Source of the DNA: Arenibacter hampyeongensis
GTDB taxonomy: Bacteria; Bacteroidota; Bacteroidia; Flavobacteriales; Flavobacteriaceae
Assembly (NCBI RefSeq): GCF_002909255.1
Contig: NZ_PIOB01000009.1
Location: 62,001 to 126,000 of the forward strand
Direction of reading: 5' to 3'
Length of the DNA stretch: 64,000 nt
Of the stretch, positions 1 to 64,000 are shown piece by piece (positions within the stretch are counted from its first letter, which is position 1; each line of letters begins with the position of its first letter). A program made the position numbers and the translations under genes. The notes below the pieces were generated by a model, which was not told where the DNA came from, searched no databases, and saw only the letters and a program-made list of their open reading frames with translations.

Positions 1-6
1 TCCGGC

Positions 7-65
7 AATTTGCGACAAACACCATGTAAACGACCATTTTTAAGAGAGAATTTGCGACAAAACAC
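7..65. other. Candidate oriT / mobilisation-protein binding region
   Basis: Two near-identical direct repeats, AATTTGCGACAAAcAC (7-22) and AATTTGCGACAAAACAC (49-65), flank a central TAAACGACCATTTT (27-40) just upstream of the first mobilisation gene. Direct repeats immediately upstream of a relaxosome operon are the usual setting for an origin of transfer or an autoregulatory operator. The assignment rests on position and repeats only; the nick site cannot be seen. The central motif recurs almost exactly at 38676-38690, upstream of the serine recombinase. Confidence 0.35.
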
Positions 66-71
66 AAGATT

Positions 72-434
72 ATGGACCCATTTATAGGTATTCGTTTTAA
101 GAAGGAAACCGCGAAGCGTTTCCAGACATTTTCACGTACCCATTTCAAATCCCATACGGAAGCAATGGCCACTATGCTCGATTTTTTCTTCTACAACGAA
201 ATATCCCCTAGGGAAAATTTTGGACCGACCGGAAGGACCATTGAACAGTCCTTGAAGAAACGGATCAATGCATCTATCGCGATTATACGGGATATGGAAA
301 AGACCCAGACCAAGCCAACCGTGGCAATGATACAATCCTTGTTTGAAATGGAGGAACCCAAAAAGAAAACTTTGATTTTGGAGAAGAAAAAAGAAGAGGA
401 GAATCAACCAAAATTTCACAAGCGTAATAAATAA
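72..434 (+). CDS. BfmA/BtgA-family mobilisation protein
   Basis: This 120-residue protein opens with MDPFIGIRFKKETAKRF and has a lysine-rich C-terminal tail, as in the small BfmA/BtgA mobilisation proteins of Bacteroidota conjugative and mobilisable elements. Family members help the relaxase bind oriT; the N-terminal half looks like a small helical DNA-binding module. It is the first gene of a three-gene + strand operon: the relaxase starts 20 nt downstream and the coupling ATPase follows. The ATG at 72 lies directly after the repeat-rich candidate oriT, so autoregulation there is plausible. The family is recognised from sequence feel and gene order, not from an alignment. Confidence 0.8.
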   Translation: MDPFIGIRFKKETAKRFQTFSRTHFKSHTEAMATMLDFFFYNEISPRENFGPTGRTIEQSLKKRINASIAIIRDMEKTQTKPTVAMIQSLFEMEEPKKKTLILEKKKEEENQPKFHKRNK

Positions 435-454
435 AATCTATAAAAAATAGCACT

Positions 455-1486
455 ATGTACATCACTATTACGGCCCAAAAACTGGGAGGTTCCTATTCCC
501 CAGGTTCCGCAGGTTTTGTGGATTATCTGGGGAAGGAAAACCTAGGGGTAGAGCATGAAGATTTGGAACATTTTTTTAATCAGTACGGCGATGAAATTTC
601 AGCAGAGGAGGTAGTAAGGGAAATCGATAACAATACCGCTAAATTGGAAAAGACCGAACCAAGGTTTTACTCTATTACCGTGAACCCCTCCAAATATGAA
701 CTTAAGGCATTACAAAATCCAAGTGAAGACCTTAAGACATATACCCGGGAACTGATGAAGGATTATGTGGCATCCTTCAACCGGGAGATAAATGGACGGC
801 CCGTTACTGTCGATGATATAAAGTACTATGCCAAGATCGAACATCAACGGACTTTTAAGGGAACGGATAAGCAGATCAGGGAAAATCAACCCTTTGCTAC
901 AAAAATACTTGAGATAAGGAATAACATAGGAAAGGTGGAAAATGGCACCCTTGAGGGCAATGTTAAAAAGATGCAAAGACAGATCAACAGATTGGAACGC
1001 CAGGCCCCTCACCAACAAAATGGCGAACGGATTGTACAGGGAATGGCCAAGGCTGGCAGCCAAAGCCATATCCATATAGTCATGAGCAGAAAGGATGCTT
1101 CCAACTCCTTCAGCTTGTCCCCAGGGAGCAAGTACAAAGCCTCCGAAACGGAGTTGAACGGAAGGATGGTCAAAAGAGGATTTGATAGGGACCGATTTTT
1201 TGAACGGGCGGAAAAGACCTTTGATAAGACCTTTGGATACCAAAGAAACTTTTCGGAAAAATACAGTTCCAGAAAGGAGTTTATCAATGATCCGAAAATG
1301 TACTTTAATTCCTTGATGAGACTGCCCACTAACGAAAAGGCCATTGCCTTTAAATTGATAAGGGAAACCGGCCTGCCCATAATGGGTAGCATCCCCATCA
1401 ATAAGGCCCAGATGGCGTTGAAAGTATTCAATAAGCTAAGGCTAGGGGTAGAGGTAGCCGTTAAATCGAGTTCCATTGGAATCTAA
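455..1486 (+). CDS. Relaxase / DUF5712-family mobilisation protein
   Basis: This 343-residue protein has the N-terminal MYITITAQKLGGSYSPG signature of DUF5712/MobB-like proteins from Bacteroidota. A metal-binding HxH motif (SHIHIVMSRKD, about residues 206-216) matches motif III of HUH-type relaxases, which nick oriT and lead the transferred strand. A basic, probably coiled middle segment (about 140-200) separates the N-terminal part from the HxH motif. A catalytic tyrosine cannot be assigned by eye. The gene sits between the BfmA-like gene and the coupling ATPase (10-nt gap), the standard relaxosome order for these elements. Confidence 0.75.
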   Translation: MYITITAQKLGGSYSPGSAGFVDYLGKENLGVEHEDLEHFFNQYGDEISAEEVVREIDNNTAKLEKTEPRFYSITVNPSKYELKALQNPSEDLKTYTRELMKDYVASFNREINGRPVTVDDIKYYAKIEHQRTFKGTDKQIRENQPFATKILEIRNNIGKVENGTLEGNVKKMQRQINRLERQAPHQQNGERIVQGMAKAGSQSHIHIVMSRKDASNSFSLSPGSKYKASETELNGRMVKRGFDRDRFFERAEKTFDKTFGYQRNFSEKYSSRKEFINDPKMYFNSLMRLPTNEKAIAFKLIRETGLPIMGSIPINKAQMALKVFNKLRLGVEVAVKSSSIGI

Positions 1487-1495
1487 TCAAAGGGT

Positions 1496-3076
1496 ATGGA
1501 AGTAGTGGATCCTTTTATGATAATCATGATCATAGGCTTGGTCAGTATTCTATTTTATATGCTGTATAAGATCAGTAGATATGCTTTTGGCCTGAATACC
1601 CTACTCGTTTTGGGAATGTTGGTCGGGGCTGCCCAATTAATGACGTTGTCGCAGGGAATACTATATTTAGCATGTCCCTTGTTATTGATCAATACGGTGT
1701 TGTACGTTTTTCTTCATAAAAGGGATATAGCTGTCCCTATTAATGATAAGTATCAAGTCAGTTTCAAAACTACCAAGGGAAGTTTCAAGATCAATAACAT
1801 CAAAAGGGGCGTTTCCATTATCGGGTCTGCGGGAAGTGGAAAGACCGAAAGTGTGGTCTATGGTTTTTTAAAACATTTTCAAAGACATAGTTTCTGTGGG
1901 GTCATACACGACTATAAGGATTTTGAGATTACCGAGATGGCGTACCCGCTGTTCAAGGATTGCGATATCCCGTTTAAAGTGATATCTTTTGATAGGATCA
2001 TTCATAGGGTGAATCCCATAGCACCTCGATATTTGGAGAATCCGGAAAGTGTAAACGAGGTTTCCAGGGTATTGATTGAAAACCTATTGGAACAGAAAGA
2101 TTCCGTTTCGATTGGGGCTACCAAATTCTTCCACGATGCCGCGGAAGGCTTGATTGGTGGATTGATCTGGAGACTCAGGTCTTCCTATCCCGAATATTGC
2201 ACTTTGCCACACGTCATCGCAATATACCATTACCTGGATACTGAGAGCCTTATTACATTTTTGGAGTCCAATATAATCTCCAAAGGAATGGCCGACGCCT
2301 TTATTAGCGGGATGGATTCGGACAGGCAGACTGCAGGGGTGAAAGGTACCTTAAGCAATGCATTAAAAAGGATAAGCACCCCACGAATATTTATGGCCCT
2401 ATCCGCGGATGAAGTGCCGCTCAATATTAACCACAAGGATAATCCTGCCGTTATTTCAGTGGTGAACAACCCTAGGTTTGAAACCTCGTATTCCCCCATA
2501 ATTGCCACTATTATACATACCATAACCAAACAGATGAGCGTTCGACATTCAAAACCTTCTTTTTTGTTGATGGAGGAAGCCCCAACGATCAAACTCTTGA
2601 ACATGCACCGTATTCCTGCAACGCTAAGGAGTTATGACATAACAACAATCTATGTAATGCAGGACAAGATTCAAAATGATATGATGTACGGTGATAAAGC
2701 GAGCAGGGCTATTTTGAGCAATCTTTCCTATCAGTTTTTTGGCAAGGTCAATGACCCGGACACTGCAAAATATTATGAACGTTTTTTTGAGATTATCAAA
2801 GACCCGACCAAGAGTGTTAGTCGAGGACATAGTCTCGATTTTGATACCCGAGTAACCACTGGAGAAAAGGAAATTCCGAAAATTAGAGCAGATGTATTTT
2901 TTCGATTGGAACAAGGCGAGTTTATTACTTATGCAGATGGAAAGGACAACAAGGTCCAATTTAAATTACAGGACATTCAACGGGAGCTTCCTAAACCTTC
3001 TAAACAATTTTCCAAATCTGATCTGGAAGCTAATTTTGAGCGGATTTATTCCGAGGCCAGATCGATATTTGAGTAA
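1496..3076 (+). CDS. Type IV coupling protein (TraG/VirD4-like ATPase)
   Basis: This 526-residue ATPase would bring the relaxase-DNA complex to the mating-pair channel. Two or three hydrophobic segments occupy residues 7-75, followed by a Walker A motif GSAGSGKTES (about 112-121). A Walker B-like LLMEEAPT lies near residue 361. The late motif YVMQDKIQ corresponds to the sensor strand (usually ...QS..Q) of VirD4/TraG proteins. It is shorter than CTnDOT TraG, in keeping with the BfmC/MobC-type coupling proteins of the mobilisation module. It is the last gene of the operon. Confidence 0.85.
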   Translation: MEVVDPFMIIMIIGLVSILFYMLYKISRYAFGLNTLLVLGMLVGAAQLMTLSQGILYLACPLLLINTVLYVFLHKRDIAVPINDKYQVSFKTTKGSFKINNIKRGVSIIGSAGSGKTESVVYGFLKHFQRHSFCGVIHDYKDFEITEMAYPLFKDCDIPFKVISFDRIIHRVNPIAPRYLENPESVNEVSRVLIENLLEQKDSVSIGATKFFHDAAEGLIGGLIWRLRSSYPEYCTLPHVIAIYHYLDTESLITFLESNIISKGMADAFISGMDSDRQTAGVKGTLSNALKRISTPRIFMALSADEVPLNINHKDNPAVISVVNNPRFETSYSPIIATIIHTITKQMSVRHSKPSFLLMEEAPTIKLLNMHRIPATLRSYDITTIYVMQDKIQNDMMYGDKASRAILSNLSYQFFGKVNDPDTAKYYERFFEIIKDPTKSVSRGHSLDFDTRVTTGEKEIPKIRADVFFRLEQGEFITYADGKDNKVQFKLQDIQRELPKPSKQFSKSDLEANFERIYSEARSIFE

Positions 3077-3366
3077 GAACGCCTGATAATACTATATGAG
3101 ACGTATAAATTTAGAGGTTAATTTGAAGTTTTTGAGGATCAATTCAGATGAGAAAAATTTTTCTGAGTTCTTTTTGTATATAACGGTGAATATATCAAAA
3201 GTAGGAAAGGTTATAAGTGCTAAATTTCGCATTGGCACCAAGCCAAATATAAATATTTGGGGTTCATTTTTTCCAACGTAAATGTCAAATTTTATTTTTG
3301 TGACTTTGAAAATAAACCGAGGGCTTTAGAATCAACAACTAACCTCCCCATCTTTTGTATATGGCG

Positions 3367-4167
3367 TTAGCGACTGGTAATTTCACCTCGAGTTTCAGAA
3401 AGGTTCATTCTCATTGATATAGCTTCTGCTTCTACCCAACTATCATATTCTTTTGCCGCATTTAGTCTCTGGGAATCATCTATATAACCTTCTTCCGATA
3501 TTTGTTTTAACCCTGATACTTTACTCCAAATACCTACTTTAGACTTGAAATCCTCCCTATCCCTAGTGTAGTATTCATCAGAATTTAATGTTTCTATGTT
3601 TTTGAGTCCAATATCCTGAAATAAAGAAGGTAAATAATCAGCTATTTCATTATTCATGCCTGCATTTTCTCTCCATTTAAGAAATGCTTCATAAAAGTCA
3701 ATCATGCTTTGTGGTGGATTTGGATTCCATTGAATTTTCTTGTGATTATAATCCAATATTGATATAACACCATTGGAATTAAGTAATGATTTCATTTTTA
3801 ACAAAGCCTCTTTCGGATTGGATAACCATTGAAGCATTCTAGCAGATATTATTAGATCAAATTTCTGTTCAGGATTAAAATCAAATAGGTCTGTTGAGAT
3901 TAGCTCCAAGTTCTGTATATGCCCATAATTGGCTATTCCATTTTCTATAAAATTAGCGTCTTTATCGATACCTATTATTTTTCCGCCATTTCCAATTATA
4001 GCAGCAACGTCTTTGGAAATAGCTCCAGTCCCACAGCCCACATCAAGAACTCTGATATCCTTTCTCAATAAGGGTTTTAAAGTCCGATAATCAACTTCCA
4101 ATGATCTATTATTATATACTTCTGACCCTTCTTTGGAATCTCTCTTTACGATTTTGTTTTGTTTCAT
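3367..4167 (-). CDS. Class I SAM-dependent methyltransferase
   Basis: The 266-residue protein has the class I methyltransferase fold. Motif I is VLDVGCGTGAIS (about residues 40-51), an acidic end of strand 2 is IGIDKDANFI, and a motif IV-like segment is FDLIISARMLQWL. The substrate cannot be told; small-molecule or natural-product methyltransferases are the nearest type. The gene stands alone on the - strand between the mobilisation operon and the DUF4382 gene. Short ctaac/gttag motifs lie near both its ends (around 3340-3370 and 4182-4210), so it may be a mobile single-gene cassette. Confidence 0.8.
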   Translation of the reverse strand: MKQNKIVKRDSKEGSEVYNNRSLEVDYRTLKPLLRKDIRVLDVGCGTGAISKDVAAIIGNGGKIIGIDKDANFIENGIANYGHIQNLELISTDLFDFNPEQKFDLIISARMLQWLSNPKEALLKMKSLLNSNGVISILDYNHKKIQWNPNPPQSMIDFYEAFLKWRENAGMNNEIADYLPSLFQDIGLKNIETLNSDEYYTRDREDFKSKVGIWSKVSGLKQISEEGYIDDSQRLNAAKEYDSWVEAEAISMRMNLSETRGEITSR

Positions 4168-5180
4168 TTTTGTTAACTCGAATTTCAGTTACGTCTGGGC
4201 CTAACATTCTAGGATATATGGACAGCTACGTATATTTCCATTTTGTCGGTAGCAAATTAGGCGAATTTTAACAAAGTCGCCTCCAATGTGGCGACATTGG
4301 ACTTACACCAGGCATAATGAATAATTATTTGACATAAAAATATTTCCGCAATATTCAGGCTGGATATGCTTATGTAACTATTTATTTTTAGTCACCCATA
4401 AATCGGCCCATAAAAAGTGCGAATGATTAAAGTTGGTGTAGTACCCTAAAATGGTTCATTTTACAGAACTAGGCAAAGGAATTATGAACTACCCTTACTA
4501 TTAAGCTATTAAAAATCGTGACACTAGTGTCTTAACTTTTACCAGGGTTATCTATCAAAGCATGTTTGCTTTGTTCTTTTAATGAACATTTCGTCCCAAT
4601 TTTTAACGAGGGTATTTGTTGGCCAACAAAAAAAAACAGGCAGGTGCCAACTATTTATGGTTTGGTTGTTTCTAAATTCAGAATGCTAATTCAAATAAAA
4701 TCAACTTTACATGTTTTACTTATATTTCTATAGGTGGTTGACCTGCCTGTGAACTATAATTTTTACATTTTGATAGCCTAATATGACTTCTACCAATTAA
4801 TACCTATTCATTACCAGTGCCGTTAAGTTCAAAATTTATCTCAGATAAAACTACGCTATATCCAAGCCAGAAAAGAACTTTCTGGAATTGGGTTTAGCAA
4901 TGCTAAAAACGGGATAAGTTCAATTGCAGTTTAGCTTAAACAGTTAAGCCATTAAATTAAACAAAAAGAAATTCTTTATCTTGTACAGATGCGACATAAT
5001 CAACTTAGCCATAGCGGAATGGCATAGTTGGAAGAATTCTGATTTAATCCATTGCTTTTTTGAAGCTCTGGGGCCAATTGAGGGCAAGGTTGGTTATTGC
5101 AAATAAGGAGAAGGGATTCACTTACTTAATTGTGAGCAAAAAAAGGCACATTAAATAGGACTTCAAATTAGTGAAATGGG
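4168..5180. other. 1-kb non-coding stretch with palindromes
   Basis: No credible gene is seen. It holds a perfect 12-bp palindrome gacactagtgtc (4520-4531), a small stem-loop aaagca/tgcttt (around 4557-4573), and an inverted repeat of about 14 bp, acaggcaggt...caac, at 4636-4651 and 4737-4750 enclosing about 85 bp of AT-rich DNA. The last could be a small miniature element or a structured RNA end; nothing else supports a class. Confidence 0.4.
4636..4750. repeat. Inverted repeat enclosing AT-rich DNA
   Basis: Left arm acaggcaggtgccaac (4636-4651) pairs with right arm gttgacctgcctgt (4737-4750) apart from a 2-nt insertion. Each arm lies at the edge of a small block. It could be a MITE-like remnant, but no target duplication was recognised. 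Confidence 0.35.
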
Positions 5181-5211
5181 AAGGAAAAAGCGGGATCTTT
5201 CGATCCCGCTT
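5181..5211 (-). terminator. Rho-independent terminator of the DUF4382 gene
   Basis: An 8-bp perfect stem gcgggatc/gatcccgc (5190-5197 with 5202-5209) has a 4-nt loop. Read on the - strand it is followed by a T-run (the aaaaa at 5185-5189 on +). It lies about 30 nt beyond the stop codon at 5241. Confidence 0.8.
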
Positions 5212-5240
5212 CTTTATGATTCCTGCACTCAAAATTACAT

Positions 5241-6098
5241 TTAATTCCCTTGTTCAGTTGCAGCGGCATTAATTTCAAAATCCTGTACGGTCTTATTCCC
5301 CGCAACAATTTCAAGATCTTCGACGGTTTGGGCAACGTACCCATCAAGCTCCACGGTGACATCATAGTTTCCTGACAAAAGGCCCATTACCATATAAGCG
5401 CCTGTCTCGTCCGTAAAGGTGGTCGTATTCAGGGTGTCAGCCGCAAAGATCGATACCTGTGCCCCTTCCATTCCAACGGCAACCTCTTCCTGTAAAGTCG
5501 TCACCATTCCTGCCAAACTACCGGCCGTAGACAGATTACTGGCCTTGATTACAGGTTTAAAATTAAATCCAGTGATTCCGGCGAGATCGTTACTGTTTCC
5601 TTTTGGGACGAAGGATCTGCTCACGTCAAAATCCAATAGTAGGTCGGCACTAAGACTGCCAGCAACGTTGATCCCTGGTTTGATAAAGACTTTTATACCA
5701 GTTTGCTCTCCACTTGGGACATCCAGGTTATAGGTGGTGCCGTCGTTAAGAACCACATTGATGCCTTTTACATAGACCCTTACCAAATCATAAGTTCCAA
5801 CGGGAACCTCTGTGTTTACCAAGGTTTCGGTTATGCCATTTGTTAGGTCCAAAAGATTTACCTCCATTTCCTGCTCCATTAAAACAACAAATGATTCCTC
5901 GGTTTCCACGTCCATATTGCGGGCATCAATTTTAAAAATGGTAACATTGGCCTCGGCAACCAGGTCATGTGGAAAAGGGGCATCTGTCAATTGAATCGAC
6001 ATCTTTCCCATTTTAGCACTCCCTTCGTTATCATCTGTACAACCAATGAACGCGGCAAAACTGGCCAATAGAATAAATGATAAAAATTTAATTCTCAT
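5241..6098 (-). CDS. DUF4382 lipoprotein with C-terminal carboxypeptidase-regulatory-like domain
   Basis: The ATG at 6098 was chosen because it begins a clear lipoprotein signal, MRIKFLSFILLASFAAFIGC, with the lipobox Cys at residue 20; an upstream extension in frame has no such logic. The mature 265-residue protein starts with a DUF4382 domain (MSIQLTDAPFPHDLVAEANV onward, about residues 30-165). It ends with a beta-sandwich of the CarboxypepD_reg type (about 195-275, ending in NYDVTVELDGYV...). Both domains are common in surface lipoproteins of Flavobacteriia; the function is unknown. It is a single gene with its own terminator, divergent from the secreted protein at 6423. Confidence 0.8.
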   Translation of the reverse strand: MRIKFLSFILLASFAAFIGCTDDNEGSAKMGKMSIQLTDAPFPHDLVAEANVTIFKIDARNMDVETEESFVVLMEQEMEVNLLDLTNGITETLVNTEVPVGTYDLVRVYVKGINVVLNDGTTYNLDVPSGEQTGIKVFIKPGINVAGSLSADLLLDFDVSRSFVPKGNSNDLAGITGFNFKPVIKASNLSTAGSLAGMVTTLQEEVAVGMEGAQVSIFAADTLNTTTFTDETGAYMVMGLLSGNYDVTVELDGYVAQTVEDLEIVAGNKTVQDFEINAAATEQGN

Positions 6099-6422
6099 AA
6101 TTTTAGATTTTTTGTTGAACATTATTACGTAGGTTTTAGCCCAATAATCAGGGGCGTTAATGATTATAACAACACAAAGCTTACAAAACCCTACCACCAA
6201 AATCAATTATATTCGTTTTTTTCGATGAAATGCAGGCTTTATAGGTTTGGCATACTAGAAGGATATACGGGTTCAACCACTATAAAAGCCCATTTCGCAA
6301 CATAAAATTTTCAAAATGGCCCGAAATATCGAACTTGCACGAAGTAAGTGTCCGCAACGACTTTTGCTAAGTTTATTCAATACTACTATAAAATAATTAG
6401 TTTAATATATTCATTGCGTGGT
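6099..6422. other. Divergent intergenic region
   Basis: About 320 bp separate the divergent DUF4382 gene and the secreted protein at 6423. It must hold both promoters. I see no unambiguous TTTG/TAnnTTTG pair and no RNA element. Confidence 0.3.
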
Positions 6423-8912
6423 ATGGACAGTCCCGTAAAAAAATATTGGAAGACCATTATAAAGTTCGTCTTTTGTACTTTACTAGGTATTCTGTCAATT
6501 CCTGTTTTTGCGCAATCCGGGGTCGGAGCAAATTTTGGTATCGAAGCTGATACGCGATCAGGGGATATTATATCGGGCGTACTTACGGACGATTGGTTTT
6601 ATAACGGAATTTCAGGTGCAGGGGTTGTTGATGAGGCCACAGCATCGAGCAACGGCTATGCTGCCCAATTATCGGCAGGAAACAATATCGCGTTTGATCT
6701 GAGGCAGAGCATTCCAAATTACGCTTCAAATTCGGGGTATATTTGGTACAGTACAAGATATGGCAGGGATTATACCAACTTAAGTTCAAATGACCTGACC
6801 ACATTTACAGGAGGGAAGAACGGGGATGACCCCACTATGGCATGGGGAACAGGTGCTGGATCCGTTCCCTCAAAAACGGACATCGTGGATTCAGGTGTAC
6901 ACATGCGCAGGAATGGTGTCAACGTGACAGACGATCTTTGGGTCGATATGATGATTTCGACCTTGTCCTCGTCGGGGAACCATTTTGTTGATTTTGAACT
7001 CTTTGTATCCGAGATTGCCGTTACCGGATCGGGCTTTACCAATTCCGGTAGTCAGGAGGGGCACACGGCCTGGACATTTGACGGTAGCGGCAACGTTACC
7101 AATATAGGTGACATGGTCATAGGATTTTCATATGGTGGCGGAGGGGTATCGGGCTTGGAGGTACGGTTATGGGTAGATCGATCAATATTCAACCCTGGAA
7201 GTTCACCTGGCGGTACGTCAACTTTTATTTGGGGTTCCAATATCGACGGGGGAAGCACCTATGGCTATGCCCAAATAGTGGTTCCTTCCGGAGCTCTATT
7301 TAATAATGTAAATCTTTTTTCAACGACCGCCCCGCCATGGGGCACGACCAATACATCAGGCTATACCGCCAATTACAATGGAGGTTACTTTGCGGAAGTA
7401 GGTATCAATTTTACACAATTGGGCTTCGACCCGCGTGCCCTATTTGGTAGTGGAGCGGCCTGCGATTCACCCTTTAGCGCGATAATGACAAAATCTAGGA
7501 CATCTGCATCCTTTACATCGGCACTTAAGGACTTCGCCGGCCCGTATGATTTTTTGGGAAGTGCTTCCGATACACAGGTGAATACTACTTTTACGGATCC
7601 AGGAAATTTTGATTCCTGTGCTTCCGGGGAAACTTTTACACTACAGGCCGAATTTACCTCGACAAGTGCCGAATATGTTTGGTATTCGCTTACACCCGGG
7701 GTAGTTTTTCCGGCCAATGGGCTTTCTGAAATATCAGGACTGGGCATGGATAATGTCCTTATTGATACTCCCGGGGATTACCAATTGGGCATAGCCCCAT
7801 TATTAGGTTGTACACCAACCACCGATCCAACGGATATAATCAGCATCAATGCAAGGCCCTGTGCAATATCGGATTCGTACATTACGGTCAAGAACGGGAC
7901 ATTGAACGTTCCTGCTTCCGGTGTCTTATTGAACGATACGGATATCGAAACCGGAGATTTATTAACTGTCAATACTACCCCGGTGGTCAATGTAACGAAC
8001 GGAACCTTGACATTGTCAGGGGATGGAAGTTTCACCTATGTGCCAAATCCCGGTTTTACAGGAACTGATTCGTTTACCTATCAGGTATGCGATGACAGCA
8101 GTTCGAATCTATGTGATACCGCTGTAGTGACAATTACTGTCAACAATGATTACGATGGTGACGGCGTAGGCGATATTGATGATCTGGACGATGACAATGA
8201 TGGCATATTGGACACTGTCGAATCCAACGGCATCGACCCAAGCGCGGATGCCGATAATGATGGAATTCCCAATTACCGGGATCCCGACTTTTGTACGCTG
8301 AACGTATTTTCCATATGTGCCGAATTGGATGTTGATGACGACGGCATTCCCAATCATTTTGATCTGGATAGTGACGGGGATGGTTGTAATGACGTGGTCG
8401 AGGCTGGGTTTACCGATGATAATTCGGATGGCATTCTTGCCGATCTGCCTACTACCGTAGATGTTTCTGGACAAGTTGTAGGCACTAGCAGGGTTGATGG
8501 TTATTCGGTCCCTGCAGATGGCGATGCCAGCGGTATGGAGGATTATCTGGAAGCGGGGGCCGCACCGACTATTACCTCCCAACCTTCCAATACGGTGGGC
8601 TTTGCCGGTTCAATGACTGCTTTCAGTGTTTCTACAAACGATGCGGATACCTATCAATGGCAGATTAGCACCAATGGGGGTGCCACTTTTGTTGACCTAA
8701 TGGAAGGAGCTCCATATACTGGGACTGCATCAACGACCCTGGGGATCTCTGCGACAGAACTGTACATGAACAATTATCAATATAGGGCTATCATCTCCAA
8801 TTCTGCCTATACCTGCGCTTTACCCTTAACGTCTGATGAAGCCCTTCTATCGGTAAGGGTTCGAACGGTGATTACAAACAGACGGATTACATATCGGGTC
8901 GATAAGAATTGA
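6423..8912 (+). CDS. Secreted protein with cadherin-like/Ig fold and thrombospondin type 3 calcium repeats
   Basis: The ATG at 6423 gives an 829-residue protein with a signal peptide ending ...GILSIPVFAQ; an in-frame GTG at 6348 adds 25 unlikely residues. After a long N-terminal secreted region comes a VCBS/cadherin-like repeat (GVLLNDTDIETGDLLTVNTT ... PNPGFTGTDSFTYQVCDD). Asp-rich calcium-binding repeats of thrombospondin type 3 kind follow (DGDGVGDIDDLDDDNDGI, DADNDGIPNYRDPD, DVDDDGIPNHFDLDSDGDG). A final Ig-like domain ends in VITNRRITYRV, a C-terminus I associate with flavobacterial surface proteins. No canonical type A or B sorting domain is evident. It probably belongs with the adhesin and PorP/SprF genes downstream. 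Confidence 0.75.
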   Translation: MDSPVKKYWKTIIKFVFCTLLGILSIPVFAQSGVGANFGIEADTRSGDIISGVLTDDWFYNGISGAGVVDEATASSNGYAAQLSAGNNIAFDLRQSIPNYASNSGYIWYSTRYGRDYTNLSSNDLTTFTGGKNGDDPTMAWGTGAGSVPSKTDIVDSGVHMRRNGVNVTDDLWVDMMISTLSSSGNHFVDFELFVSEIAVTGSGFTNSGSQEGHTAWTFDGSGNVTNIGDMVIGFSYGGGGVSGLEVRLWVDRSIFNPGSSPGGTSTFIWGSNIDGGSTYGYAQIVVPSGALFNNVNLFSTTAPPWGTTNTSGYTANYNGGYFAEVGINFTQLGFDPRALFGSGAACDSPFSAIMTKSRTSASFTSALKDFAGPYDFLGSASDTQVNTTFTDPGNFDSCASGETFTLQAEFTSTSAEYVWYSLTPGVVFPANGLSEISGLGMDNVLIDTPGDYQLGIAPLLGCTPTTDPTDIISINARPCAISDSYITVKNGTLNVPASGVLLNDTDIETGDLLTVNTTPVVNVTNGTLTLSGDGSFTYVPNPGFTGTDSFTYQVCDDSSSNLCDTAVVTITVNNDYDGDGVGDIDDLDDDNDGILDTVESNGIDPSADADNDGIPNYRDPDFCTLNVFSICAELDVDDDGIPNHFDLDSDGDGCNDVVEAGFTDDNSDGILADLPTTVDVSGQVVGTSRVDGYSVPADGDASGMEDYLEAGAAPTITSQPSNTVGFAGSMTAFSVSTNDADTYQWQISTNGGATFVDLMEGAPYTGTASTTLGISATELYMNNYQYRAIISNSAYTCALPLTSDEALLSVRVRTVITNRRITYRVDKN

Positions 8913-9289
8913 AAAATGTATAATATTTAAATGAGGCATTTAGGTCCGTAATTGATAATGCCTATTTTCAAATCAATATTCTATTGGATGAGCAATGTAA
9001 TACAAATTTCAGATTCCATAATTTATGTGAACAAGTTCAACTTGGAAGTAATATGACAGCCATTCAATTTGTAAAACCTGATTTTACAAATATTCTCGGC
9101 AATATTGCAATAAGACCGTTGAACTACCCTCAACCTATGTTTTCACAACAATTTTAACACAGTTCACAACATTTTAATTTACCGATAAGTCGAAACTCCT
9201 AATTTTAAATTAGAATTATGGCTTCTCTCAATTTAAATAGAGTGCTTGATTGAACCTGTATTCAGCTATGTCCCAAACTTAGTTATACA
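8913..9289. other. Intergenic region upstream of the giant adhesin
   Basis: 377 bp without a credible gene. It is AT-rich and presumably carries the adhesin promoter; no element was recognised with confidence. Confidence 0.3.
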
Positions 9290-12200
9290 ATGAACTTACA
9301 TTTGCTCGATTTTAAATTGTCGATGGCGCTATACGTGTTATTGGTAGGTTTCTTTTTCACCTCCAGCGCTCAGGAAGCCGTGCCCTTTACGCCCAGGCTT
9401 GATGGGGGCAATATCGATTTGAGGGGAGATATCATACTGGTCGGGAACAACATCCTGAACAGGGCCTCCCAGGCGGACCCATCACTGGCCAACACTTCTT
9501 ATAACGGTACAGAGAACAACAACAGCCTTTGGATGGAGTATATCGATATCGATGGGGACCCTTCTACTTTTAGTTCCAGTAGTGCGGATCTAAATATTCC
9601 CGATCCATCTTGTTCCCAGGTACGATACGCGGGGCTATACTGGGCCGCAACATATCCTAATGAAAGAAGTACCAATGGATCTGCACAATTTACCGGCACC
9701 CAAAGAGTGGAGGATTGGTTCAATATTAAATTCAAAGCTCCTGGAGGTAACTATATAGACCTAACTGCGGACACTGCCCCTGACCAAATTGGAGAAGAGG
9801 ATGATATTATTTTCGATGGGTACGATTACAACAACATCAATAATTCCTTCAAGGACTCCCCATACATTTGCTATAAAAACATAACAGATCTGGTACGGGC
9901 CAATCCAGATCCAAGTGGGGAATATACGATTGCCAATGTGCGTGCCACAAAGGGGGTTCGGGATGGCTCCAGTTCTGCGGGCTGGGTGATGGTCGTCATC
10001 TATGAAAACCCTACCCAAACGGGGAAATTCATTTCCTTGTTCGATGGCTATGCGGGATTGTCCGGAAGTATTGGATCGGTAGATGTAAACGTAAACGGAT
10101 TTAAGACCTTACCTTCTGGTTTTCCAGTAAACGCAAGACTGGCCGTAGGAGCTTTGGAAGGAGATAGGAGTATAACCAATGATAGGTTCGCTTTGAAAGC
10201 GAATATGGCTGCAACATTCACCGACCTGTCCACTGCCAATCTGAACCCGGCCAACAACTTTTTCAACTCTACCATATCTGACAATGACACGCAAGTTACA
10301 ACACGGACACCTTTTGGAACCAATACCCTGGGATTGGACCTGGATATATTTGATCTGAACAATCCCAGCAATTCCATCCTACCCAACGATGAAACAGGAG
10401 CCACCATGCGTTTTACATCTTCTGGAGATGGTTATGGTGCATTCCTTGCCGCTTTTTTGGTAGAGCAGATCGAGCCCGAAATTGTTCTTGAAAAAAGGGT
10501 GGAGGATATCGGAGGAAATGATATCACGGGCTTGGGGGTAAATCTGGGCCAGACACTGGATTATGTGCTGACATTTCAGAATATTGGAAACGATGATACG
10601 GTGAATTATACGATACGTGATGTATTGCCTATTAATGTTACATTGGATGAGGCCAATTTGGTTCTTCCAACTGGGGTTACCTATACCTTTGATGAATCGA
10701 CAAGGACAATTGTGTTTACCATACCGGATGCACTTGTTCAGGAAAATGACCCGGAATACAGTATACGCATGCGGGTAAAGGTGGCCGAGAACTGTTATGA
10801 CTTTGTCGATGCCTGCTCCGATCAGATATTAAATTTGGCATTTTCAACCTATTCTGGTGCGGTCAACACCAATATAATTACCGATGACCCTAGTGTCCAT
10901 GATTTTAACACTTGTGGATTTGTAGTGCCAGGGGCAACAAACTTCCTATTGGATGACCTAAAAGATTGTACCTTTTCCAGTACTGTTCAACTTTGTGGTG
11001 AACAATTGATCTTGGATGTCGGTGATGGGTTCGACAACTATATTTGGTATAGGGATGAAAATAACAACGATCAAATCGATTCGGCGGATTCCGTATTGAA
11101 CGATGGTGACCCGGACAACGATGCCAGCACTTTGATCGTAAACAGGATAGGAACATATTTGGTGGATAAAATAGTCGCAGATCCCTGTAAAGGGTTTGTT
11201 GAAACTGTAGTGGTGGAACGATATGGAAGTACCCAGACGAACCCGATCGTTGATTATTTTAACTACTTAAATGGCGATGCCGATCCCACCAACGATATTT
11301 CAGGTGAAATAGTAAGTTGTTCTATTGATGGTAGTCCGTTGCCCAAGATTTTCTTATGTGGGACAAACGATACACAGTTGCTCCAACTGGCCATTACCGA
11401 TGCTGCTGGAATTTCTTGGGAACAATTGGTAGAAGGCAGCTGCTCCGATGCCGGCGATAATTGCGCCAACAAGAATGCCACATGTACGTGGAATGCAATA
11501 GCCTCTGGTTCAAGTTATACGGCGAATGCGCCAGGAAAGTTCCGTCTGGTGGTCAACTATCAAAATGGTTGTTTCAGTCGTTTCTATTTCAATGTGTTCC
11601 AAAACGATCTTGACATACAATACACCAAAAAGGATATTATCTGTGCAAGCCCCGGTAACATAACTATCACCAATTTGGGAAATAATTATGGCTATCAACT
11701 CGTCAATGCGGTCAATGGTGATGTCATAATACCTTTTAGTGCGAACAACGGTCCCAGTTTTAATTTCAATCCGGGCCAAAATGGTGGTTACCGTGTAGAG
11801 GTTGTACAATTGGACAATGCAGGGATACCTATCCCTGAGGCCTGTATCTTTAGTACCCCGGACATAGGTATTCTGGACAGGAACGTAACCTATGCCGTCA
11901 GTACGACCCCAGCAAGCTGTACCGGTTTTGGATCGATCAACATGCAAATAAACAACGCCCGCCCCAATTATGAGTTTGAGATCAGATTGGATGATGGCTC
12001 CAATGGAGGGCAGGGAACACTTGTAGATAATGAAATGTCGCAACCGGACAATAATTTTACTTTTGAAAATCTTAACCCGGGAAATTATATAGCGATAGCC
12101 AGAACAGTTGATGGCTGTACATATAGGGAAGAAGTAATAATAGTGAACAATAGTTCCCTATTTTTAGAAGCACGGGTTTCACAGCACATTACCTGCAAGG

Positions 12201-15200
12201 AGGGTAATATCCTTATGAGCTCTGGCGGAGGAAAAACACCCCACACTTATGCTATTTGGTCCTATGTCGATGAAGATGGGGATACCATGATCTCCTATCC
12301 TTCGGTCGACGCTATTCCTGCCTCGGCATACCAAACAAGCCAGATCTTTGATATCTATGATCCCGGGGATTATACATTTGTCGTCGTCGACAGGTTCAAT
12401 TGCCCGGCCATTTCCAATACGGTTGCCATTGAGTTTAGGCCGGCCGCCGAATATAATGCCACTTCGGTAATCGATGTGCTCTGCTACGGGGACTCCAGCG
12501 GAACAATAAGATTCAATCTTGTCAACAGTAATGGGTACCAACTAACTTATTACCTTTTTGACGCGGCCATATTTGATGAAGAAAATTATGAATATAATAA
12601 TGCCCTGGCTACCAATACCTCGGGTAATTTTCCAGGGTTGCCGGCGGGGGACTATGCCATTGTCATAAACCAACGTAAAGGAAGTGCGTCCTGTGATTAT
12701 TTTGAGTATCATACCATTTCGCAGCCGTCCAATTCCCTTGGCGGTAATGCCGTATTAATTCAGGATTATACCTGTTTGCAGGACGGAATCATAGAGGTAC
12801 AAAACGTAACGGGCGGAACCGCACCTTATGAATACAGCATTGATGGTGTAAACTTTTTATCCGGTCCGGGTGCCGAAAGATTTACAGGACTCACTGAGGG
12901 TACTTATGCTATAACGATCAGGGATGCGGTTGGTTGTATCATGATGACCGGTCCAATAATACTGGACCCTTTAAATCAACCAAGGGATCTCATGTTCTCT
13001 TCGACTCAAGCTGTATGTCCTACATTGGTATCGGATGTTACTGTTACCGTTGTAAATGGCAATGCCCCTTTTACCTATGAAATCATTGCACCCGCTTCAG
13101 AAATGTTGAATAATGGTAGCAATGCAACATTTACAGGTCTATCCCCAAAGACATATACCTTTCAGGTTACGGATGATAAGGGTTGCACAATTCAAGAAAG
13201 CTATACCATTGCTCCCATAGTGCCAATTAGCGTGAACGGCCAATTGATAGATAATGTCAGCTGTTTTGGCCTATCTGATGGGGCCATTACTTTTAATGTG
13301 GGCAATTTTAGCTCTTCTTACGACTATGTTGTAACCGGACCTCTTACATTTTCGGATTCGGGGTCAACTACCAATACCATTCCACTGACCGGTCTGGCCG
13401 AAGGGACATATAACGTTACCATAACCGACACCGATACGAATTGCTCGGCAACCACCGACGTTACAGTGAATTCCCCACCTTCCTCGCTTCTTGTTTCAAG
13501 TCTGGCAGTGACGGAGATTTCATGTTCTTCCGCTGGAGCAGTCACTATTAATGCCAGTGGTGGATGGGGCGGTTATGAATTCGAATTGATGGACCCATCC
13601 GGAACTAGTACTGGACCACAGGGAAGCAAGACGTTTTCTGGGCTGAACGATACCTCAGGAAACTATACGGTTACAGTGAGGGATGCCGGAGGATGCGAAG
13701 TGGTCCAAACTTTTGCCTTGACGCCTTCCCCTCCCCCGGTTTTGGAATTGATGGCCAATAATCTATGTTATGACAGTAGTGTGGGACTGAGTTTAACGGC
13801 AAATGTCCTATCTGGCGGTACGGCACCTTTTCAATATCGATTGAACGGTGGAGCTTACCAATCGGGAAACAATTTTACGGGATTGGGACCAGGTAGTTAT
13901 ACCGTTGAAGTCATAGATAGTAAAGGTTGTACGGATACGGCCAGCTTGGAAATATTTCCGACATTGACAGCAACTTCAAACCTGGTGAAAGGTTTGGACT
14001 GTAGTGTTTCGCCAGAAGCGGAAATCGAAATCTTTATAGCAGAAGGATCTCCGAATTACACATATGAAGTTTATTTGGACGGAAACTTGGAACAGGCAAG
14101 TACAACGGTACCAGGTATTCCCTTTTCGTATGTTGCCCCAACCTCAGGTACTTATACGTTTAACATTACCGATGCCAGCGGGTGTACGGTAATCACCACA
14201 TCAATAGTCGACCCGATTGCAATGCCAAGTATTTCACTTGTTCAGACTACCGAAATTCTATGCAACGGCGATAATGGCGGAACCATTCAAGTTAATATCG
14301 ATGGTACAACGGGGATTCCACCGTATACCATTTCCGTAGTAAACATAACTACAGCTACCTCTTTTGGTGCCCAGACTTCAGGTCTGCCAGCGGGAACATA
14401 TGAAGTAACCGTTACGGATTCAAATTTATGTTCGGATACGGAATCAATAATCATTGATGAGCCGGATCCAATTGCATATGATATAATGGTAACACCGATT
14501 ACCTGTGACTTGAGCAATGGTACTGACCCTGGCTCCATTAGTGTTACCAATATCAGTGGAGGAACCAATGAATACACCTATTATCTCACAGGAAACAATG
14601 GTCATTCGGATAGTTATACTACAACCGCGGGCGGGGAGGACCATACCTTTACAATTCTGGAATTCGGTATCTATCAGATAGACGTTGTAGATGCGAACGG
14701 TTGTTCTGTAAGGACAACCAACATAATTGCCTCCCCTCCGGACGATTTGGATATTAATGTAAATACCACGACCGTAGATTGTAATTTGGGCGGTACGGCC
14801 ATCATTACCGTAAATTCAATCTTAGGGAGCGGCAATTATGAATTTGCCGTTCTTGAAACTTATACGGCCCCTTATGTGGATGACCCGATAAACGATTATC
14901 AGACTGCAGATGCGCCGGGAGGGGACACGGCAACGTTTACGGGATTGCTCCCTGGGATAACCTATAGTTTCGTGGTACATGACTTGACCAGCAACTGTTA
15001 TTATTTTGAAACTGCCGATCTACCTATTGATACTCCTTCCAATCTAACAACTAACTTGGATTCCGTTAACAATGTTACCTGTACCGGAAATGCTGATGGA
15101 AATGTAAGCTTTACCATTGACGATTATGCACCTGATGCCACAAGTGTCAATTATCAAATTTTTAATTTTCAATCGAACACTACAACTGGCATTATGGGAT

Positions 15201-18200
15201 CAATAAACGTAAATCCTCCAAGTGTCGGTAGTGGGATAAGCGTTACGGATGTAGGTCCATTGGCTCCGGGCACCTATTACATCTTATTTAATGAGGTAGG
15301 AGGCAGTTATGACGGTTGCTCGGTGGGTTCTGAAATTTTTACCATTTCAGAATCTACCAATCCATTACAGGTTACGGCCTCTCTGATAAAAAATGACAAC
15401 TGTAATCCAAATGCCGGTCAAGTTGCGGCCATTGGGCAGTTTGGCACCGCGCCTTATGAATACCAGATTACCTTATCTACGGACACACCTCCGACTTTGG
15501 CGACCTGGACAGGTACTTCTACTAATGTTTTTAATGTAGAAGGAGGCAATTATATCGTTTATATTAAAGATGCCAATAACTGTATTCAACAGGATACTGT
15601 CGTAGTTCCAACAGATCCTTCCCCGGAAATAAGCCTTGCCGTAAACAATCAATGTTTGGGATCGGAAGGAAATTATGCTATAGACATAACACTTACAACC
15701 GCCGGTATTGCACCATATGCTGTCCGAGTGGATGGTGGTGCCCTCAGGGCTATTTCGGGCTTGAACACTGCTGGTAGCATGATTACTATTCCCGGTTTAA
15801 ATTCTGGGAGCCATACTATTGAAATCTTGGACAGTAATGGCTGTGGTGAAATTCAGAGTATTGTGATTGCCCCGGAATTGGAGGCAAGTGCCATGGTCAT
15901 GACACAACCAAGTTGTAATACCAATGATGGTGTTATAGCATTTATCATTACAGGGGGGTCAGGCTCTTATACTGTTGAGCTATTGGCCGCCGACCTATCG
16001 CCAACAGGAATTAATCCAACCGGAAATGAATTTATAGGGGTTCCTTTTGGAGATTATGTGGTACGGGCGACCGACAACACGCTGGGAACGCCAAATTGTT
16101 ATGTGGAGCTCCCTATTTCATTGGAGGAACCAACACCTATAACCTTGTTGACCACTGAGTGGACCGATGTTGGTTGTTTTGGTGGTTCGGACGGAAGTAT
16201 CAATGTAAATCTGGAGCCCTCAAGTACTGGAGTAAATGATAATCCGCCATACGTTTATGAAATTACCGATGGTACATCTACCTTCACCCAAAACGCAGGT
16301 CTTTTCACGGGACTGACCGAAGGAATTTGGGACATTAGGGTAACTTCGAATAGAAACTGTATTGCCATGGACCAAGTGACCATTGGGGAACCAGCGGCCC
16401 TTACGGCAACCATTACGAATGTGATACCTTTTGCTTGTGACATGAACAGTGCAACGCAAGCGGCTGTAATAGAAGTAACCATTACTTCAGGTACTGGAAC
16501 CCCGGATTATTTTTATAGCGTGAATGGCGGTAGTTTCCTGCCTACACCTGGGACCATTTTTACCTATGAAGCCCTAAATGCTGGCAATTATGATATCGTA
16601 ATAAGGGATGCCAATGGTTGTCTTTTTGCATTGCCAACACAGACTATAGCGCCATTAAATACTTTTACCGCTAACATTTCCCAAATCAGTGCCATCTCGT
16701 GTACCGGTCCCGAAGAAATTCTAATTACGGTGACCGATGACGGTAATCCGGCCAATTCCTATTCCTTTGAGCTGCTGCCGCTTGGAAATTCCAATGGGAT
16801 AATGACAGGTTCAGCGACCAACACATCTGTCAATTATAACCTGAATGCTGTAGGCAATTATACTTTTCGGATAACGGATTTAACCACTGGATGTTATATT
16901 GACACTGTCCCGTACGATATTGCCCCTTATGATCTAATGGATGTATTGGCTACGGCAACATCGCCCGTTACATGTTTAGGGGATGGTAACGGCACCATGG
17001 ATATCCAGATTACGGGATATTCCGGAGCATTTGATTACGAAGTTTTTACACAGGCCGGGGTAAGTATACAAACAGTTATGGGCATTACGGCTTCAATTCC
17101 TCTAACCATTAATGGATTATCCGGCGGAAATTATTACATAAGGGTAACCCAGACTGAATTCCCATACTGTTCAGATGATTCCAATATAATTACTATCAGC
17201 TCGCCCAATATGCCATTGACTGCTATCGTTGTTCCGGTGGCGGAAGCTGAATGTACGGATAACATGGGTGAGATCTTAATTGACCCTAGTGGGGGTTATG
17301 CACCTTATGATATCATATTGACCAATACTACGACAGGGCAAGTATACAATGCCAACAATGTAGAGGCAATGCTGTTCACTGGTCTTTCTGCAGGGAATTT
17401 TAGCGTTCAGGTTACCGATAATTTTGGTTGTGTCTATATGGATGCCGAAGTGTTGTCTCCAGCAATCCCGATTGTCGCCAATGCAATTCCATTAACAACC
17501 ATGTTAAGTTGTTATAACGATAATAATGCTACGGTTACGGCCATAGTTACAAGTGGGGGAAGCGGTAATTACGAATATCGATTGAATTACTATGATGATG
17601 CCGGTGCTTTATTGGAATTTACTACTGGGGAGCAGACTTCCGATACCTTTACAGGATTGGGTGCCGGCATTTATAGTATAGCGGTAACAGATGGCTGGAA
17701 CTGTGATGTTGAAACCAACCAAGTGACCATCACCCAGCCTCCAAGGGTTTTTGCCTCACTGGTGAGGACTGATCCCTTGACCTGTGCCACGGGTGCCGAA
17801 TTTGAACTTACGGCCATAGGCGGAAGCGGAACCTATGAGTTTAGTTCAGATAATATAACCTTCTTGCCAATGACCAGCAATCCAATGGGAATACCCGATT
17901 TTGGAGTTTTAGGGGCAGGAACTTATCAATATTATGTTCGGGATGCCATAAATGGCTGTGAGGCGATCGTTTCAAATGCGGTTACCGAAAACCCTATCGT
18001 ACCCTTGGTCCTGACCGTAGATAAAACGGCGGCATACATCAATTGTACAGGTGAAAACACTGCTGTTATCCGTGCAGTGGCATCTGGAGGTCTGGGCAAC
18101 TACCAATATGAACTTTACTTGAATAGTATTGCACCTGCCAATAGATTGTCCGGGCCTCAGAGTGTGGGTGAATTTAAGGATCTTGTGGCCGGCACATATT

Positions 18201-19465
18201 GGGTCAATGTAATAAGTGAAGATTGTACGACCACTCCGGAACAGGTCATTATTGAAGAGCCAATACCTTTAACATATACCGACCAAGTGATAGATGTAAG
18301 CTGCTTCGGTGAAGAAAATGGAGCCATTATGGTAAACCTTGCAGGAGGTGCAGGGGGATATATCTATTCCATATCGCCCAATCTCGATAAATTCGATTCG
18401 ATAAATACATTTACCGACTTGGCCCCTGGTGATTATGCAGTAATAGCACAAGATCAAAATGGATGCTTTGAGTATCTCGAATATACTATTTCCGAACCCG
18501 CCATAATAGAGGTAAGCGCAACAACCACCCCGGAAATCTGTGTCGGAAGCGCAGATGGGTCGATCAGTCTGTCCATCAGTGGGGGCACTGCTCCCTATAG
18601 TACTGCCATAAACTCCAATGCCGATACGGATTATATTTTGGGCAGAACGGACTTTTCCGATCTTTCGGTTGGGGATTATTTGATTTTTGTAAAGGATGCA
18701 CAAGATTGTGAAACCTATATAGTTGCTACCATTGATCCTGGTGTTAACCTTAGGGCAACTGTAGAGCCGGTCTATGAATGTATTGGGAACACTCCAAATA
18801 ATTATGTCAATATCATATTAGAGGACCGATCGGTATTGGCAGAGGTTATGTACGGCCTTGATACTACCGATCCGGAGGAAATGCAACTTGATCCAAATTT
18901 CAGCAACATTGCACCTGGGGACCATTACGTTGCCATTGCACACACAAATGGCTGTATAGAGACCGTTGGATTCTTTATTGAAAACTATGAACCCTTGACC
19001 CTAACCTTGGAACAAAGAAACGTGAATGAAATAACTGCGGTTGCCCAGGGAGGAAGGTTGGAATATACCTTTTATTTAGATGGGATTGACAGGGGAAGTG
19101 ATAACACCTTCCGCATTCGTAGAACGGGCACTTATGAAGTAAGGGTGGTGGATGAAAATGGCTGTGAGGCAATCGCCAGTATATTTATGGAATTCATGGA
19201 TATTAAAATGCCCAATTTCTATACTCCGAACGGCGATGGCAAGAACGATTTTTGGAAGCTTGGTAATGGGGAGTATTTCCCCAATTTAACGGTAAAGATT
19301 TACGATAGGTACGGTAGGGTAGTGGCCAGGTTATCCAATATTGAAGGTTGGGACGGCACCTATGAAGGAAAGGAACTGCCTACCGGGGATTATTGGTACG
19401 TTGTACAATTTAATGAGGAGGATTACAAAAGGGAATTTTTTGGACATTTTACCCTTTACCGATAA
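9290..19465 (+). CDS. Giant SprB-like adhesin with type IX secretion type B sorting domain
   Basis: This single 3391-residue frame begins with a signal peptide ending at SSAQ (about residue 28). Residues about 30-390 form a secreted N-terminal domain. About 395-500 look like a DUF11-type conserved repeat (VEQIEPEIVLEKRVEDIG, TLDYVLTFQNIGNDDTVNY). From about 850 to 3290 come many repeats of SprB type, with recurring units such as VSCFGLSDGAI, GGTAPYEYSIDG, FTGLTEGTYAITIRDAVGC. The last 85 residues (NFYTPNGDGKNDFWKLG ... LPTGDYWYVVQF) are the gliding-motility-associated type B C-terminal domain recognised by the type IX secretion system. Such adhesins are carried along the cell surface in gliding. 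The PorP/SprF gene 17 nt downstream is its expected partner. Confidence 0.95.
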   Translation: MNLHLLDFKLSMALYVLLVGFFFTSSAQEAVPFTPRLDGGNIDLRGDIILVGNNILNRASQADPSLANTSYNGTENNNSLWMEYIDIDGDPSTFSSSSADLNIPDPSCSQVRYAGLYWAATYPNERSTNGSAQFTGTQRVEDWFNIKFKAPGGNYIDLTADTAPDQIGEEDDIIFDGYDYNNINNSFKDSPYICYKNITDLVRANPDPSGEYTIANVRATKGVRDGSSSAGWVMVVIYENPTQTGKFISLFDGYAGLSGSIGSVDVNVNGFKTLPSGFPVNARLAVGALEGDRSITNDRFALKANMAATFTDLSTANLNPANNFFNSTISDNDTQVTTRTPFGTNTLGLDLDIFDLNNPSNSILPNDETGATMRFTSSGDGYGAFLAAFLVEQIEPEIVLEKRVEDIGGNDITGLGVNLGQTLDYVLTFQNIGNDDTVNYTIRDVLPINVTLDEANLVLPTGVTYTFDESTRTIVFTIPDALVQENDPEYSIRMRVKVAENCYDFVDACSDQILNLAFSTYSGAVNTNIITDDPSVHDFNTCGFVVPGATNFLLDDLKDCTFSSTVQLCGEQLILDVGDGFDNYIWYRDENNNDQIDSADSVLNDGDPDNDASTLIVNRIGTYLVDKIVADPCKGFVETVVVERYGSTQTNPIVDYFNYLNGDADPTNDISGEIVSCSIDGSPLPKIFLCGTNDTQLLQLAITDAAGISWEQLVEGSCSDAGDNCANKNATCTWNAIASGSSYTANAPGKFRLVVNYQNGCFSRFYFNVFQNDLDIQYTKKDIICASPGNITITNLGNNYGYQLVNAVNGDVIIPFSANNGPSFNFNPGQNGGYRVEVVQLDNAGIPIPEACIFSTPDIGILDRNVTYAVSTTPASCTGFGSINMQINNARPNYEFEIRLDDGSNGGQGTLVDNEMSQPDNNFTFENLNPGNYIAIARTVDGCTYREEVIIVNNSSLFLEARVSQHITCKEGNILMSSGGGKTPHTYAIWSYVDEDGDTMISYPSVDAIPASAYQTSQIFDIYDPGDYTFVVVDRFNCPAISNTVAIEFRPAAEYNATSVIDVLCYGDSSGTIRFNLVNSNGYQLTYYLFDAAIFDEENYEYNNALATNTSGNFPGLPAGDYAIVINQRKGSASCDYFEYHTISQPSNSLGGNAVLIQDYTCLQDGIIEVQNVTGGTAPYEYSIDGVNFLSGPGAERFTGLTEGTYAITIRDAVGCIMMTGPIILDPLNQPRDLMFSSTQAVCPTLVSDVTVTVVNGNAPFTYEIIAPASEMLNNGSNATFTGLSPKTYTFQVTDDKGCTIQESYTIAPIVPISVNGQLIDNVSCFGLSDGAITFNVGNFSSSYDYVVTGPLTFSDSGSTTNTIPLTGLAEGTYNVTITDTDTNCSATTDVTVNSPPSSLLVSSLAVTEISCSSAGAVTINASGGWGGYEFELMDPSGTSTGPQGSKTFSGLNDTSGNYTVTVRDAGGCEVVQTFALTPSPPPVLELMANNLCYDSSVGLSLTANVLSGGTAPFQYRLNGGAYQSGNNFTGLGPGSYTVEVIDSKGCTDTASLEIFPTLTATSNLVKGLDCSVSPEAEIEIFIAEGSPNYTYEVYLDGNLEQASTTVPGIPFSYVAPTSGTYTFNITDASGCTVITTSIVDPIAMPSISLVQTTEILCNGDNGGTIQVNIDGTTGIPPYTISVVNITTATSFGAQTSGLPAGTYEVTVTDSNLCSDTESIIIDEPDPIAYDIMVTPITCDLSNGTDPGSISVTNISGGTNEYTYYLTGNNGHSDSYTTTAGGEDHTFTILEFGIYQIDVVDANGCSVRTTNIIASPPDDLDINVNTTTVDCNLGGTAIITVNSILGSGNYEFAVLETYTAPYVDDPINDYQTADAPGGDTATFTGLLPGITYSFVVHDLTSNCYYFETADLPIDTPSNLTTNLDSVNNVTCTGNADGNVSFTIDDYAPDATSVNYQIFNFQSNTTTGIMGSINVNPPSVGSGISVTDVGPLAPGTYYILFNEVGGSYDGCSVGSEIFTISESTNPLQVTASLIKNDNCNPNAGQVAAIGQFGTAPYEYQITLSTDTPPTLATWTGTSTNVFNVEGGNYIVYIKDANNCIQQDTVVVPTDPSPEISLAVNNQCLGSEGNYAIDITLTTAGIAPYAVRVDGGALRAISGLNTAGSMITIPGLNSGSHTIEILDSNGCGEIQSIVIAPELEASAMVMTQPSCNTNDGVIAFIITGGSGSYTVELLAADLSPTGINPTGNEFIGVPFGDYVVRATDNTLGTPNCYVELPISLEEPTPITLLTTEWTDVGCFGGSDGSINVNLEPSSTGVNDNPPYVYEITDGTSTFTQNAGLFTGLTEGIWDIRVTSNRNCIAMDQVTIGEPAALTATITNVIPFACDMNSATQAAVIEVTITSGTGTPDYFYSVNGGSFLPTPGTIFTYEALNAGNYDIVIRDANGCLFALPTQTIAPLNTFTANISQISAISCTGPEEILITVTDDGNPANSYSFELLPLGNSNGIMTGSATNTSVNYNLNAVGNYTFRITDLTTGCYIDTVPYDIAPYDLMDVLATATSPVTCLGDGNGTMDIQITGYSGAFDYEVFTQAGVSIQTVMGITASIPLTINGLSGGNYYIRVTQTEFPYCSDDSNIITISSPNMPLTAIVVPVAEAECTDNMGEILIDPSGGYAPYDIILTNTTTGQVYNANNVEAMLFTGLSAGNFSVQVTDNFGCVYMDAEVLSPAIPIVANAIPLTTMLSCYNDNNATVTAIVTSGGSGNYEYRLNYYDDAGALLEFTTGEQTSDTFTGLGAGIYSIAVTDGWNCDVETNQVTITQPPRVFASLVRTDPLTCATGAEFELTAIGGSGTYEFSSDNITFLPMTSNPMGIPDFGVLGAGTYQYYVRDAINGCEAIVSNAVTENPIVPLVLTVDKTAAYINCTGENTAVIRAVASGGLGNYQYELYLNSIAPANRLSGPQSVGEFKDLVAGTYWVNVISEDCTTTPEQVIIEEPIPLTYTDQVIDVSCFGEENGAIMVNLAGGAGGYIYSISPNLDKFDSINTFTDLAPGDYAVIAQDQNGCFEYLEYTISEPAIIEVSATTTPEICVGSADGSISLSISGGTAPYSTAINSNADTDYILGRTDFSDLSVGDYLIFVKDAQDCETYIVATIDPGVNLRATVEPVYECIGNTPNNYVNIILEDRSVLAEVMYGLDTTDPEEMQLDPNFSNIAPGDHYVAIAHTNGCIETVGFFIENYEPLTLTLEQRNVNEITAVAQGGRLEYTFYLDGIDRGSDNTFRIRRTGTYEVRVVDENGCEAIASIFMEFMDIKMPNFYTPNGDGKNDFWKLGNGEYFPNLTVKIYDRYGRVVARLSNIEGWDGTYEGKELPTGDYWYVVQFNEEDYKREFFGHFTLYR

Positions 19466-19482
19466 AACTTGACCTAAAAATC

Positions 19483-20433
19483 ATGCCTAAAATAGCCTTG
19501 ACCTTTTTGCTAATTCTAGCCGCACTTTCAGCAAAGGGCCAAGAGCTCAATTCGCCACAACTATCACAATATTTGGCTGATAATCCTTTTGTACTCTCGC
19601 CAACTTACGCCGGTATTGGCGATCATGTGAAAATTAGGTTGAACGGCCTTGCACAATGGGTTGGAATAAAGGACGCTCCTAGAACCCAATCCTTGGCCGC
19701 GGATATGAGGTTAGGGGAGAAATCAGGGATAGGAGTCTTTCTATATAACGACTCCAACGGTTATACCAAACAACAGGGATCCCGGATTTCCTTCGCACAC
19801 CATTTAACATTAGATCGTTATGAGGACGAGTTTTTGTCCTTTGGTATCTCTTATAATTTTAACCAATTTAGATTGGATGTAAGTGAATTTATTGACGCAG
19901 GGTTTGATCCGGGCGTTACCGATGACAGGTCCACATCCAACCACAATTTTGATGTAGGTCTTTTGTACAGAAAAAATGCCTTTTACTTCAGTGCAAATGC
20001 CTCCAACGTTATCAACAAGGATGTGTACATATTCGATCCCATCTATGAGCCCAGCAAACTTAGAAACTTCTATGTATATTCTGGATACAGATACAAAAAG
20101 TCCAGAAACAGTGATATGGAAATAGAACCCTCCATTTTATACAAAATATTTGAAAGTGATGGCAGATCGGAGGCCGATCTAAACCTGAAATTCAGGTGGT
20201 ACGATTTTGAGGATTACTATTATGCAGGTATAACCTACCGTTTCTTAAATGACCAAATTGGAAGACCCTTATATATAGCTCCCTTGGCCGGACTTAAAAA
20301 AAGCAATTTCTATTTCGGATATTCCTATCAGATCATTCTGAACGAAATTTTGGGATATAGTACTGGTACCCACGTGGTGACTATCGGGGTAGACCTATTC
20401 CAAGGTATTAGTAATTGTAGATGTACTTATTAA
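19483..20433 (+). CDS. PorP/SprF-family type IX secretion outer-membrane protein
   Basis: The 316-residue protein has a signal peptide (cleavage near AKGQ) followed by ELNSPQLSQYLADNPFVLSPTYAGI, the family hallmark (Q.....N....NPA.AG in PorP/SprF). Alternating beta strands to the C-terminus suggest an outer-membrane barrel. PorP/SprF proteins are needed for secretion or attachment of the type B substrate encoded next to them, as SprF is for SprB. The 17-nt spacing to the giant adhesin marks a two-gene operon. Confidence 0.92.
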   Translation: MPKIALTFLLILAALSAKGQELNSPQLSQYLADNPFVLSPTYAGIGDHVKIRLNGLAQWVGIKDAPRTQSLAADMRLGEKSGIGVFLYNDSNGYTKQQGSRISFAHHLTLDRYEDEFLSFGISYNFNQFRLDVSEFIDAGFDPGVTDDRSTSNHNFDVGLLYRKNAFYFSANASNVINKDVYIFDPIYEPSKLRNFYVYSGYRYKKSRNSDMEIEPSILYKIFESDGRSEADLNLKFRWYDFEDYYYAGITYRFLNDQIGRPLYIAPLAGLKKSNFYFGYSYQIILNEILGYSTGTHVVTIGVDLFQGISNCRCTY

Positions 20434-20739
20434 TTGAAATTAAACTGGTTTTCCCAAAATAGCGCAAGAAGTCTGTTGAACCTTTAAAAACCTTGACCAA
20501 ATTCACAATGAAGATGTTCAACTCCTGCCATTGGATGTTGAAATGTCCGGAATGATGTTTTCTAATTTTTGAAAAAATTAGGACGGCAAATTCCGGTTAT
20601 CATGAATTGCACAAAGACTTAGTTCGCGTTGAAGGCTTTCGAATAGCATTTGGATGGTTTTTTTATGAAATCATCTGCTAAAGTTGATTTCGAATAGTCC
20701 ATTGCCAGGGGCACTTCCGTTTATACAACTTCAAATACT

Positions 20740-21050
20740 GCTACAACCCATTATCGTACAGTAAACCTGAGCCTATATGCCCCCAACTGCACAACATCGT
20801 TCCGGGCAGTTTCGTGGACGGTTCGGGAAAAAGGAAAGTGGCCAAGAACAAAGGTGGGTAACTGTTCAACGTAAAATCGATGGACAAGGTGTTCCAGGCC
20901 AAATAAGTTGACCTCCTACGCAAAAATAAAGCGACCGTACCGCAAGAAACCTGTGATAGGCTCTTTTCCAAAAATTGGGTGGTACATGTAGTACAGCAGT
21001 TTAGAAGACGGGAATATGTTTTTGAGTACCTAGGCCGGCAAGGTAGAGGT
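20740..21050 (+). pseudogene. Degenerate IS91-family transposase remnant
   Basis: A broken + strand frame from 20781 reads PQLHNIVPGSFVDGSGKRK, then LFNVKSMDKVFQAK, VDLLRKN, CDRLFSKNWVVHVV and EYVFEYLGR. This follows the order of the HLHCIVPGG ... LFAKNWVVY ... VVEYLGRYTHR core of IS91 Y2 transposases. There are at least two in-frame stops, and a frameshift just upstream (NLSLYAP reads in another frame). No ends of the element were found. The remaining 20434-20740 and 21050-21310 hold no recognisable gene. Confidence 0.75.
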
Positions 21051-21317
21051 AAAGGAAATCAGTTGTGTAACAGTATTCCAACATTTAAAACTATAATTAA
21101 ATCATACCTTATGATCACAATATTTTTTAAAGAGTGTTCTTAATTTGATAATCCTATGAAATTTCTATCCAATATTTTATGACCCTGTATTTTTAGATTA
21201 ATACTATAAAAGTGTAGATACAATTAGCCAGTTTAAATTAATGGTCGCCACAGGTTTCGGGCTTTTCACAACAAAAACAGGCATATCTATTGAATTTCAC
21301 CACTTGTATTAAACTTT

Positions 21318-21347
21318 TTTGCGTTTATATGACTACTTTAGTCTTTG
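21318..21347 (+). promoter_or_regulatory. Candidate Bacteroidota promoter of the LRR genes
   Basis: TTTG at 21318-21321 and TA...TTTG at 21339-21347 lie about 17 nt apart and fit the Bacteroidota -33/-7 pattern loosely; the start codon is about 75 nt downstream. It is judged by eye only. Confidence 0.35.
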
Positions 21348-21422
21348 TAGGAAAATACATCAATAAATAATATTCAAGTTGAAATAACAACTATTTGGAC
21401 ATTTACTAAAACTATAGGTCAA

Positions 21423-22313
21423 ATGGTAAGATTTTTTTATTTTTTCATTCTGTTATTTGTGCTGCCATCAACCATTTTGGCGGAGGTTTCCCCAACAGAA
21501 AAAAAAGCACTCCTAGATTTTTACAATAGTACCAACGGCGGGGCGTGGACCATAACTTGGAATCTCTCCAGTCCTGTTTACTCCTGGTACGGGGTAGGTA
21601 TAAAAGACAATAAAATTGTTTCCCTGGAATTATTCGACAATCATCTAACGGGAACCCTTCCCAGTTCGTTAGGTGATTTAAAACATCTAAAAAGTTTGAA
21701 CCTAGCCTTTAATGAAATAAAGGGAGGTATTCCTGAAGGCATAGTTCTGTTAAGGCGATTGACCGTACTAAGATTGGGAAGAAATAAATTATCAGGAGAA
21801 ATTCCTAAAAACATTGGGAATTTGGAGAATATTGAAATATTGGATTTTTTTGGCAATTCCCTTAGTGGGAATATTCCCCCTAGTATTGGAAATATGGGCC
21901 ATATGAAAACCTTAATCCTTTCCCATAATAGTTTAACCGGAATTATTCCAGAGGAAATTGGGGATATGAATATATTGGTTCGCTTGGAAATGGGAGGAAA
22001 TGAGCTGGAAGGTGAAATTCCAAAAAAGCTGGGAAAAATCTATACATTAAAGGCCTTGGACCTTTCAGGAAACAGCTTGACCGGTGAAGTTCCTTATAGA
22101 ATAACAACACTTCCCAATCTGGATCTCTTACAAATTCAGGACAATAATTTGGATGAACTCCAAATTTTGGCACTTCGAAACAAAAATGTAAATATGGCCG
22201 TATTCGATTATGATGGTAAACCTGTTAAAACAATTCATACGGATATTAAAAGTTTTTTTATAAAAACTGATACAAGAATGGTGGGTACGGGATTTGAGGA
22301 TGTAATTGATTAA
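21423..22313 (+). CDS. Secreted leucine-rich-repeat protein (plant-type LRR)
   Basis: A signal peptide (to about LAEV, residue 21) precedes a cap region EKKALLDFYNSTNGGAWT.. and about seven 24-residue repeats of the LxxLxLxxNxLxGxIPxxIGxL type (for example LSGEIPKNIGNLENIEILDF). The N-terminal cap with a W residue and the repeat type match plant-like LRR domains found in marine Bacteroidota surface proteins, which bind proteins or glycans. The C-terminus ends TGFEDVID, matched by TKFEDMDEE in the next gene. With the gene 11 nt downstream it forms a tandem paralogous pair. Confidence 0.85.
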   Translation: MVRFFYFFILLFVLPSTILAEVSPTEKKALLDFYNSTNGGAWTITWNLSSPVYSWYGVGIKDNKIVSLELFDNHLTGTLPSSLGDLKHLKSLNLAFNEIKGGIPEGIVLLRRLTVLRLGRNKLSGEIPKNIGNLENIEILDFFGNSLSGNIPPSIGNMGHMKTLILSHNSLTGIIPEEIGDMNILVRLEMGGNELEGEIPKKLGKIYTLKALDLSGNSLTGEVPYRITTLPNLDLLQIQDNNLDELQILALRNKNVNMAVFDYDGKPVKTIHTDIKSFFIKTDTRMVGTGFEDVID

Positions 22314-22324
22314 AAACTAGGACC

Positions 22325-23230
22325 ATGAAAATTCCGGTTCAGAATCATTTTAAATTTATTAAGGTTTTTTCCATAGTTTCTTTTTTAGGTCTTAACCTAA
22401 GCGCGCAAGAGAAAGTTTCCGAAGCTGAACGATGGATTCTTGTGGATTTATATGAAAAAACCAATGGTTCTGATTGGGTACATAAGTGGGACATGGAAAT
22501 ACCGGTCTCAGATTGGTATGGTATTAAAGTAGTCGAAAGTAATGTAGTTGAAATTAACTTGTTTAGAAATAATCTGGTTGGTCAGATTCCCGAAAGTCTA
22601 GGTCAACTAGAATACCTATCGGTGCTCAATCTAGCCTTTAATAAACTGAGTGGGCCAATACCACTTGGGATTACTAATTTGGCAAATTTGAAAACCTTAA
22701 AGATAGAAATGAATGGGCTCAGTGGTCGTATCCCACGACAAATTGGAAAAATAGAGAATCTAGTTGAATTTTCCGCATTTAATAACTTCCTTTCAGGAAG
22801 TATCCCAATTGGCTTTGGTCTCATTAAGAACCTTAAGATATTGAATTTGTCAAGTAATAAACTTTGGGAAGAAATACCGAATGAATTGGGCCAACTATCA
22901 AAATTGGAAGTCCTTGGACTGTTTGAGAATTCTTTGTTTGGATCGGTACCAAGGGAATTAGGTAATCTAAACTTATTAAAAGAACTTGTATTGTCCAATA
23001 ACAACCTAAGTGGAGAAATCCCTGTTGAGTTTGGCCAACTAGCCAATCTTAAGGTTTTACAAATACAGAACAATAAGTTTGATTCATTCGAAGGTATCAA
23101 TGCTATGGACAGGCAACAGTTTCTTGTGTTCGATTATGACCGTCCAGACCAAAAGTCCAAGGTGCCAAATGTTCATGAGGAAAAATCAAGACTGGCAGAT
23201 ACCAAATTTGAGGATATGGATGAAGAATAG
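22325..23230 (+). CDS. Secreted leucine-rich-repeat protein, paralogue of the preceding gene
   Basis: The 301-residue protein begins with a signal peptide ending ...LNLSAQE, followed by the cap ERWILVDLYEKTNGSDWVHKW and about seven LRR units (for example LSGPIPLGITNLANLKTLKI). Repeat number and the C-terminal ..TKFEDMDEE mirror the upstream paralogue, so the pair arose by duplication and has diverged. It is probably co-transcribed, with an 11-nt gap. No sorting domain is visible, so it may stay periplasmic or be released. Confidence 0.85.
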   Translation: MKIPVQNHFKFIKVFSIVSFLGLNLSAQEKVSEAERWILVDLYEKTNGSDWVHKWDMEIPVSDWYGIKVVESNVVEINLFRNNLVGQIPESLGQLEYLSVLNLAFNKLSGPIPLGITNLANLKTLKIEMNGLSGRIPRQIGKIENLVEFSAFNNFLSGSIPIGFGLIKNLKILNLSSNKLWEEIPNELGQLSKLEVLGLFENSLFGSVPRELGNLNLLKELVLSNNNLSGEIPVEFGQLANLKVLQIQNNKFDSFEGINAMDRQQFLVFDYDRPDQKSKVPNVHEEKSRLADTKFEDMDEE

Positions 23231-23362
23231 CGTATGCATTCCAGGTTTTTTCTAATCCGATAAATTAAATTAGTTGAGATAAAGTATCATTATTGGAAAT
23301 ACAATTAAGGTCTTATAAGTGCTCAGTAAATGGGGATATTTAATTAATAAAAATCAGTCGAA

Positions 23363-23767
23363 ATGAAATACGATAAATTAGCCTACGATACCGTTTACAT
23401 AGTTGACGATAATAAAACTATTAATCTCTTGCATTTTCAAGTTATAAAAAATACAGGTATCGCGAGGGATATAAAAGTGTATAATAATCCTTTAGATGCA
23501 CTTGATGATTTGAAAAAAGAAGTAATATCCACTAGTAACGCTATAATGGTATTATTGGATATTAACATGGAAGAAATAAATGGCTTTGATTTTTTGGATT
23601 CGCTTTTATCGGTGTGTTTCACGGGATTTTTGAACATTGTAATGGTAACATCCTCCAATGACCCCCAATTTCGTCAAAAAAGTTTGGAACATCCCTTGGT
23701 CAGTGGCTATATCAATAAGCCACTGACCAAGGAACAAATATTCGATATTGTGCAAATTGTTAAGTAA
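23363..23767 (+). CDS. Single-domain response regulator (receiver domain only)
   Basis: The 134 residues form one CheY-like receiver domain. The acidic pair is in YIVDDNKT (about residues 13-17), the phospho-acceptor Asp is in VLLDINMEEINGFD, the switch Thr/Ser is in MVTSSN, and the conserved Lys is in YINKPL. There is no output domain, so it must work by protein contact. It lies downstream of the LRR pair after a 130-bp gap and upstream of the TPR/HTH regulator. No kinase is encoded nearby. Confidence 0.9.
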   Translation: MKYDKLAYDTVYIVDDNKTINLLHFQVIKNTGIARDIKVYNNPLDALDDLKKEVISTSNAIMVLLDINMEEINGFDFLDSLLSVCFTGFLNIVMVTSSNDPQFRQKSLEHPLVSGYINKPLTKEQIFDIVQIVK

Positions 23768-24367
23768 ATTACTCAGGGAAAAGACCATGGAGCATTAATA
23801 AGAATCATGATGTAACATATTTGAAAAAACTTATTTATTAATTACCAATGGTATTTTAAATTTAGAGGAATCAGCGATAACTGAAATTATACAGATTAAA
23901 TACAATTTATTGTTTAGTATCTGGCCTTGCCCTCAAGCTCGCACAGAATACGCAAGCAACTATTCCCCCGATTTACTTCTAAGCAGCGTGTAATACACCT
24001 TGTAATGCACTATGCAAACTCGCCTGAGCTGGGTGGAAACATTTCGTAGTTCTTCTCCACGAAACGGGAAAAAGGCAATCATGAGGTTTTAGATCACCCA
24101 AATGGACAAAATCCTTAATAGTAAATGGTTTAAAAAAAGCCTATATTGGTAACCACAGATTATAATTCAGGAATAGTTCGTAAAATTTTAGTAATGTAGA
24201 TTTATTCCAACAATAGATTTTATAATTCAACTTTTGATTATATTATTCTAATAATTTATTAATTTTTATAAGGTGATGTTGGACATAATATACGGCTATC
24301 AAAACTACCTTGACAAAGTTAACTTCTATTTAAAGGCTTCTAAAAAGCCAAAATTATTTTAGCCGGG
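23768..24367. other. 600-bp non-coding region
   Basis: AT-rich except for a GC-richer patch (about 23920-24110) that translates only in broken frames and may be a decayed gene; I could not place it in a family. The last 150 bp probably carry the promoter of the TPR regulator. Confidence 0.3.
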
Positions 24368-26206
24368 ATGTTTCAATTTGATATATATAGCTTGGGATTT
24401 TTGCAAACACGGAAGTATTTTTCAAGAAACAAAAATTCTCACTTAATTTATGTAAAATCAATATTTTGTGTATTTGCATTATTTACAATAGGCACTACCA
24501 AAATTTCATCTCAAAATAATATCATAGAAAGCGATGTTTTCTTTAATGAATATAAAGCGATCAGTGATACCATGGCCATTTCGTTTCCTGAAAACGATAT
24601 CCGTACTTTTAGACGTTCCTCCTTTAGTGGAACACAATTACAGAGATATTTATCCATGCATTTTAAGCGTATGGATCTATTGTCTAAAATCAAGGGCCAC
24701 TACACCGTTATAATGGACAGTTACCTGCATTCAGGCAATTGGTTTATGCAAATAGGGTTTCCAAAAGAATCTATTAAGTCATATCTGGAATTCTTCGAAT
24801 ATTATAAACTGCATGAAAATGAATTATTAGCATCGGAGCGGGAAACTTATATAGAGATGAGAAACTATGCACATAGTATTCTTGCTGAAAATTATGCTCA
24901 ACTTGGCCTTTTGGACAGTGCTGCCATACAGCATAAAATCAATATGAATTTTACAAAGGAACTTGGTTATATCTACCATCCTTCAGCAATCAATAACTAT
25001 GGTTTATTGTTGTATTGGCATAAACGAGAATTGGATTCTGCCTTGTCCCAATTTAGGAGGGCCTATCAGATCATGGAGTACGAATTTCCGAACCATACCT
25101 TAATTGGAAGTATTCGTGATAATATGGCCGACATATACGTAGAACAAAATCATTACGAAAAGGCACAGCGGTTATATGCTTCCAATTTTGAGTTTTACAA
25201 GCATGCCATTAATGAAAAATCCCTAAGCAAAGATATTCCTAGATTAATAAGTAGTGGAGCACAATTGGTTGTTGCCAATATTCATTTGAATAAATTGGAA
25301 GAGGCACGAAAAGCTTTTGGTGGACTGGACAGCATTGTTGCTTCCTATCCTTCCAAAAACACTATAAACGCTGAATCGCGATTGGAATTTCTACAAGCCA
25401 AAGAGGCATTGCTACAAAAGGAAAATAATATTAATGCTGCTTATACCACTGCTAAATTCATTAAAAAGTACGCGGACAGTATTCAAAAAGTTACTTCCAA
25501 TGCGGACAGAAAATGGCAAGAGGAACTCAATAATATCACGATTGACAGGATAGCTCTTAATTTCAAAATCGATCGATTACAAAAAGAAAACAAAATCAAA
25601 AACCAAAGGACGAAGTTATGGATTATAGGGCTTGTATCGTCTGTGTTTATTATCCTATTATTATTCTTTGTTTTTAGTCGGCGACAGCATCTAATCCATC
25701 TTAAGAACCAACAATTGTTGACAGAAAAGCAGCTTGAAAATTCAGCTTTAAAAGTGGTACAGCTTAATTTTGAAATAAAATCCAAGGAAAGGGACCTTAC
25801 GGATTTCGCCATTAACCTAACCCAAAACCAAGAATGGGCGAAACATATTGCGAATCGCTTAAAGAAAATCAAATATGCAAATCCTAAAGATAGCAATGTA
25901 CTGATTGAAGCTTTGGACCAAGATATTGCCAACAAAATCAGTTTTGACAGTAATACACAAGAATTCTTTGAACGTCTGGATAAGTTGAGTAATGCGTTTT
26001 ATAGCAAACTCACCAATAGGTATCCTAATTTAAGCAAAAATGAAATCAGGTTATGCTCTTTAATTCGTTTAAAAATTAAAAGTCACAGTATTGCAACACT
26101 TCAAAATATAACTATAGCTTCCTTAAATACTAGTCGTTATCGCCTGAGAAAAAAACTCGACCTACCTGAAAATATCAATTTGGATTTTTTTATACAAAAT
26201 TTGTAA
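24368..26206 (+). CDS. Membrane-anchored TPR sensor with C-terminal LuxR-like helix-turn-helix
   Basis: The 612-residue protein has an N-terminal hydrophobic segment (about residues 30-48). A helical periplasmic TPR region (about 80-400) contains LAENYAQLGLLDSAAIQHK and MADIYVEQNHYEKAQRLYA. A single transmembrane segment LWIIGLVSSVFIILLLFFVF lies near 418-437, then a coiled coil. The end is a predicted HTH (RYPNLSKNEIRLCSLIRLKI ... ASLNTSRYRLRKKLDLP, about 545-605). This is the layout of Bacteroidota one-protein regulators that combine TPRs, a membrane anchor and a LuxR-type DNA-binding end. Its target is unknown; the secreted protein at 26419 is the nearest candidate. Confidence 0.8.
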   Translation: MFQFDIYSLGFLQTRKYFSRNKNSHLIYVKSIFCVFALFTIGTTKISSQNNIIESDVFFNEYKAISDTMAISFPENDIRTFRRSSFSGTQLQRYLSMHFKRMDLLSKIKGHYTVIMDSYLHSGNWFMQIGFPKESIKSYLEFFEYYKLHENELLASERETYIEMRNYAHSILAENYAQLGLLDSAAIQHKINMNFTKELGYIYHPSAINNYGLLLYWHKRELDSALSQFRRAYQIMEYEFPNHTLIGSIRDNMADIYVEQNHYEKAQRLYASNFEFYKHAINEKSLSKDIPRLISSGAQLVVANIHLNKLEEARKAFGGLDSIVASYPSKNTINAESRLEFLQAKEALLQKENNINAAYTTAKFIKKYADSIQKVTSNADRKWQEELNNITIDRIALNFKIDRLQKENKIKNQRTKLWIIGLVSSVFIILLLFFVFSRRQHLIHLKNQQLLTEKQLENSALKVVQLNFEIKSKERDLTDFAINLTQNQEWAKHIANRLKKIKYANPKDSNVLIEALDQDIANKISFDSNTQEFFERLDKLSNAFYSKLTNRYPNLSKNEIRLCSLIRLKIKSHSIATLQNITIASLNTSRYRLRKKLDLPENINLDFFIQNL

Positions 26207-26418
26207 GTGCCGAGATATTAGGCTTTTCCTAGCTTCACTTTTTCCCATTGTCTATTTATTGTCTATCAGCTGTTCATTAATTGTCTATGTCTATCTTAAG
26301 GTTTATAGCCCCATATTCTATACTTTAGTATGACCTCAATATCAGAACCTTGATTCAAATCTTTTACTGTATTAATGGTTTTAAATAATTAATTATAATT
26401 TTTAAATCCGTATCTAAC

Positions 26419-26940
26419 ATGAAAAAATATATTCTTGGTCTGTTCATTTTTGGTTTTACCAGTTTTATTTATTCCCAAAACACTTTGGAGTTAGCTGCCA
26501 ACAATACCAGTACACTAACTTCTAAAAAAACTACAAGTTTAAACAGACAGTATTTAGAAAATATGGCAGTTAAATCTGTTGCAGCAAGCGTAACGAAATT
26601 ACAGAAGTTGGCGGCAAAATATGACATCAAGGCCCAACCTATATACAGTAGTAATAAGTCCATTACCTATACCGTAGTTTTTCAAGACAATGAAAATGTT
26701 ATTAAGGCAGTTTATAATTATAAGGGCACTATTATTCGGTGTGAAGAATTTTATACCGGTATAAAATTGCCTTATAGTATTAGTGGTAAACTGGCGAAGG
26801 ATTATCCAGGGTGGGCCTTCAACAATATATCGTATTCCATTGAATACTCCCAAAACAAACCTAATATTTCAGTATACCAAGTGGAGTTGAAAAAGGATAA
26901 AAAAATTAAATCGGTTAGGATAGTACCAACTAAGGCATAG
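26419..26940 (+). CDS. Small secreted protein of unknown function
   Basis: This 173-residue protein has a signal peptide MKKYILGLFIFGFTSFIYSQ. The mature part carries a Thr/Ser-rich N-terminus and then a compact alpha/beta region (TYTVVFQDNENVIKAVYNYKGTIIR...). The style resembles beta-lactamase-inhibitor-like/PepSY-type small secreted domains of Flavobacteriia, but I do not assign a family. It lies 210 bp downstream of the TPR regulator. Confidence 0.65.
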   Translation: MKKYILGLFIFGFTSFIYSQNTLELAANNTSTLTSKKTTSLNRQYLENMAVKSVAASVTKLQKLAAKYDIKAQPIYSSNKSITYTVVFQDNENVIKAVYNYKGTIIRCEEFYTGIKLPYSISGKLAKDYPGWAFNNISYSIEYSQNKPNISVYQVELKKDKKIKSVRIVPTKA

Positions 26941-27149
26941 ACGATAATTTGGTACTCGATGCCATTAATCAATGCTTAGATTTTATCATTGATGAGAATA
27001 CCCTAACTAGGTTTATTGCCTTAAATATATTACTAAGCTAAAACTTTACTACAATTTACGTAGCTGAATGAAATCCAGGATGACTTACCAATCGAAAACA
27101 TAACAGTTAAATCTAGGATTATTAAGTTTAACACATAAGTTGCATTAAG

Positions 27150-27285
27150 CTTATAAACTTACTTCCAGGGCTTCGAAAATTACATGCAGATCCAGCAGCT
27201 TAAAAATTAAAACCCTATTAAAAAATGGTTGACAAAACCATTGTTTTATAAATTTTAGGCTTGCGCAACAGTTACCAATGTTATT
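27150..27285 (+). mobile_element. Solo right-end fragment of an IS1182-type element
   Basis: From about 27150 the sequence runs parallel to 32785-32917, the right end of the IS1182-type element, at high identity by eye. Shared blocks include gggcttc.aaaattacatgca.atccag and attgttttataaattttaggcttg, ending at gcgcaac. No transposase sequence precedes it, so this is a leftover end rather than a complete copy. Confidence 0.7.
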
Positions 27286-27312
27286 GTACACAGCATTTTA
27301 AGATTTTAGTTT

Positions 27313-27954
27313 TTATCTAAGACCAAACAAGAGATTAAATATTATTTGATGGACAATCCAAATGATTAACATTAATAGGTAGGGGCGAAAATCTTTGTGG
27401 TGTTTTTTGTCAAGCCCTATTAGCCCTAATAGTATCAGATATATTATGGTGTATTGAACGTTTTGGGTGACCCTTTCCGATAATCCCAGTAACAAGGCGC
27501 CGATCCGTCCGAATGTTGGCCCTAAAAAAACAATGGCGGTTCCGATCATATAGCGCATGTGATATGACATTTTTCTCCTGTGGTATATTGCCAACGAATA
27601 CAGAAGGGTCAATATGATACAATCGCTTATAGGAACAAAAATATTAACTGCAGGGGCAGCGGATGTTTTTATTGCTATCATTGGAAGAAAGGAAAGTATA
27701 AGCAACGGAAAAACAACATAGGACAACCTTCCAACCATTTTATGAATAGTAAACTTTCTATTACTAATCAATAAGGGTTGAAGTATAAGCATCATTATCC
27801 AGACCGAAGCTATTGCCGCATGTAAATGGTGAGCCCAAGTGATCTTCGAGTTAAAGTCGGGTAATTGGCTGAAATACGTTTTGTAAAACCCTAAAAGCAC
27901 CATCGGGACTAATAGAAGCATAAAATAGCCAGTATGCCTATAAGCTCTTTCCAT
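27313..27954 (-). CDS. Multi-pass membrane protein with conserved histidines
   Basis: The 213-residue protein has about six hydrophobic helices. His residues lie at positions typical of membrane cytochrome-like proteins: WAHHLHAAIASVW (about 40-52), HKMVGRLSYV (about 71-80) and YHMRYMIGTAIVFLGP (about 132-147). It resembles uncharacterised DUF2306-like membrane proteins of Bacteroidota, but haem binding is only a guess. It stands alone on the - strand and opens the run of single genes separated by palindromic spacers. Confidence 0.6.
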   Translation of the reverse strand: MERAYRHTGYFMLLLVPMVLLGFYKTYFSQLPDFNSKITWAHHLHAAIASVWIMMLILQPLLISNRKFTIHKMVGRLSYVVFPLLILSFLPMIAIKTSAAPAVNIFVPISDCIILTLLYSLAIYHRRKMSYHMRYMIGTAIVFLGPTFGRIGALLLGLSERVTQNVQYTIIYLILLGLIGLDKKHHKDFRPYLLMLIIWIVHQIIFNLLFGLR

Positions 27955-28045
27955 AGTGTGTTATTTATTTTTAAAATCGGCTAGTTTGCTTTCAACTTTT
28001 ATTATTAGCACTTTTCTCAATCTTTTTGTGAACAACGGTCGGATC

Positions 28046-28196
28046 GTATGAGTAGTTAGGTGGTTTAGCACTTAACTTTGCAATTATACATCAATCTGAA
28101 AATCCGTCCTGCCACGCTTTTGGGCGTGGCAGGATTTTCAGAAGTAGTAGGGAACGGGCAACCCGCCAGGACAATGTTGTCGGGCTGGTTAATTTT
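28046..28196. other. Cassette-type spacer between two - strand genes
   Basis: The spacer starts caacggtcggatcgtatgag and ends caatgttgtcggg, with internal gtttagcacttaact. These resemble the aacggt.../...ttgttgtgc ends of the palindromic spacers at 31072, 36704 and 37356. Its outer arms pair poorly, so it may be a hybrid of two spacers; a strong hairpin sits inside it. Confidence 0.45.
28096..28141. repeat. Strong hairpin in the spacer
   Basis: Arms ctgaaaatcc..ctgccacgc and gcgtggcaggattttcag pair almost perfectly (one 3-nt bulge, gtc), with a short T/G loop. It could act as a bidirectional terminator or as the folded tip of an attC-like site. Confidence 0.65.
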
Positions 28197-28222
28197 ATGG
28201 TTTAGCTGCTGGCTTTTAATTT

Positions 28223-29437
28223 TTAATTATGATGATTCTCTTTATGTTGTCTCAATAAATCCTTACCGTAATCATTACCGTTTGGTGTCCTAACAACTGT
28301 ATGAATATGATTTTTTGATGGTTTTCCGTCGTCTGCCCTTGGAACTCCAACTACTCTCTGATGGTCAAATTCAATTAGTACAACCGGACTGTGAATTCGA
28401 TAATAAAAAACAGCATCTTCAGAAGTGCCTCCAACCCAAGAAAACCAAGTGTTATCTATATGGGCCATTATTTCCTCCATTTTAATTTTATCGTGTCCCT
28501 CTCGAATATTGCTTATGTACAAATAAATCAAGTCCAATAGTTTTTGCCTTTGTTCGTTAGAAAATTTCGAGATCCGAATCCCTTCATAATTGAGAGTTAA
28601 ATTATCCTTATTGGCCTCGGCCACATTGTTATTAACGGTTTTTACGTTCGTAACTGTAGCTTCTTTTTGTTGTTCTTGATTTAGGGACTGCATTAAGGCT
28701 AAACCAAAATTCTGTTCATCTTGAAAAAGGGTATTGCCTTTATATTTTCCTGAAGTTGTAATTATTGGTTCTCCTCCCATAAATACAGGCGACATTACAA
28801 TTTGGTCGCCTAAAATAAAGTAGTTTATTACCAAGTGATGCCCATCCAATTGCCAACCCCAAGGTTCAATGATTGAAGGAGTGCCCATTACAGTAAAAAA
28901 ATACAATTCTTCATCATAATCCAATGAACCATTATTTAGCTCTTTTAGTGTTTGATCAGTCTTCATTATGTCCTTACTGAGTTCAAGTCCTTTCACACTT
29001 AGTGACTCCTGAATTAGCCTAAAAGCATCTTTCTTTTGAATTCGGGTCAATTCTTTTATGCTAACACCTTGTCTGTCATATATTCCATTGTCTACGTTAC
29101 ACCATTTCCTCCATTCCTCATTACCTATGTCAAATGTAGTTCGTTGTAATTGTGAAGATGACAAGCTTTTTAAAAATCTTTCAGCAGCTTTTAGAATCGG
29201 TAGAGTTGAGACTCCAGTAGAACGAACTTGAAATAAATCAGTCGAATCGCTATCTTTTGAAAAAATTCCAACATAAGGCTCTTTCAGGGCATCTGCCTCC
29301 ATTTTAGCAAAACGTTCTTTTACGGGATTAATTTTCTCAACATTTTCCGAAGTATTGTTATTTTCCTTTTGAGCTGATTGCTGTTTGCAACTAAAAGCAA
29401 TGAATAGTATAAATATTATGAGTATATATTGAATCAT
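28223..29437 (-). CDS. DUF3500 lipoprotein
   Basis: The 404-residue protein begins with a lipoprotein signal (MIQYILIIFILFIAFSC, Cys 17). After a low-complexity linker comes a DUF3500 domain (EPYVGIFSKDSDSTDLFQV.., then SIIEPWGWQLDGHHLVINYFI and VMSPVFMGGEP). The family motif GWQ.DGHHL is intact. DUF3500 proteins are secreted or exported and of unknown activity. It is a single gene on the - strand, flanked on both sides by palindromic spacers. Confidence 0.85.
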   Translation of the reverse strand: MIQYILIIFILFIAFSCKQQSAQKENNNTSENVEKINPVKERFAKMEADALKEPYVGIFSKDSDSTDLFQVRSTGVSTLPILKAAERFLKSLSSSQLQRTTFDIGNEEWRKWCNVDNGIYDRQGVSIKELTRIQKKDAFRLIQESLSVKGLELSKDIMKTDQTLKELNNGSLDYDEELYFFTVMGTPSIIEPWGWQLDGHHLVINYFILGDQIVMSPVFMGGEPIITTSGKYKGNTLFQDEQNFGLALMQSLNQEQQKEATVTNVKTVNNNVAEANKDNLTLNYEGIRISKFSNEQRQKLLDLIYLYISNIREGHDKIKMEEIMAHIDNTWFSWVGGTSEDAVFYYRIHSPVVLIEFDHQRVVGVPRADDGKPSKNHIHTVVRTPNGNDYGKDLLRQHKENHHN

Positions 29438-29481
29438 TAATGGTGTTTTAAGCTGCAGCTAGGGTAAAGGTATGAATCTGT

Positions 29482-29549
29482 TGTATGAATCTGTAGCTTT
29501 GGTTTGCATATTTGCCTTGTAAGGCTATGATTTCATACATAATGTTATC
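29482..29549. other. attC-like imperfect palindrome
   Basis: Arms tgtatgaatctgtagc (29482-29497) and gctatgatttcataca (29524-29539) pair with two mismatches around a 26-nt loop, and the right arm is followed by aatgttatc. On the - strand this lies downstream of the amidohydrolase stop, where an attC site would be. Recombination activity is inferred only. Confidence 0.5.
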
Positions 29550-29641
29550 AGCCTTTTTGTAATTTCATACTAAAGGTTTTTTAAAGCACTTTGATATTTG
29601 GGGTGCTGTAACATTGGATTCTTAGGACTAAATTCTGGCTT

Positions 29642-31045
29642 TCATTGAGTTTTCATAGGTGTTTTCAATGCCATAAGTTTACTTTTATCGTAAATATTAT
29701 CTCCTTTCAAGACCAAATCTATACTTCCGATATTTTCAATATTCTCAAGAGGATTCTCGGTGAGCATAATTATATGAGCCACCTTCCCCTCTTCAATAGC
29801 ACCATAATATTCGTCAAGCCCAAAGAACTTTGGACCGCTTATGACTGACGTTGATAAAGCCTCCTGAGGAGTGAGTCCCGTCTCAACGAGTAATGCCAAT
29901 TCGCTATGTAAAGAGGCCCCTGGATAAACATACGAATTGGATGGACCACAATCTGATCCGGCCAGAATAGTTATCCCAGCTTGAAACATCGGTAGCACCA
30001 AGCTCCGTTCCCGAATGTCCATATCAAGCATCAATTGCTTTCCTTCATAATCCCGGTTTTGCGATTGCTTTAACCTTCTTTCATAAGTTTTTTGAATGCC
30101 AGGTCCTATCAGGGGCAAAAGGGTATCCACAGCGAGATCAAGATCATCCAATTGCATTATCACCTGTGATACATATAAAGTCGGGGTGACGTAGAAATCC
30201 TCTGATGCCAATTTGGCAATAGATTCTCTTGCGTGATCTTCATCATAGGTTTCAAGAATTTGTGGAAACATGCCAAAACCTAGGTTTAGTTGCCTTAAGC
30301 TATCCCCGATTGGAGAAGCCAGGCTTAGAAATGAAAAAAGATGCTCAACACCATCAAGGCCGAATTCAACAGCGGCAAAATGATCAGCGGACAATGGTAT
30401 ATGTCCCGTTACTTTAAGTCCACGCTTTTCGCACTCTTTTATAATACGGTAATACAGTTCCGGAGATAGTGAGCTAGCATAGATTTTGACAAAGTCGACT
30501 TTCAGATCTTCCAGCGAATCCAAGGCAGGTGGTATATCTTCTAACTTGTCAATCGGAATTGACCCAGGCCAAAATGCTCCTGTACCATCTAACTTTGGCC
30601 CTGAGGTGAAAATATTGGGTCCCTCAAGTTTTCCAACTCTTATTGCATTTCTCCATTCAAGTACGCTCTGTGCAATATCACCACCGGCATCCCTGACGGT
30701 AGTTACACCATGGGCAATAAATAGAGGCAACAAGTCTTTATTTTCGTTGATCAGGGAATCACCTCCCCTAAAATGGACATGATTGTCCCACAAGCCCGGC
30801 ATGACAAACTTTTCTTTGGCATCGATAATTTGGTCAGACTCATACCTATCTGCAGATGCCATATTGGCTAACTCTTGAATAGTGTCTTTGTTGATACCTA
30901 TCAACTTCCCAGGTGAAACCTTGCCACTAGCTATATCAATAACCGAAGCGTTGATAATTAGTAAATCAAATTTTTCTTTGGTTTTAGGTTGACAGGCAAC
31001 CATAAGAATCAAAGTAAAGCAATAGACAGGTAGTTTATGCATCAA
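29642..31045 (-). CDS. Amidohydrolase-family lipoprotein
   Basis: The 467-residue protein begins with a lipoprotein signal (..LILMVACQP, Cys about 18). The amidohydrolase fold follows: FVMPGLWDNHVHFRG (metal HxH, about 92-106), a later VTGHIP, and ILAGSDCGPSN (catalytic Asp) near 358-368. The C-terminus closes the beta-sandwich (KVAHIIMLTENPLENI). Members are imidazolonepropionase/prolidase-like hydrolases of cyclic amides or dipeptides; the substrate is not readable. It is a single gene in the cassette-like run, with a palindromic spacer on each side. Confidence 0.88.
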   Translation of the reverse strand: MMHKLPVYCFTLILMVACQPKTKEKFDLLIINASVIDIASGKVSPGKLIGINKDTIQELANMASADRYESDQIIDAKEKFVMPGLWDNHVHFRGGDSLINENKDLLPLFIAHGVTTVRDAGGDIAQSVLEWRNAIRVGKLEGPNIFTSGPKLDGTGAFWPGSIPIDKLEDIPPALDSLEDLKVDFVKIYASSLSPELYYRIIKECEKRGLKVTGHIPLSADHFAAVEFGLDGVEHLFSFLSLASPIGDSLRQLNLGFGMFPQILETYDEDHARESIAKLASEDFYVTPTLYVSQVIMQLDDLDLAVDTLLPLIGPGIQKTYERRLKQSQNRDYEGKQLMLDMDIRERSLVLPMFQAGITILAGSDCGPSNSYVYPGASLHSELALLVETGLTPQEALSTSVISGPKFFGLDEYYGAIEEGKVAHIIMLTENPLENIENIGSIDLVLKGDNIYDKSKLMALKTPMKTQ

Positions 31046-31071
31046 TGTTCATAATTAGTTTTTTTATTGCT

Positions 31072-31198
31072 GATAACGGTCTTTTATATGATAAGTAGCG
31101 GATTTTACGCCTAACTTTTCTGGTTATAATGACCTATTTGTTATTATTTGTTCTTTCGCTTAAGCACTTAAACCGCTATTTTTTTTATACGTTGTGCC
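31072..31198. other. attC-like palindromic spacer
   Basis: It begins gataacggtcttttatatg and ends tatacgttgtgcc. Inner arms ataagtagcgg (31091-31101) and ccgctattttttttat (31173-31188) pair imperfectly, and internal gcctaac and cttaagcacttaa are present. The aacggt...ttgtgc framing is shared with other spacers here. The IS1182-type element begins at its right edge. Confidence 0.55.
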
Positions 31199-32917
31199 TG
31201 TTGCACAAGTTAGCAAAAAAGTTGGTCATGATTATTGTGGAGTGGCGGATCGATCGTAACTTTAGTTATGCAAGGAAAAAAAGTATTATCAGTAAAACTC
31301 TTCAGCTGTTTCCAGCTCAGTGAACGGGTTGCGGAGATCAATTTTTACAGACGGCTGAAGGAAATCCTCGATCTGGATTTCCTCTATCCCATGACCAGAT
31401 CTTATTAAGGATCGAGCGGCCAGAAGAGCATCGACCCCGTAGTCTTTTTTAAGCTTTGCCTGGTCGGCTATCTGGAGAACGTGACCAGCGACCGAAAGTT
31501 GGTGGATCATTGTAGTTTACGCTTGGACATCCTTTTTTTTCTGGACTATGACATAGACGAGGAACTGCCCTGGCACAGTACGATCAGCCGAACGCGCCAG
31601 TTGTTCCCGGAAGACGTGTTCGAATCGGTATTCGTCAAAGTTTTCGGCATGTGCGTCGAAAAGGGGATGGTCAGCGGACATACCCAGGGGATCGACAGTG
31701 CCCCGGTAAAGGCCAATGCCAGTATGGACAGTCTGGAACTAAAGGTCCCGGAAGCGGAACTGGGGGAGCACCTGAAAAGAATACGGCATATAAGTTCGAT
31801 GGACAAGAAAGTCCCTTTTAGGAAATCCAAGGGAAGCAGGGCGGACAAGGAACAACAAAGCATTACCGTCTCCAAAAAGGAGCTGGACTCGATTGCCTCC
31901 CGCAACAGGAAATGGGCCATGGACCAGGACCAGCGTCCGGGGGCGGGGAACAAGGGGAGCAAATACACCTCGAACAAGACGCACTATAGCCCAACAGATC
32001 CCGATGTGCGTATCAGCGTAAAACCGAGCAAGGCCAGGAAGCTCAATTATTTATCCCAGCTTGCGGTGGATACGGCAAGCCATGTGATCACCGATATCAA
32101 GGCGTACCACGCCGATGGGAAGGACAACCAACAGCTGCCCGATATCGTGAAAAGGGTACAAAGACGTTTATGGAAAGAGGGCCTTTTATGGGAAAATTGT
32201 GTGGCGGATACGGGCTATAGCAGTGGGGAGAACTATGCATTATTGGAACAGAAGGGACTTAAAAGTTTTATTCCTCCGAACGGCACGTATAGGGGAGGTC
32301 CGGAGAACTTCGTTTACGACCAAAATGAGGACCATTATGTTTGCCCACAGGGCAAGGTCATTCCGTTTACCAAGGAATTTTTGGACGGCCGTACCCAGAC
32401 CAGGAAGAAGGAATATAGGGCAAGGAAGCACATATGTACGGGCTGTCCGATCAGGGAGCAATGCCTGGGCAGGTCGGCACAGGAAAAGAAGTTCAGCGTC
32501 ACCTATTACCGGGAGGAATACCAAAGGAACATTGAAAGGGTGAACGGTCCGCAGGGAAGGTATATGAAGGGCAAACGCCAGAGTACGGTGGAGCCCGTCT
32601 TCGGGACCCTTACCCAATTTATGGAGCTAAGGAAGATCAACACATTGGGATTGGCACAGGCCAACAAGGCAATACAGCAATCGGCCATTGCCTACAACAT
32701 CAAAAAATACCTGAAATTCTCAGGAAAACGCACAAAAAGTGGGGCAGGGATGCTTGCTTTGTCGATTTTTATAAAAAAAGGGGCATTTAAGCTTAAAAGC
32801 TTGCTTCTAGGGCTTCCAAAATTACATGCAAATCCAGTAACTTAAAAAACAAAACCCAATTAAAAAGCGGTTACCAAAGCAATTGTTTTATAAATTATGG
32901 GCTTGTGCAACGGTTAC
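31194..32917 (+). mobile_element. IS1182-type insertion sequence
   Basis: An element of about 1.72 kb is bounded by imperfect inverted repeats: gtgcctgttgcacaag (31194-31209) and cttgtgcaacggttac (32902-32917), 13 of 16 matching. The exact tips are uncertain, since gttgcacaag is the surest part. It encodes one transposase. Both flanks are parts of cassette-type spacers. No clear target duplication was seen. Confidence 0.7.
31268..32845 (+). pseudogene. IS1182-family transposase with an in-frame stop
   Basis: From ATG 31268 the frame reads MQGKKVLSVKLFSCFQ ... YPMTRSY, meets TAA at 31406-31408 (codon 47), and continues in the same frame as GSSGQKSIDPVVFFK to 32845. A single base change from TAT would explain the stop. 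Downstream the protein is intact: VADTGYSSGEN for a DDE acid, the Cys cluster CTGCPIREQC, and RQSTVEPVFGTLTQFMELR for the final Glu, as in IS1182/DDE_Tnp_1 transposases. An internal GTG at 31481 could start a 454-residue product that lacks the N-terminal domain. Confidence 0.85.
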
Positions 32918-32995
32918 TTTTGTTGTGGGCTAGCTTTCATCATAATTTCTTTTTTTTGTTCAGTCGCATCTGTGTCAGTCTTTTGGCCTATGATG

Positions 32996-33490
32996 TTATT
33001 TTTTCTGATCGGTATTCTGAGTAACTGGTACTGGCAGGTCAGAGCTAAATATGTCATGAGTCAACAACCATTTGTCATCAGGGAACTTTTTCCAGACACT
33101 AATAAATTTTCCTTTGTCTAAAAGTGTGTCCGCTGGATTGGTAACGGTAAAGGCGCCTCGAACATAAGCATAGTCAGCGGAACCCATAATTTCTATAACA
33201 TTATAGCGAAGCTTGATTTCGGGAAATGAATTAGCAAAAGTCCGAATGGCTTCTTTACCAACAACTGTTTCCATATTAGGTGGCATGAAAACAGCGTCCG
33301 TGGAGAATCGGTTAACATAAGGTTCCCTGTCTCCTCGATTCCACCCGTCTTGAGCAGCTGTAGTTAAATCTTTGATGTATTGCTTGTCCGAATCGTTTAG
33401 AACCGCAGGAGAGGGTGGTTTACAAGAAGTAAAAAAAAACATACTCATCAACAAGAAATTGACTCGCGTGTTAATTCTATTCTGCTTCAT
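32996..33490 (-). CDS. SnoaL/DUF4440-like lipoprotein (NTF2 fold)
   Basis: The 164-residue protein has a lipoprotein signal (FLLMSMFFFTSC, Cys about 23). An NTF2-like domain follows (QDGWNRGDREPYVNRFSTDAVFMPPN ... KWLLTHDIFSSDLP), typical of YybH/SnoaL-like small proteins. These range from ketosteroid-isomerase-like enzymes to binding proteins; no active-site call is possible. It is another single - strand gene, immediately right of the IS1182-type element. Confidence 0.8.
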   Translation of the reverse strand: MKQNRINTRVNFLLMSMFFFTSCKPPSPAVLNDSDKQYIKDLTTAAQDGWNRGDREPYVNRFSTDAVFMPPNMETVVGKEAIRTFANSFPEIKLRYNVIEIMGSADYAYVRGAFTVTNPADTLLDKGKFISVWKKFPDDKWLLTHDIFSSDLPVPVTQNTDQKK

Positions 33491-33560
33491 AATTAAAGGA
33501 TTTTATGGTTTTTTGAAAATTTAAGTCTTTATAACATTCAACTGTCGAGAAGGCTTGCCC

Positions 33561-33605
33561 ACAACGGTTAGGCTAAAATGCGTTTTAATGCATTTTAGGT
33601 AATGT
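33561..33605. other. Short attC-like hairpin
   Basis: acaacggttagg is followed by a perfect 9-bp stem ctaaaatgc (33573-33581) / gcattttag (33590-33598) with an 8-nt loop, then gtaat. The acaacggtta opening matches the other spacers; the distal part is replaced by the group II intron fragment. Confidence 0.5.
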
Positions 33606-33687
33606 GTGTGCCCAGCATGAGCATCCTTACCATATCTAAGATATGGTATTAATCTATAGGGTGCAAGTCCCTTATAATCAGGGGCAA

Positions 33688-33713
33688 CCCTTCGACTTCG
33701 CTCAGGACAGGCT
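33688..33713. repeat. REP-like repeat (cccttcgacttcgctcagg type)
   Basis: cccttcgacttcgctcagg followed by acaggct is a short dispersed palindromic repeat well known in Bacteroidota genomes; its translations give the familiar PERSRR string. Confidence 0.65.
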
Positions 33714-33906
33714 CTTTGAACCATTAGTAAGCCGCAAGGTTGCTGGCTGCGAAGCTAGGACTGAAGGAAACGGGACTACAAAATCCGGTACGGACGAACA
33801 GGAACCGGATACGAGGCATGTATGCACGGGTAAGCAAGCACATCATTGTAACGCCCAAAAGAATACCAAAAGTGCATTTATGTAGATACGACAGGGACCG
33901 GGGAAA

Positions 33907-33930
33907 CCTGCCCGTCAGGTACAGGCGGGG
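33907..33930. repeat. REP-like hairpin (cctgcccgtcagg type)
   Basis: cctgcccg and caggcgggg flank a short loop; related to the repeat at 33992. Confidence 0.5.
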
Positions 33931-33991
33931 AAGATGCCATTACCTAGGGAGGTCTCCGTAATTACGTGTTGATATAAAGGAGAAGTCAGCA

Positions 33992-34019
33992 CCTGCCCGA
34001 ATGCATCGTTCAGGCGGGG
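33992..34019. repeat. REP-like hairpin (cctgcccgaatgcatcg type)
   Basis: cctgcccga and caggcgggg flank atgcatcgtt; same arms as the repeat at 33907. Both lie in the intron fragment. Confidence 0.5.
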
Positions 34020-34251
34020 AGGTCATAGTACCTACGGGAAACGAGTTGCATACAACTGCACAGATCTCACAAGTGGAGAAGGACCGAACGCAATCCTTCT
34101 GGAAATTATAAAGGGAGCATTGGTTTTCGCTAATTGGGTGACCGATTCCCAAGAAAACCTGTAGCCTTTTGAAAAAGTACAGAATAGTTTCGATTGGTGT
34201 AAAGAGCGAATGAAAAGATGGATTGCGAACCTCCCTACATTTCTCCTGTCG

Positions 34252-34683
34252 TTATTTTGGTAATACAGGAACCAAACCATGTGTGGTCATAACCCTTTTT
34301 AGTTTTTCAATATCCGGAGGTCCGCCTGCGTTTACAATTTCAGCGCACTCTTTAAAGAAGTTTGGACCAAGAAGTGCCGGAGTAATTATGGCCAAAGCCC
34401 TGGAATTATCTTGTGTTAGATTATTAAATCCGTGTACAGTACTGCGAGGAATAAAGCAAGATTCACCACGGGCAATGTCGATAGGTTTGCCCTCAACAGT
34501 AAAAGTGATAATCCCTTCCAATCCGTAAATAGTTTCATCATAATGTTCATGATAATGAGGAAGGGGAACTTTGGCTCCTGCCGGAACGCCAAATTCAAAC
34601 ATGGATACGGAACCGTTTGTATCTGAGGCTTCCAGCAAAAAGTCAATGGTTACTTGTCCTACTGTGATTGTGTCATTTTTCAT
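34252..34683 (-). CDS. Cupin-domain protein, copy A
   Basis: Starting at ATG 34683 (MKNDTITVGQVTIDFLLEA) the 143-residue protein is one cupin barrel. Motif 1 is PLPHYHEHYDETIYGLEG (metal ligands H, H, E), and motif 2 includes PRSTVHGFNN. An upstream in-frame ATG adds 16 residues with no support. Such small cupins bind a metal and may be isomerases, dioxygenases or sensors. The gene lies next to a close paralogue and a Crp/Fnr regulator. Confidence 0.85.
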   Translation of the reverse strand: MKNDTITVGQVTIDFLLEASDTNGSVSMFEFGVPAGAKVPLPHYHEHYDETIYGLEGIITFTVEGKPIDIARGESCFIPRSTVHGFNNLTQDNSRALAIITPALLGPNFFKECAEIVNAGGPPDIEKLKRVMTTHGLVPVLPK

Positions 34684-34733
34684 GATATTTTTCCTTAGTT
34701 GTTTAGAGTGAAAGATACCGGCACTAAGCATTT

Positions 34734-34835
34734 AACGGTAAAAGTGATGACGCCTTCTAATGCGCAAATAGTTTCTTTATAGTATTTACGATAATGAGTA
34801 AGATGTAAATGAATTTCGGGATCACTGGCACCAAA
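34734..34835 (-). pseudogene. Partial cupin copy between the two cupin genes
   Basis: On the - strand it reads GASDPEIHLHLTHYRKYYKE then TICALEGVITFTVK, a decayed version of the cupin motif 1 region (GA.VP.PHYHEHYDETIYGLEGVITFTVEG). It overlaps the altered 3' end of copy B. It is a third, partial copy left from tandem duplication. Confidence 0.75.
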
Positions 34836-35242
34836 CCATACCGGGTCATTACCATTTTGAGCTGTTTGATATCCGGAGGTCCGCCAGCGTTTACGATTTT
34901 TGCACACTCTTTGAAGAAATTGGGTCCTATAAGAGCGGGTGAAATTACGGCCAAAGCCTTAGCATTTTCTTGAGTACGATTTTTAAACCCATGCACTGCA
35001 CCCCGAGGAATAAAGCAAGATTCTCCTGGGGCGATGTCGATGGGTTTGCCCTCAACAGTAAATGTGATTACTCCTTCTAACCCGTAAATCGTTTCATCAT
35101 AGTGTTCATGATAATGAGGAGGAGGCACTCTGGCTCCAGTAGGTACGCCAAATTCAAACATGGCTACTGATCCATTTGTGTCAGATGCTTCCAACAAGAA
35201 ATCAATTGTGGTTTGTCCAATTCTAATTGTATTGTTTTTCAT
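34757..35242 (-). CDS. Cupin-domain protein, copy B with altered C-terminus
   Basis: From ATG 35242 (MKNNTIRIGQTTIDFLLEA) the 161-residue product matches copy A closely, with motif 1 PPPHYHEHYDETIYGLEG and motif 2 PRGAVHGFKN. Copy A ends GLVPVLPK; copy B reads past the equivalent point (GLVPVIPK) into FIYILLIIVNTIKKLFAH, an extension drawn out of frame from the neighbouring cupin fragment. The native stop has therefore been lost by a local rearrangement. Confidence 0.85.
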   Translation of the reverse strand: MKNNTIRIGQTTIDFLLEASDTNGSVAMFEFGVPTGARVPPPHYHEHYDETIYGLEGVITFTVEGKPIDIAPGESCFIPRGAVHGFKNRTQENAKALAVISPALIGPNFFKECAKIVNAGGPPDIKQLKMVMTRYGLVPVIPKFIYILLIIVNTIKKLFAH

Positions 35243-35319
35243 GATTGCTGGTTTCTTTAGTTGTTTAGGTTGCAAGATACCGGCAAGAAATGGTTAGACC
35301 CTTGATTTGAATCAAGAAA

Positions 35320-35901
35320 TTACTTTGAACCTATTTTTTTTCGAATGCGGCTCAATGTTTCTGGTGTCATCCCGAGGTATGCTGCAATTTGAAACAAAGG
35401 TAAACGCTGGAGTAGGTGTGATTCTTCGTTAAGAAAGCGCGTATATTTTTCTTCAGGAGTTTCAACTGTAGCTTCTCCTAATCGCTTTTTTAGCATGTAA
35501 TTCGTTTGCTGTTGTGCCTTTATAAAATACATGGCAAAAGGGGGAATATGAGTCACCGCATATATCCAGTTCTTTTGATTTATTGCTAACAGTTGACAGT
35601 CCTCAAGGGCTTGGATGTTTAACTCTGTTGGCGAATTATTTAAAAAGCTGACCAACTCACTACACCAGCCACATTCTACTTTGAAATAGATATTCCTCTC
35701 TTCGCCATTACTGTTAATAAGGTATTGTCTCAAACATCCTTCCTCTATGAAATATACTTTCCTCGAGATGTCTCCTGCTTTTAACAGGTGTTCTCCCTTC
35801 TTTACTTGAATCCTCTCAAGCAAAGGAGTTGCCTTCAAAAAATCTTTGTCAGGGAATATAACTATGCGTCTTAATTCGTTTAAGAGTAAATAGTAGGTCA
35901 T
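35320..35901 (-). CDS. Crp/Fnr-family transcriptional regulator
   Basis: The 193-residue protein has an N-terminal cyclic-nucleotide-binding-like barrel (VKKGEHLLKAGDISRKVYFIEEGCLRQYL, about 33-61). A C-terminal HTH follows (LPLFQIAAYLGMTPETLSRIRKKI, about 167-190). This is the short Bacteroidota Crp/Fnr type that usually lacks a proven cAMP site. It is transcribed in the same direction as the cupin genes but is separated from them by 77 bp, so it could regulate them. Confidence 0.9.
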   Translation of the reverse strand: MTYYLLLNELRRIVIFPDKDFLKATPLLERIQVKKGEHLLKAGDISRKVYFIEEGCLRQYLINSNGEERNIYFKVECGWCSELVSFLNNSPTELNIQALEDCQLLAINQKNWIYAVTHIPPFAMYFIKAQQQTNYMLKKRLGEATVETPEEKYTRFLNEESHLLQRLPLFQIAAYLGMTPETLSRIRKKIGSK

Positions 35902-35920
35902 GTTTTAAATTAGCTATTGA

Positions 35921-35960
35921 TTACAACGGTTACCATTGTTACCTGCTAGCTTTCGTTGTT
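35921..35960. other. Short cassette junction
   Basis: acaacggttaccattgttac followed by ctgctagcttt joins the Crp/Fnr gene to the DUF6064 gene; the stop codon of the latter lies inside it. It looks like a spacer of the aacggt...ttgtt type whose palindromic arms have been lost. The same string recurs, with small changes, at the right edge of the IS1182-type element (32908-32945). Confidence 0.4.
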
Positions 35961-36616
35961 TTATTTTTTGATATCATTCTTTTATTTTTCAAGATAAATA
36001 TTAAACCTAAAATTCCTGCTATAACTAAACCATAATCTTCAATCATTCCTAAATTAAATGCAGCAGAAAAACCTATTATCGACCATAAAAAGGGTATAAT
36101 TAATAGATAGATTGATTTTTTTTGGTAACATAATAATAAAACAGCGAAAGTAAATATAACAGTAGGACAAGGTGCTAATCCAAAAATCGGGGAATATGGA
36201 TATGAATGTCCAAATAGTTGATTTAATATTGGATAGCCAATCATTGCGTAAATAATAAAGACAATAGCAATTATTTGACTTACACCAATCTTTGATAATT
36301 CCAATTCATACTTTAGTTTGTCAGCTATAACTCCAACTATTAAAAATAAGATTCCCTGAATAATAAATGCGATTCCAAAAACAATTGCAACTTTATTTAT
36401 TGTTGAAAAATAGATAATATGGTAAACAATACCCATCCAAAGCCAAAACAAGCTTAAAATACCACTAATTATTTTTCCAGAATTCCTTGATGGCCTAAAA
36501 AGATTTACAACTACAATAACACCTAATAAGTAGGTGAAATATTGAGCTGGAAAAACGCTTTCATTGTAGTTTTTAAAGGTGTTTAAGAATTCCTCTATCG
36601 TGAATGGTATCTCCAT
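35939..36616 (-). CDS. DUF6064-family membrane protein
   Basis: The 225-residue protein has the DUF6064 start MEIPFTIEEFLNTFKNYNES and about seven hydrophobic helices. The conserved SPIFGLAPCPTVIFTFAVLL segment lies near residues 141-160. The family is uncharacterised and common in environmental bacteria. It is a single - strand gene between two cassette-type spacers. Confidence 0.8.
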   Translation of the reverse strand: MEIPFTIEEFLNTFKNYNESVFPAQYFTYLLGVIVVVNLFRPSRNSGKIISGILSLFWLWMGIVYHIIYFSTINKVAIVFGIAFIIQGILFLIVGVIADKLKYELELSKIGVSQIIAIVFIIYAMIGYPILNQLFGHSYPYSPIFGLAPCPTVIFTFAVLLLCYQKKSIYLLIIPFLWSIIGFSAAFNLGMIEDYGLVIAGILGLIFILKNKRMISKNKTTKASR

Positions 36617-36703
36617 AGTAATCCTTTTTTATTTGACTTTAACTAAAGTACAAACTATAGATGATTTACTTTTTTTACTTATTAGGACAATTCATTACTC
36701 CAG

Positions 36704-36901
36704 CGTTAACGGTTCTGCAATAGCAAATAGGGCGGGTAGGGAAACTTTTAGTTTCCGGCCGCTCACGTAGCCAGAGCTTTTGCATTTTGTTCTTAATTTT
36801 TTATTACAAGAGCCAAATCAAAAGATTTGGCGGACTTTCCAAACACGCCCAAGCCTTTAAATACAGCACTTAACGCCCTATTTGTTATAGCAATTGTTAC
36901 C
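36704..36901. other. Long attC-like palindromic spacer
   Basis: The left end cgttaacggttctgcaatag continues as caaatagggcg (to 36735). It pairs with the right end taacgccctatttg ttatagcaattgttac (36871-36901): caata-gcaaatagggcg against cgccctatttgttatagcaattg. Terminal gttaac and gttacc frame it. At about 198 bp it is at the long end for attC sites. Confidence 0.6.
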
Positions 36902-36908
36902 TACAGTT

Positions 36909-37211
36909 CTATTTTTCAGGTAAACATTTAATATTATTTATTTTTATAATAGTGTCAATCGGGAGGTATCCTGTATGTTTAAGAATCTTATACTTTTTGT
37001 CCGTACAGAATAAAATAATCCACTCGTCTGAATTTATCTCGGTGTAATTTCGGTCATCTTCAACCGTCCATCCAGCAAACCTATAGACATCCATCCCATT
37101 GTACCTTTCCCAATCTCGGTGCATTATAAGGTCGGATCCGTATTCTTTTTCATAATCTCTTTCAACTTTTCTAATAATTTCGTCAGGAGAATCATTTTCA
37201 CAGGAAATCAA
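36909..37211 (-). CDS. Small lipoprotein-like protein with damaged signal peptide
   Basis: The frame starts at a TTG (37211) as LISCENDSPDEI. Upstream in the same frame FLLLSG completes a lipoprotein signal (..LISC), but an in-frame TAA (at about 37230-37232) cuts it off before any ATG. The gene may have lost its start by mutation. The body (DIYRFAGWTV-like, DEWIILFCTDKKYKILKHTGYLP) matches no family I know. It lies directly beside the long palindromic spacer. Confidence 0.5.
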   Translation of the reverse strand: MISCENDSPDEIIRKVERDYEKEYGSDLIMHRDWERYNGMDVYRFAGWTVEDDRNYTEINSDEWIILFCTDKKYKILKHTGYLPIDTIIKINNIKCLPEK

Positions 37212-37355
37212 TCCGCTTAAGAGAAGAAATTAATAGAATATGTTGAATCTCCTTTTTTTCAATTCTGACTATTGGTTAAATTTAATTTAATTTTCCTACA
37301 TAAATTTAACTCGTAAGTTCAAAAAATTAATAGAGTTTCTTTATGTGCGAATTGT

Positions 37356-37486
37356 AGGTAACGGTCCAGGCTATGATTTCGGCTTGGCAAATCCGTCAGG
37401 ATTTTTCAAGTTCGGAATCCAGCCGTTTTTTAAAGATATGGTTTTTGATTTGTCCAACGGAAAGCTGAATTATAGCCAATGTTGGC
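37356..37486. other. attC-like palindromic spacer
   Basis: aggtaacggtccaggctatgat opens and gaattatagccaatgttggc closes the spacer; ggctat and atagcc pair, with further partial pairing inside (ccgtcaggattt / aatccagccg). The framing taacggt...caatgtt matches its neighbours. Confidence 0.55.
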
Positions 37487-37494
37487 ATTCCGTT

Positions 37495-38388
37495 TTATTC
37501 TTCAATATATATTTTTAATCCGTTGATAGCGGATTGATTTATAGCAAGTCGTTGATTTTGAGTTGAAAGAATATTTTTTTGGGATAAGAATTCTTTTGCC
37601 TTGTCCAAATTTTGAACCACCAATGTTATCCAATCTACGCCGATATTTTCATCTGAAAGAGTATATGAAATTATTGGTCCGTTCTCAAGAACCCACTTGT
37701 TGGCAGCATCATCTCCAAATAATTTCCGCCAATCGTTTATTGCCGATTGATTAATTAATAAATGAACTTCTTTAAGTCCGACAATTCCTAGTGGGTTGGA
37801 TTTCATTGCGGCTTTGAGTTTTGCATCAAGTTTTTGCTTTGTTTGTCCTTTAATGGTCCTATGAGCAAAATTGTAACCAGGATCTAGGTATTGCCAAAAA
37901 GCAATGTTGACATTGGACCGTTTGCTCATTGAATCAAGATTGATTTGTTTTCCTATTGTAACTTGTGAGTCTTTAGAAATAATCTTAAAATCGAAAGGAG
38001 ATCCATGATTTATGCCCGCATTGGAAATGGCAATGGAAGTTGAATCTATATTTTCTGAATGAAACAATATTCTGTTGTATTTGGCCTCTTTATTAATGCC
38101 AACCATAGGGGGGCTAACTGATAAAAGTTCCAAAGTTGTATTTCCTAAATGAAAGGCAGCATCATATACCACATCGTTACCGAATATGTCAAAGGGCTCC
38201 CATTCAACAGGCAGTTTCAGAGTGTCACGTAGAAAACTACTAAAGTGGTTTACTTTAACTGAATCTTCAAGATATATTTCGAAGATAGAGATGCTATTTG
38301 TTATTGGTTTTGCAGGACTTTTATTAAGAGCCTGATTACATGAAAAAAAAAGCACAATAATTACTAAAGAAATAAAGGTCCGAGTCAT
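37495..38388 (-). CDS. Lipoprotein with glyoxalase/VOC-like domain
   Basis: The 297-residue protein has a lipoprotein signal (VIIVLFFSC, Cys 17). A VOC-like region begins ISIFEIYLEDSVKVNHFSSFLRD and continues AAFHLGNTTLELLSV. A second module (GIVGLKEVHLLINQSAINDWRKLFGDD) echoes the first, as in glyoxalase-like domain proteins with paired beta-alpha-beta-beta units. No substrate is apparent. It is the last - strand gene before the serine recombinase. Confidence 0.65.
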   Translation of the reverse strand: MTRTFISLVIIVLFFSCNQALNKSPAKPITNSISIFEIYLEDSVKVNHFSSFLRDTLKLPVEWEPFDIFGNDVVYDAAFHLGNTTLELLSVSPPMVGINKEAKYNRILFHSENIDSTSIAISNAGINHGSPFDFKIISKDSQVTIGKQINLDSMSKRSNVNIAFWQYLDPGYNFAHRTIKGQTKQKLDAKLKAAMKSNPLGIVGLKEVHLLINQSAINDWRKLFGDDAANKWVLENGPIISYTLSDENIGVDWITLVVQNLDKAKEFLSQKNILSTQNQRLAINQSAINGLKIYIEE

Positions 38389-38791
38389 GGTTCTTTTTTA
38401 TAATGAATGCCAACAATTGGATAGCATCATTGATTAAATCCCACTTATAGAACTAAGATAATAAATCTTTACTAGGGTCGCCCCCTTGAAGGTTAGCGAT
38501 GATTGGAAATCCTATAATTAACCTATCAAATACTCCTGCTAAGTCTTAGTACCATAAAACAGCCTTTTTTTAAAACTGATTTGCAGAATCAGAAGGCTAA
38601 TATTTAGAGTGTCCCAAACGCGGTCTCTTTTAATAGTTTCGTTAATTGACCTTTTATGGAACTACATTCGTACATTTAAACGACCGTTTTATTAAACTTT
38701 ATAGGCTTACAATATTTATTGATTTTAAATAGTTTAAAGTAGCGTACTAAATAATTAGTTTGTATTTTGAGGTTTATTTAAACTTTTAGCT
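38389..38791. other. Intergenic region with recombinase-site candidate
   Basis: 400 bp without a gene. acatttaaacgaccgtttt (38672-38690) contains a near-palindrome and shares TAAACGACCRTTTT with the start of the window (27-40). It lies about 100 nt before the serine recombinase and could be a res-type binding site. Confidence 0.35.
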
Positions 38792-39403
38792 ATGATTTTT
38801 GGTTATGCCAGGGTAAGTACCAATGAACAGAATCTGGATCTGCAATTGGACGCCTTCTTAAAAGAAGGTCTTGATAAAAAGAACATTTATACGGATAAGG
38901 TTTCCAGTTCTCAAGAAGAACGTAAAAGCTTAAGCAAACTTCTGGATTATGCCCGTGAAGGGGACACGATTGTTGTTTGGAAATTGGACCGCCTGGCCAG
39001 AAGCTTGATTCATTTTACAAACTTCATCAACCAACTCAATGAAAAAGGGGTCAAGTTCCGGAGCATTACCGAACCTTTTTTGGATACCACGGACAAGTCT
39101 TCGCATTCCCAGTTCATTGTAAACATGTTCGCTGCCCTAGCACAGTTAGAACGGGATATTATCATTGAGCGAACCAAGGCCGGTTTGGCCTCTGCGAGAG
39201 CTAGGGGTAAAATATTAGGTGCACCTACGGGAATCAGCAATAAAAATCAACAAAAAGCCATAATTTGCGAACAGTACTTTAAAGAGGGTAAATTAACCGT
39301 TTCTGAAATTTGCGAGAGAGTGAATATTTCTAGGGCAACGTATTACAAGTATTTAAGGCATAGAGGGCTTACAGGAAAGTTAAGGCCATATAAAATCTTG
39401 TAG
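38792..39403 (+). CDS. Serine recombinase (resolvase/invertase family)
   Basis: The 203-residue protein has the catalytic N-terminus MIFGYARVSTNEQNLDLQLD with Ser 9 as nucleophile, the VWKLDRLARSL arginine motif, the long E helix (NMFAALAQLERDIIIERTKAGL) and a C-terminal HTH (LTVSEICERVNISRATYYKYL). It is a complete small recombinase of Tn3-resolvase/Hin type. It begins the + strand array of linker-joined small genes, so a role in rearranging this region is possible but unproven. Confidence 0.95.
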   Translation: MIFGYARVSTNEQNLDLQLDAFLKEGLDKKNIYTDKVSSSQEERKSLSKLLDYAREGDTIVVWKLDRLARSLIHFTNFINQLNEKGVKFRSITEPFLDTTDKSSHSQFIVNMFAALAQLERDIIIERTKAGLASARARGKILGAPTGISNKNQQKAIICEQYFKEGKLTVSEICERVNISRATYYKYLRHRGLTGKLRPYKIL

Positions 39404-39415
39404 TTAAAAATTCAA

Positions 39416-40558
39416 TTGAAATTGGAACTAAACAATATATTTAATAGGAGGTTACATTTGGGAGCTTGGTTGCTTACCTTCAGTTTTTTGTTATTTCTAA
39501 ATTGCAAAGAACCACCCAAGAATGGTGCCTTTATTTTGAAAGGAACTGTAACGGATTCTGTTAAACTGTTAACTCTATTTTATAAAGATCAAGAAGTTGC
39601 AATCCCAATAGAAAATGGCCATTTTTTCTTCAAGGATACTATAAATGGCGCTATTATAGTTTCACTATATTCTGACTCCTCATTAACCAGTGACCCCAAT
39701 TATGTCAGCTTTTTTTTAGAACCTGGTGAAATAAAAATCGACCTTATAATGGGTAAGTTTAAAGAGGCGAAAATTACCGGCTCCAACGCCCAGAGGGAAA
39801 AGGAAAAAATGGATAAATTGCTAAAACCGCTAACAAGTCGTTTTGACTCCTATATGATTAGACGTGAAATTATATTAAAGGAGTTGGACAAGGGATCTCC
39901 CGAGGCTACTGGGAAGTGGAAAATACTGGAGGAAGAATGGGAGGATACACAAAGTGAAATCCGTAAAGAGAATCTCGTGTATGCCAGTGAAAACCGTTCA
40001 TCGCATTTAAGCTCTTTGTATTTGTTTAGTTACATAAAATTTATTCCCAAAGATTCTGCTCAGACAATATATGAAAATTTTGATTCCGAAATCAAGAATG
40101 GGCATTATGGTCAAGAGGTAATAAAAAATTTAGTTACAAGGGAGCCTTCAATGGTTGGTGATGTTGCCCCTGCATTCAGCACAAAGGATGTCCATGGAAA
40201 CTCAATAGCTCTTCAAGACTATGAAGGCAAATTCTTGTTATTGCAATTTTGGGCATCTTGGTGTGAACCTTGTAGAAAGTCCAATCCGTTCTTGGTAGAA
40301 TTATACCAACAGCTCCGCACAAAAGATTTTGAAATTATTGGATTGTCAGTAGATAGAGACAAGGATAAATGGCAACAGGCCATTAAAAAAGATGAAATAG
40401 ACTTGTGGCCACATGTTGACGCAATTCAGACAGCGATTGATGTAAAATACAATGTCTTAAGCATTCCTGTTTATATATTAATAGACCCAAAGGGAAAAAT
40501 TATATATAGAGGGGGAATTGAGGGAGTTAAAGAAAAATTAGATCTTTCAGTATTTTGA
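39416..40558 (+). CDS. TlpA-type thiol:disulfide oxidoreductase lipoprotein
   Basis: The frame starts at TTG 39416 and soon gives a lipoprotein signal (WLLTFSFLLFLNC). An N-terminal DUF4369-like beta domain (FILKGTVTDSVKLLTLFY..) leads to a thioredoxin domain with active site FWASWCEPCRKSN (about residues 280-292). The cis-Pro loop is SIPVYILIDPKGK. Such periplasmic TlpA/ResA-like proteins reduce disulfides. It starts 12 nt after the recombinase stop. Confidence 0.88.
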   Translation: MKLELNNIFNRRLHLGAWLLTFSFLLFLNCKEPPKNGAFILKGTVTDSVKLLTLFYKDQEVAIPIENGHFFFKDTINGAIIVSLYSDSSLTSDPNYVSFFLEPGEIKIDLIMGKFKEAKITGSNAQREKEKMDKLLKPLTSRFDSYMIRREIILKELDKGSPEATGKWKILEEEWEDTQSEIRKENLVYASENRSSHLSSLYLFSYIKFIPKDSAQTIYENFDSEIKNGHYGQEVIKNLVTREPSMVGDVAPAFSTKDVHGNSIALQDYEGKFLLLQFWASWCEPCRKSNPFLVELYQQLRTKDFEIIGLSVDRDKDKWQQAIKKDEIDLWPHVDAIQTAIDVKYNVLSIPVYILIDPKGKIIYRGGIEGVKEKLDLSVF

Positions 40559-40606
40559 ATAAACCAAAACAATTGCTGAACAAAGTTCAAAAAGACGATA
40601 TAAAAA

Positions 40607-40945
40607 TTGAAGAAGTTATTCTTAGATGATGTAAGAACCATTGAAATGGTATATGATAAAACAATGGAATCTGAGTTCGATATTGTTCGCACTTATGATG
40701 AATTTGTTGGATACATAGAAAAAAATGGACTTCCAAATTATATAAGTTTCGACAATGATCTTGGTCTGGGAGAAGATGGCAAAGTTGCCCCAGATGGATT
40801 AGCCGCGGCGAAATGGCTTGTCTATAAATCTGGACTAGACTTAAGAAATCTAGATTTTATGGTTCATTCTGCAAATCCGGTTGCCGCTGAACAAATAAAG
40901 GGGCTTTTGAATAACTATATAAAACATTTAAGGACCGAGGATTAA
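40607..40945 (+). CDS. cREC-type receiver-domain protein (cyclic-phosphate-processing receiver family)
   Basis: The frame begins at TTG 40607 eight nt after a linker copy. The 112 residues form a receiver-like fold with KLFLDDVRT at the N-terminus and ISFDNDLGLGEDG near residue 47. These are the acidic motifs of the small cREC family that has been linked by comparative genomics to nucleotide-signalling and immunity contexts. A phosphotransfer role is not assured. It is the first small gene of the array. Confidence 0.75.
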   Translation: MKKLFLDDVRTIEMVYDKTMESEFDIVRTYDEFVGYIEKNGLPNYISFDNDLGLGEDGKVAPDGLAAAKWLVYKSGLDLRNLDFMVHSANPVAAEQIKGLLNNYIKHLRTED

Positions 40946-41035
40946 TACCAAAGTTAAATAAAGGTAATTTTTAAATTTTGGTGATTTCGTTCAGAATTAG
41001 TAAATTTACGTATATAATAATGTAAAATTACCACA

Positions 41036-41458
41036 ATGGTCCTTGCTGAAAAAAATATATTTAAAAGTATTCCTATAGAACTTGATCCTTCTTGGGTCGT
41101 GAATTATTTGGAAAAGAACAAGTTTAATTCAGGCCACGTCAGAGTTTTAAGGGCTAAGGCCAATACGAGTGATAAGATTCTTTCATCCTTGTTGAACCTA
41201 GCTCCAAAAACATTCGTCAGCTATACAAAGGATATTTCCAAAACCAAAGTAGACACCAAAGAACATATTCTTATGCTTATTTCACTTCTCAGGCATGGTT
41301 CCGAAGTATTCGGTTCGGAAGAGGGGTTCAGTCATTGGCTAGATAGCAAAAATGTATTCCTGGACAATAGGAAACCTATTGAATTCTTGAATACCATTAG
41401 TGGAATAAGGATGATAGACGACCGCCTTGTTGCCATTGAATACGGAGATAACATATAA
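41036..41458 (+). CDS. ParS/Xre-MbcA-type antitoxin (DUF2384)
   Basis: The 140-residue protein has an N-terminal helical DNA-binding region (LLNLAPKTFVSYTKD). A DUF2384 C-terminal part follows (HILMLISLLRHGSEVFGSEEGFSHWLDSKN ... GKPIEFL-like NRKPIEFLNTISGIRMIDDRLVAIEYGDNI). This is the antitoxin half of Xre-RES systems. Its TAA stop is directly followed by the ATG of the toxin gene, a translationally coupled pair. Confidence 0.85.
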   Translation: MVLAEKNIFKSIPIELDPSWVVNYLEKNKFNSGHVRVLRAKANTSDKILSSLLNLAPKTFVSYTKDISKTKVDTKEHILMLISLLRHGSEVFGSEEGFSHWLDSKNVFLDNRKPIEFLNTISGIRMIDDRLVAIEYGDNI

Positions 41459-41908
41459 ATGAAGTTATTTAGGATAACAAGGGAGAAATACGCCGAAAAA
41501 CTTGAGGCCTCAGGTAGGACCAATCGGTGGAATATGGAAAAGCAATATGTTATCTATGCTTCATCAAGTCGGTCATTGGCCACACTTGAACTAGTCGCAC
41601 ATAGAAATGCGATTATGGAGGGAATTAAATACAAAATGGTAATTATAAACATCCCTGACAAAAACAACTTTATACATACTGTGGATACAAAGAAGCTAGC
41701 GATTGACTGGCATTTGTTAGAGAATAGATATGCCACACAAAAATATGGGAGTGATTGGTATTCGAAAAGGAGCAGTACAGTGTTAAAAGTACCTTCCGCA
41801 ATCATTAAACAGGAATTTAATTTTGTCATTAATACACAACACCCTGATTTTTCAGAAATAACCATAGAAGGTATAGAGGATTTCAACTGGGACAAAAGAT
41901 TACTTTGA
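41459..41908 (+). CDS. RES-domain toxin
   Basis: The 149-residue protein matches RES toxins: MKLFRITREKYAEKLEASG, then NRWNMEKQYVIYASSSRSLATLELVAH (the R..Y.S...A..E core) and SAIIKQEFNFVINTQHPDF. RES toxins deplete NAD+ and are held by the DUF2384 antitoxin encoded immediately upstream. Intact length and motifs suggest a working toxin-antitoxin unit. Confidence 0.9.
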   Translation: MKLFRITREKYAEKLEASGRTNRWNMEKQYVIYASSSRSLATLELVAHRNAIMEGIKYKMVIINIPDKNNFIHTVDTKKLAIDWHLLENRYATQKYGSDWYSKRSSTVLKVPSAIIKQEFNFVINTQHPDFSEITIEGIEDFNWDKRLL

Positions 41909-42080
41909 AGATTGGTCCATAATGAGGAGACAGTCCATATCGGCAAAAAAGTACAAAGTGAAAATTCAAGTAAATATGGAAAGTAGATATCATAAATGGT
42001 AAGAATTAACAAATAAAGGCAAAGACGAGTTCGGAGACAAAATTTGTTATTGAGGACATACCGACACTTGCTCTTGTGCA

Positions 42081-42173
42081 AATCCTACATTCACAATATT
42101 TAATGAAGCATTAAGTAGGGGTGTGCTTGACGATAGAGATGATAAAAACGGTTGGGAAGATCTTAAAATTTAA
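42081..42173 (+). pseudogene. 3' fragment of an unidentified gene
   Basis: An open stretch without start reads NPTFTIFNEALSRGVL then DDRDDKNGWEDLKI and ends TAA at 42171-42173, five nt before the next ATG. The upstream 41910-42080 has only broken frames and degenerate linker-like bits (aaaattcaagtaaat, acaaataaagg). It is likely the tail of a decayed array gene. Confidence 0.5.
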
Positions 42174-42178
42174 TAAAT

Positions 42179-42532
42179 ATGGCACTCAGTAATTTTTTCA
42201 AAATCAATTTGCCTTACGGCATTAAAAGAAACGATAAAGGTCATTGGACAGCTTTTAACAGGGAATATAAGCCTTTAGGAGAAAATGATTTGTTCAAGCA
42301 TATTCCTGAAGAAGATTTTATTTATACTAATTATGGTACGCTTTCGGATAAATTATTAATGGAACTAGCAGATGGACCTACCTCTGTTCATATGGATGAT
42401 AATAATGTAATAACAAAGGTATTTTTCTATGACGATGCCACGAATCCATCAAATCATTTAGAATATGAAGCTACACTTTGGGATAAATATTTTGAAAAGC
42501 TTAGAATTTTGTCAAATCAAAAGTCTAAATAG
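42179..42532 (+). CDS. Small hypothetical protein, array gene
   Basis: The 117-residue acidic protein (MALSNFFKINLPYGIKRNDK ... LRILSNQKSK) has no signal or membrane segment, and I recognise no family. Its last codons AAG TCT AAA TAG are a linker variant. Soluble, acidic, short and orphan, it is of the kind found among immunity-type genes, but this is only a resemblance. Confidence 0.6.
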   Translation: MALSNFFKINLPYGIKRNDKGHWTAFNREYKPLGENDLFKHIPEEDFIYTNYGTLSDKLLMELADGPTSVHMDDNNVITKVFFYDDATNPSNHLEYEATLWDKYFEKLRILSNQKSK

Positions 42533-42684
42533 GAATGAGTAAGGACACATTGTCGGCGAACATATAGAAAATCGAAAGTTCAAATAAAGGATTTATAAAT
42601 CCGCAAATTAGAAGTATTCACAAAACAGAAATATAGTAACTTGTTACTATATCTGTATATTGCCAGCAAACTTGGAACTGAACT

Positions 42685-43614
42685 ATGAAAAAAACAATTT
42701 CGCGAATGTTATTGGGGTTAGCATCTATATTTGTAATTATATTCTTAGTACTTACACTTTTTCAATTTGATCTTATAGGAATATATGAGCCCCAAAATTT
42801 AAGGTGGATTCCGATATTAATAACCATTATTGCCTTTTACGTTGCTGGTACAATTTGTAGAAAAGTTAACTTAAAATACATCTCTATTTTATTTATTGGA
42901 CTTTTTTTTATTTATGTCCCTTTCGATAGTTTTTATTTTCCTTTTGCTATTTATTTATTTCTGTTTTCAAGTGCCGCGTTAGCTATTGCTCATAAAGAAA
43001 TTTCTAGAAAAATTAGAATTATTTTAGCCAGTGTAATGTCAATGGTTTTTGTTTTTTTTCTTTTAAATCAACCACTAATCATTAAACAAAATGGTTTTGG
43101 TCTCTCAACCGATGGAAGGACATTATTTAATGCAAAAGTACTTTGGAATTTTAACGCTTTTGAACAAAAAAAACTGCCTAGTGAAACCTTTTTGACAATA
43201 GAAAATGAAATATTTGATTTAAAGACATTAGAAGGAAAGACAATATATCTTTCATTTTGGGCAACTTGGTGTGGTCCTTGTTTAGCTCAAAAACCTGAGT
43301 TGGATAGGCTCAAAGAAGAATTCAAAGATAACTCTAAAGTAGTTTTTATTGATATTTCTTTAGACAACGACTCCGAAAAGTGGAAGGAATATCTTAAAAT
43401 AAAAATGCCAAAAGGAATACAGCTAATCTCTAAAAACGAAGTTATAACACGTAAAAATTACCAAATAACCGGAATTCCTAGACATATAATTATAAATAAA
43501 TTGGGAAATTATGGAAACTTGGATTATTTACCAATTGTAAAAGAATATTTAACTAATGAAAAGAAATTGACTGAATTTGTAAATGCAGAATTGAAAGTTT
43601 ATGAAAAAAGATAA
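42685..43614 (+). CDS. Membrane-anchored thioredoxin-fold (TlpA-like) protein
   Basis: The first ~130 residues hold four or five hydrophobic helices, then a periplasmic thioredoxin domain with FWATWCGPCLAQKPELDRL (CxxC near residue 195) and TGIPRHIIINKLG as the cis-Pro loop. It is a ResA/TlpA-like disulfide reductase with its own membrane anchor. A linker copy (42575) lies about 90 nt upstream. AT-richer than the left half of the window. Confidence 0.85.
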   Translation: MKKTISRMLLGLASIFVIIFLVLTLFQFDLIGIYEPQNLRWIPILITIIAFYVAGTICRKVNLKYISILFIGLFFIYVPFDSFYFPFAIYLFLFSSAALAIAHKEISRKIRIILASVMSMVFVFFLLNQPLIIKQNGFGLSTDGRTLFNAKVLWNFNAFEQKKLPSETFLTIENEIFDLKTLEGKTIYLSFWATWCGPCLAQKPELDRLKEEFKDNSKVVFIDISLDNDSEKWKEYLKIKMPKGIQLISKNEVITRKNYQITGIPRHIIINKLGNYGNLDYLPIVKEYLTNEKKLTEFVNAELKVYEKR

Positions 43615-43686
43615 TATAAACTTGATAAAAGTCAGCTGGCTATAAAGAACTTAGTTAACTAAAAGTTCAAATAAAAGATATAAAAT

Positions 43687-43935
43687 ATGTCAGATAAAAT
43701 AGCATTGCTTAGGGGTATACTTAAAAATACTGAGGACGGTAAAACTAAATTACAGTTAGTACAGTTGCAAGGTGTTTTCAAAGCACTTCTAGTTGAAAAA
43801 AATTTCAACAATGGCAGTGTGGATAAAATAAAGGTCAAATGTTTAATAAATGATAACCCCAATTATGAAGAAAATCAATTATTGACTGTTAACTTGAATG
43901 ATGGAGGATTAATAGAAATTCAAATTCTAGATTAA
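43687..43935 (+). CDS. Small hypothetical protein, array gene
   Basis: An 82-residue protein, MSDKIALLRGILKNTEDGK..., starts eight nt after the linker copy at 43662. It is predicted to be mostly beta strand (KLQLVQLQGVFKALLVEK, LLTVNLNDGGLIEIQILD). No family was recognised. Confidence 0.6.
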   Translation: MSDKIALLRGILKNTEDGKTKLQLVQLQGVFKALLVEKNFNNGSVDKIKVKCLINDNPNYEENQLLTVNLNDGGLIEIQILD

Positions 43936-43981
43936 GGAAAACCGTTTAAAAACTAAAGTTCAATTAAAGGATAATACAGAT

Positions 43982-44365
43982 ATGAAGGATTGGGTTGAGA
44001 TCTTAATGGCCTACCGCGAAGGTAAATTTGCGAGATATTTTCATGGACTAACTCCAAGACTTTTAATTGGAGCCAGTCAGATTCCGCTAGGAGAAGTATT
44101 CGAAAATGAAAAAATAGCATACAATATTACAAGGCAGATATTTGAAGAAATGAAGAATTATAATGAGAATGGTTTGGTTGTTACCTCAAATCACTGTGAT
44201 ATAAATCATGGCCCAGTAATGCAATTTACAGAATCGGAATGGAGCGAAGATTCAATCGGAACGAGTTTTGAAATTATATGGAAAAGCTATGGACATGAAA
44301 TTGTTTTGGGTGACTTTGGAATAAGTCCATATGATAGGGATGTTTTAAACACATTAGTTGATTAA
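43982..44365 (+). CDS. Small hypothetical protein, array gene
   Basis: A 127-residue soluble protein (MKDWVEILMAYREGKFARYFHG...) lies 10 nt after the linker copy at 43955. It has a mixed alpha/beta composition and ends YGHEIVLGDFGISPYDRDVL. Not recognised; a typical orphan of this array. Confidence 0.6.
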   Translation: MKDWVEILMAYREGKFARYFHGLTPRLLIGASQIPLGEVFENEKIAYNITRQIFEEMKNYNENGLVVTSNHCDINHGPVMQFTESEWSEDSIGTSFEIIWKSYGHEIVLGDFGISPYDRDVLNTLVD

Positions 44366-44444
44366 TCAACCTTAAAAAGGGCAACACAGAACCTAATTAA
44401 TTAAAGTTCAAATAAACATGAGACTTTGAAATAAAAAAATTAAA

Positions 44445-44732
44445 ATGAGATTGGAAGACCTATATAGAGATCTGCGTGACCTTGATAATAATTTTAATAA
44501 AAATCAAGATTGGCATTATGCAAGAAAAGTGTACGAAGTTATTTCAAATTTTGAAGATGAATACAAACAGAATCATTATGAATATGCAGGTTATTCAGAA
44601 AATCTTATTCGGATTAGAGGAAGCATTTTAATGGTTGACAGAGCGAAAGGAACTTCTCAATATAAACATGGCATCTCTTCAATTATGGATATAATCGAGA
44701 GAGAACTTAAAGATGTTAAATCGAAAGGTTAA
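44445..44732 (+). CDS. Small hypothetical helical protein, array gene
   Basis: A 95-residue, charged, mostly helical protein (MRLEDLYRDLRDLDNNFNKN...). A linker copy at 44403 is followed directly by ATGAGACTTTGA, an abortive start resembling the true start MRLEDL 27 nt later, which suggests a junction between units. The protein is not recognised. Confidence 0.55.
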   Translation: MRLEDLYRDLRDLDNNFNKNQDWHYARKVYEVISNFEDEYKQNHYEYAGYSENLIRIRGSILMVDRAKGTSQYKHGISSIMDIIERELKDVKSKG

Positions 44733-44787
44733 TAACTCATCACTTTACAATGGTGGTTTAATCCCGGAACCTAAAGTTCAAAAAAAG

Positions 44788-45102
44788 ATGACATACTCCC
44801 AAGAAAAATTAATGTTAGCCCTTTACGAATGTTTTGCTATTGGTGAGGGTGATGCTCGTGATAGACTTTCAAAAGCTTTCCAGTATTTTTTATTCAACCT
44901 GAGGGAAGAGCATTTCAGTATTGAGCATTGGAGTAGATTTAATAAAGTAAAAGGCAGACTAACAAAGAATGGACCGTTAACTGCGATTAATGGCGAAGTT
45001 ATAGTCGGGTCTTTTGAGAATGGTAAAAATGGAATGAAGAATAAAACAGCTAGCAAATTAATTATGGAGTTAGTAATGATATATAGGGAACTGAACGCTT
45101 AA
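44788..45102 (+). CDS. Small hypothetical helical protein, array gene
   Basis: ATG 44788 was chosen because it lies directly after a linker copy (aaagttcaaaaaaag); the longer frame from 44713 overlaps the previous gene. The 104 residues (MTYSQEKLMLALYECFAIGE...) are mainly helical, with a central KGRLTKNGPLTAINGEVIV strand region. Not recognised. Confidence 0.6.
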   Translation: MTYSQEKLMLALYECFAIGEGDARDRLSKAFQYFLFNLREEHFSIEHWSRFNKVKGRLTKNGPLTAINGEVIVGSFENGKNGMKNKTASKLIMELVMIYRELNA

Positions 45103-45121
45103 AAGTTCAAATTAAGGATCA

Positions 45122-45220
45122 ATGAAAAACACCTTTCTCATACTATTTCTTTTGTATTTCTTAACGGGATGTAACGAACAGAAATTAAACAAAGTAGTAT
45201 CCAATGATGAGCAAAAATGA
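45122..45220 (+). CDS. Very short lipoprotein or truncated lipoprotein
   Basis: ATG 45122, just after the linker copy at 45102, starts a 32-residue frame with a full lipoprotein signal: MKNTFLILFLLYFLTGC and then NEQKLNKVVSNDEQK. Its 3' end overlaps, in antisense, the end of the membrane-protein gene of the graspetide operon. It may be a lipoprotein cut short when that operon was inserted. Confidence 0.5.
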   Translation: MKNTFLILFLLYFLTGCNEQKLNKVVSNDEQK

Positions 45221-45724
45221 TAATAGAATTAAGCTATAAATTCCATAAATAAAAAATCTATTTGCCCAAATTAGTATTGAACCTTTAGTGTTATTTAAAG
45301 CCTTATTATTGTTGATACTATAAATTAAGTCTGAAATATACTCTTCCTTAAAATTTTCGCTTTTTTCGAAATTCTTTTTCAGGGTTTCTACTGAACAATC
45401 AGAATACTTAAATTTATATATTTTAAATATACCACCTGCTTTAAATATGGACAGTCCTAAAAAAATTATTGTTAGAACAAACATTAACCCTAAAACAATC
45501 TTAAATCCCAAATCTAGACAATTAAGTTTATCGTAAAACAACGGAATAATGAATGAAATAATAGAAATTATTAATCCTGATTGACTTATTAATTGTGATA
45601 CTTTACTCTCAATAATATTCAATCGACTATCCTCGTTTTGAAATAGTCTCAGTAGATAATTGATATAATCATCTAGCAAATCCTTGTTATACATTAACTC
45701 TTTTTTATCTTCTTTTTCAACCAT
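45185..45724 (-). CDS. Small membrane protein of the graspetide operon
   Basis: The 179-residue protein has three hydrophobic segments (about residues 48-65, 73-95, 152-178) and two charged helical loops. It starts 1 nt after the stop of the ATP-grasp gene, so it is translationally coupled to it. It resembles small membrane proteins of the SLATT/Pycsar-effector kind in size and layout, but no family is assigned. In this operon it could serve for export, immunity or membrane targeting of the modified peptide (inference). Confidence 0.65.
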   Translation of the reverse strand: MVEKEDKKELMYNKDLLDDYINYLLRLFQNEDSRLNIIESKVSQLISQSGLIISIISFIIPLFYDKLNCLDLGFKIVLGLMFVLTIIFLGLSIFKAGGIFKIYKFKYSDCSVETLKKNFEKSENFKEEYISDLIYSINNNKALNNTKGSILIWANRFFIYGIYSLILLSFLLIIGYYFV

Positions 45725-45725
45725 A

Positions 45726-46646
45726 TTATTTAGTTAAAAGCTTAATTATCTCGTCAGAGATTTTCAGTCCTGTATCGTTTTCGATCCAAACCCATTGACC
45801 ATTTGGGTTAATCTCCAAAAAAACATAGCCTGAATCTGTTTTTATCAAATCTATAGCGCCAAATTTCAGGTTTAATGTTCTTACAATTTCTTTGCATTTT
45901 TCGGTAATACTCTCTGGTAAATTATATTTGGTGAACTGTGTTCTATCTTTTCTCCAATCAAGTTGTGTACTAACATTTGATTGAGAATCTACTTTAGCAG
46001 AAAACACCTTGTCGTCTACAACAGTAACTCTGAGCTCATATTTTTTAATTATTTCTTGTTGAAAAATCATTGGAAAAGAAATGAAATCTTTCCCATTCAA
46101 TATATGCTCTTTTTTTACCTTATTTGTGAAAATGAGTTTTGCTTTTCCATTTTCAAAAAATCGACCACCAAATAAAGGTTTTATGATAACTTGTTCATTA
46201 TTTTCCTTGAAGAATAATTCGATTTTTTCCTTATCCGTAGAAACGATAGTTTGAGGGATGTCAAAACCAATACTCTTAGCTATCTTTAATTGATATAGCT
46301 TATTTTCTGCCTTATCAATATTATTAGGGTGACTAATCCAGTTTTTTACATCAAGGGAGGACCATAGGTTATTTAGAAATGCTTTGAAGTCCTTAACGAA
46401 AAAAGCCCTTTCATTCTCATTTGAAAATGAAAAATCTGGTGACTTGGTTCTTCTGAACCAAATGGATTTAAAATTTTCATAGCCATCTATCGATATTCTA
46501 ATATTTGAACCAGATTGATAGTTTATATCGTGTTTTATACCAATATCATCTGTATTTAACCTATGATAAGGAATTTCTCTCTTGTTTAAAATATTGATTA
46601 GGTAGTCGGAAGTGTAATCCTCTTTATGTGATATTATTAATATCAT
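45726..46646 (-). CDS. Graspetide synthetase (MvdC/MvdD-like ATP-grasp ligase)
   Basis: The 306-residue protein begins MILIISHKEDYTSDYLINIL and carries RLNTDD and IWFRR, typical of the N-terminal precursor-binding domain of these ligases. ATP-grasp motifs follow: VIIKPLFGG (153-161), QQEIIKKYELRVTVV (196-210), DWRKD (230-234), KFGAIDLI (261-268) and FLEINPNGQW (276-285), the last giving the metal-binding Glu and Asn. The family activates Asp/Glu side chains by phosphorylation and joins them to Thr/Ser or Lys as esters or amides. It lies 2 nt downstream of the precursor gene. Confidence 0.92.
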   Translation of the reverse strand: MILIISHKEDYTSDYLINILNKREIPYHRLNTDDIGIKHDINYQSGSNIRISIDGYENFKSIWFRRTKSPDFSFSNENERAFFVKDFKAFLNNLWSSLDVKNWISHPNNIDKAENKLYQLKIAKSIGFDIPQTIVSTDKEKIELFFKENNEQVIIKPLFGGRFFENGKAKLIFTNKVKKEHILNGKDFISFPMIFQQEIIKKYELRVTVVDDKVFSAKVDSQSNVSTQLDWRKDRTQFTKYNLPESITEKCKEIVRTLNLKFGAIDLIKTDSGYVFLEINPNGQWVWIENDTGLKISDEIIKLLTK

Positions 46647-46648
46647 TT

Positions 46649-46984
46649 TTAATCAGAATCTGTGCTCTCCATTTCCACCCTTGTAGTCGTCATTGTTATT
46701 AAAGAAGATGAAAGTAAAACAGAATCCTCATCAGAATCAGATTGCTCAGTATCAACTAATGTAAAAGTTTGAGTTCCGAAATTCAGAGGGAAGTTATTAT
46801 CACTATCTCCGGACTCATTATGAACCTTAGTACCTGTCTCAGTAACACAATTATCCAAAACACTTATGGCAGGCGTATTGTTCGATTCCAAAACATTTAA
46901 ATTTTTTTCATAATCATATTTTACAGGAGGGATGTCCGCCATATAAGTTGGTGACTCTCCATATTCAAATAGTAAATATCTCAT
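46649..46984 (-). CDS. Graspetide precursor with three core repeats
   Basis: The 111-residue precursor has a leader (MRYLLFEYGESPTYMADIPP...) and three copies of a 15-residue core at residues 48-62 (TETGTKVHNESGDSD), 71-85 (TQTFTLVDTEQSDSD) and 97-111 (TMTTTRVEMESTDSD). The shared pattern is TxTxTxVxxExxDSD, and the last copy ends exactly at the C-terminus. Each core offers three Thr and three acids (E, D, D), as expected for three side-chain ester links. It is the first gene of a three-gene operon with 2- and 1-nt gaps. Confidence 0.9.
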   Translation of the reverse strand: MRYLLFEYGESPTYMADIPPVKYDYEKNLNVLESNNTPAISVLDNCVTETGTKVHNESGDSDNNFPLNFGTQTFTLVDTEQSDSDEDSVLLSSSLITMTTTRVEMESTDSD

Positions 46985-47688
46985 ATAACTGTTTATTTAT
47001 TAGCTTTTTGGTTTCAACAATCAATCCATTACAGTAAGATACTACAAATACACCAAACGTTTTAATTGATAAAAAGAAAATTGAATTTTTAATAAACTAA
47101 GATAAATGGTTAAGTAAATTTTACTTTAAAAACAAAAACCTGAGTGGCACTAATTATTTGTTTCCACATTAATCAAGAAGCAACCGAATCAAGTACCTCC
47201 GAATAGCAATCAGCGTCATTGTTTAACCTTATAAGAATCAAATGTCCAACATTAAAACTGATTATTAACCTCAAGTATATCTGATTTTATTAAATATTAT
47301 CTAAACTCTTTAAAGATCGCACCTTTTGTAAAGAGTTTAATGTGTGACGGAATTTTTAGTATCTTCCTTCAAAGTTCAAAAAAAAAGTAATGTAGCAATA
47401 TAAAATAACATACAATTCTGTTGATGGGGCAACAGTACAAGAAGGTTACTGAACATTTACATAAATAAGGGATATTTTGGGGGGAGATTTTTTTGATAAA
47501 CACTGCTAGTACGTTTTCCATTAAGGAAAGTGTGAGACATGGAGGTTATGAAGTCACTAAAGTTTATACAACTGATATGTCAAACGTTTATCTTTTTTCA
47601 TTAGACTTAGCAGAACCAAACTGGTATATAGCCCAAAAATGTATTCACGTAATTATATTAAAACAACATTTAATTTTTAGCAACAACT
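46985..47688. other. 700-bp region between graspetide operon and next array gene
   Basis: Very AT-rich. The left part must carry the operon promoter on the - strand. A degenerate linker (aaagttcaaa, 47371) lies in the middle. A TTG-started frame at 47493-47729 overlaps the next gene and is not convincing. No RNA element was recognised. Confidence 0.3.
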
Positions 47689-48135
47689 ATGGACTTTCGT
47701 TTAATTCCACCCGTCAGCGGTGTAGATAAGTTTGACGGTCAAATCGTATTCAAAATCCCCGTTCTTTTGAAAAAAGTTTTTTCGGAAAAGGCAAAGGGGC
47801 AAACAGTCCCTGTATTATTTGAAAGATTGGACTTCAAATCCGGAAATATGATTACTACTGCCGGAATAACGTTTAAGAAATCATTGTCATTATTTGAAGA
47901 TTTAGGCAAAATATTGCCTTTTGAGACAAGCGCAATGGTTTATAATGCAAGCGGACGAATCGCTTTTAAGATTATAGGGGTATATAATCAAGGGATTTGG
48001 GAAGAACTGCATGATGTTGAAAATATAATGAACAATGATGAAAACAGTATTCAAGAAATATTTCATCATCATTATAAAGCATTAAATGATTGGGTTGGAA
48101 ATATTGATAATGCTTTCTATGACAAGCCTCTTTAA
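47689..48135 (+). CDS. Hypothetical protein, array gene
   Basis: The 148-residue soluble protein (MDFRLIPPVSGVDKFDGQIV...) appears rich in beta strands in its first 100 residues and helical at the end (ENSIQEIFHHHYKALNDWVG). Not recognised. It is followed by a linker copy at 48189. Confidence 0.6.
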   Translation: MDFRLIPPVSGVDKFDGQIVFKIPVLLKKVFSEKAKGQTVPVLFERLDFKSGNMITTAGITFKKSLSLFEDLGKILPFETSAMVYNASGRIAFKIIGVYNQGIWEELHDVENIMNNDENSIQEIFHHHYKALNDWVGNIDNAFYDKPL

Positions 48136-48231
48136 ATATACCTCCTCTTCGTGTAAAGTTAAAATAAAACGGATATTCGGAGAAAAGCAAAGTTCAAATA
48201 AACGAAGAATCCACAAAGCAAATAGCTAAAT

Positions 48232-48423
48232 ATGAGTGATTATAATTTTAAGAAATTTAGAGACTTACTTTTTTCTTTGAAAGAACAGGGTAAAATAAGT
48301 GGATCTGAATCGGATGATTTATTATCGGAGTTTAACTTTAATGGTGAAGTGTTAGAATCTTTAAAGAAACTAGATCCATCTAAAGCGAAGTTGGTAATTG
48401 ATGCAATGCAAAAGTTCAAATAA
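48232..48423 (+). CDS. Small helical protein, array gene
   Basis: A 63-residue charged protein (MSDYNFKKFRDLLFSLKEQG...) whose last codons AAG TTC AAA TAA are the linker itself (48411). The sequence FNGEVLESLKKLDPSKAKLVIDAM resembles the tail of the 69-residue protein at 49475 (..KITFDCISNEKAQIVSEALID), so the two may be distant relatives. Confidence 0.6.
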   Translation: MSDYNFKKFRDLLFSLKEQGKISGSESDDLLSEFNFNGEVLESLKKLDPSKAKLVIDAMQKFK

Positions 48424-48433
48424 AGGATTAAAT

Positions 48434-48619
48434 ATGTCATTTCAAATTGGAGATAAAGTAAAGTACAAACCTGAGATTCACCCTGAACTTTCCTCTAACA
48501 TATATGTTGTGATTGAGCAAGTTTTTGTGAATATTGCGAAACAGAAAACAATAGGTGTGAAAAATGTTGAGACGGGTCAAGAACTCTTTAAGAACCCTGA
48601 AGATTTAGAACACTTATAA
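48434..48619 (+). CDS. Small SH3-like protein, array gene
   Basis: ATG 48434 lies five nt after the linker at 48411. The 61 residues (MSFQIGDKVKYKPEIHPELS...) look like a small beta barrel of the KOW/SH3 sort that begins with GDKVxY; no specific family is assigned. The stop is followed at once by the next linker (48619). Confidence 0.6.
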   Translation: MSFQIGDKVKYKPEIHPELSSNIYVVIEQVFVNIAKQKTIGVKNVETGQELFKNPEDLEHL

Positions 48620-48724
48620 AAGTTCAAATAAAGGATTATTTAAAGTCTGTAAATGCATTCTTTTCTACTAATTCTTAACTTAGTCATATTAGCAGGATAT
48701 TATCAATGATGATATCCCAGTATT

Positions 48725-49351
48725 GTGTTTAATTATAAAAATTTGAGAGAGCAGGAGTCATTTAGGGACAAAAGAGAGCAAAGAAAGATCGGACTACAAA
48801 CTTTCTTCATGAATATTGATAATAATCATTACGATTTCGTTTCTAATAAACTTATAAAAGACCTTGAAAAGAAAGTGATCGAACTAAAGTCTCAAATTGA
48901 ATCAGACGAAAAAGGAGTCGGATATATGAAACACATGGAGGTTTACTTTCTGGACAAGGAACTTTATGCCGTTTCAGAAATGAAAATACTTTACGGGTAC
49001 AAGCATTTTGAAACTCATTTAAAGTGGTTATTGAAAGCCTCATACTCTTCCGAAATCAACGAAAGACAATTATTTCGTTGGGAAAATGTTGAAGATTTTT
49101 TGACTTCCAAAAAGATAAACCCAAAGGAATTATCAAACTATGTAGAAATACGGGACTTAAGAAATCTAAACAATGCCATTAAACACTCACTCAATATTCT
49201 GGACAATAACACGAAGAATATAAAAGAGTTTCAAAATAAAAAGGACTTGAATTATATGGACTTGTTGAATTTCTATTCAAGAGTTGAAAATAGTAGTCTG
49301 AACTTTGTACAATCATTATCTGAGCGAATTGAAAAGGATTTGTATTTGTAG
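48725..49351 (+). CDS. Hypothetical helical protein
   Basis: The frame opens at GTG 48725; an ATG at 48809 (MNIDNNHYDFVSNKL) would give 180 residues and is an equal candidate. The protein is helical and charged (NKLIKDLEKKVIELKSQIES is a coiled-coil segment), with RDLRNLNNAIKHSLNIL as in HEPN-like or DUF-type helical bundles. The R..N..KH pattern is suggestive of a HEPN fold but incomplete. Confidence 0.55.
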   Translation: MFNYKNLREQESFRDKREQRKIGLQTFFMNIDNNHYDFVSNKLIKDLEKKVIELKSQIESDEKGVGYMKHMEVYFLDKELYAVSEMKILYGYKHFETHLKWLLKASYSSEINERQLFRWENVEDFLTSKKINPKELSNYVEIRDLRNLNNAIKHSLNILDNNTKNIKEFQNKKDLNYMDLLNFYSRVENSSLNFVQSLSERIEKDLYL

Positions 49352-49474
49352 CCTCCTCCTTTTTTCGTACAACCTAAAATTCGAAATCATTACCTTTAAG
49401 TCTAGATGGCCAAAAGATGAGATGAGACACTTTCTCGGCGAACCAGATTATAATTAAAAGTTCAAATAAAGGAT

Positions 49475-49684
49475 ATGTTAGAAGATGGATTTAGGTCACA
49501 TAGATATAGCGATATATTGGACAACTTAGGCGAGAATGGTTTTCTGACCGCTGAGGATATTGGTAAGCTGCTAAAAGAATTTACCAGCACCAAAAAAATT
49601 ACTTTTGATTGCATAAGTAATGAAAAGGCCCAAATCGTGTCGGAAGCATTAATTGATAATTATAATCGGTCAAAGTCTAATTAA
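49475..49684 (+). CDS. Small helical protein, array gene
   Basis: ATG 49475 follows the linker (49457-49474) with no gap. The 69-residue product (MLEDGFRSHRYSDILDNLGE...) ends with codons AAG TCT AAT TAA, another linker variant. It resembles the 63-residue protein at 48232 in its second half. No family is known. Confidence 0.6.
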   Translation: MLEDGFRSHRYSDILDNLGENGFLTAEDIGKLLKEFTSTKKITFDCISNEKAQIVSEALIDNYNRSKSN

Positions 49685-49833
49685 ACGATGGGCTTACACT
49701 AAGACGTAATTTGAAAAATTGAATTAAAAGTTAGAAATCAAAACCCTAAAGCCATCGCCTTTTTGGATACAGTCCAATAGGAATTTCACTAAAGGGTTTT
49801 TGTAAATTTATAAAAGTTTTATTTTAATAAAGG

Positions 49834-50058
49834 ATGAAAATTTTTGTGCGAATTGTAATTATAAATCTTTGGGTAGGTTCCTGGATGCCATTTTTGTATA
49901 TAGCAATTAAGTTAAGTAAATATGATTATGATAAATTAGAGTGGTATGTAGCCTTACTTTTTTTCTTAGTCGCAATTTTGGTTTGGGTTGTTGCGATTGG
50001 ATCGTCAATATTTCTATACAAGATAGAAGACCATGATTGGATTAAACAGCTTGACTAA
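49834..50058 (+). CDS. Small two-helix membrane protein
   Basis: A 74-residue protein with two hydrophobic helices (about 5-27 and 38-62) and a short polar end EDHDWIKQLD. The sequence upstream has aaataaaggATG, a linker-like end. Not recognised. Confidence 0.55.
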   Translation: MKIFVRIVIINLWVGSWMPFLYIAIKLSKYDYDKLEWYVALLFFLVAILVWVVAIGSSIFLYKIEDHDWIKQLD

Positions 50059-50085
50059 TTAAATAGTAAAAAGGGCAAATAAAGG

Positions 50086-50286
50086 ATGACATACAAGCAA
50101 ATTCAGAGCTTAGCCAAAAAAGAATTAGGAAGAACTATAAAACCTTGCTGGATAGCTGATGTCAAAAGAGAATTGGGTTTAACAACTAGAGTTGCTTTCA
50201 ATAGAATTTCTTCTTTAGAGATTAAGGATCCTTGTCCTGAAGGAGAAGTAAGGGAATGGTTATTAAATATTTTAAAGTCTAAATAA
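50086..50286 (+). CDS. Small conserved protein with CWIADVKRE motif
   Basis: ATG 50086 overlaps the end of a linker copy (aaagggcaaataaaggATG). The 66 residues (MTYKQIQSLAKKELGRTIKP, CWIADVKRELGLTTR) match a widespread, uncharacterised small protein type with the string TCWIADVK-LGL and a terminal CP motif (DPCPEG). The end (LKSK, stop) is encoded by the next linker. Confidence 0.65.
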   Translation: MTYKQIQSLAKKELGRTIKPCWIADVKRELGLTTRVAFNRISSLEIKDPCPEGEVREWLLNILKSK

Positions 50287-50297
50287 AGGATTAAAAA

Positions 50298-50909
50298 TTG
50301 AGTAGAGTTTTTAAATTTAGAATTGAGTTAGAAGGTAGTAATCCCAAAATATGGCGGGAATTTTTGGTGCCATCCGATATCACGTTTTACAGGCTTCACC
50401 ATATCGTTCAAATTGTTATGGGGTGGGAGAACTATCACCTATACGAATTCACCGCGGACAGCTATCGGATCGGCCAACAATTTGAGGACGATGGTTTTAA
50501 TGGTCCCCATGAGGTCATCGATTCGCAAAGGATAAAAATCGGTGATGTGCTAAAAACCAAAGGCCAGAAATTGCACTATCTATATGATTTCGGGGATTAC
50601 TGGCAGCATTCCTTGACTTTGGAAATGATCATAGAGGATCTGACAATTCCATTTTCGATTTGTTGCGCAGGTAAGTTGAACTGTCCTCCGGAAGATGTCG
50701 GTAGCCTACCGGGTTTTTATGATTTTTTAAAGATTATGGCGAAGCCCAAGCACTTAGAATATAAAGAGCTTAAAGAATGGGTAAAAAGTAAGCTTGTCGC
50801 TATTGATGGCAAATATGATCCTGAAAAATTCTATATTAAAAAGGTAAATTGGGTACTGCTCAATTTAGATGTTTATATCAAGGATTGGGAGAATGAATGT
50901 AACCAGTAA
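50298..50909 (+). CDS. Plasmid pRiA4b ORF-3 family protein
   Basis: The TTG at 50298, seven nt after a linker copy, starts a 203-residue protein. It has VFKFRIELEGSNPKIWREFL, FYRLHHIVQIVMGWENYHLYEF and HYLYDFGDYWQHSLTLE, the signature of pRiA4b ORF-3-like proteins. The family is common on mobile elements and its function is unknown. This gene is GC-richer than its neighbours, which suggests separate origin. Confidence 0.9.
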   Translation: MSRVFKFRIELEGSNPKIWREFLVPSDITFYRLHHIVQIVMGWENYHLYEFTADSYRIGQQFEDDGFNGPHEVIDSQRIKIGDVLKTKGQKLHYLYDFGDYWQHSLTLEMIIEDLTIPFSICCAGKLNCPPEDVGSLPGFYDFLKIMAKPKHLEYKELKEWVKSKLVAIDGKYDPEKFYIKKVNWVLLNLDVYIKDWENECNQ

Positions 50910-51015
50910 GAGTTCAAATAAAGGATATTATTCCAAATTGGTTATTTAGCGGAGTGTTTTACATATCTAGAAAAAAAGCAATTTACAAAGGCTCAACTCA
51001 TGAAATAAAATTGAC

Positions 51016-51891
51016 ATGGCCAGAAAAGTATATTACAGCAGACCTCTTAAGCATTTTTGGGATAACCTTTATAGGAAGCAAAAGCGGTTTACTCCAGATT
51101 TTACAGATGATCAAATATTTGAGGTGCTCAGAAATAACATTTTAAACAGCCCAGTAACGGCCTACGAAACGTATGCCTCTAAACAATTAATAGTATCAGG
51201 TTGGGAAATGTGGAGAGTCGATTCAAAAGGAGACTTACTACATGTTTTCTTCGTTGACAAACACTTGCGAGACTTCCTTGAAGGTACAACTTTGTCAGAT
51301 TTGGAAGGTATCAAGCACTTTCTTTACGAAAACGGTCAAAACCGAAGTGTATTTCATTTATATTCCAACAAAAAGATTAATCATGTGGTATATCAATTTG
51401 CTTTGCACATCCCATATGAATCTGAGGGATATGCCTTTTCTCTTAGTGTGGAAGAAGATGGTTGCCTTGAGCTATACTATTCACTTGGAGAACATGGGGG
51501 AAGAATGTCAGATAAATTCTATGTTGATGTCAATAAGAAAAATGACAATATCTCATTAACTCACACCAAAATGTTCAGACTTGTCATTAATACAATAGCC
51601 TACATGAGTTGCTTCCCTGAATGTGTTGATGATGGGGTTCCAAAGAATTTGTTGGAAAGAAATGAAGATTTGTCAGCAAGAAACTTTTCATTAAAGTTAT
51701 CTGACAAGATTAAAGAAAATGAAGGTTCAAAGCTCTCAAAAAGGCCACATTTCAGAAAGGGTCATTTTAGGCACCTCAGATCAGAGAAATTTGTTAACAA
51801 GAAAGGACAGGTAGTATTTATCTCTGAGACCATGGTTAAAGGAAAGGCAAAAACCGTTTCGACTTCTCCTGAAATGGGTAAATTAAAATAA
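51016..51891 (+). CDS. Hypothetical protein with basic C-terminal HFRKGHFRHLRSEKF motif
   Basis: The 291-residue protein (MARKVYYSRPLKHFWDNLYR...) has a mixed N-terminal body and a basic C-terminal tail containing RPHFRKGHFRHLRSEKFVN and a short strand GQVVFISETMVKG. A similar H-x-R-x-G-H-x-R tail occurs in several phage and plasmid proteins, including relatives of AcrVA2-like proteins, but this is a loose likeness. The start is about 90 nt after the linker at 50909. Confidence 0.5.
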   Translation: MARKVYYSRPLKHFWDNLYRKQKRFTPDFTDDQIFEVLRNNILNSPVTAYETYASKQLIVSGWEMWRVDSKGDLLHVFFVDKHLRDFLEGTTLSDLEGIKHFLYENGQNRSVFHLYSNKKINHVVYQFALHIPYESEGYAFSLSVEEDGCLELYYSLGEHGGRMSDKFYVDVNKKNDNISLTHTKMFRLVINTIAYMSCFPECVDDGVPKNLLERNEDLSARNFSLKLSDKIKENEGSKLSKRPHFRKGHFRHLRSEKFVNKKGQVVFISETMVKGKAKTVSTSPEMGKLK

Positions 51892-51997
51892 ATATATGAA
51901 CATTATGCCTTTCCAAAATTATAATCTAACCATAGTCAAGTTCAATTAAACGATAGCATCAATGATTCTATCCCGATGTTAGCAGTAATATCCAAAA

Positions 51998-52948
51998 ATG
52001 AGCAAACCAATAAATATATTATTAGAAATAGGTGAATTAGCGGAATCCAAAAATATCCGAGATTCAAAAAAGATTTTAGATATATTGATGAACAGTATAT
52101 ATAGTTTATCAATAAAACATCATACTGACCCTATTGATTTCGCTGAACAGAAATATGCGAAGATTATTGCTCAAATGATTTTTACAAAATTATTTAACAT
52201 CAGGGAAAATTTAAATGGGATTAATTTTTCAAATGACGAATTTCATTTCAAAAATGATATTATTGATACAAATTTAGTTGCTAACAATATTAGAAACTTG
52301 TTTGAGACAGTTTGCCTATTTAATAATTTTTTTATCCATTCAACAAATAAGGATGAATTAATTTTAAAATTAAATATATGGGAATATTCAAGCTTAAAAT
52401 ATAGACTAAAACTTGAAAATCAAGCGACAAATGACGAGCAAAAATCACTTTTACAAAAAGACAAACACAGATTAATTGCTTTAAAAACAAATATTGAAAA
52501 CTCTAAAATTTACAATGAACTAAACGATGATAATAAAAGGAAAATTCGAATTATATTAAAAAATAAAGATTACAAATTTTCTATTATAAATGGAGAAGTT
52601 AAAATTTATGATTGGCAGAAGTTAGCTGACAATTTTCCCGATACACAAAAATCCATACCACTATTATATACAATTCTATCATTTTATAGTCATCCAACTT
52701 GGAAATCAGTATTTGATTATGGAAACAATTTCAAAGAAGAAAAAATTTGGATTCAAAATGCACAAGATTTATTGAGATACTCTTACATACTATCTTCAAT
52801 ATTTATAATTGACTTTATAAAATATTTCCCAAATAGTGAAAATTCATTTAATAAATTGAAACCTTTAGATATTTACTTAATTGAGTTCTATAATTATTTA
52901 GTCCGAGGACAAGAGTATTTATTAGATAAGGACAGATTTAAAGAATAA
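51998..52948 (+). CDS. Hypothetical helical protein
   Basis: The 316-residue protein (MSKPINILLEIGELAESKNI...) is mainly helical, without signal peptide. IRNLFETVCLFNNFFIH and YTILSFYSHPTWKSVFDYG recall DUF5677-like helical families, in which the S.HP...S motif is usual, but the match is not secure. A linker lies 44 nt upstream and another (52977) directly follows. Confidence 0.5.
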   Translation: MSKPINILLEIGELAESKNIRDSKKILDILMNSIYSLSIKHHTDPIDFAEQKYAKIIAQMIFTKLFNIRENLNGINFSNDEFHFKNDIIDTNLVANNIRNLFETVCLFNNFFIHSTNKDELILKLNIWEYSSLKYRLKLENQATNDEQKSLLQKDKHRLIALKTNIENSKIYNELNDDNKRKIRIILKNKDYKFSIINGEVKIYDWQKLADNFPDTQKSIPLLYTILSFYSHPTWKSVFDYGNNFKEEKIWIQNAQDLLRYSYILSSIFIIDFIKYFPNSENSFNKLKPLDIYLIEFYNYLVRGQEYLLDKDRFKE

Positions 52949-53062
52949 ATACTACAGCTAAGAACTGAGTTAACCAAAAGTTCAAATAAACGATTTTCAA
53001 ATATTAAGGTGTTTGCTATGATTAGCTGAGTGATAAGCGTGAAAATAGCTTAAATTTAAATA

Positions 53063-54025
53063 ATGAACTCCATAACCGACATTCCGCCCATTGAGGTCTT
53101 AGAAAATCTTGATCTATTACGATCAGATCTGGAATCAAAGATCCCACCAAAAAAACTTGACCAAAATTTATTGATTGCCTCATGGAACATTCGGGCCTTC
53201 GGTAATTTGACCCGAAAATGGGATTCGGATGAAAATGATTCTCCCAAGCGTGATCTTCATTCCATTCTCTGCATTGCCGAGATTATCAAAAGGTTCGATG
53301 TGATCGCGGTCCAAGAGGTCAAGGACAATATCAGGGCCTTACGGGATACACTCAAAATACTGGGCCATAATTGGTCCTTAATACTTACGGATGTTAATAA
53401 GGGCAAGGTTGGTAACGGGGAACGCATGGCCTACCTGTTCGACACCAGAAGAGTCCAAATGTCCGGACTTGCCGGAGAATTGGTTGTCCCAGAAGAATGG
53501 GAGGACGACATAAATGATGGCGCATTGGTGAAACAATTCGTACGATCTCCTTACGCTGTAAGCTTTCAGTCCGGTAAGCACACTTTTATTTTGGTGACCT
53601 TGCATATTTTATACGGGGACAGTCCTAAAAGCCGTATCCAAGAGTTAAAGGGAATCGCGAAATGGTTATCAAGCTGGGCGAATGATATGAATGCCTATCA
53701 TCATGACCTTATTGCCCTGGGAGATTTCAATATAGATGAACGCGGGGATCTTTTGGACAAAACGTTCTTATCGGAAGGATTGTACGTGCCCCCTCAACTT
53801 CAGAAAAAGGAAGTAACGAGATCGATTTTTGACCAAACTAAGTACTATGATCAAATTGCTTGGTTCGATGGCCCGCCGAACGGACCAAAGCTTTCAATGG
53901 AATTCCTGAACGGAGGCAACTATGATTTTGTTCCAATAGCACTTCAAAACCGTGGATTGACCAAAAACAGTCTTTCTTGGCTCATATCGGACCATTATCC
54001 GCTATGGGCGGAATTCAAAGTTTAA
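53063..54025 (+). CDS. Endonuclease/exonuclease/phosphatase-family protein
   Basis: The 320-residue protein has the EEP fold: LLIASWNIRAFG (metal Asn near residue 38), VIAVQEVKDN (Glu, about 83), VTLHILYGD, DLIALGDFNIDERGD (D-N pair) and a final LSWLISDHYPLWAEFKV (SDH). All catalytic motifs are present, so it is probably an active nuclease or phosphodiesterase. It ends the linker array. Codon use is closer to the mobilisation region than to the AT-rich array. Confidence 0.92.
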   Translation: MNSITDIPPIEVLENLDLLRSDLESKIPPKKLDQNLLIASWNIRAFGNLTRKWDSDENDSPKRDLHSILCIAEIIKRFDVIAVQEVKDNIRALRDTLKILGHNWSLILTDVNKGKVGNGERMAYLFDTRRVQMSGLAGELVVPEEWEDDINDGALVKQFVRSPYAVSFQSGKHTFILVTLHILYGDSPKSRIQELKGIAKWLSSWANDMNAYHHDLIALGDFNIDERGDLLDKTFLSEGLYVPPQLQKKEVTRSIFDQTKYYDQIAWFDGPPNGPKLSMEFLNGGNYDFVPIALQNRGLTKNSLSWLISDHYPLWAEFKV

Positions 54026-54042
54026 AATAATGATTATTTCTT

Positions 54043-54308
54043 TTAAAAAGGTCCCTTTTCCCTAGGCCCTTTACTGGTAACTTTCCACTGATCATTCTCT
54101 TTGATCAATTTGAAAATCCCAGGCTTTTTGTCAAATGAAGAATTATATTTGACCCAAGCCGTATTGTCTTCAACAGCTTCGTCTAGGATTTCAACTTTAG
54201 TACCAATTTCCTCTTCGGGCACCAAATTCTGAATCAATATCAAGCCACTATAACCATCAGAAGTAGTATACTTTTTTAAAATAGTGTTGTCTTTGGTGGA
54301 TACTTCGG
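54043..54308 (-). pseudogene. 3' part of a DUF4878-like lipoprotein gene split by IS21
   Basis: On the - strand the frame ends ..TKRTEVSTKDNTILKKY, TTSDGYSGLILIQNLVP, ..AWVKYNSSFDKKPGIFK and DQWKVTSKGPREKGPF. The closing beta strands with a WKVT end fit DUF4878/DUF4019-like small lipoproteins. No start codon belongs to it: the frame runs into the IS21 end. The missing 5' part is very likely the fragment at 62092-62223 on the other side of the nested elements. Confidence 0.7.
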
Positions 54309-54367
54309 TTCGTTTTGTGCCACTTTGAAAGATCAAGTAACAATTACCTTGTCGCCAAAAAAGCGAT

Positions 54368-55921
54368 ATGGCCAACACACTTGATCCAATGGACTTAAAA
54401 CAGATTATTTCCCTTCATCTCGATGGGTTCAGCAACCATAAGATAGGTGCCGCCTTAGGGATATCCCGTAATACGGTAAATACATATATGCGGCTGTACG
54501 GGGCCTGTGACCGCTCCCTTAAAGAATTATTGGCCCTTGACAATGGGGCCCTGGAAGCCCTCTTTCCCTCGCACACGACCATAGACAACAGGCGTTACGA
54601 CGAGCTCATGCGGTGTTTTGAGGGGGTCAACAAGGCCCGGAACCATCCCGGATTTACCTTTCTATATCATTATCAGCAGTACGTACAGCAGGCCAAAGAA
54701 CCTTATGGCTACACCCAGTTCATGGAACATTACCGGCGCAAATATGCCAAGACCAAAGGCTCGATGAAACTCGAGCACGATCCCGGAAAGGAAATGTTCA
54801 TCGACTTCGCCGGCAAGAAGCTCCATATTGTTGATAGGGACACTGGGGAAGTGGTCCCGGTGGAAGTGTTCGTGGCCATCCTGCCCAATAGCCAGTATAC
54901 CTATGTGGAGGCCTGCAGGAGCCAAAAACGGGAGGACCTGATCAGCTGTTGTACCAGTGCCCTGAACTTTTACGGGGGAGTGCCCAAGGCCATCGTCTCG
55001 GACAACCTGAAATCGGCGGTGACCAGGGCCAGCAGATATGAGGCGGACATCAACCGGAGCTTCAAGGATTTTGCACGCCATTATAACTGCGCCATAAACC
55101 CCGCCCGGGGGTATTCCCCCCAGGACAAGGCCCTGGTGGAGAACGCCGTGCACCTTGCCTACCAGCGTATCTACTACCCCTTAAGGGAAATGGTGTTCTT
55201 CTCTTTGGCAGATCTGAACCGGGAGATAAAACGCCTGTTGGAAACCTATAACGATCTATTGTTCAAGCGAAAGGAGGCCAGTCGCAGGGAATTGTTCCAA
55301 TCCGTGGAAAGGGAATACCTCAAGCCCCTGCCCGAGAGTGCGTACGAGCTAAAGGATTACCGCAGGGCCAAGGTCCAGAAGATGGGCTATGTATACTTCT
55401 CCCCGGACAAGAGCTATTATAGCGTTCCCTACCGCTATATCGGAAAAGAGACCACCATCCATTACACGGGTTCCGTTGTCGAGGTCTATTACCACCAAAA
55501 GCGGATAGCCCTGCACCGGCGCCATACGGAAAAAGGCAGCTATAATACCAACAGGGAACATCTTAGCAGCACCCATAAATATTATAGTGACTGGAGCCCG
55601 GAGTTCTTTAAAAAGAAAGCGGCCCGACACGGCGACCATGTACTGGGCTGTGTGGAGGCGATACTCGCCAAGGGGGACTATCCGGAAATAGGATATAAAC
55701 GGGCCATGGGGGTCATACAGCTCCATAAGGCATATGGCTCCGAACGTCTGGACAATGCCTGCAAAAGGGCCCTGCAGGCAGATGCCGCCACCTATATGCG
55801 GATCAGGAACATACTGAAGAACAACCTGGACAAAAGCTCCCTGTTCTACCGGGACCTCGAAGAGGACAAGAGCCATATCCCTGACCACGGGAACATACGG
55901 GGCGCCTCCGCTTACCGATAA
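54368..55921 (+). CDS. istA: IS21 transposase IstA
   Basis: The 517-residue transposase opens with an HTH (LKQIISLHLDGFSNHKIGAA, LGISRNTVNTYMRLY). The DDE catalytic core is visible as MFIDFAGKKLHI (first Asp), AIVSDNLKSAV (second Asp, after GGVPK) and QDKALVENAVHLAYQR (Glu). Length is normal for the family. It is followed by istB after 24 nt. It appears intact. Confidence 0.95.
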   Translation: MANTLDPMDLKQIISLHLDGFSNHKIGAALGISRNTVNTYMRLYGACDRSLKELLALDNGALEALFPSHTTIDNRRYDELMRCFEGVNKARNHPGFTFLYHYQQYVQQAKEPYGYTQFMEHYRRKYAKTKGSMKLEHDPGKEMFIDFAGKKLHIVDRDTGEVVPVEVFVAILPNSQYTYVEACRSQKREDLISCCTSALNFYGGVPKAIVSDNLKSAVTRASRYEADINRSFKDFARHYNCAINPARGYSPQDKALVENAVHLAYQRIYYPLREMVFFSLADLNREIKRLLETYNDLLFKRKEASRRELFQSVEREYLKPLPESAYELKDYRRAKVQKMGYVYFSPDKSYYSVPYRYIGKETTIHYTGSVVEVYYHQKRIALHRRHTEKGSYNTNREHLSSTHKYYSDWSPEFFKKKAARHGDHVLGCVEAILAKGDYPEIGYKRAMGVIQLHKAYGSERLDNACKRALQADAATYMRIRNILKNNLDKSSLFYRDLEEDKSHIPDHGNIRGASAYR

Positions 55922-55945
55922 TAAATAACTTAAATCCAATATATT

Positions 55946-56695
55946 ATGAACAATGAACAGACGATCGAAAAATTGAAACAGATGCGCCTTACGGCCATGG
56001 CCCAATTGCACCTACAGTACGTAAGGGACAACGGTGTGGCCGACATTACCGCAGATGAATACCTGGCCCTGCTCACGGACCACCAGTGGGAGGACCGCCA
56101 GAACCGGAAGATCCAACGGTTGTTGAAACAGGCGGGGTTCGCACAGTCCGCCAACCTGGCCGAGGTGAACTATGCCCAGCAACGCAACCTGGACAGGAAC
56201 ATGTTCGCCCGCCTGGGGACCTTGGATTTTATGGCCCGGAAGGAAAACATCATCCTCACCGGGGCCTCGGGAACGGGCAAAAGCTATCTGGCACAGGCAC
56301 TGGGACATCAGGCATGTATGATGGAACAAAGGGCCATATACGCCAATACGGCCAGGCTCCTTAAAAAACTGAAACTATGCAAAGTGGACGGTACCTATCT
56401 CAAGGAGCTGGACAAGATCCTGAAAACGGACCTGTTGATCCTGGACGACTTTGGACTGCAGAGTTTTGACAACCATGCCCGCGAGGCACTGATGGATATC
56501 ATCGATGACCGTTACAATAAGGCCTCGACCATCATATCCTCCCAGATACCCGTATCCGCGTGGTATGATATTATTGGGGAAAGCACCATTGCCGATGCTA
56601 TATTGGACAGGATAGTGAACTCATCGCACAGATTGGACCTAAAAGGTTATGACAACAATATGGTTATGATAATTACAATCTTACTCTTCCATTAA
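55946..56695 (+). pseudogene. istB: IS21 helper ATPase IstB, C-terminus displaced by RIT insertion
   Basis: The frame encodes most of IstB: Walker A ILTGASGTGKSYLAQ (about residues 108-122), Walker B LLILDDFGLQ, and ILDRIVNSSHRLDLKG. After LKG the frame runs into the RIT terminal repeat (YDNNMVMIITILLFH) and stops. The true end, reading GESLRKGILKND and stop, is found at 60164-60205, 3.5 kb downstream. The N-terminal ~233 residues are intact, so the chimeric protein might still work. Confidence 0.9.
56645..56668 (+). repeat. Left terminal inverted repeat of the RIT element
   Basis: 24 bp beginning ggttatgacaacaatat; its exact inverse complement lies at 60115-60138. Confidence 0.9.
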
Positions 56696-56793
56696 AGGTT
56701 CTCATTTACAGTGAATTATCATTGAACTACGCATAATGACTTTCCATAATTTTAATGTGGCATATTACAAAATCAACATTAAAAGTAAAATTT

Positions 56794-58026
56794 ATGGAAA
56801 TTCAAAAACTTATTGAACGTGGCAACCAACTTTTAAAAGAAACGAGATATTCAAGTAGTCGCATCGACACCTATAATTGGCTGTGGAAGAAAGGCATACT
56901 TGCGTACATGTTCTCAAGGGGTTTGGTTGAGTATGATGAAAATGTCGGCAATGAATTTGCGATGACATGTCATGATGGGTACAATGTTACATTCCATCAT
57001 CGGGACCTTATCAAGAGCATTGATGTGTTAACCAATGTGTTGTTAAATAACAATCTTGGTGGAAGAATGCATCGTGCAGTACAATACCCCCTTAGGGGTG
57101 AAATTGGGGACGCTGCCAATCAATATCTTGACTTCTTGAAATCCAGGCGCATAGACGAGAAGAAAACTCTCCAGCGTTACAAAAAAACAATGAGCAATTT
57201 TATTGAATATCTGTTAGGGACAGGAATAGATAATCTTTCCGAAATAACAGAAGAAGCAATAATAAAGTATATTGAAAGTCGCGAACATCAACAGAAGGAG
57301 TATATCGATACTACGAGGCGCTTCCTTTCCTTCCTCTTTCACAAAAACCTCATAACAAAGGACTATTCGTATTTGCTGAAATCAATTGGTAAGAGATTCA
57401 AGCGCGTGAAAATCCCTTCATTTTACGCTCCAGATGAAGTGCTTAAGGTAGAACAGTCGATATCTCGTTCAAGTAATGTGGGGAAACGGAACTATGCTAT
57501 GGTGTTGTTATGTTCCCGCATAGGGCTGCGTGTCTCCGACGTTGCCAATCTGAACTTCAGTAATATAGATTGGGAAAACAATAAAATAAATCTTATACAA
57601 TATAAGACTGAAAATCCGCTGACCGTTCCACTTTTACCTATCGTTGGTAATGCTATTATAGATTATCTACGCTATGCACGACCAAAATCCATGTCTGACA
57701 AGGTGTTCTTAAGCTGTCGTGCCCCGTATGAAGAGCTTAATGGGGCATCCGTTCATGGGGCTATCAGTGTTGTTTTTAAATCTTCAAAAATAGAGATCGA
57801 GAACAGGCATCACGGGGGGCATGCATTGAGGTTTAGTCTTGCACAGAGGATGTTGGATAAATCCATACCTATCCCAATTATATCAGAAACACTGGGCCAT
57901 TCAGAATTGGACTCCACAAGAAACTATGTGCGGATAGATCTATTGCATCTGCTACAATGCGTCTTGGACGTTCCGGAATCACAGGATAACTTTTACAAGC
58001 AGAAAGGAGGGTTGTTTTATGACTGA
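56794..58026 (+). CDS. ritA: Tyrosine recombinase RitA
   Basis: ATG 56794 is preferred over an upstream GTG (56755). The 410-residue recombinase has a SAM-like core-binding domain (about 90-200) and a catalytic domain with SRIGLRVSDVANLNFSNIDW (Arg), HHGGHALRFSLAQRML (His and Arg; the usual second His of the HxxRH motif is Phe) and LGHSELDSTRNYVRID (His and Tyr nucleophile). Its stop overlaps the start of ritB by 8 nt. First gene of the trio. Confidence 0.9.
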   Translation: MEIQKLIERGNQLLKETRYSSSRIDTYNWLWKKGILAYMFSRGLVEYDENVGNEFAMTCHDGYNVTFHHRDLIKSIDVLTNVLLNNNLGGRMHRAVQYPLRGEIGDAANQYLDFLKSRRIDEKKTLQRYKKTMSNFIEYLLGTGIDNLSEITEEAIIKYIESREHQQKEYIDTTRRFLSFLFHKNLITKDYSYLLKSIGKRFKRVKIPSFYAPDEVLKVEQSISRSSNVGKRNYAMVLLCSRIGLRVSDVANLNFSNIDWENNKINLIQYKTENPLTVPLLPIVGNAIIDYLRYARPKSMSDKVFLSCRAPYEELNGASVHGAISVVFKSSKIEIENRHHGGHALRFSLAQRMLDKSIPIPIISETLGHSELDSTRNYVRIDLLHLLQCVLDVPESQDNFYKQKGGLFYD

Positions 58027-59026
58027 TCCATTTGATTATCAAGGAGTACTGGCTCCCTATATGAAAGCCCTGATTCGTATAAAAGAATCCTGCGGGCAAA
58101 CTGTAATTGGGACCAAGTGGACTTACAAAGAGTTTGATGAGTTTACCATACAATATGGCTTGTCGGAACCGATCATTACGAAAGATCTGATAGGAACTTG
58201 GGCAAAGTCGAGAGAAAATGACTGTAGCAGGACGTTCTATGGAAAATGTTCCAGATTGTCGCAACTGGCTAAATACATGAAGGAGCATGGGATTAAATCA
58301 TATATCATGCCCTTGCCGAAATGTACGAATGATCGAGGTTTTATACCCTATATCTTCTCAGAAGAACAGATGCAATCCATATTCCAGGAGTCTGACAGGC
58401 TCCTGCGCCAAAGTCGCCGAAAAGACGACCCAATTATATCAGTGCCTTGTCTTATTCGGCTTTTATATAGTACGGGTCTAAGAATCACAGAAGCCATTTC
58501 ATTGAGGAACAAGGATGTGGATCTTGATAGGAACATTCTAAAAGTAGGGACATGGGGCAGTACTAAAAATGGAGAAGAACGTTTGGTTCCTATATGCAAC
58601 ACCTTAAAGGAGAATCTTCAGAAATATCTACATTACCGGAGTATGCTTCCAGTACAGGATATTACTGACCACGATCATCCGTTCTTTATCAAGTTAAATG
58701 GCGAAGCGCTTTCTTCCGCTAATGCATACCACTGGTTCAAAAAGGTATACGGGCAATGTGGGATTGCATATAAGGGTGAACGCTTTGGACCTCGTGTACA
58801 AGATCTTAGACATACCATGGCAACACATTCTCTTGCAAAAATGGTGAGAGAAGGGTTAGATATATACGCTGCCCTTCCATTGCTGTCCGCTAGTCTTGGG
58901 CACAAGTCTCTCTCATCCACTGAAGGGTATGTAAGGCTAACTTGCAGTGAATACCCTGAGCTATTGGAACAATGCTCTTCCCTGAACAATTTTATATATC
59001 CGAAAAAACATGACAACAACGAATAA
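58019..59026 (+). CDS. ritB: Tyrosine recombinase RitB
   Basis: The 335-residue protein shows YSTGLRITEAISLRNKDVDL (Arg), VQDLRHTMATHSLAK (Arg-His present; the preceding His of the motif is Gln) and LGHKSLSSTEGYVRLT (Tyr). It overlaps ritA by 8 nt and ritC by 17 nt, so the three are translationally coupled. The variant catalytic box agrees with division of labour among RIT proteins, but activity cannot be judged by eye. Confidence 0.9.
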   Translation: MTDPFDYQGVLAPYMKALIRIKESCGQTVIGTKWTYKEFDEFTIQYGLSEPIITKDLIGTWAKSRENDCSRTFYGKCSRLSQLAKYMKEHGIKSYIMPLPKCTNDRGFIPYIFSEEQMQSIFQESDRLLRQSRRKDDPIISVPCLIRLLYSTGLRITEAISLRNKDVDLDRNILKVGTWGSTKNGEERLVPICNTLKENLQKYLHYRSMLPVQDITDHDHPFFIKLNGEALSSANAYHWFKKVYGQCGIAYKGERFGPRVQDLRHTMATHSLAKMVREGLDIYAALPLLSASLGHKSLSSTEGYVRLTCSEYPELLEQCSSLNNFIYPKKHDNNE

Positions 59027-60041
59027 CTTAGCAAAATATATGACAGGCTTCCTTGGCGTATATCTCCCGCACGAACGAAATGTCAGTCCGAATACAATAT
59101 CTGCATACCGCGATTCTTTTGTCTCCTTCTTTTCCTACTTGAGAGATGAAAAGCAAATAAAAATTGAAAATGCAGCATTGTCAGACATTAACAGAGATAA
59201 CGTGCTTGGATATCTTCGATGGCTGATCGATAAGCAAGGAAATAGCATCGCCACCCGAAATAGTAGGTTAGCGGCTATCCGTTCCTTTGTATCATATCTT
59301 CAGTATGAAACCATAGAGCATCTTGAACAGTGGCAAAGAATAATGGCAATCAAGAACCTAAAAAAACAACATCCAACTCCAGCACACTTCACAAAGGAAG
59401 GGATAAAGCTACTACTGGAACAACCAGATAGTACATGTTATAAGGAGTTAAGGCATCTAGCGATACTCGCGTTGATGTATGATACAGGTTGTAGGGTACA
59501 GGAACTGGTCGACCTAACGGTAGAGTCATTAAGAATCCAGTATAGGCCATACTCAATCCGGGTATATGGAAAAGGGAGAAAAGTGAGGATAGTACCTCTT
59601 TCTGAACATGTTGTTGCAATACTCAAGGAGTATATGAATAGACATAACATTGATTATGAGCTGAATATAAAAAAACCTGTATTCTGTAATAGCGCGGGAA
59701 ATAAACTCACCAGAGCTGGAATAAGTTACATTTTAAAAAAATATGCAGATATGGCTCGTGTATGTAATTCTAATATGATCCCTGAAATAATTAGTTGCCA
59801 TCAGCTTAGACACAGCCGGGCTATGCATCTGTTGCAATCTGGAGTAAATCTAATTTGGATAAGAGACTTGCTGGGACATACTTCTATCCAGACTACAGAG
59901 GTATACGCAAGGGCCGATTCAAAACAGAAAAGAGAAGCAATAGAACAAGCATCAGAATGCCTTACACCTAGTATGATAACAGGAGAATGGATAGATAACA
60001 AGAACCTGATAACTTGGCTGAAAGGGTTGGGTAAGGTATAA
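59010..60041 (+). CDS. ritC: Tyrosine recombinase RitC
   Basis: The 343-residue recombinase has an N-terminal SAM-like domain (MTGFLGVYLPHERNVSPNTI...) and a full catalytic set: YDTGCRVQELVDLTVES (Arg), VYGKGRKVRIVPLS (Lys), ISCHQLRHSRAMHLLQSG (HxLRH) and LGHTSIQTTEVYARAD (His, Tyr). It is the only one of the trio with an unaltered catalytic set, and so the likeliest main nuclease. Confidence 0.92.
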   Translation: MTTTNNLAKYMTGFLGVYLPHERNVSPNTISAYRDSFVSFFSYLRDEKQIKIENAALSDINRDNVLGYLRWLIDKQGNSIATRNSRLAAIRSFVSYLQYETIEHLEQWQRIMAIKNLKKQHPTPAHFTKEGIKLLLEQPDSTCYKELRHLAILALMYDTGCRVQELVDLTVESLRIQYRPYSIRVYGKGRKVRIVPLSEHVVAILKEYMNRHNIDYELNIKKPVFCNSAGNKLTRAGISYILKKYADMARVCNSNMIPEIISCHQLRHSRAMHLLQSGVNLIWIRDLLGHTSIQTTEVYARADSKQKREAIEQASECLTPSMITGEWIDNKNLITWLKGLGKV

Positions 60042-60162
60042 TTATTATGTAAAGTCCAAATGTAAAGTTGTAACGTAATATGCTAAAGTTCAACACGCTT
60101 TACATCGGGCTTTACATAACCATATTGTTGTCATAACCCTTTTTATGTAAAGCTATCCATAA
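60042..60162. promoter_or_regulatory. Repeat-rich right end of the RIT element
   Basis: The motif atgtaaag occurs at about 60049, 60060 and 60145, and its inverse ctttacat at about 60098 and 60110, around the right terminal repeat. Such clustered direct and inverted copies are likely recombinase arm or core binding sites. Confidence 0.5.
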
Positions 60163-60278
60163 AAAAGGGGAAAGCTTAAGAAAAGGAATTTTAAAAAACG
60201 ACTAACACATTTTTTTTGTATAATTGAAAGATCTTTCAAAGTGGCACTGTTTGACCGAAACAGGTGGCACCATCACTC

Positions 60279-62089
60279 GGTTCTTCCTCATATTTGGGGA
60301 AACATCAACCAGTTTGAGATAATATCACTTTTTTGCGCAATAGATCAAAGCTGGCCCTACCATACATTTGTCTTTTTATACTCTTTATCCGGTTTACATG
60401 GCCTTCCACAGCACCATTGCTCCAGGACATGTTAATCCCGTTTTTAACAGCTTTAATATCCCTTAATAGACCATTGGCAAAATTGATCAAACCTGGCATC
60501 TTGTATTTTGAGCGTTTTATAAATCCGATCCATCGGTTTATATTACCGCGTCCTCTTTTTAACATCGTTTTGAAAATCTGCACCAATTTTCGAACGACCT
60601 GTAGTTCTGAGATATTATCCAATAGTGTTTGCAGATAATTTCGTTCATCGGGATCCTTGATAACAGTTAAACAAGAGCCAATATATTTAGCCAGCGTCCT
60701 TGAGCTCAAGGGCTTTATATAGGGGATTCTTGATTTTTGAATTTGGGCGAAATCAGGTGTGTGTATTTCAAATTTTTCCTTTATGCTATTTATATTATGG
60801 TAGGCCTGGGTTCTACTTCCGTTGTATCCTAATTTATAGATCTCGTCTATTATATCTTTCATCATATATCCTTTGTCATTTAATCGAGCAACAATGTGCT
60901 GGGCAAATAATTCAATATTGGTTGATTTAGAGCTTATTCTGGGAGGTAATGATTCTAGTGGGAAATATGAATGAACTGTATTGCGGCTTATGCCCAGATC
61001 CCTTGCTATCTTTCGTTTGGATATGCCCTTGGCCTGTAATTCCTTGACCTTATTGAAGACATCCAACCTTTGGTCTCTTCTAATTTCAACTATTTCCTGG
61101 ACTTTTGATAATAATCGTGACCTTTTTCCTTTGTCACAGCCTGCATTCTGGCCATCCGACATATTTAAAAGCTCATTGCCCTTATCCTTAATAAGCTTTC
61201 TGATTTTTGGATTCACACTTTTGAAATACTTGTCCAAGGCATCGGATAGGTTCATTAATAAATGGAATCGATCCGCGACCTGTTCTGCATCAGGACAAAC
61301 CTCATTGATAGCAGAAGAATACGAACTGGCCCTGTCCCTGGTTACAATTTTCACATCAGGATATTTTGACAGCCACTTTTTTAGCTCTTTGCCCTCCCTG
61401 GAAGGTAAGATATCAATAGGCCTTGAAGTCTCCATATCAATGAGAATGGTTCCATAACTTATCCCTTTTCGGTATGCAAAATCATCAACGCCAAGCACCT
61501 TTGGTTGTATTATCGGGGGTAGTCGTTGTCTGTGGACTATTCGTGTAATGGTCGAGCTGCTAACCGAAATCAGTAGTTGTCCAGATAGTATACTGCCCAA
61601 TTTTCCTGTTAATTCAATTGACAAGGAATCAAGAATCCTTGATACCCTTTTTGTTCTTCTTGAATACCTCAAAATATATGGTGTTTGTTCTGAGAATACT
61701 TTTCGGTCACATTGCGGGTTTTGGCATTTGAATTTGCGTGTCTTTAGGATAATAGTGGTTTTGTTTTGAAATACCGGAAGATCTGATATTGTTCGGGTAT
61801 AACGATCATGGACTTTATTGCTATATTTTTCACATTTCGGACACTTTGACCGCTTGGCTTTTATTGATGCGTATATTTTAACAATGGAGCAAGAATAATC
61901 AATATTATTTACAATCAGCACAGGCATGCCAATCAGTTGTTTTATGGTCATAAGTAGTTGTCAGATAACTACTTAAAGATAATAAATATCGTCCTGTAAA
62001 ACAAGGGAATACGACTTTATATCTTTGATTATCAACATTTTACAGCAATCCTCAATGTTTGGAAATTTCCCCAAATATGAGGAAGAACC
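60279..62089 (-). mobile_element. ISL3-family insertion sequence with 8-bp target duplication
   Basis: The terminal inverted repeat is ggttcttcctcatatttggg (from 60279), matched inversely up to 62089. The target duplication catcactc is present at 60271-60278 and 62090-62097. The 1811-bp element carries one transposase. Removing it joins the IS21 right end to the lipoprotein fragment, so it inserted after IS21. A short hairpin agtagtt...aactact (61953-61973) lies just before the transposase start. Confidence 0.93.
60305..61951 (-). CDS. ISL3-family transposase
   Basis: The 548-residue transposase starts MTIKQLIGMPVLIVNNIDYS and has the N-terminal zinc-ribbon CPKCEKYSNKVHDRYTRTI and CQNPQCDRKVFSEQ, then VLGVDDFAYRKGISYGTIL (catalytic Asp), KIVTRDRASSYSSAINEVCP (second Asp) and WSNGAVEGHVNRIKSIKR (Glu) near the end. 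It is full length with no break. Confidence 0.95.
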   Translation of the reverse strand: MTIKQLIGMPVLIVNNIDYSCSIVKIYASIKAKRSKCPKCEKYSNKVHDRYTRTISDLPVFQNKTTIILKTRKFKCQNPQCDRKVFSEQTPYILRYSRRTKRVSRILDSLSIELTGKLGSILSGQLLISVSSSTITRIVHRQRLPPIIQPKVLGVDDFAYRKGISYGTILIDMETSRPIDILPSREGKELKKWLSKYPDVKIVTRDRASSYSSAINEVCPDAEQVADRFHLLMNLSDALDKYFKSVNPKIRKLIKDKGNELLNMSDGQNAGCDKGKRSRLLSKVQEIVEIRRDQRLDVFNKVKELQAKGISKRKIARDLGISRNTVHSYFPLESLPPRISSKSTNIELFAQHIVARLNDKGYMMKDIIDEIYKLGYNGSRTQAYHNINSIKEKFEIHTPDFAQIQKSRIPYIKPLSSRTLAKYIGSCLTVIKDPDERNYLQTLLDNISELQVVRKLVQIFKTMLKRGRGNINRWIGFIKRSKYKMPGLINFANGLLRDIKAVKNGINMSWSNGAVEGHVNRIKSIKRQMYGRASFDLLRKKVILSQTG

Positions 62090-62091
62090 CA

Positions 62092-62223
62092 TCACTCCGA
62101 AATAGCCACTTTGGCGTAGAAACTTTCTACAACTATCTTGGCTGTTTCTGTATGCCATAGATCTTGTTTATTAGAACATGCAATCAGCAAGAATGCCAGT
62201 ATGGAAGTGATCAGTGCTTTCAT
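62092..62223 (-). pseudogene. 5' part of a DUF4878-like lipoprotein gene split by nested IS elements
   Basis: ATG at 62223 (6 nt after traN) reads a lipoprotein signal MKALITSILAFLLIAC, then SNKQDLWHTETAKIVVESF and YAKVAISE, and stops at a TGA (62092-62094) formed at the element junction. VVESFYAKVA matches the start of DUF4878-like domains. The 3' part lies at 54043-54308, 7.8 kb away. Whether any bases were lost between the halves cannot be told. Confidence 0.75.
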
Positions 62224-62229
62224 AATATT

Positions 62230-63084
62230 TTAATTTGGGTTATTGATATATCTATGCGAGACTTTTAACTCCAAATTTCGTTCTCCTTTCCTTTCATTCA
62301 ATTCAAGGACAGCGATGCGGTCATCACTCAAAGAGAATTTGGGAACGACGTAAACCAATCTTGCCGTTTCGTTTTTCTTGATTCTTGAAGGCAGGTTGTG
62401 TTTAAACATGGGTTTCAAGTATAGTTTCTGTAAAGATTTCCTTTTTCCCTTCTGTCTTGTTTCAACCGAGAGTTTTAAGAAATTTAAATCGTAATCCAAA
62501 GTAGATTTGTTTTCAATCTGGATAACGAAATAGAGTTCTTCGGTATCAAAAACAATATTTTCAACACTTAAAAGGATATCTTCGCTACCCTTTTTTAACC
62601 GATCTATTTTCTGCTTTTGGTTGAGAAGGTATGCGCAAATTTTCTTGTAATAAAACGTTTTGTTGTCAATGGTATCCACAAGCGAATCTTTACTGGGAAT
62701 TACTGGTGTCAGAGGCTTTTCATTGCCTATACTACTGGAATCCGTTATAAAATAATTCAGCTTGGAAAGCTCCTTTTTATACCTTACAATATACGAAAAA
62801 ATAGAACCATTTCTATTGACTACTAGCAAGTTACTTTCCTTTCCGGGCTTTGCCTGTAGCAAACCGAAATATTGTTCTTTTTCCCGATTGTAGGTAAAGA
62901 TGAAGTTATCGGACCCAGTAATTCCTTGGCGAATGGGATCGGGAAAAAAGAGTGCCACATTCTTATGGTCATTAGCGTAAATAGTATCCAATGCTATTGA
63001 CTGTTGCGCAGGGGCCTGTGCCGAGCAAAGTTGAAGTACAAAAGCGGAAATTAGTAGAGTAGGTATTAAAATAAATGTTCTCAT
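62230..63084 (-). CDS. traN: Conjugative transfer protein TraN (DUF4138, VirB9-like)
   Basis: The 284-residue protein has a signal peptide (..LQLCSAQAPAQ) and a DUF4138 body: SIALDTIYANDHKNVALFFPDPI (the TraN N-terminal motif with A.......LFFP.PI), FIFTYNREKEQYFGLLQAKPG, and TARLVYVVPKFSLSDDRIAVLELNE at the end. TraN is the VirB9-like part of the outer-membrane core complex of Bacteroidota type IV secretion. It overlaps traM by 4 nt. Confidence 0.93.
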   Translation of the reverse strand: MRTFILIPTLLISAFVLQLCSAQAPAQQSIALDTIYANDHKNVALFFPDPIRQGITGSDNFIFTYNREKEQYFGLLQAKPGKESNLLVVNRNGSIFSYIVRYKKELSKLNYFITDSSSIGNEKPLTPVIPSKDSLVDTIDNKTFYYKKICAYLLNQKQKIDRLKKGSEDILLSVENIVFDTEELYFVIQIENKSTLDYDLNFLKLSVETRQKGKRKSLQKLYLKPMFKHNLPSRIKKNETARLVYVVPKFSLSDDRIAVLELNERKGERNLELKVSHRYINNPN

Positions 63085-64000
63085 AGCTTTGGTTTTAAAA
63101 TCAGTTTGTAGTTGTTCAATACGGTTACTTTTACGTTTCGATTCTTTCGCCGAAGTACTTTGGTCACACCGCCCACCTGGGGTACGCTGGGAATATTGAT
63201 GACCTGAATAATATCGTTGAGAACTTCGGTGCCTACTTCTTCCCGAAAACTATTTTCTACATAGATTCCCTCACTACCATCCTGAACATCAAAGGCCTTT
63301 AATTTGGTAGGATGATTGTCAATATTTTCAATTTCGATCAGGGCACGATTGGGCTGAAAGCTGATGAAACCGAAGACAGGTGTATTTTTAGGAACGACCC
63401 TGCCATTTATAATCGCTGTGTTGGTCAACCGCATCCGCAATCGTGAATTGGCCTGGACTACTTGGTCTCCGTCGACCACTGCATAAATCGTAGCATCCGT
63501 ATTTCCAATAATCGAAATATCGTTTGGTTTAGGTGAAGCAGCAAAGAATAATTGATGTTCCAAGCCTAATTCCTTGGCTTCAATCTTCTGTTCCCGTTTT
63601 ATTTCCGCAGAATCTATTTCCTGAACTTTTTTGGGAGCGGTTTTTCTTTCCCCAAGATTCTGATAGGACGATTTAGAATATTTAATTTTCCCTGCTGCAT
63701 AGATGCTATCCACAATACGCTCTTTTTCAAGTTCAGGGAGATCTGGATTATAATAGCCAAGGGAATCAATCAGTTTTTCATTATAAATACTCGGCGCATT
63801 GTTCTCACGCACTTCTTTCAAATCATTGATGGCATCCAGTTTGGAATTGTATTCTTTTTGATTCTCTTCCAAATCGGGCACTAAGGTTTGCTCCAGGTTT
63901 TCATTTTCACTTTCATCATCGCCCATTACCATTACGGAATAGGAAATTAGAAACAGGAATATCACAGCCAGGACTGCAGCAAAGACAATTTTATTTTTTT
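63081..64000 (-). CDS. traM: Conjugative transposon protein TraM (partial at window end)
   Basis: The frame is open to the window edge; upstream of residue 1 of the visible ATG form it reads NKIVFAAVLAVIFLF, a membrane anchor, so the 5' end lies outside. A long acidic linker (DDESENENLEQTLVPDLEEN) leads to the C-terminal TraM domain (ATIYAVVDGDQVVQANSRLRMRL, TPVFGFISFQPNRALIEIENI, GIYVENSFREEVGTEVLNDI), as in Bacteroidota TraM, a VirB10-like protein linking the inner and outer membrane complexes. Confidence 0.93.
   Translation of the reverse strand, partial: KNKIVFAAVLAVIFLFLISYSVMVMGDDESENENLEQTLVPDLEENQKEYNSKLDAINDLKEVRENNAPSIYNEKLIDSLGYYNPDLPELEKERIVDSIYAAGKIKYSKSSYQNLGERKTAPKKVQEIDSAEIKREQKIEAKELGLEHQLFFAASPKPNDISIIGNTDATIYAVVDGDQVVQANSRLRMRLTNTAIINGRVVPKNTPVFGFISFQPNRALIEIENIDNHPTKLKAFDVQDGSEGIYVENSFREEVGTEVLNDIIQVINIPSVPQVGGVTKVLRRKNRNVKVTVLNNYKLILKPKL

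Follow-up and report, generated by a model that had tools for sequence, protein, structure and literature searches.

Knowledge of RIT elements dates from about 2009, and several other mobile systems resemble them in part. Tn554 also employs tyrosine recombinases and has its site in radC; it differs in having two recombinases plus TnpC. Tn916 and CTnDOT carry short heterologous crossover sequences brought from an earlier target, where the circle has one attachment site whereas the RIT circle proposed below would have two, inverted around a palindrome. Inteins and group II introns resemble RITs in their preference for those codons of a host gene that are most conserved. These splice out of the product whereas RITs do not, and a RIT therefore leaves the host gene cut or given a new tail.

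RIT elements are described as three adjacent, overlapping tyrosine recombinase genes of ~3.5 kb in total, bounded by a 28-29 bp inverted repeat with an 'overlapping palindromic sequence' (Van Houdt et al. 2012, PMC3414803; Janssen et al. 2010, PMC2864759). Their features were reported as unlike usual recombinase sites and their mobility as not demonstrated (PMC3414803). Part of the targets is known already, as insertions were noted in radC (C. metallidurans and B. petrii), IS66 tnpA and a Tn6049-related transposase gene (PMC3414803, PMC2864759). The portions of these two accounts available to us are without an istB target, codon-level sites, a link between target and clade, 6-bp cores or a two-site reading (PMC3414803, PMC2864759). 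SE elements and GInts also have several tyrosine recombinases acting together, and SE circles retain 6 bp of left flank; unlike RIT, they have an extra small protein (Srap/GinD) and cargo, and a 20-bp palindrome between two cores is not described in the portion of that account available (PMC10214605).

The RIT element described here lies in a stretch of 64,000 nucleotides of Arenibacter hampyeongensis that was analysed as a whole (the window). A preliminary description recognised a nest in which a lipoprotein gene is split by IS21, istB is split by a RIT and ISL3 sits at the junction. This nest is real and its outer edges had been misplaced; the lipoprotein and IS21 features are as follows.

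54043-54290, minus strand: 3' part of the lipoprotein gene, outside the duplication, with the stop at 54043
54291-54296: left copy of the IS21 target duplication, CTTTGG
54297-62108, plus strand: IS21 including RIT and ISL3, delimited by the duplication, the empty site and the right end as in ISL3-free relatives
54317-54334: left internal terminal repeat, 18-bp arm
54368-55921, plus strand: istA, IS21 transposase (NCBIfam transpos_IS21, 232 bits, cut-off 160)
55946-56695, plus strand: istB, cut after L-K-G (NCBIfam IS21_help_AAA, 221 bits, cut-off 200)
60167-60202, plus strand: detached 3' end of istB, GESLRKGILKND
60230-60247: right internal terminal repeat, 18-bp arm
62098-62108: the 11 terminal bp of the IS21 right end, severed by ISL3
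62109-62114: right copy of the IS21 target duplication, CTTTGG
62115-62223, minus strand: 5' part of the lipoprotein gene, outside the duplication, with the ATG at 62223, reading ...TETAKIVVESFYAK like the intact homologues

Once joined, the lipoprotein flanks form a single frame, which agrees with intact homologues over its whole length. The frame was observed to be intact at 24 of 30 homologous loci, the other six being the window itself, a frameshifted copy (L005) and four where another frame was picked by script. The L005 copy, from the same genus, provides an empty site, its frameshift being unrelated, and against it the CTTTGG duplication was confirmed at 6 bp; IS21 target duplications measure 4-8 bp. 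That the two pieces might be different genes, which the preliminary description had named as the finding that would count against it, is excluded because of the intact homologues and this same-genus empty site. The outer ends given for the gene in that description (62223 and 54043) hold, whereas the inner edges move to 62115 and 54290 with the duplication set apart. The gene is one of a conjugation element and is placed between a TraN-like gene (62230-63084, which adjoins it; E 1.8e-35, yet 122 bits against a model cut-off of 164) and unrelated genes.

The IS21 ends at 54297 and 62108 read TGGATACTTCGG... and ...CGAAATAGCCA, are flanked by CTTTGG and are TGGNTANTTCGG-like, with the right end common to the relatives L068, L069 and L076. 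The 18-bp perfect inverted arms at 54317 and 60230, earlier taken for these ends, do exist and are internal. An istA and istB pair, a short target duplication, and terminal and internal repeats were thus all found, as in the IS21 family. The present istB frame is 249 aa long and ends in a tail that derives from the RIT, YDNNMVMIITILLFH, and its product covers positions 2-226 of 238 in the Pfam IstB_IS21 profile. The cut after L-K-G, with the istB tail resuming at 60167, is seen in the sequence as first reported. No RIT-free twin of this IS21 was found in the window's own genome, because IS21 with RIT has one full-length copy only. The ISL3 features are located as follows.

60271-60278: left copy of the ISL3 target duplication, CATCACTC, 8 bp
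60279-62089, minus strand: ISL3 with 24-bp perfect inverted repeats (60279-60302 and 62066-62089); transposase at 60305-61951 (transpos_ISL3, 310 bits, cut-off 180)
62090-62097: right copy of the duplication, CATCACTC, 8 bp, IS21 sequence

A family transposase, inverted repeats and an 8-bp duplication, which is the ISL3 target duplication length, were all found. The duplication had been recognised correctly and ISL3 had been placed at the edge between IS21 and the lipoprotein gene; it lies within the IS21 right end. ISL3-free IS21 right ends contain TCACTCCGAAATAGCCA in L068, L069 and L076 (3 of 7 relatives inspected; in the other four the wrong end was displayed, the contig edge was reached or there was no such end), and therefore CATCACTC belongs to IS21 and IS21 encloses ISL3. 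The two ISL3-free copies of Salegentibacter lacus (L174 and L175) also contain TCACTCCGAAATAGCCA in the IS21 right end. IS21 arrived later than the lipoprotein gene, and ISL3 presumably arrived after the IS21 insertion since it splits the terminal IS21 end bearing the CTTTGG duplication; an IS21 with such a split end should not transpose. The order of events had been said to be directly readable, whereas nesting gives containment only, and the RIT may have entered istB before or after the IS21 jump, and before or after ISL3. Assemblies do break at repeats, and these are contig-level data; an artefact of assembly is nevertheless very improbable for a nest that is internal to a 194,712-bp contig, with both target duplications intact and with IS21+RIT and ISL3 each present in one full-length copy in the window's genome.

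The RIT element comprises the following features.

56641-56646: left 6-bp core Z, AAAAGG (Leu wobble, Lys and first two bases of Gly)
56647-60136, plus strand: RIT between the outer edges of the inverted repeats
56755-58026, plus strand: ritA, tyrosine recombinase
58019-59026, plus strand: ritB, tyrosine recombinase, with Q for H in the HxLRH box
59010-60041, plus strand: ritC, tyrosine recombinase
60137-60142: inner core X, CCCTTT (reverse complement AAAGGG, i.e. Leu-Lys-Gly with an AAG codon)
60143-60162: 20-bp imperfect palindrome, TTATGTAAAGCTATCCATAA
60163-60168: right 6-bp core Y, AAAAGG

The gene trio, the catalytic tyrosine and arginine boxes and the ~28-bp inverted repeat (56641-56668 and 60115-60142) plus palindrome are those of a RIT. 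The right side extends past the repeat through a core, the palindrome and a second core. The three genes are contiguous with overlaps of 8 and 17 bp, and relatives of all three occur in conserved order; overlaps in RITs are stated as 4-8 bp in the available portion of PMC3414803. The LGH.....T..Y box is found in RitA, RitB and RitC and the HxLR box in RitA and RitC, while the Q for H in RitB is common to L094 and absent from L095-L097.

The RIT had been regarded as one more chance layer of the nest. We observed that its target is specific to the lineage, as the same codon sites recur and follow the RitC tree. The cut falls at IstB profile position 226 in the window, L095#1 and L096 and at 225 in L098, where the site reads Leu-Gln-Gly instead of Leu-Lys-Gly. 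The S. lacus copies are joined to the same istB tail (only the 3' side is visible) in opposite RIT orientations relative to istB, being linked to their flanks by overlap only because the RIT there is one collapsed contig. The elements at the istB C-terminal site form a clade of five rows, supported at 100/100, in the RitC tree (39 rows). Judged by these sequence comparisons, with a well-supported clade of five, the same istB codons and both orientations, the presence of the RIT in istB is non-random.

A single RIT entry into istB followed by spread of IS21 and RIT as a unit would make the shared codon site a matter of common descent. The IS21s of the window, of S. lacus and of L095 are indeed closely related, the S. 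lacus right end matches that of the window, and IstB (74%) and RitC (79%) of L095 stand at similar levels. However, both RIT orientations are found, even within S. lacus, inner cores vary at synonymous positions, and IstB is much more diverged than RitC in L096 (35% against 75% identity to the window's proteins) and L098 (53% over 51 aa against 84%). We therefore regard a single entry as improbable.

Other RITs also have conserved-motif targets, with one site each in the IS66 transposase, RadC and rve-type transposases. Seven elements were found at the P-loop codons of istB (IstB profile 102-104), compared with four at 225/226. Further recurrent positions are IS66 268 (5 elements), RadC 69/70 (4 elements) and DDE_Tnp_1 165 (L100 and both sides of L101). 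The RitC tree contains clades for the istB P-loop (7 rows, 100/98), RadC (6 rows, 100/100) and rve 'KG' (3 rows, 100/97) and a weak one for IS66 (74/33). Target class requires 7 changes on this tree, the minimum possible, against a shuffled mean of 24.1, and constraining the two istB clades as one was rejected (p-AU 5e-5). AbiEii targets do not form one clade (2 changes), and lone members of target clades occur elsewhere, in SSB (L137), a helicase (L162) and a resolvase (L136). The target labels of L108, L114 and L169 were assigned by eye only, the scanned piece of L169 being the other flank with no family; the Pfam scan left out L105, L117 and L166 and gave no family for the pieces of L103, L106, L107, L129, L165 and L170. 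Unselective insertion, with RITs merely tolerated in plentiful and dispensable transposase genes, agrees with the fact that mobile-element genes make up most identified targets. We give it almost no credence, since the same profile positions recur in IstB, IS66, RadC and DDE_Tnp_1 and target class tracks the RitC tree.

As a separate observation, the target of L109 was read as IstA; Pfam gives only rve at cut-off, and an IstB-like gene adjoins. RitB searches matched 394 of 397 family genomes, mostly through general tyrosine recombinases, and L035, L036 and L037 alone stood above background among the matches listed. No relative was found when viral contigs were scanned with RitC.

The layout of the window was found to be typical. 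Among 55 elements with clear inverted repeats (those with an inverted-repeat score <19 were left out from this analysis onward), 40 read host-core-IR-RIT-IR-core'-20-bp palindrome-core-host with 6-bp cores; 37 were called by script (36 with exactly 6 bp and L123 called at 7) and the palindromes of L129, L138 and L139 were added by eye. The palindrome is absent from the other 15, comprising 9 that end at a contig edge and 6 others; L101, L103 and L158 have 5' halves on both flanks, and L100, L106 and L160 have flanks and lack the palindrome. Its side is fixed within target class in 28 of 28 cases (istB 11, IS66 5, RadC 5, rve 3, AbiEii 2 and TopB 2), and the RIT orientation in the 11 istB cases is the same in 5 and opposite in 6. 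Furthermore, both informative within-genome pairs (S. lacus and Parabacteroides gordonii, the latter identical at 3509/3509 positions) keep the palindrome strand relative to ritA-ritC while its side changes. In-place inversion of the RIT between inverted cores was rejected as the source of orientation because of this retained strand of an imperfect palindrome. A palindrome made anew at each insertion was also rejected, as several elements have diverged palindrome halves.

The three cores were compared in 33 non-mirror elements (the mirror elements L116, L122 and L161 were omitted, as was L115, which lacks a left flank, from the core tables). They are equal in 6 and all different in 10; Z differs from Y in 19, and the reverse complement of X equals Z or Y in 15. 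The inner core decodes to the class motif residue in 21 of 25 elements (leave-one-out) against 4.8 expected, related elements being counted as independent, and differences between inner and outer cores lie mostly at positions that preserve the encoded residue. The inner core thus apparently spells, for the most part, the target motif in the frame of the target, which suggests a memory of an earlier target. If it were instead a fixed recognition sequence required to match the target, the invariance of the last two core bases within each assigned class would follow, as would the closeness of inner cores to their own outer cores (0.82 mismatches against 1.70 for those of class mates; 0/5000 shuffles as low, kinship ignored). 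We consider this unlikely, though deserving more weight than a single entry into istB, as inner and outer cores often differ (with agreement in only the 15 of 33 above) and do so mostly while keeping the residue.

We consider the following account as a whole probable. The lipoprotein gene was split by a single IS21 transposition, and ISL3 subsequently entered the IS21 right end. The RIT lineage has as its target a 6-bp core that falls in the Leu-Lys-Gly codons close to the istB 3' end. The moving form may be a circle in which two inverted 6-bp crossover sites enclose the 20-bp palindrome, each site probably set between ~10-bp half-sites, and the RIT recombinases would exchange strands with the target core at either site. 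A palindrome that keeps its strand and switches side is as predicted by such a two-site circle. The cores may be carried along from earlier targets, like the coupling sequences of some conjugative transposons. IS21 may remain active and carry the RIT, because the clade cuts only the last IstB residues and supplies a substitute tail. The signs of RIT movement are comparative, drawn from sequence data only, with no movement, circle or excised site observed. From the proposed anatomy the circle junction can be predicted exactly, as can the bases of crossover and the codons targeted, so that PCR or read mining could put RIT mobility to the test. The seemingly accidental nest would then become one specific interaction, of RIT with istB, and one ordinary ISL3 insertion.

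A broader reading, which we offer tentatively, is that RITs are parasites of mobile elements that home to motifs. Each lineage would have one conserved-motif codon site, namely the istB P-loop, istB Leu-Lys-Gly, IS66 Ala-Leu-Gly, RadC before HNHPSG or the rve domain end. Its circle would have a double inverted attachment site around the 20-bp palindrome, which would therefore leave RIT orientation free, and its cores would record previous targets of the same kind; the lineage in the window may ride IS21 near-harmlessly. If target class is inherited along RIT lineages, these would be a naturally occurring series of tyrosine recombinases that differ by degrees in target specificity and preserve their past targets in sequence. 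A lineage landing repeatedly at the same helper-gene codons gives a concrete picture of target choice in the little-studied RITs.

In addition, five plasmid matches (L178-L182) were inspected among the 25 matches listed by tblastn. The Rhodococcus match (L180) has the full anatomy within a group II intron maturase gene, and the Mycetohabitans match (L181) is a mirror case whose cut falls at the Walker B codons of istB. L178 seemingly has the same anatomy, as judged by eye.

The lipoprotein gene of the window is interrupted by IS21, whose istB gene is in turn split by a RIT, an element carrying the recombinase trio ritA-ritB-ritC. The insertion was delimited by its flanking duplication (L numbers denote the other genome or plasmid loci compared, and #1 and #2 the RITs of one locus).

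Features of the interrupted lipoprotein gene
54297-62108: insertion in the lipoprotein gene, placed on the basis of the flanking 6-bp duplication
54291-54296 and 62109-62114: the duplication CTTTGG at the flanks of the insertion

Joining the flanks with one copy of CTTTGG restores a single frame, from MKALITS...SETAK-type lipoprotein to ...REKGPF. Matches to the 3' piece were found in 38 of the 249 family genomes searched, and the frame was observed to be uninterrupted across the junction in 24 of 30 loci read; the other six are the window itself, L005 and four where the script chose a different frame. In L005, from the same genus, the halves are contiguous in the DNA, with an unrelated frameshift of its own (L005:1300-1900). 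Because of these intact frames and contiguous halves, the two pieces are assigned to one gene, as the preliminary description held, and the alternative that they are different genes is dismissed.

The perfect 18-bp arms, previously taken as the IS21 ends, are internal to the element. The right end ...TCACTCCGAAATAGCCA was observed in three of the seven relatives whose istB side was read (L068, L069 and L076) and in both Salegentibacter lacus copies, and its counterpart in the window lies beyond ISL3, at 62090-62108 with CATCACTC. ISL3 is therefore located inside the IS21 right end and not at the IS21/lipoprotein edge where it had been placed, and its 8-bp duplication is IS21 sequence. ISL3 probably arrived after the IS21 insertion, provided that a split end cannot transpose. 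IstA, IstB and the ISL3 transposase all exceed their NCBIfam cut-offs, and the window's genome holds one full-length copy of each element. By eye, frames resembling an IS1182/IS5-type transposase (31481-32845) and a serine resolvase (38792-39403) were also noticed.

In RIT-free relatives (L068, L069, L076 and L065), istB is uninterrupted at the site of the RIT. The cut frame is 249 aa long, with the RIT-encoded YDNNMVMIITILLFH replacing the last 12 residues, and still scores above the IstB model's cut-off; the stop-to-stop frame of intact L068 IstB is 246 residues long. A scan of genome contigs by RitC alignment gave 190 relatives (best 80 kept), and tblastn placed istB pieces adjoining RITs at two places in IstB.

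Target genes of RITs, as Pfam model positions
istB-C-terminal site (Leu-Lys-Gly codons): IstB_IS21 226 in the window, L095#1 and L096; 225 in L098
istB P-loop site: IstB_IS21 102-104 in L095#2, L125, L130, L146, L148, L161 and L173
IS66: DDE_Tnp_IS66 ends at 268/284 in L147, L150, L155, L157 and L167
IS66, C-terminal element: beside L116 and L122
RadC: 69/70 in L118, L144, L151 and L158
rve: ends at 102 in L109 and L110; at 99 in L154
DDE_Tnp_1: 165 in L100 and on both sides of L101
AbiEii (slightly under the Pfam cut-off in L160), TopB (Toprim), SSB, resolvase and helicase: one or few cases each

Several target pieces gave no family in the Pfam scan. At the P-loop site IstB ends at its nucleotide-binding motif, and one might guess that IS21 stays active after the C-terminal insertion. 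One Chryseobacterium istB (L095:4000-13500) carries two different RITs, at the P-loop and Leu-Lys-Gly codons. RIT hosts known from passages of earlier papers include the radC genes of two species, an IS66 tnpA (both PMC2864759) and a Tn6049-related transposase gene (PMC3414803). Our search of literature on RITs with istB, IS21 or targets found no account of an istB target, the cores or a two-site form; an earlier mention in Ricker et al. 2013 is possible.

In a tree of RitC sequences (39 rows), the five main target classes require one change apiece, with support of 100/100 for istB-C-terminal, 100/98 for istB P-loop, 100/100 for RadC, 100/97 for rve and 74/33 for IS66. All eight target groups need seven changes, which is the minimum (shuffles 24.1), AbiEii taking two. 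A single group of both istB classes was rejected (p-AU 5e-5). L137 (SSB), L162 (helicase) and L136 (resolvase) fall within or beside clades with other targets; therefore, target switches happen.

A typical RIT is bordered by two outer 6-bp cores (Z and Y) and an inner core, the latter read as reverse complement. In the window Z and Y are both AAAAGG and the inner core AAAGGG still encodes Leu-Lys-Gly, with Lys as AAG instead of AAA. Outer and inner cores are AAAAGG and TAAAGG in L095#1, GAAAGG and CAAAGG in L096, and CAAAGG/GAAAGG and CAAAGG in L174/L175 (S. lacus); L098 has Gln in place of Lys at the target site. Comparison of the cores within each of 33 non-mirror elements gave identical Z and Y in 14 and an inner core matching Z or Y in 15; six elements have one sequence at all three cores, and ten have three different ones. 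The inner core differs from its own outer cores by 0.91 mismatches against 3.76 when shuffled, and within classes by 0.82 against 1.70 (0 of 5000 as low in either case). It decodes to a residue found at the site in other loci in 21 of 25 cases of the five main classes, with 4.8 expected and related elements counted as independent.

RIT ends are described in part of PMC3414803 as a 28-29 bp inverted repeat with palindrome. Of 55 elements (54 and the window) with an inverted-repeat score of at least 19, 37 have a 20-bp palindrome detected by script, with a spacing to the repeat of exactly 6 bp in 36 of them, and three more palindromes were seen by eye (L129, L138 and L139). The 15 elements where none was found comprise nine that stop at a contig edge, three with flanks present (L100, L106 and L160) and three with 5' target halves on both sides (L101, L103 and L158). 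L116, L122 and L161 have 3' halves, and the palindrome, on both sides. These mirror loci look as if they came from recombination between two RIT-bearing targets. L181 (NZ_CP062170.1), a betaproteobacterial RIT between two head-to-head IS21s, also has two 5' halves and no palindrome; its istB is cut at the Leu-Asp codons of the Walker B motif, which makes a third insertion site in this gene.

In each of the six target classes for which two or more members could be placed, the palindrome lies on a constant side of the target (28 of 28 cases). RIT orientation is variable (five the same and six opposite in the istB class). The S. lacus RIT (L094, sharing 92% identity with that of the window across 3.5 kb) is an entire collapsed contig, and by pattern search two further contigs end in it and run on into an istB tail and IS21 right end. 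Since one joins from the ritC end and the other from the ritA end, the same RIT would, taking the overlaps as reliable, be inserted in two separate istB genes and face opposite ways in them. Parabacteroides gordonii has identical RITs (3509/3509) in two topB genes. Within each of these species the imperfect palindrome changes side yet keeps its strand relative to ritA-ritC, and this is the pattern predicted by a putative circular form in which the palindrome is flanked by two sites in inverted orientation. In-place inversion of the RIT does not predict it. PMC3414803 gives RIT mobility as undemonstrated.

Two of five plasmid loci (L179 and L182) gave no readable anatomy. A Rhodococcus plasmid RIT (L180, NZ_CP070614.1) is alike in anatomy, with perfect ACCACC cores and the palindrome TTATGTTCAGCTGAACATAA, in a host gene annotated as a group II intron maturase. 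According to a section of PMC8138268, RitA contains two CB domains, and an additional helix lies at the C-terminus of RitC. RitB (58019-59026) has Gln in the HxLRH box in the window and L094, and His in L095, L096 and L097.
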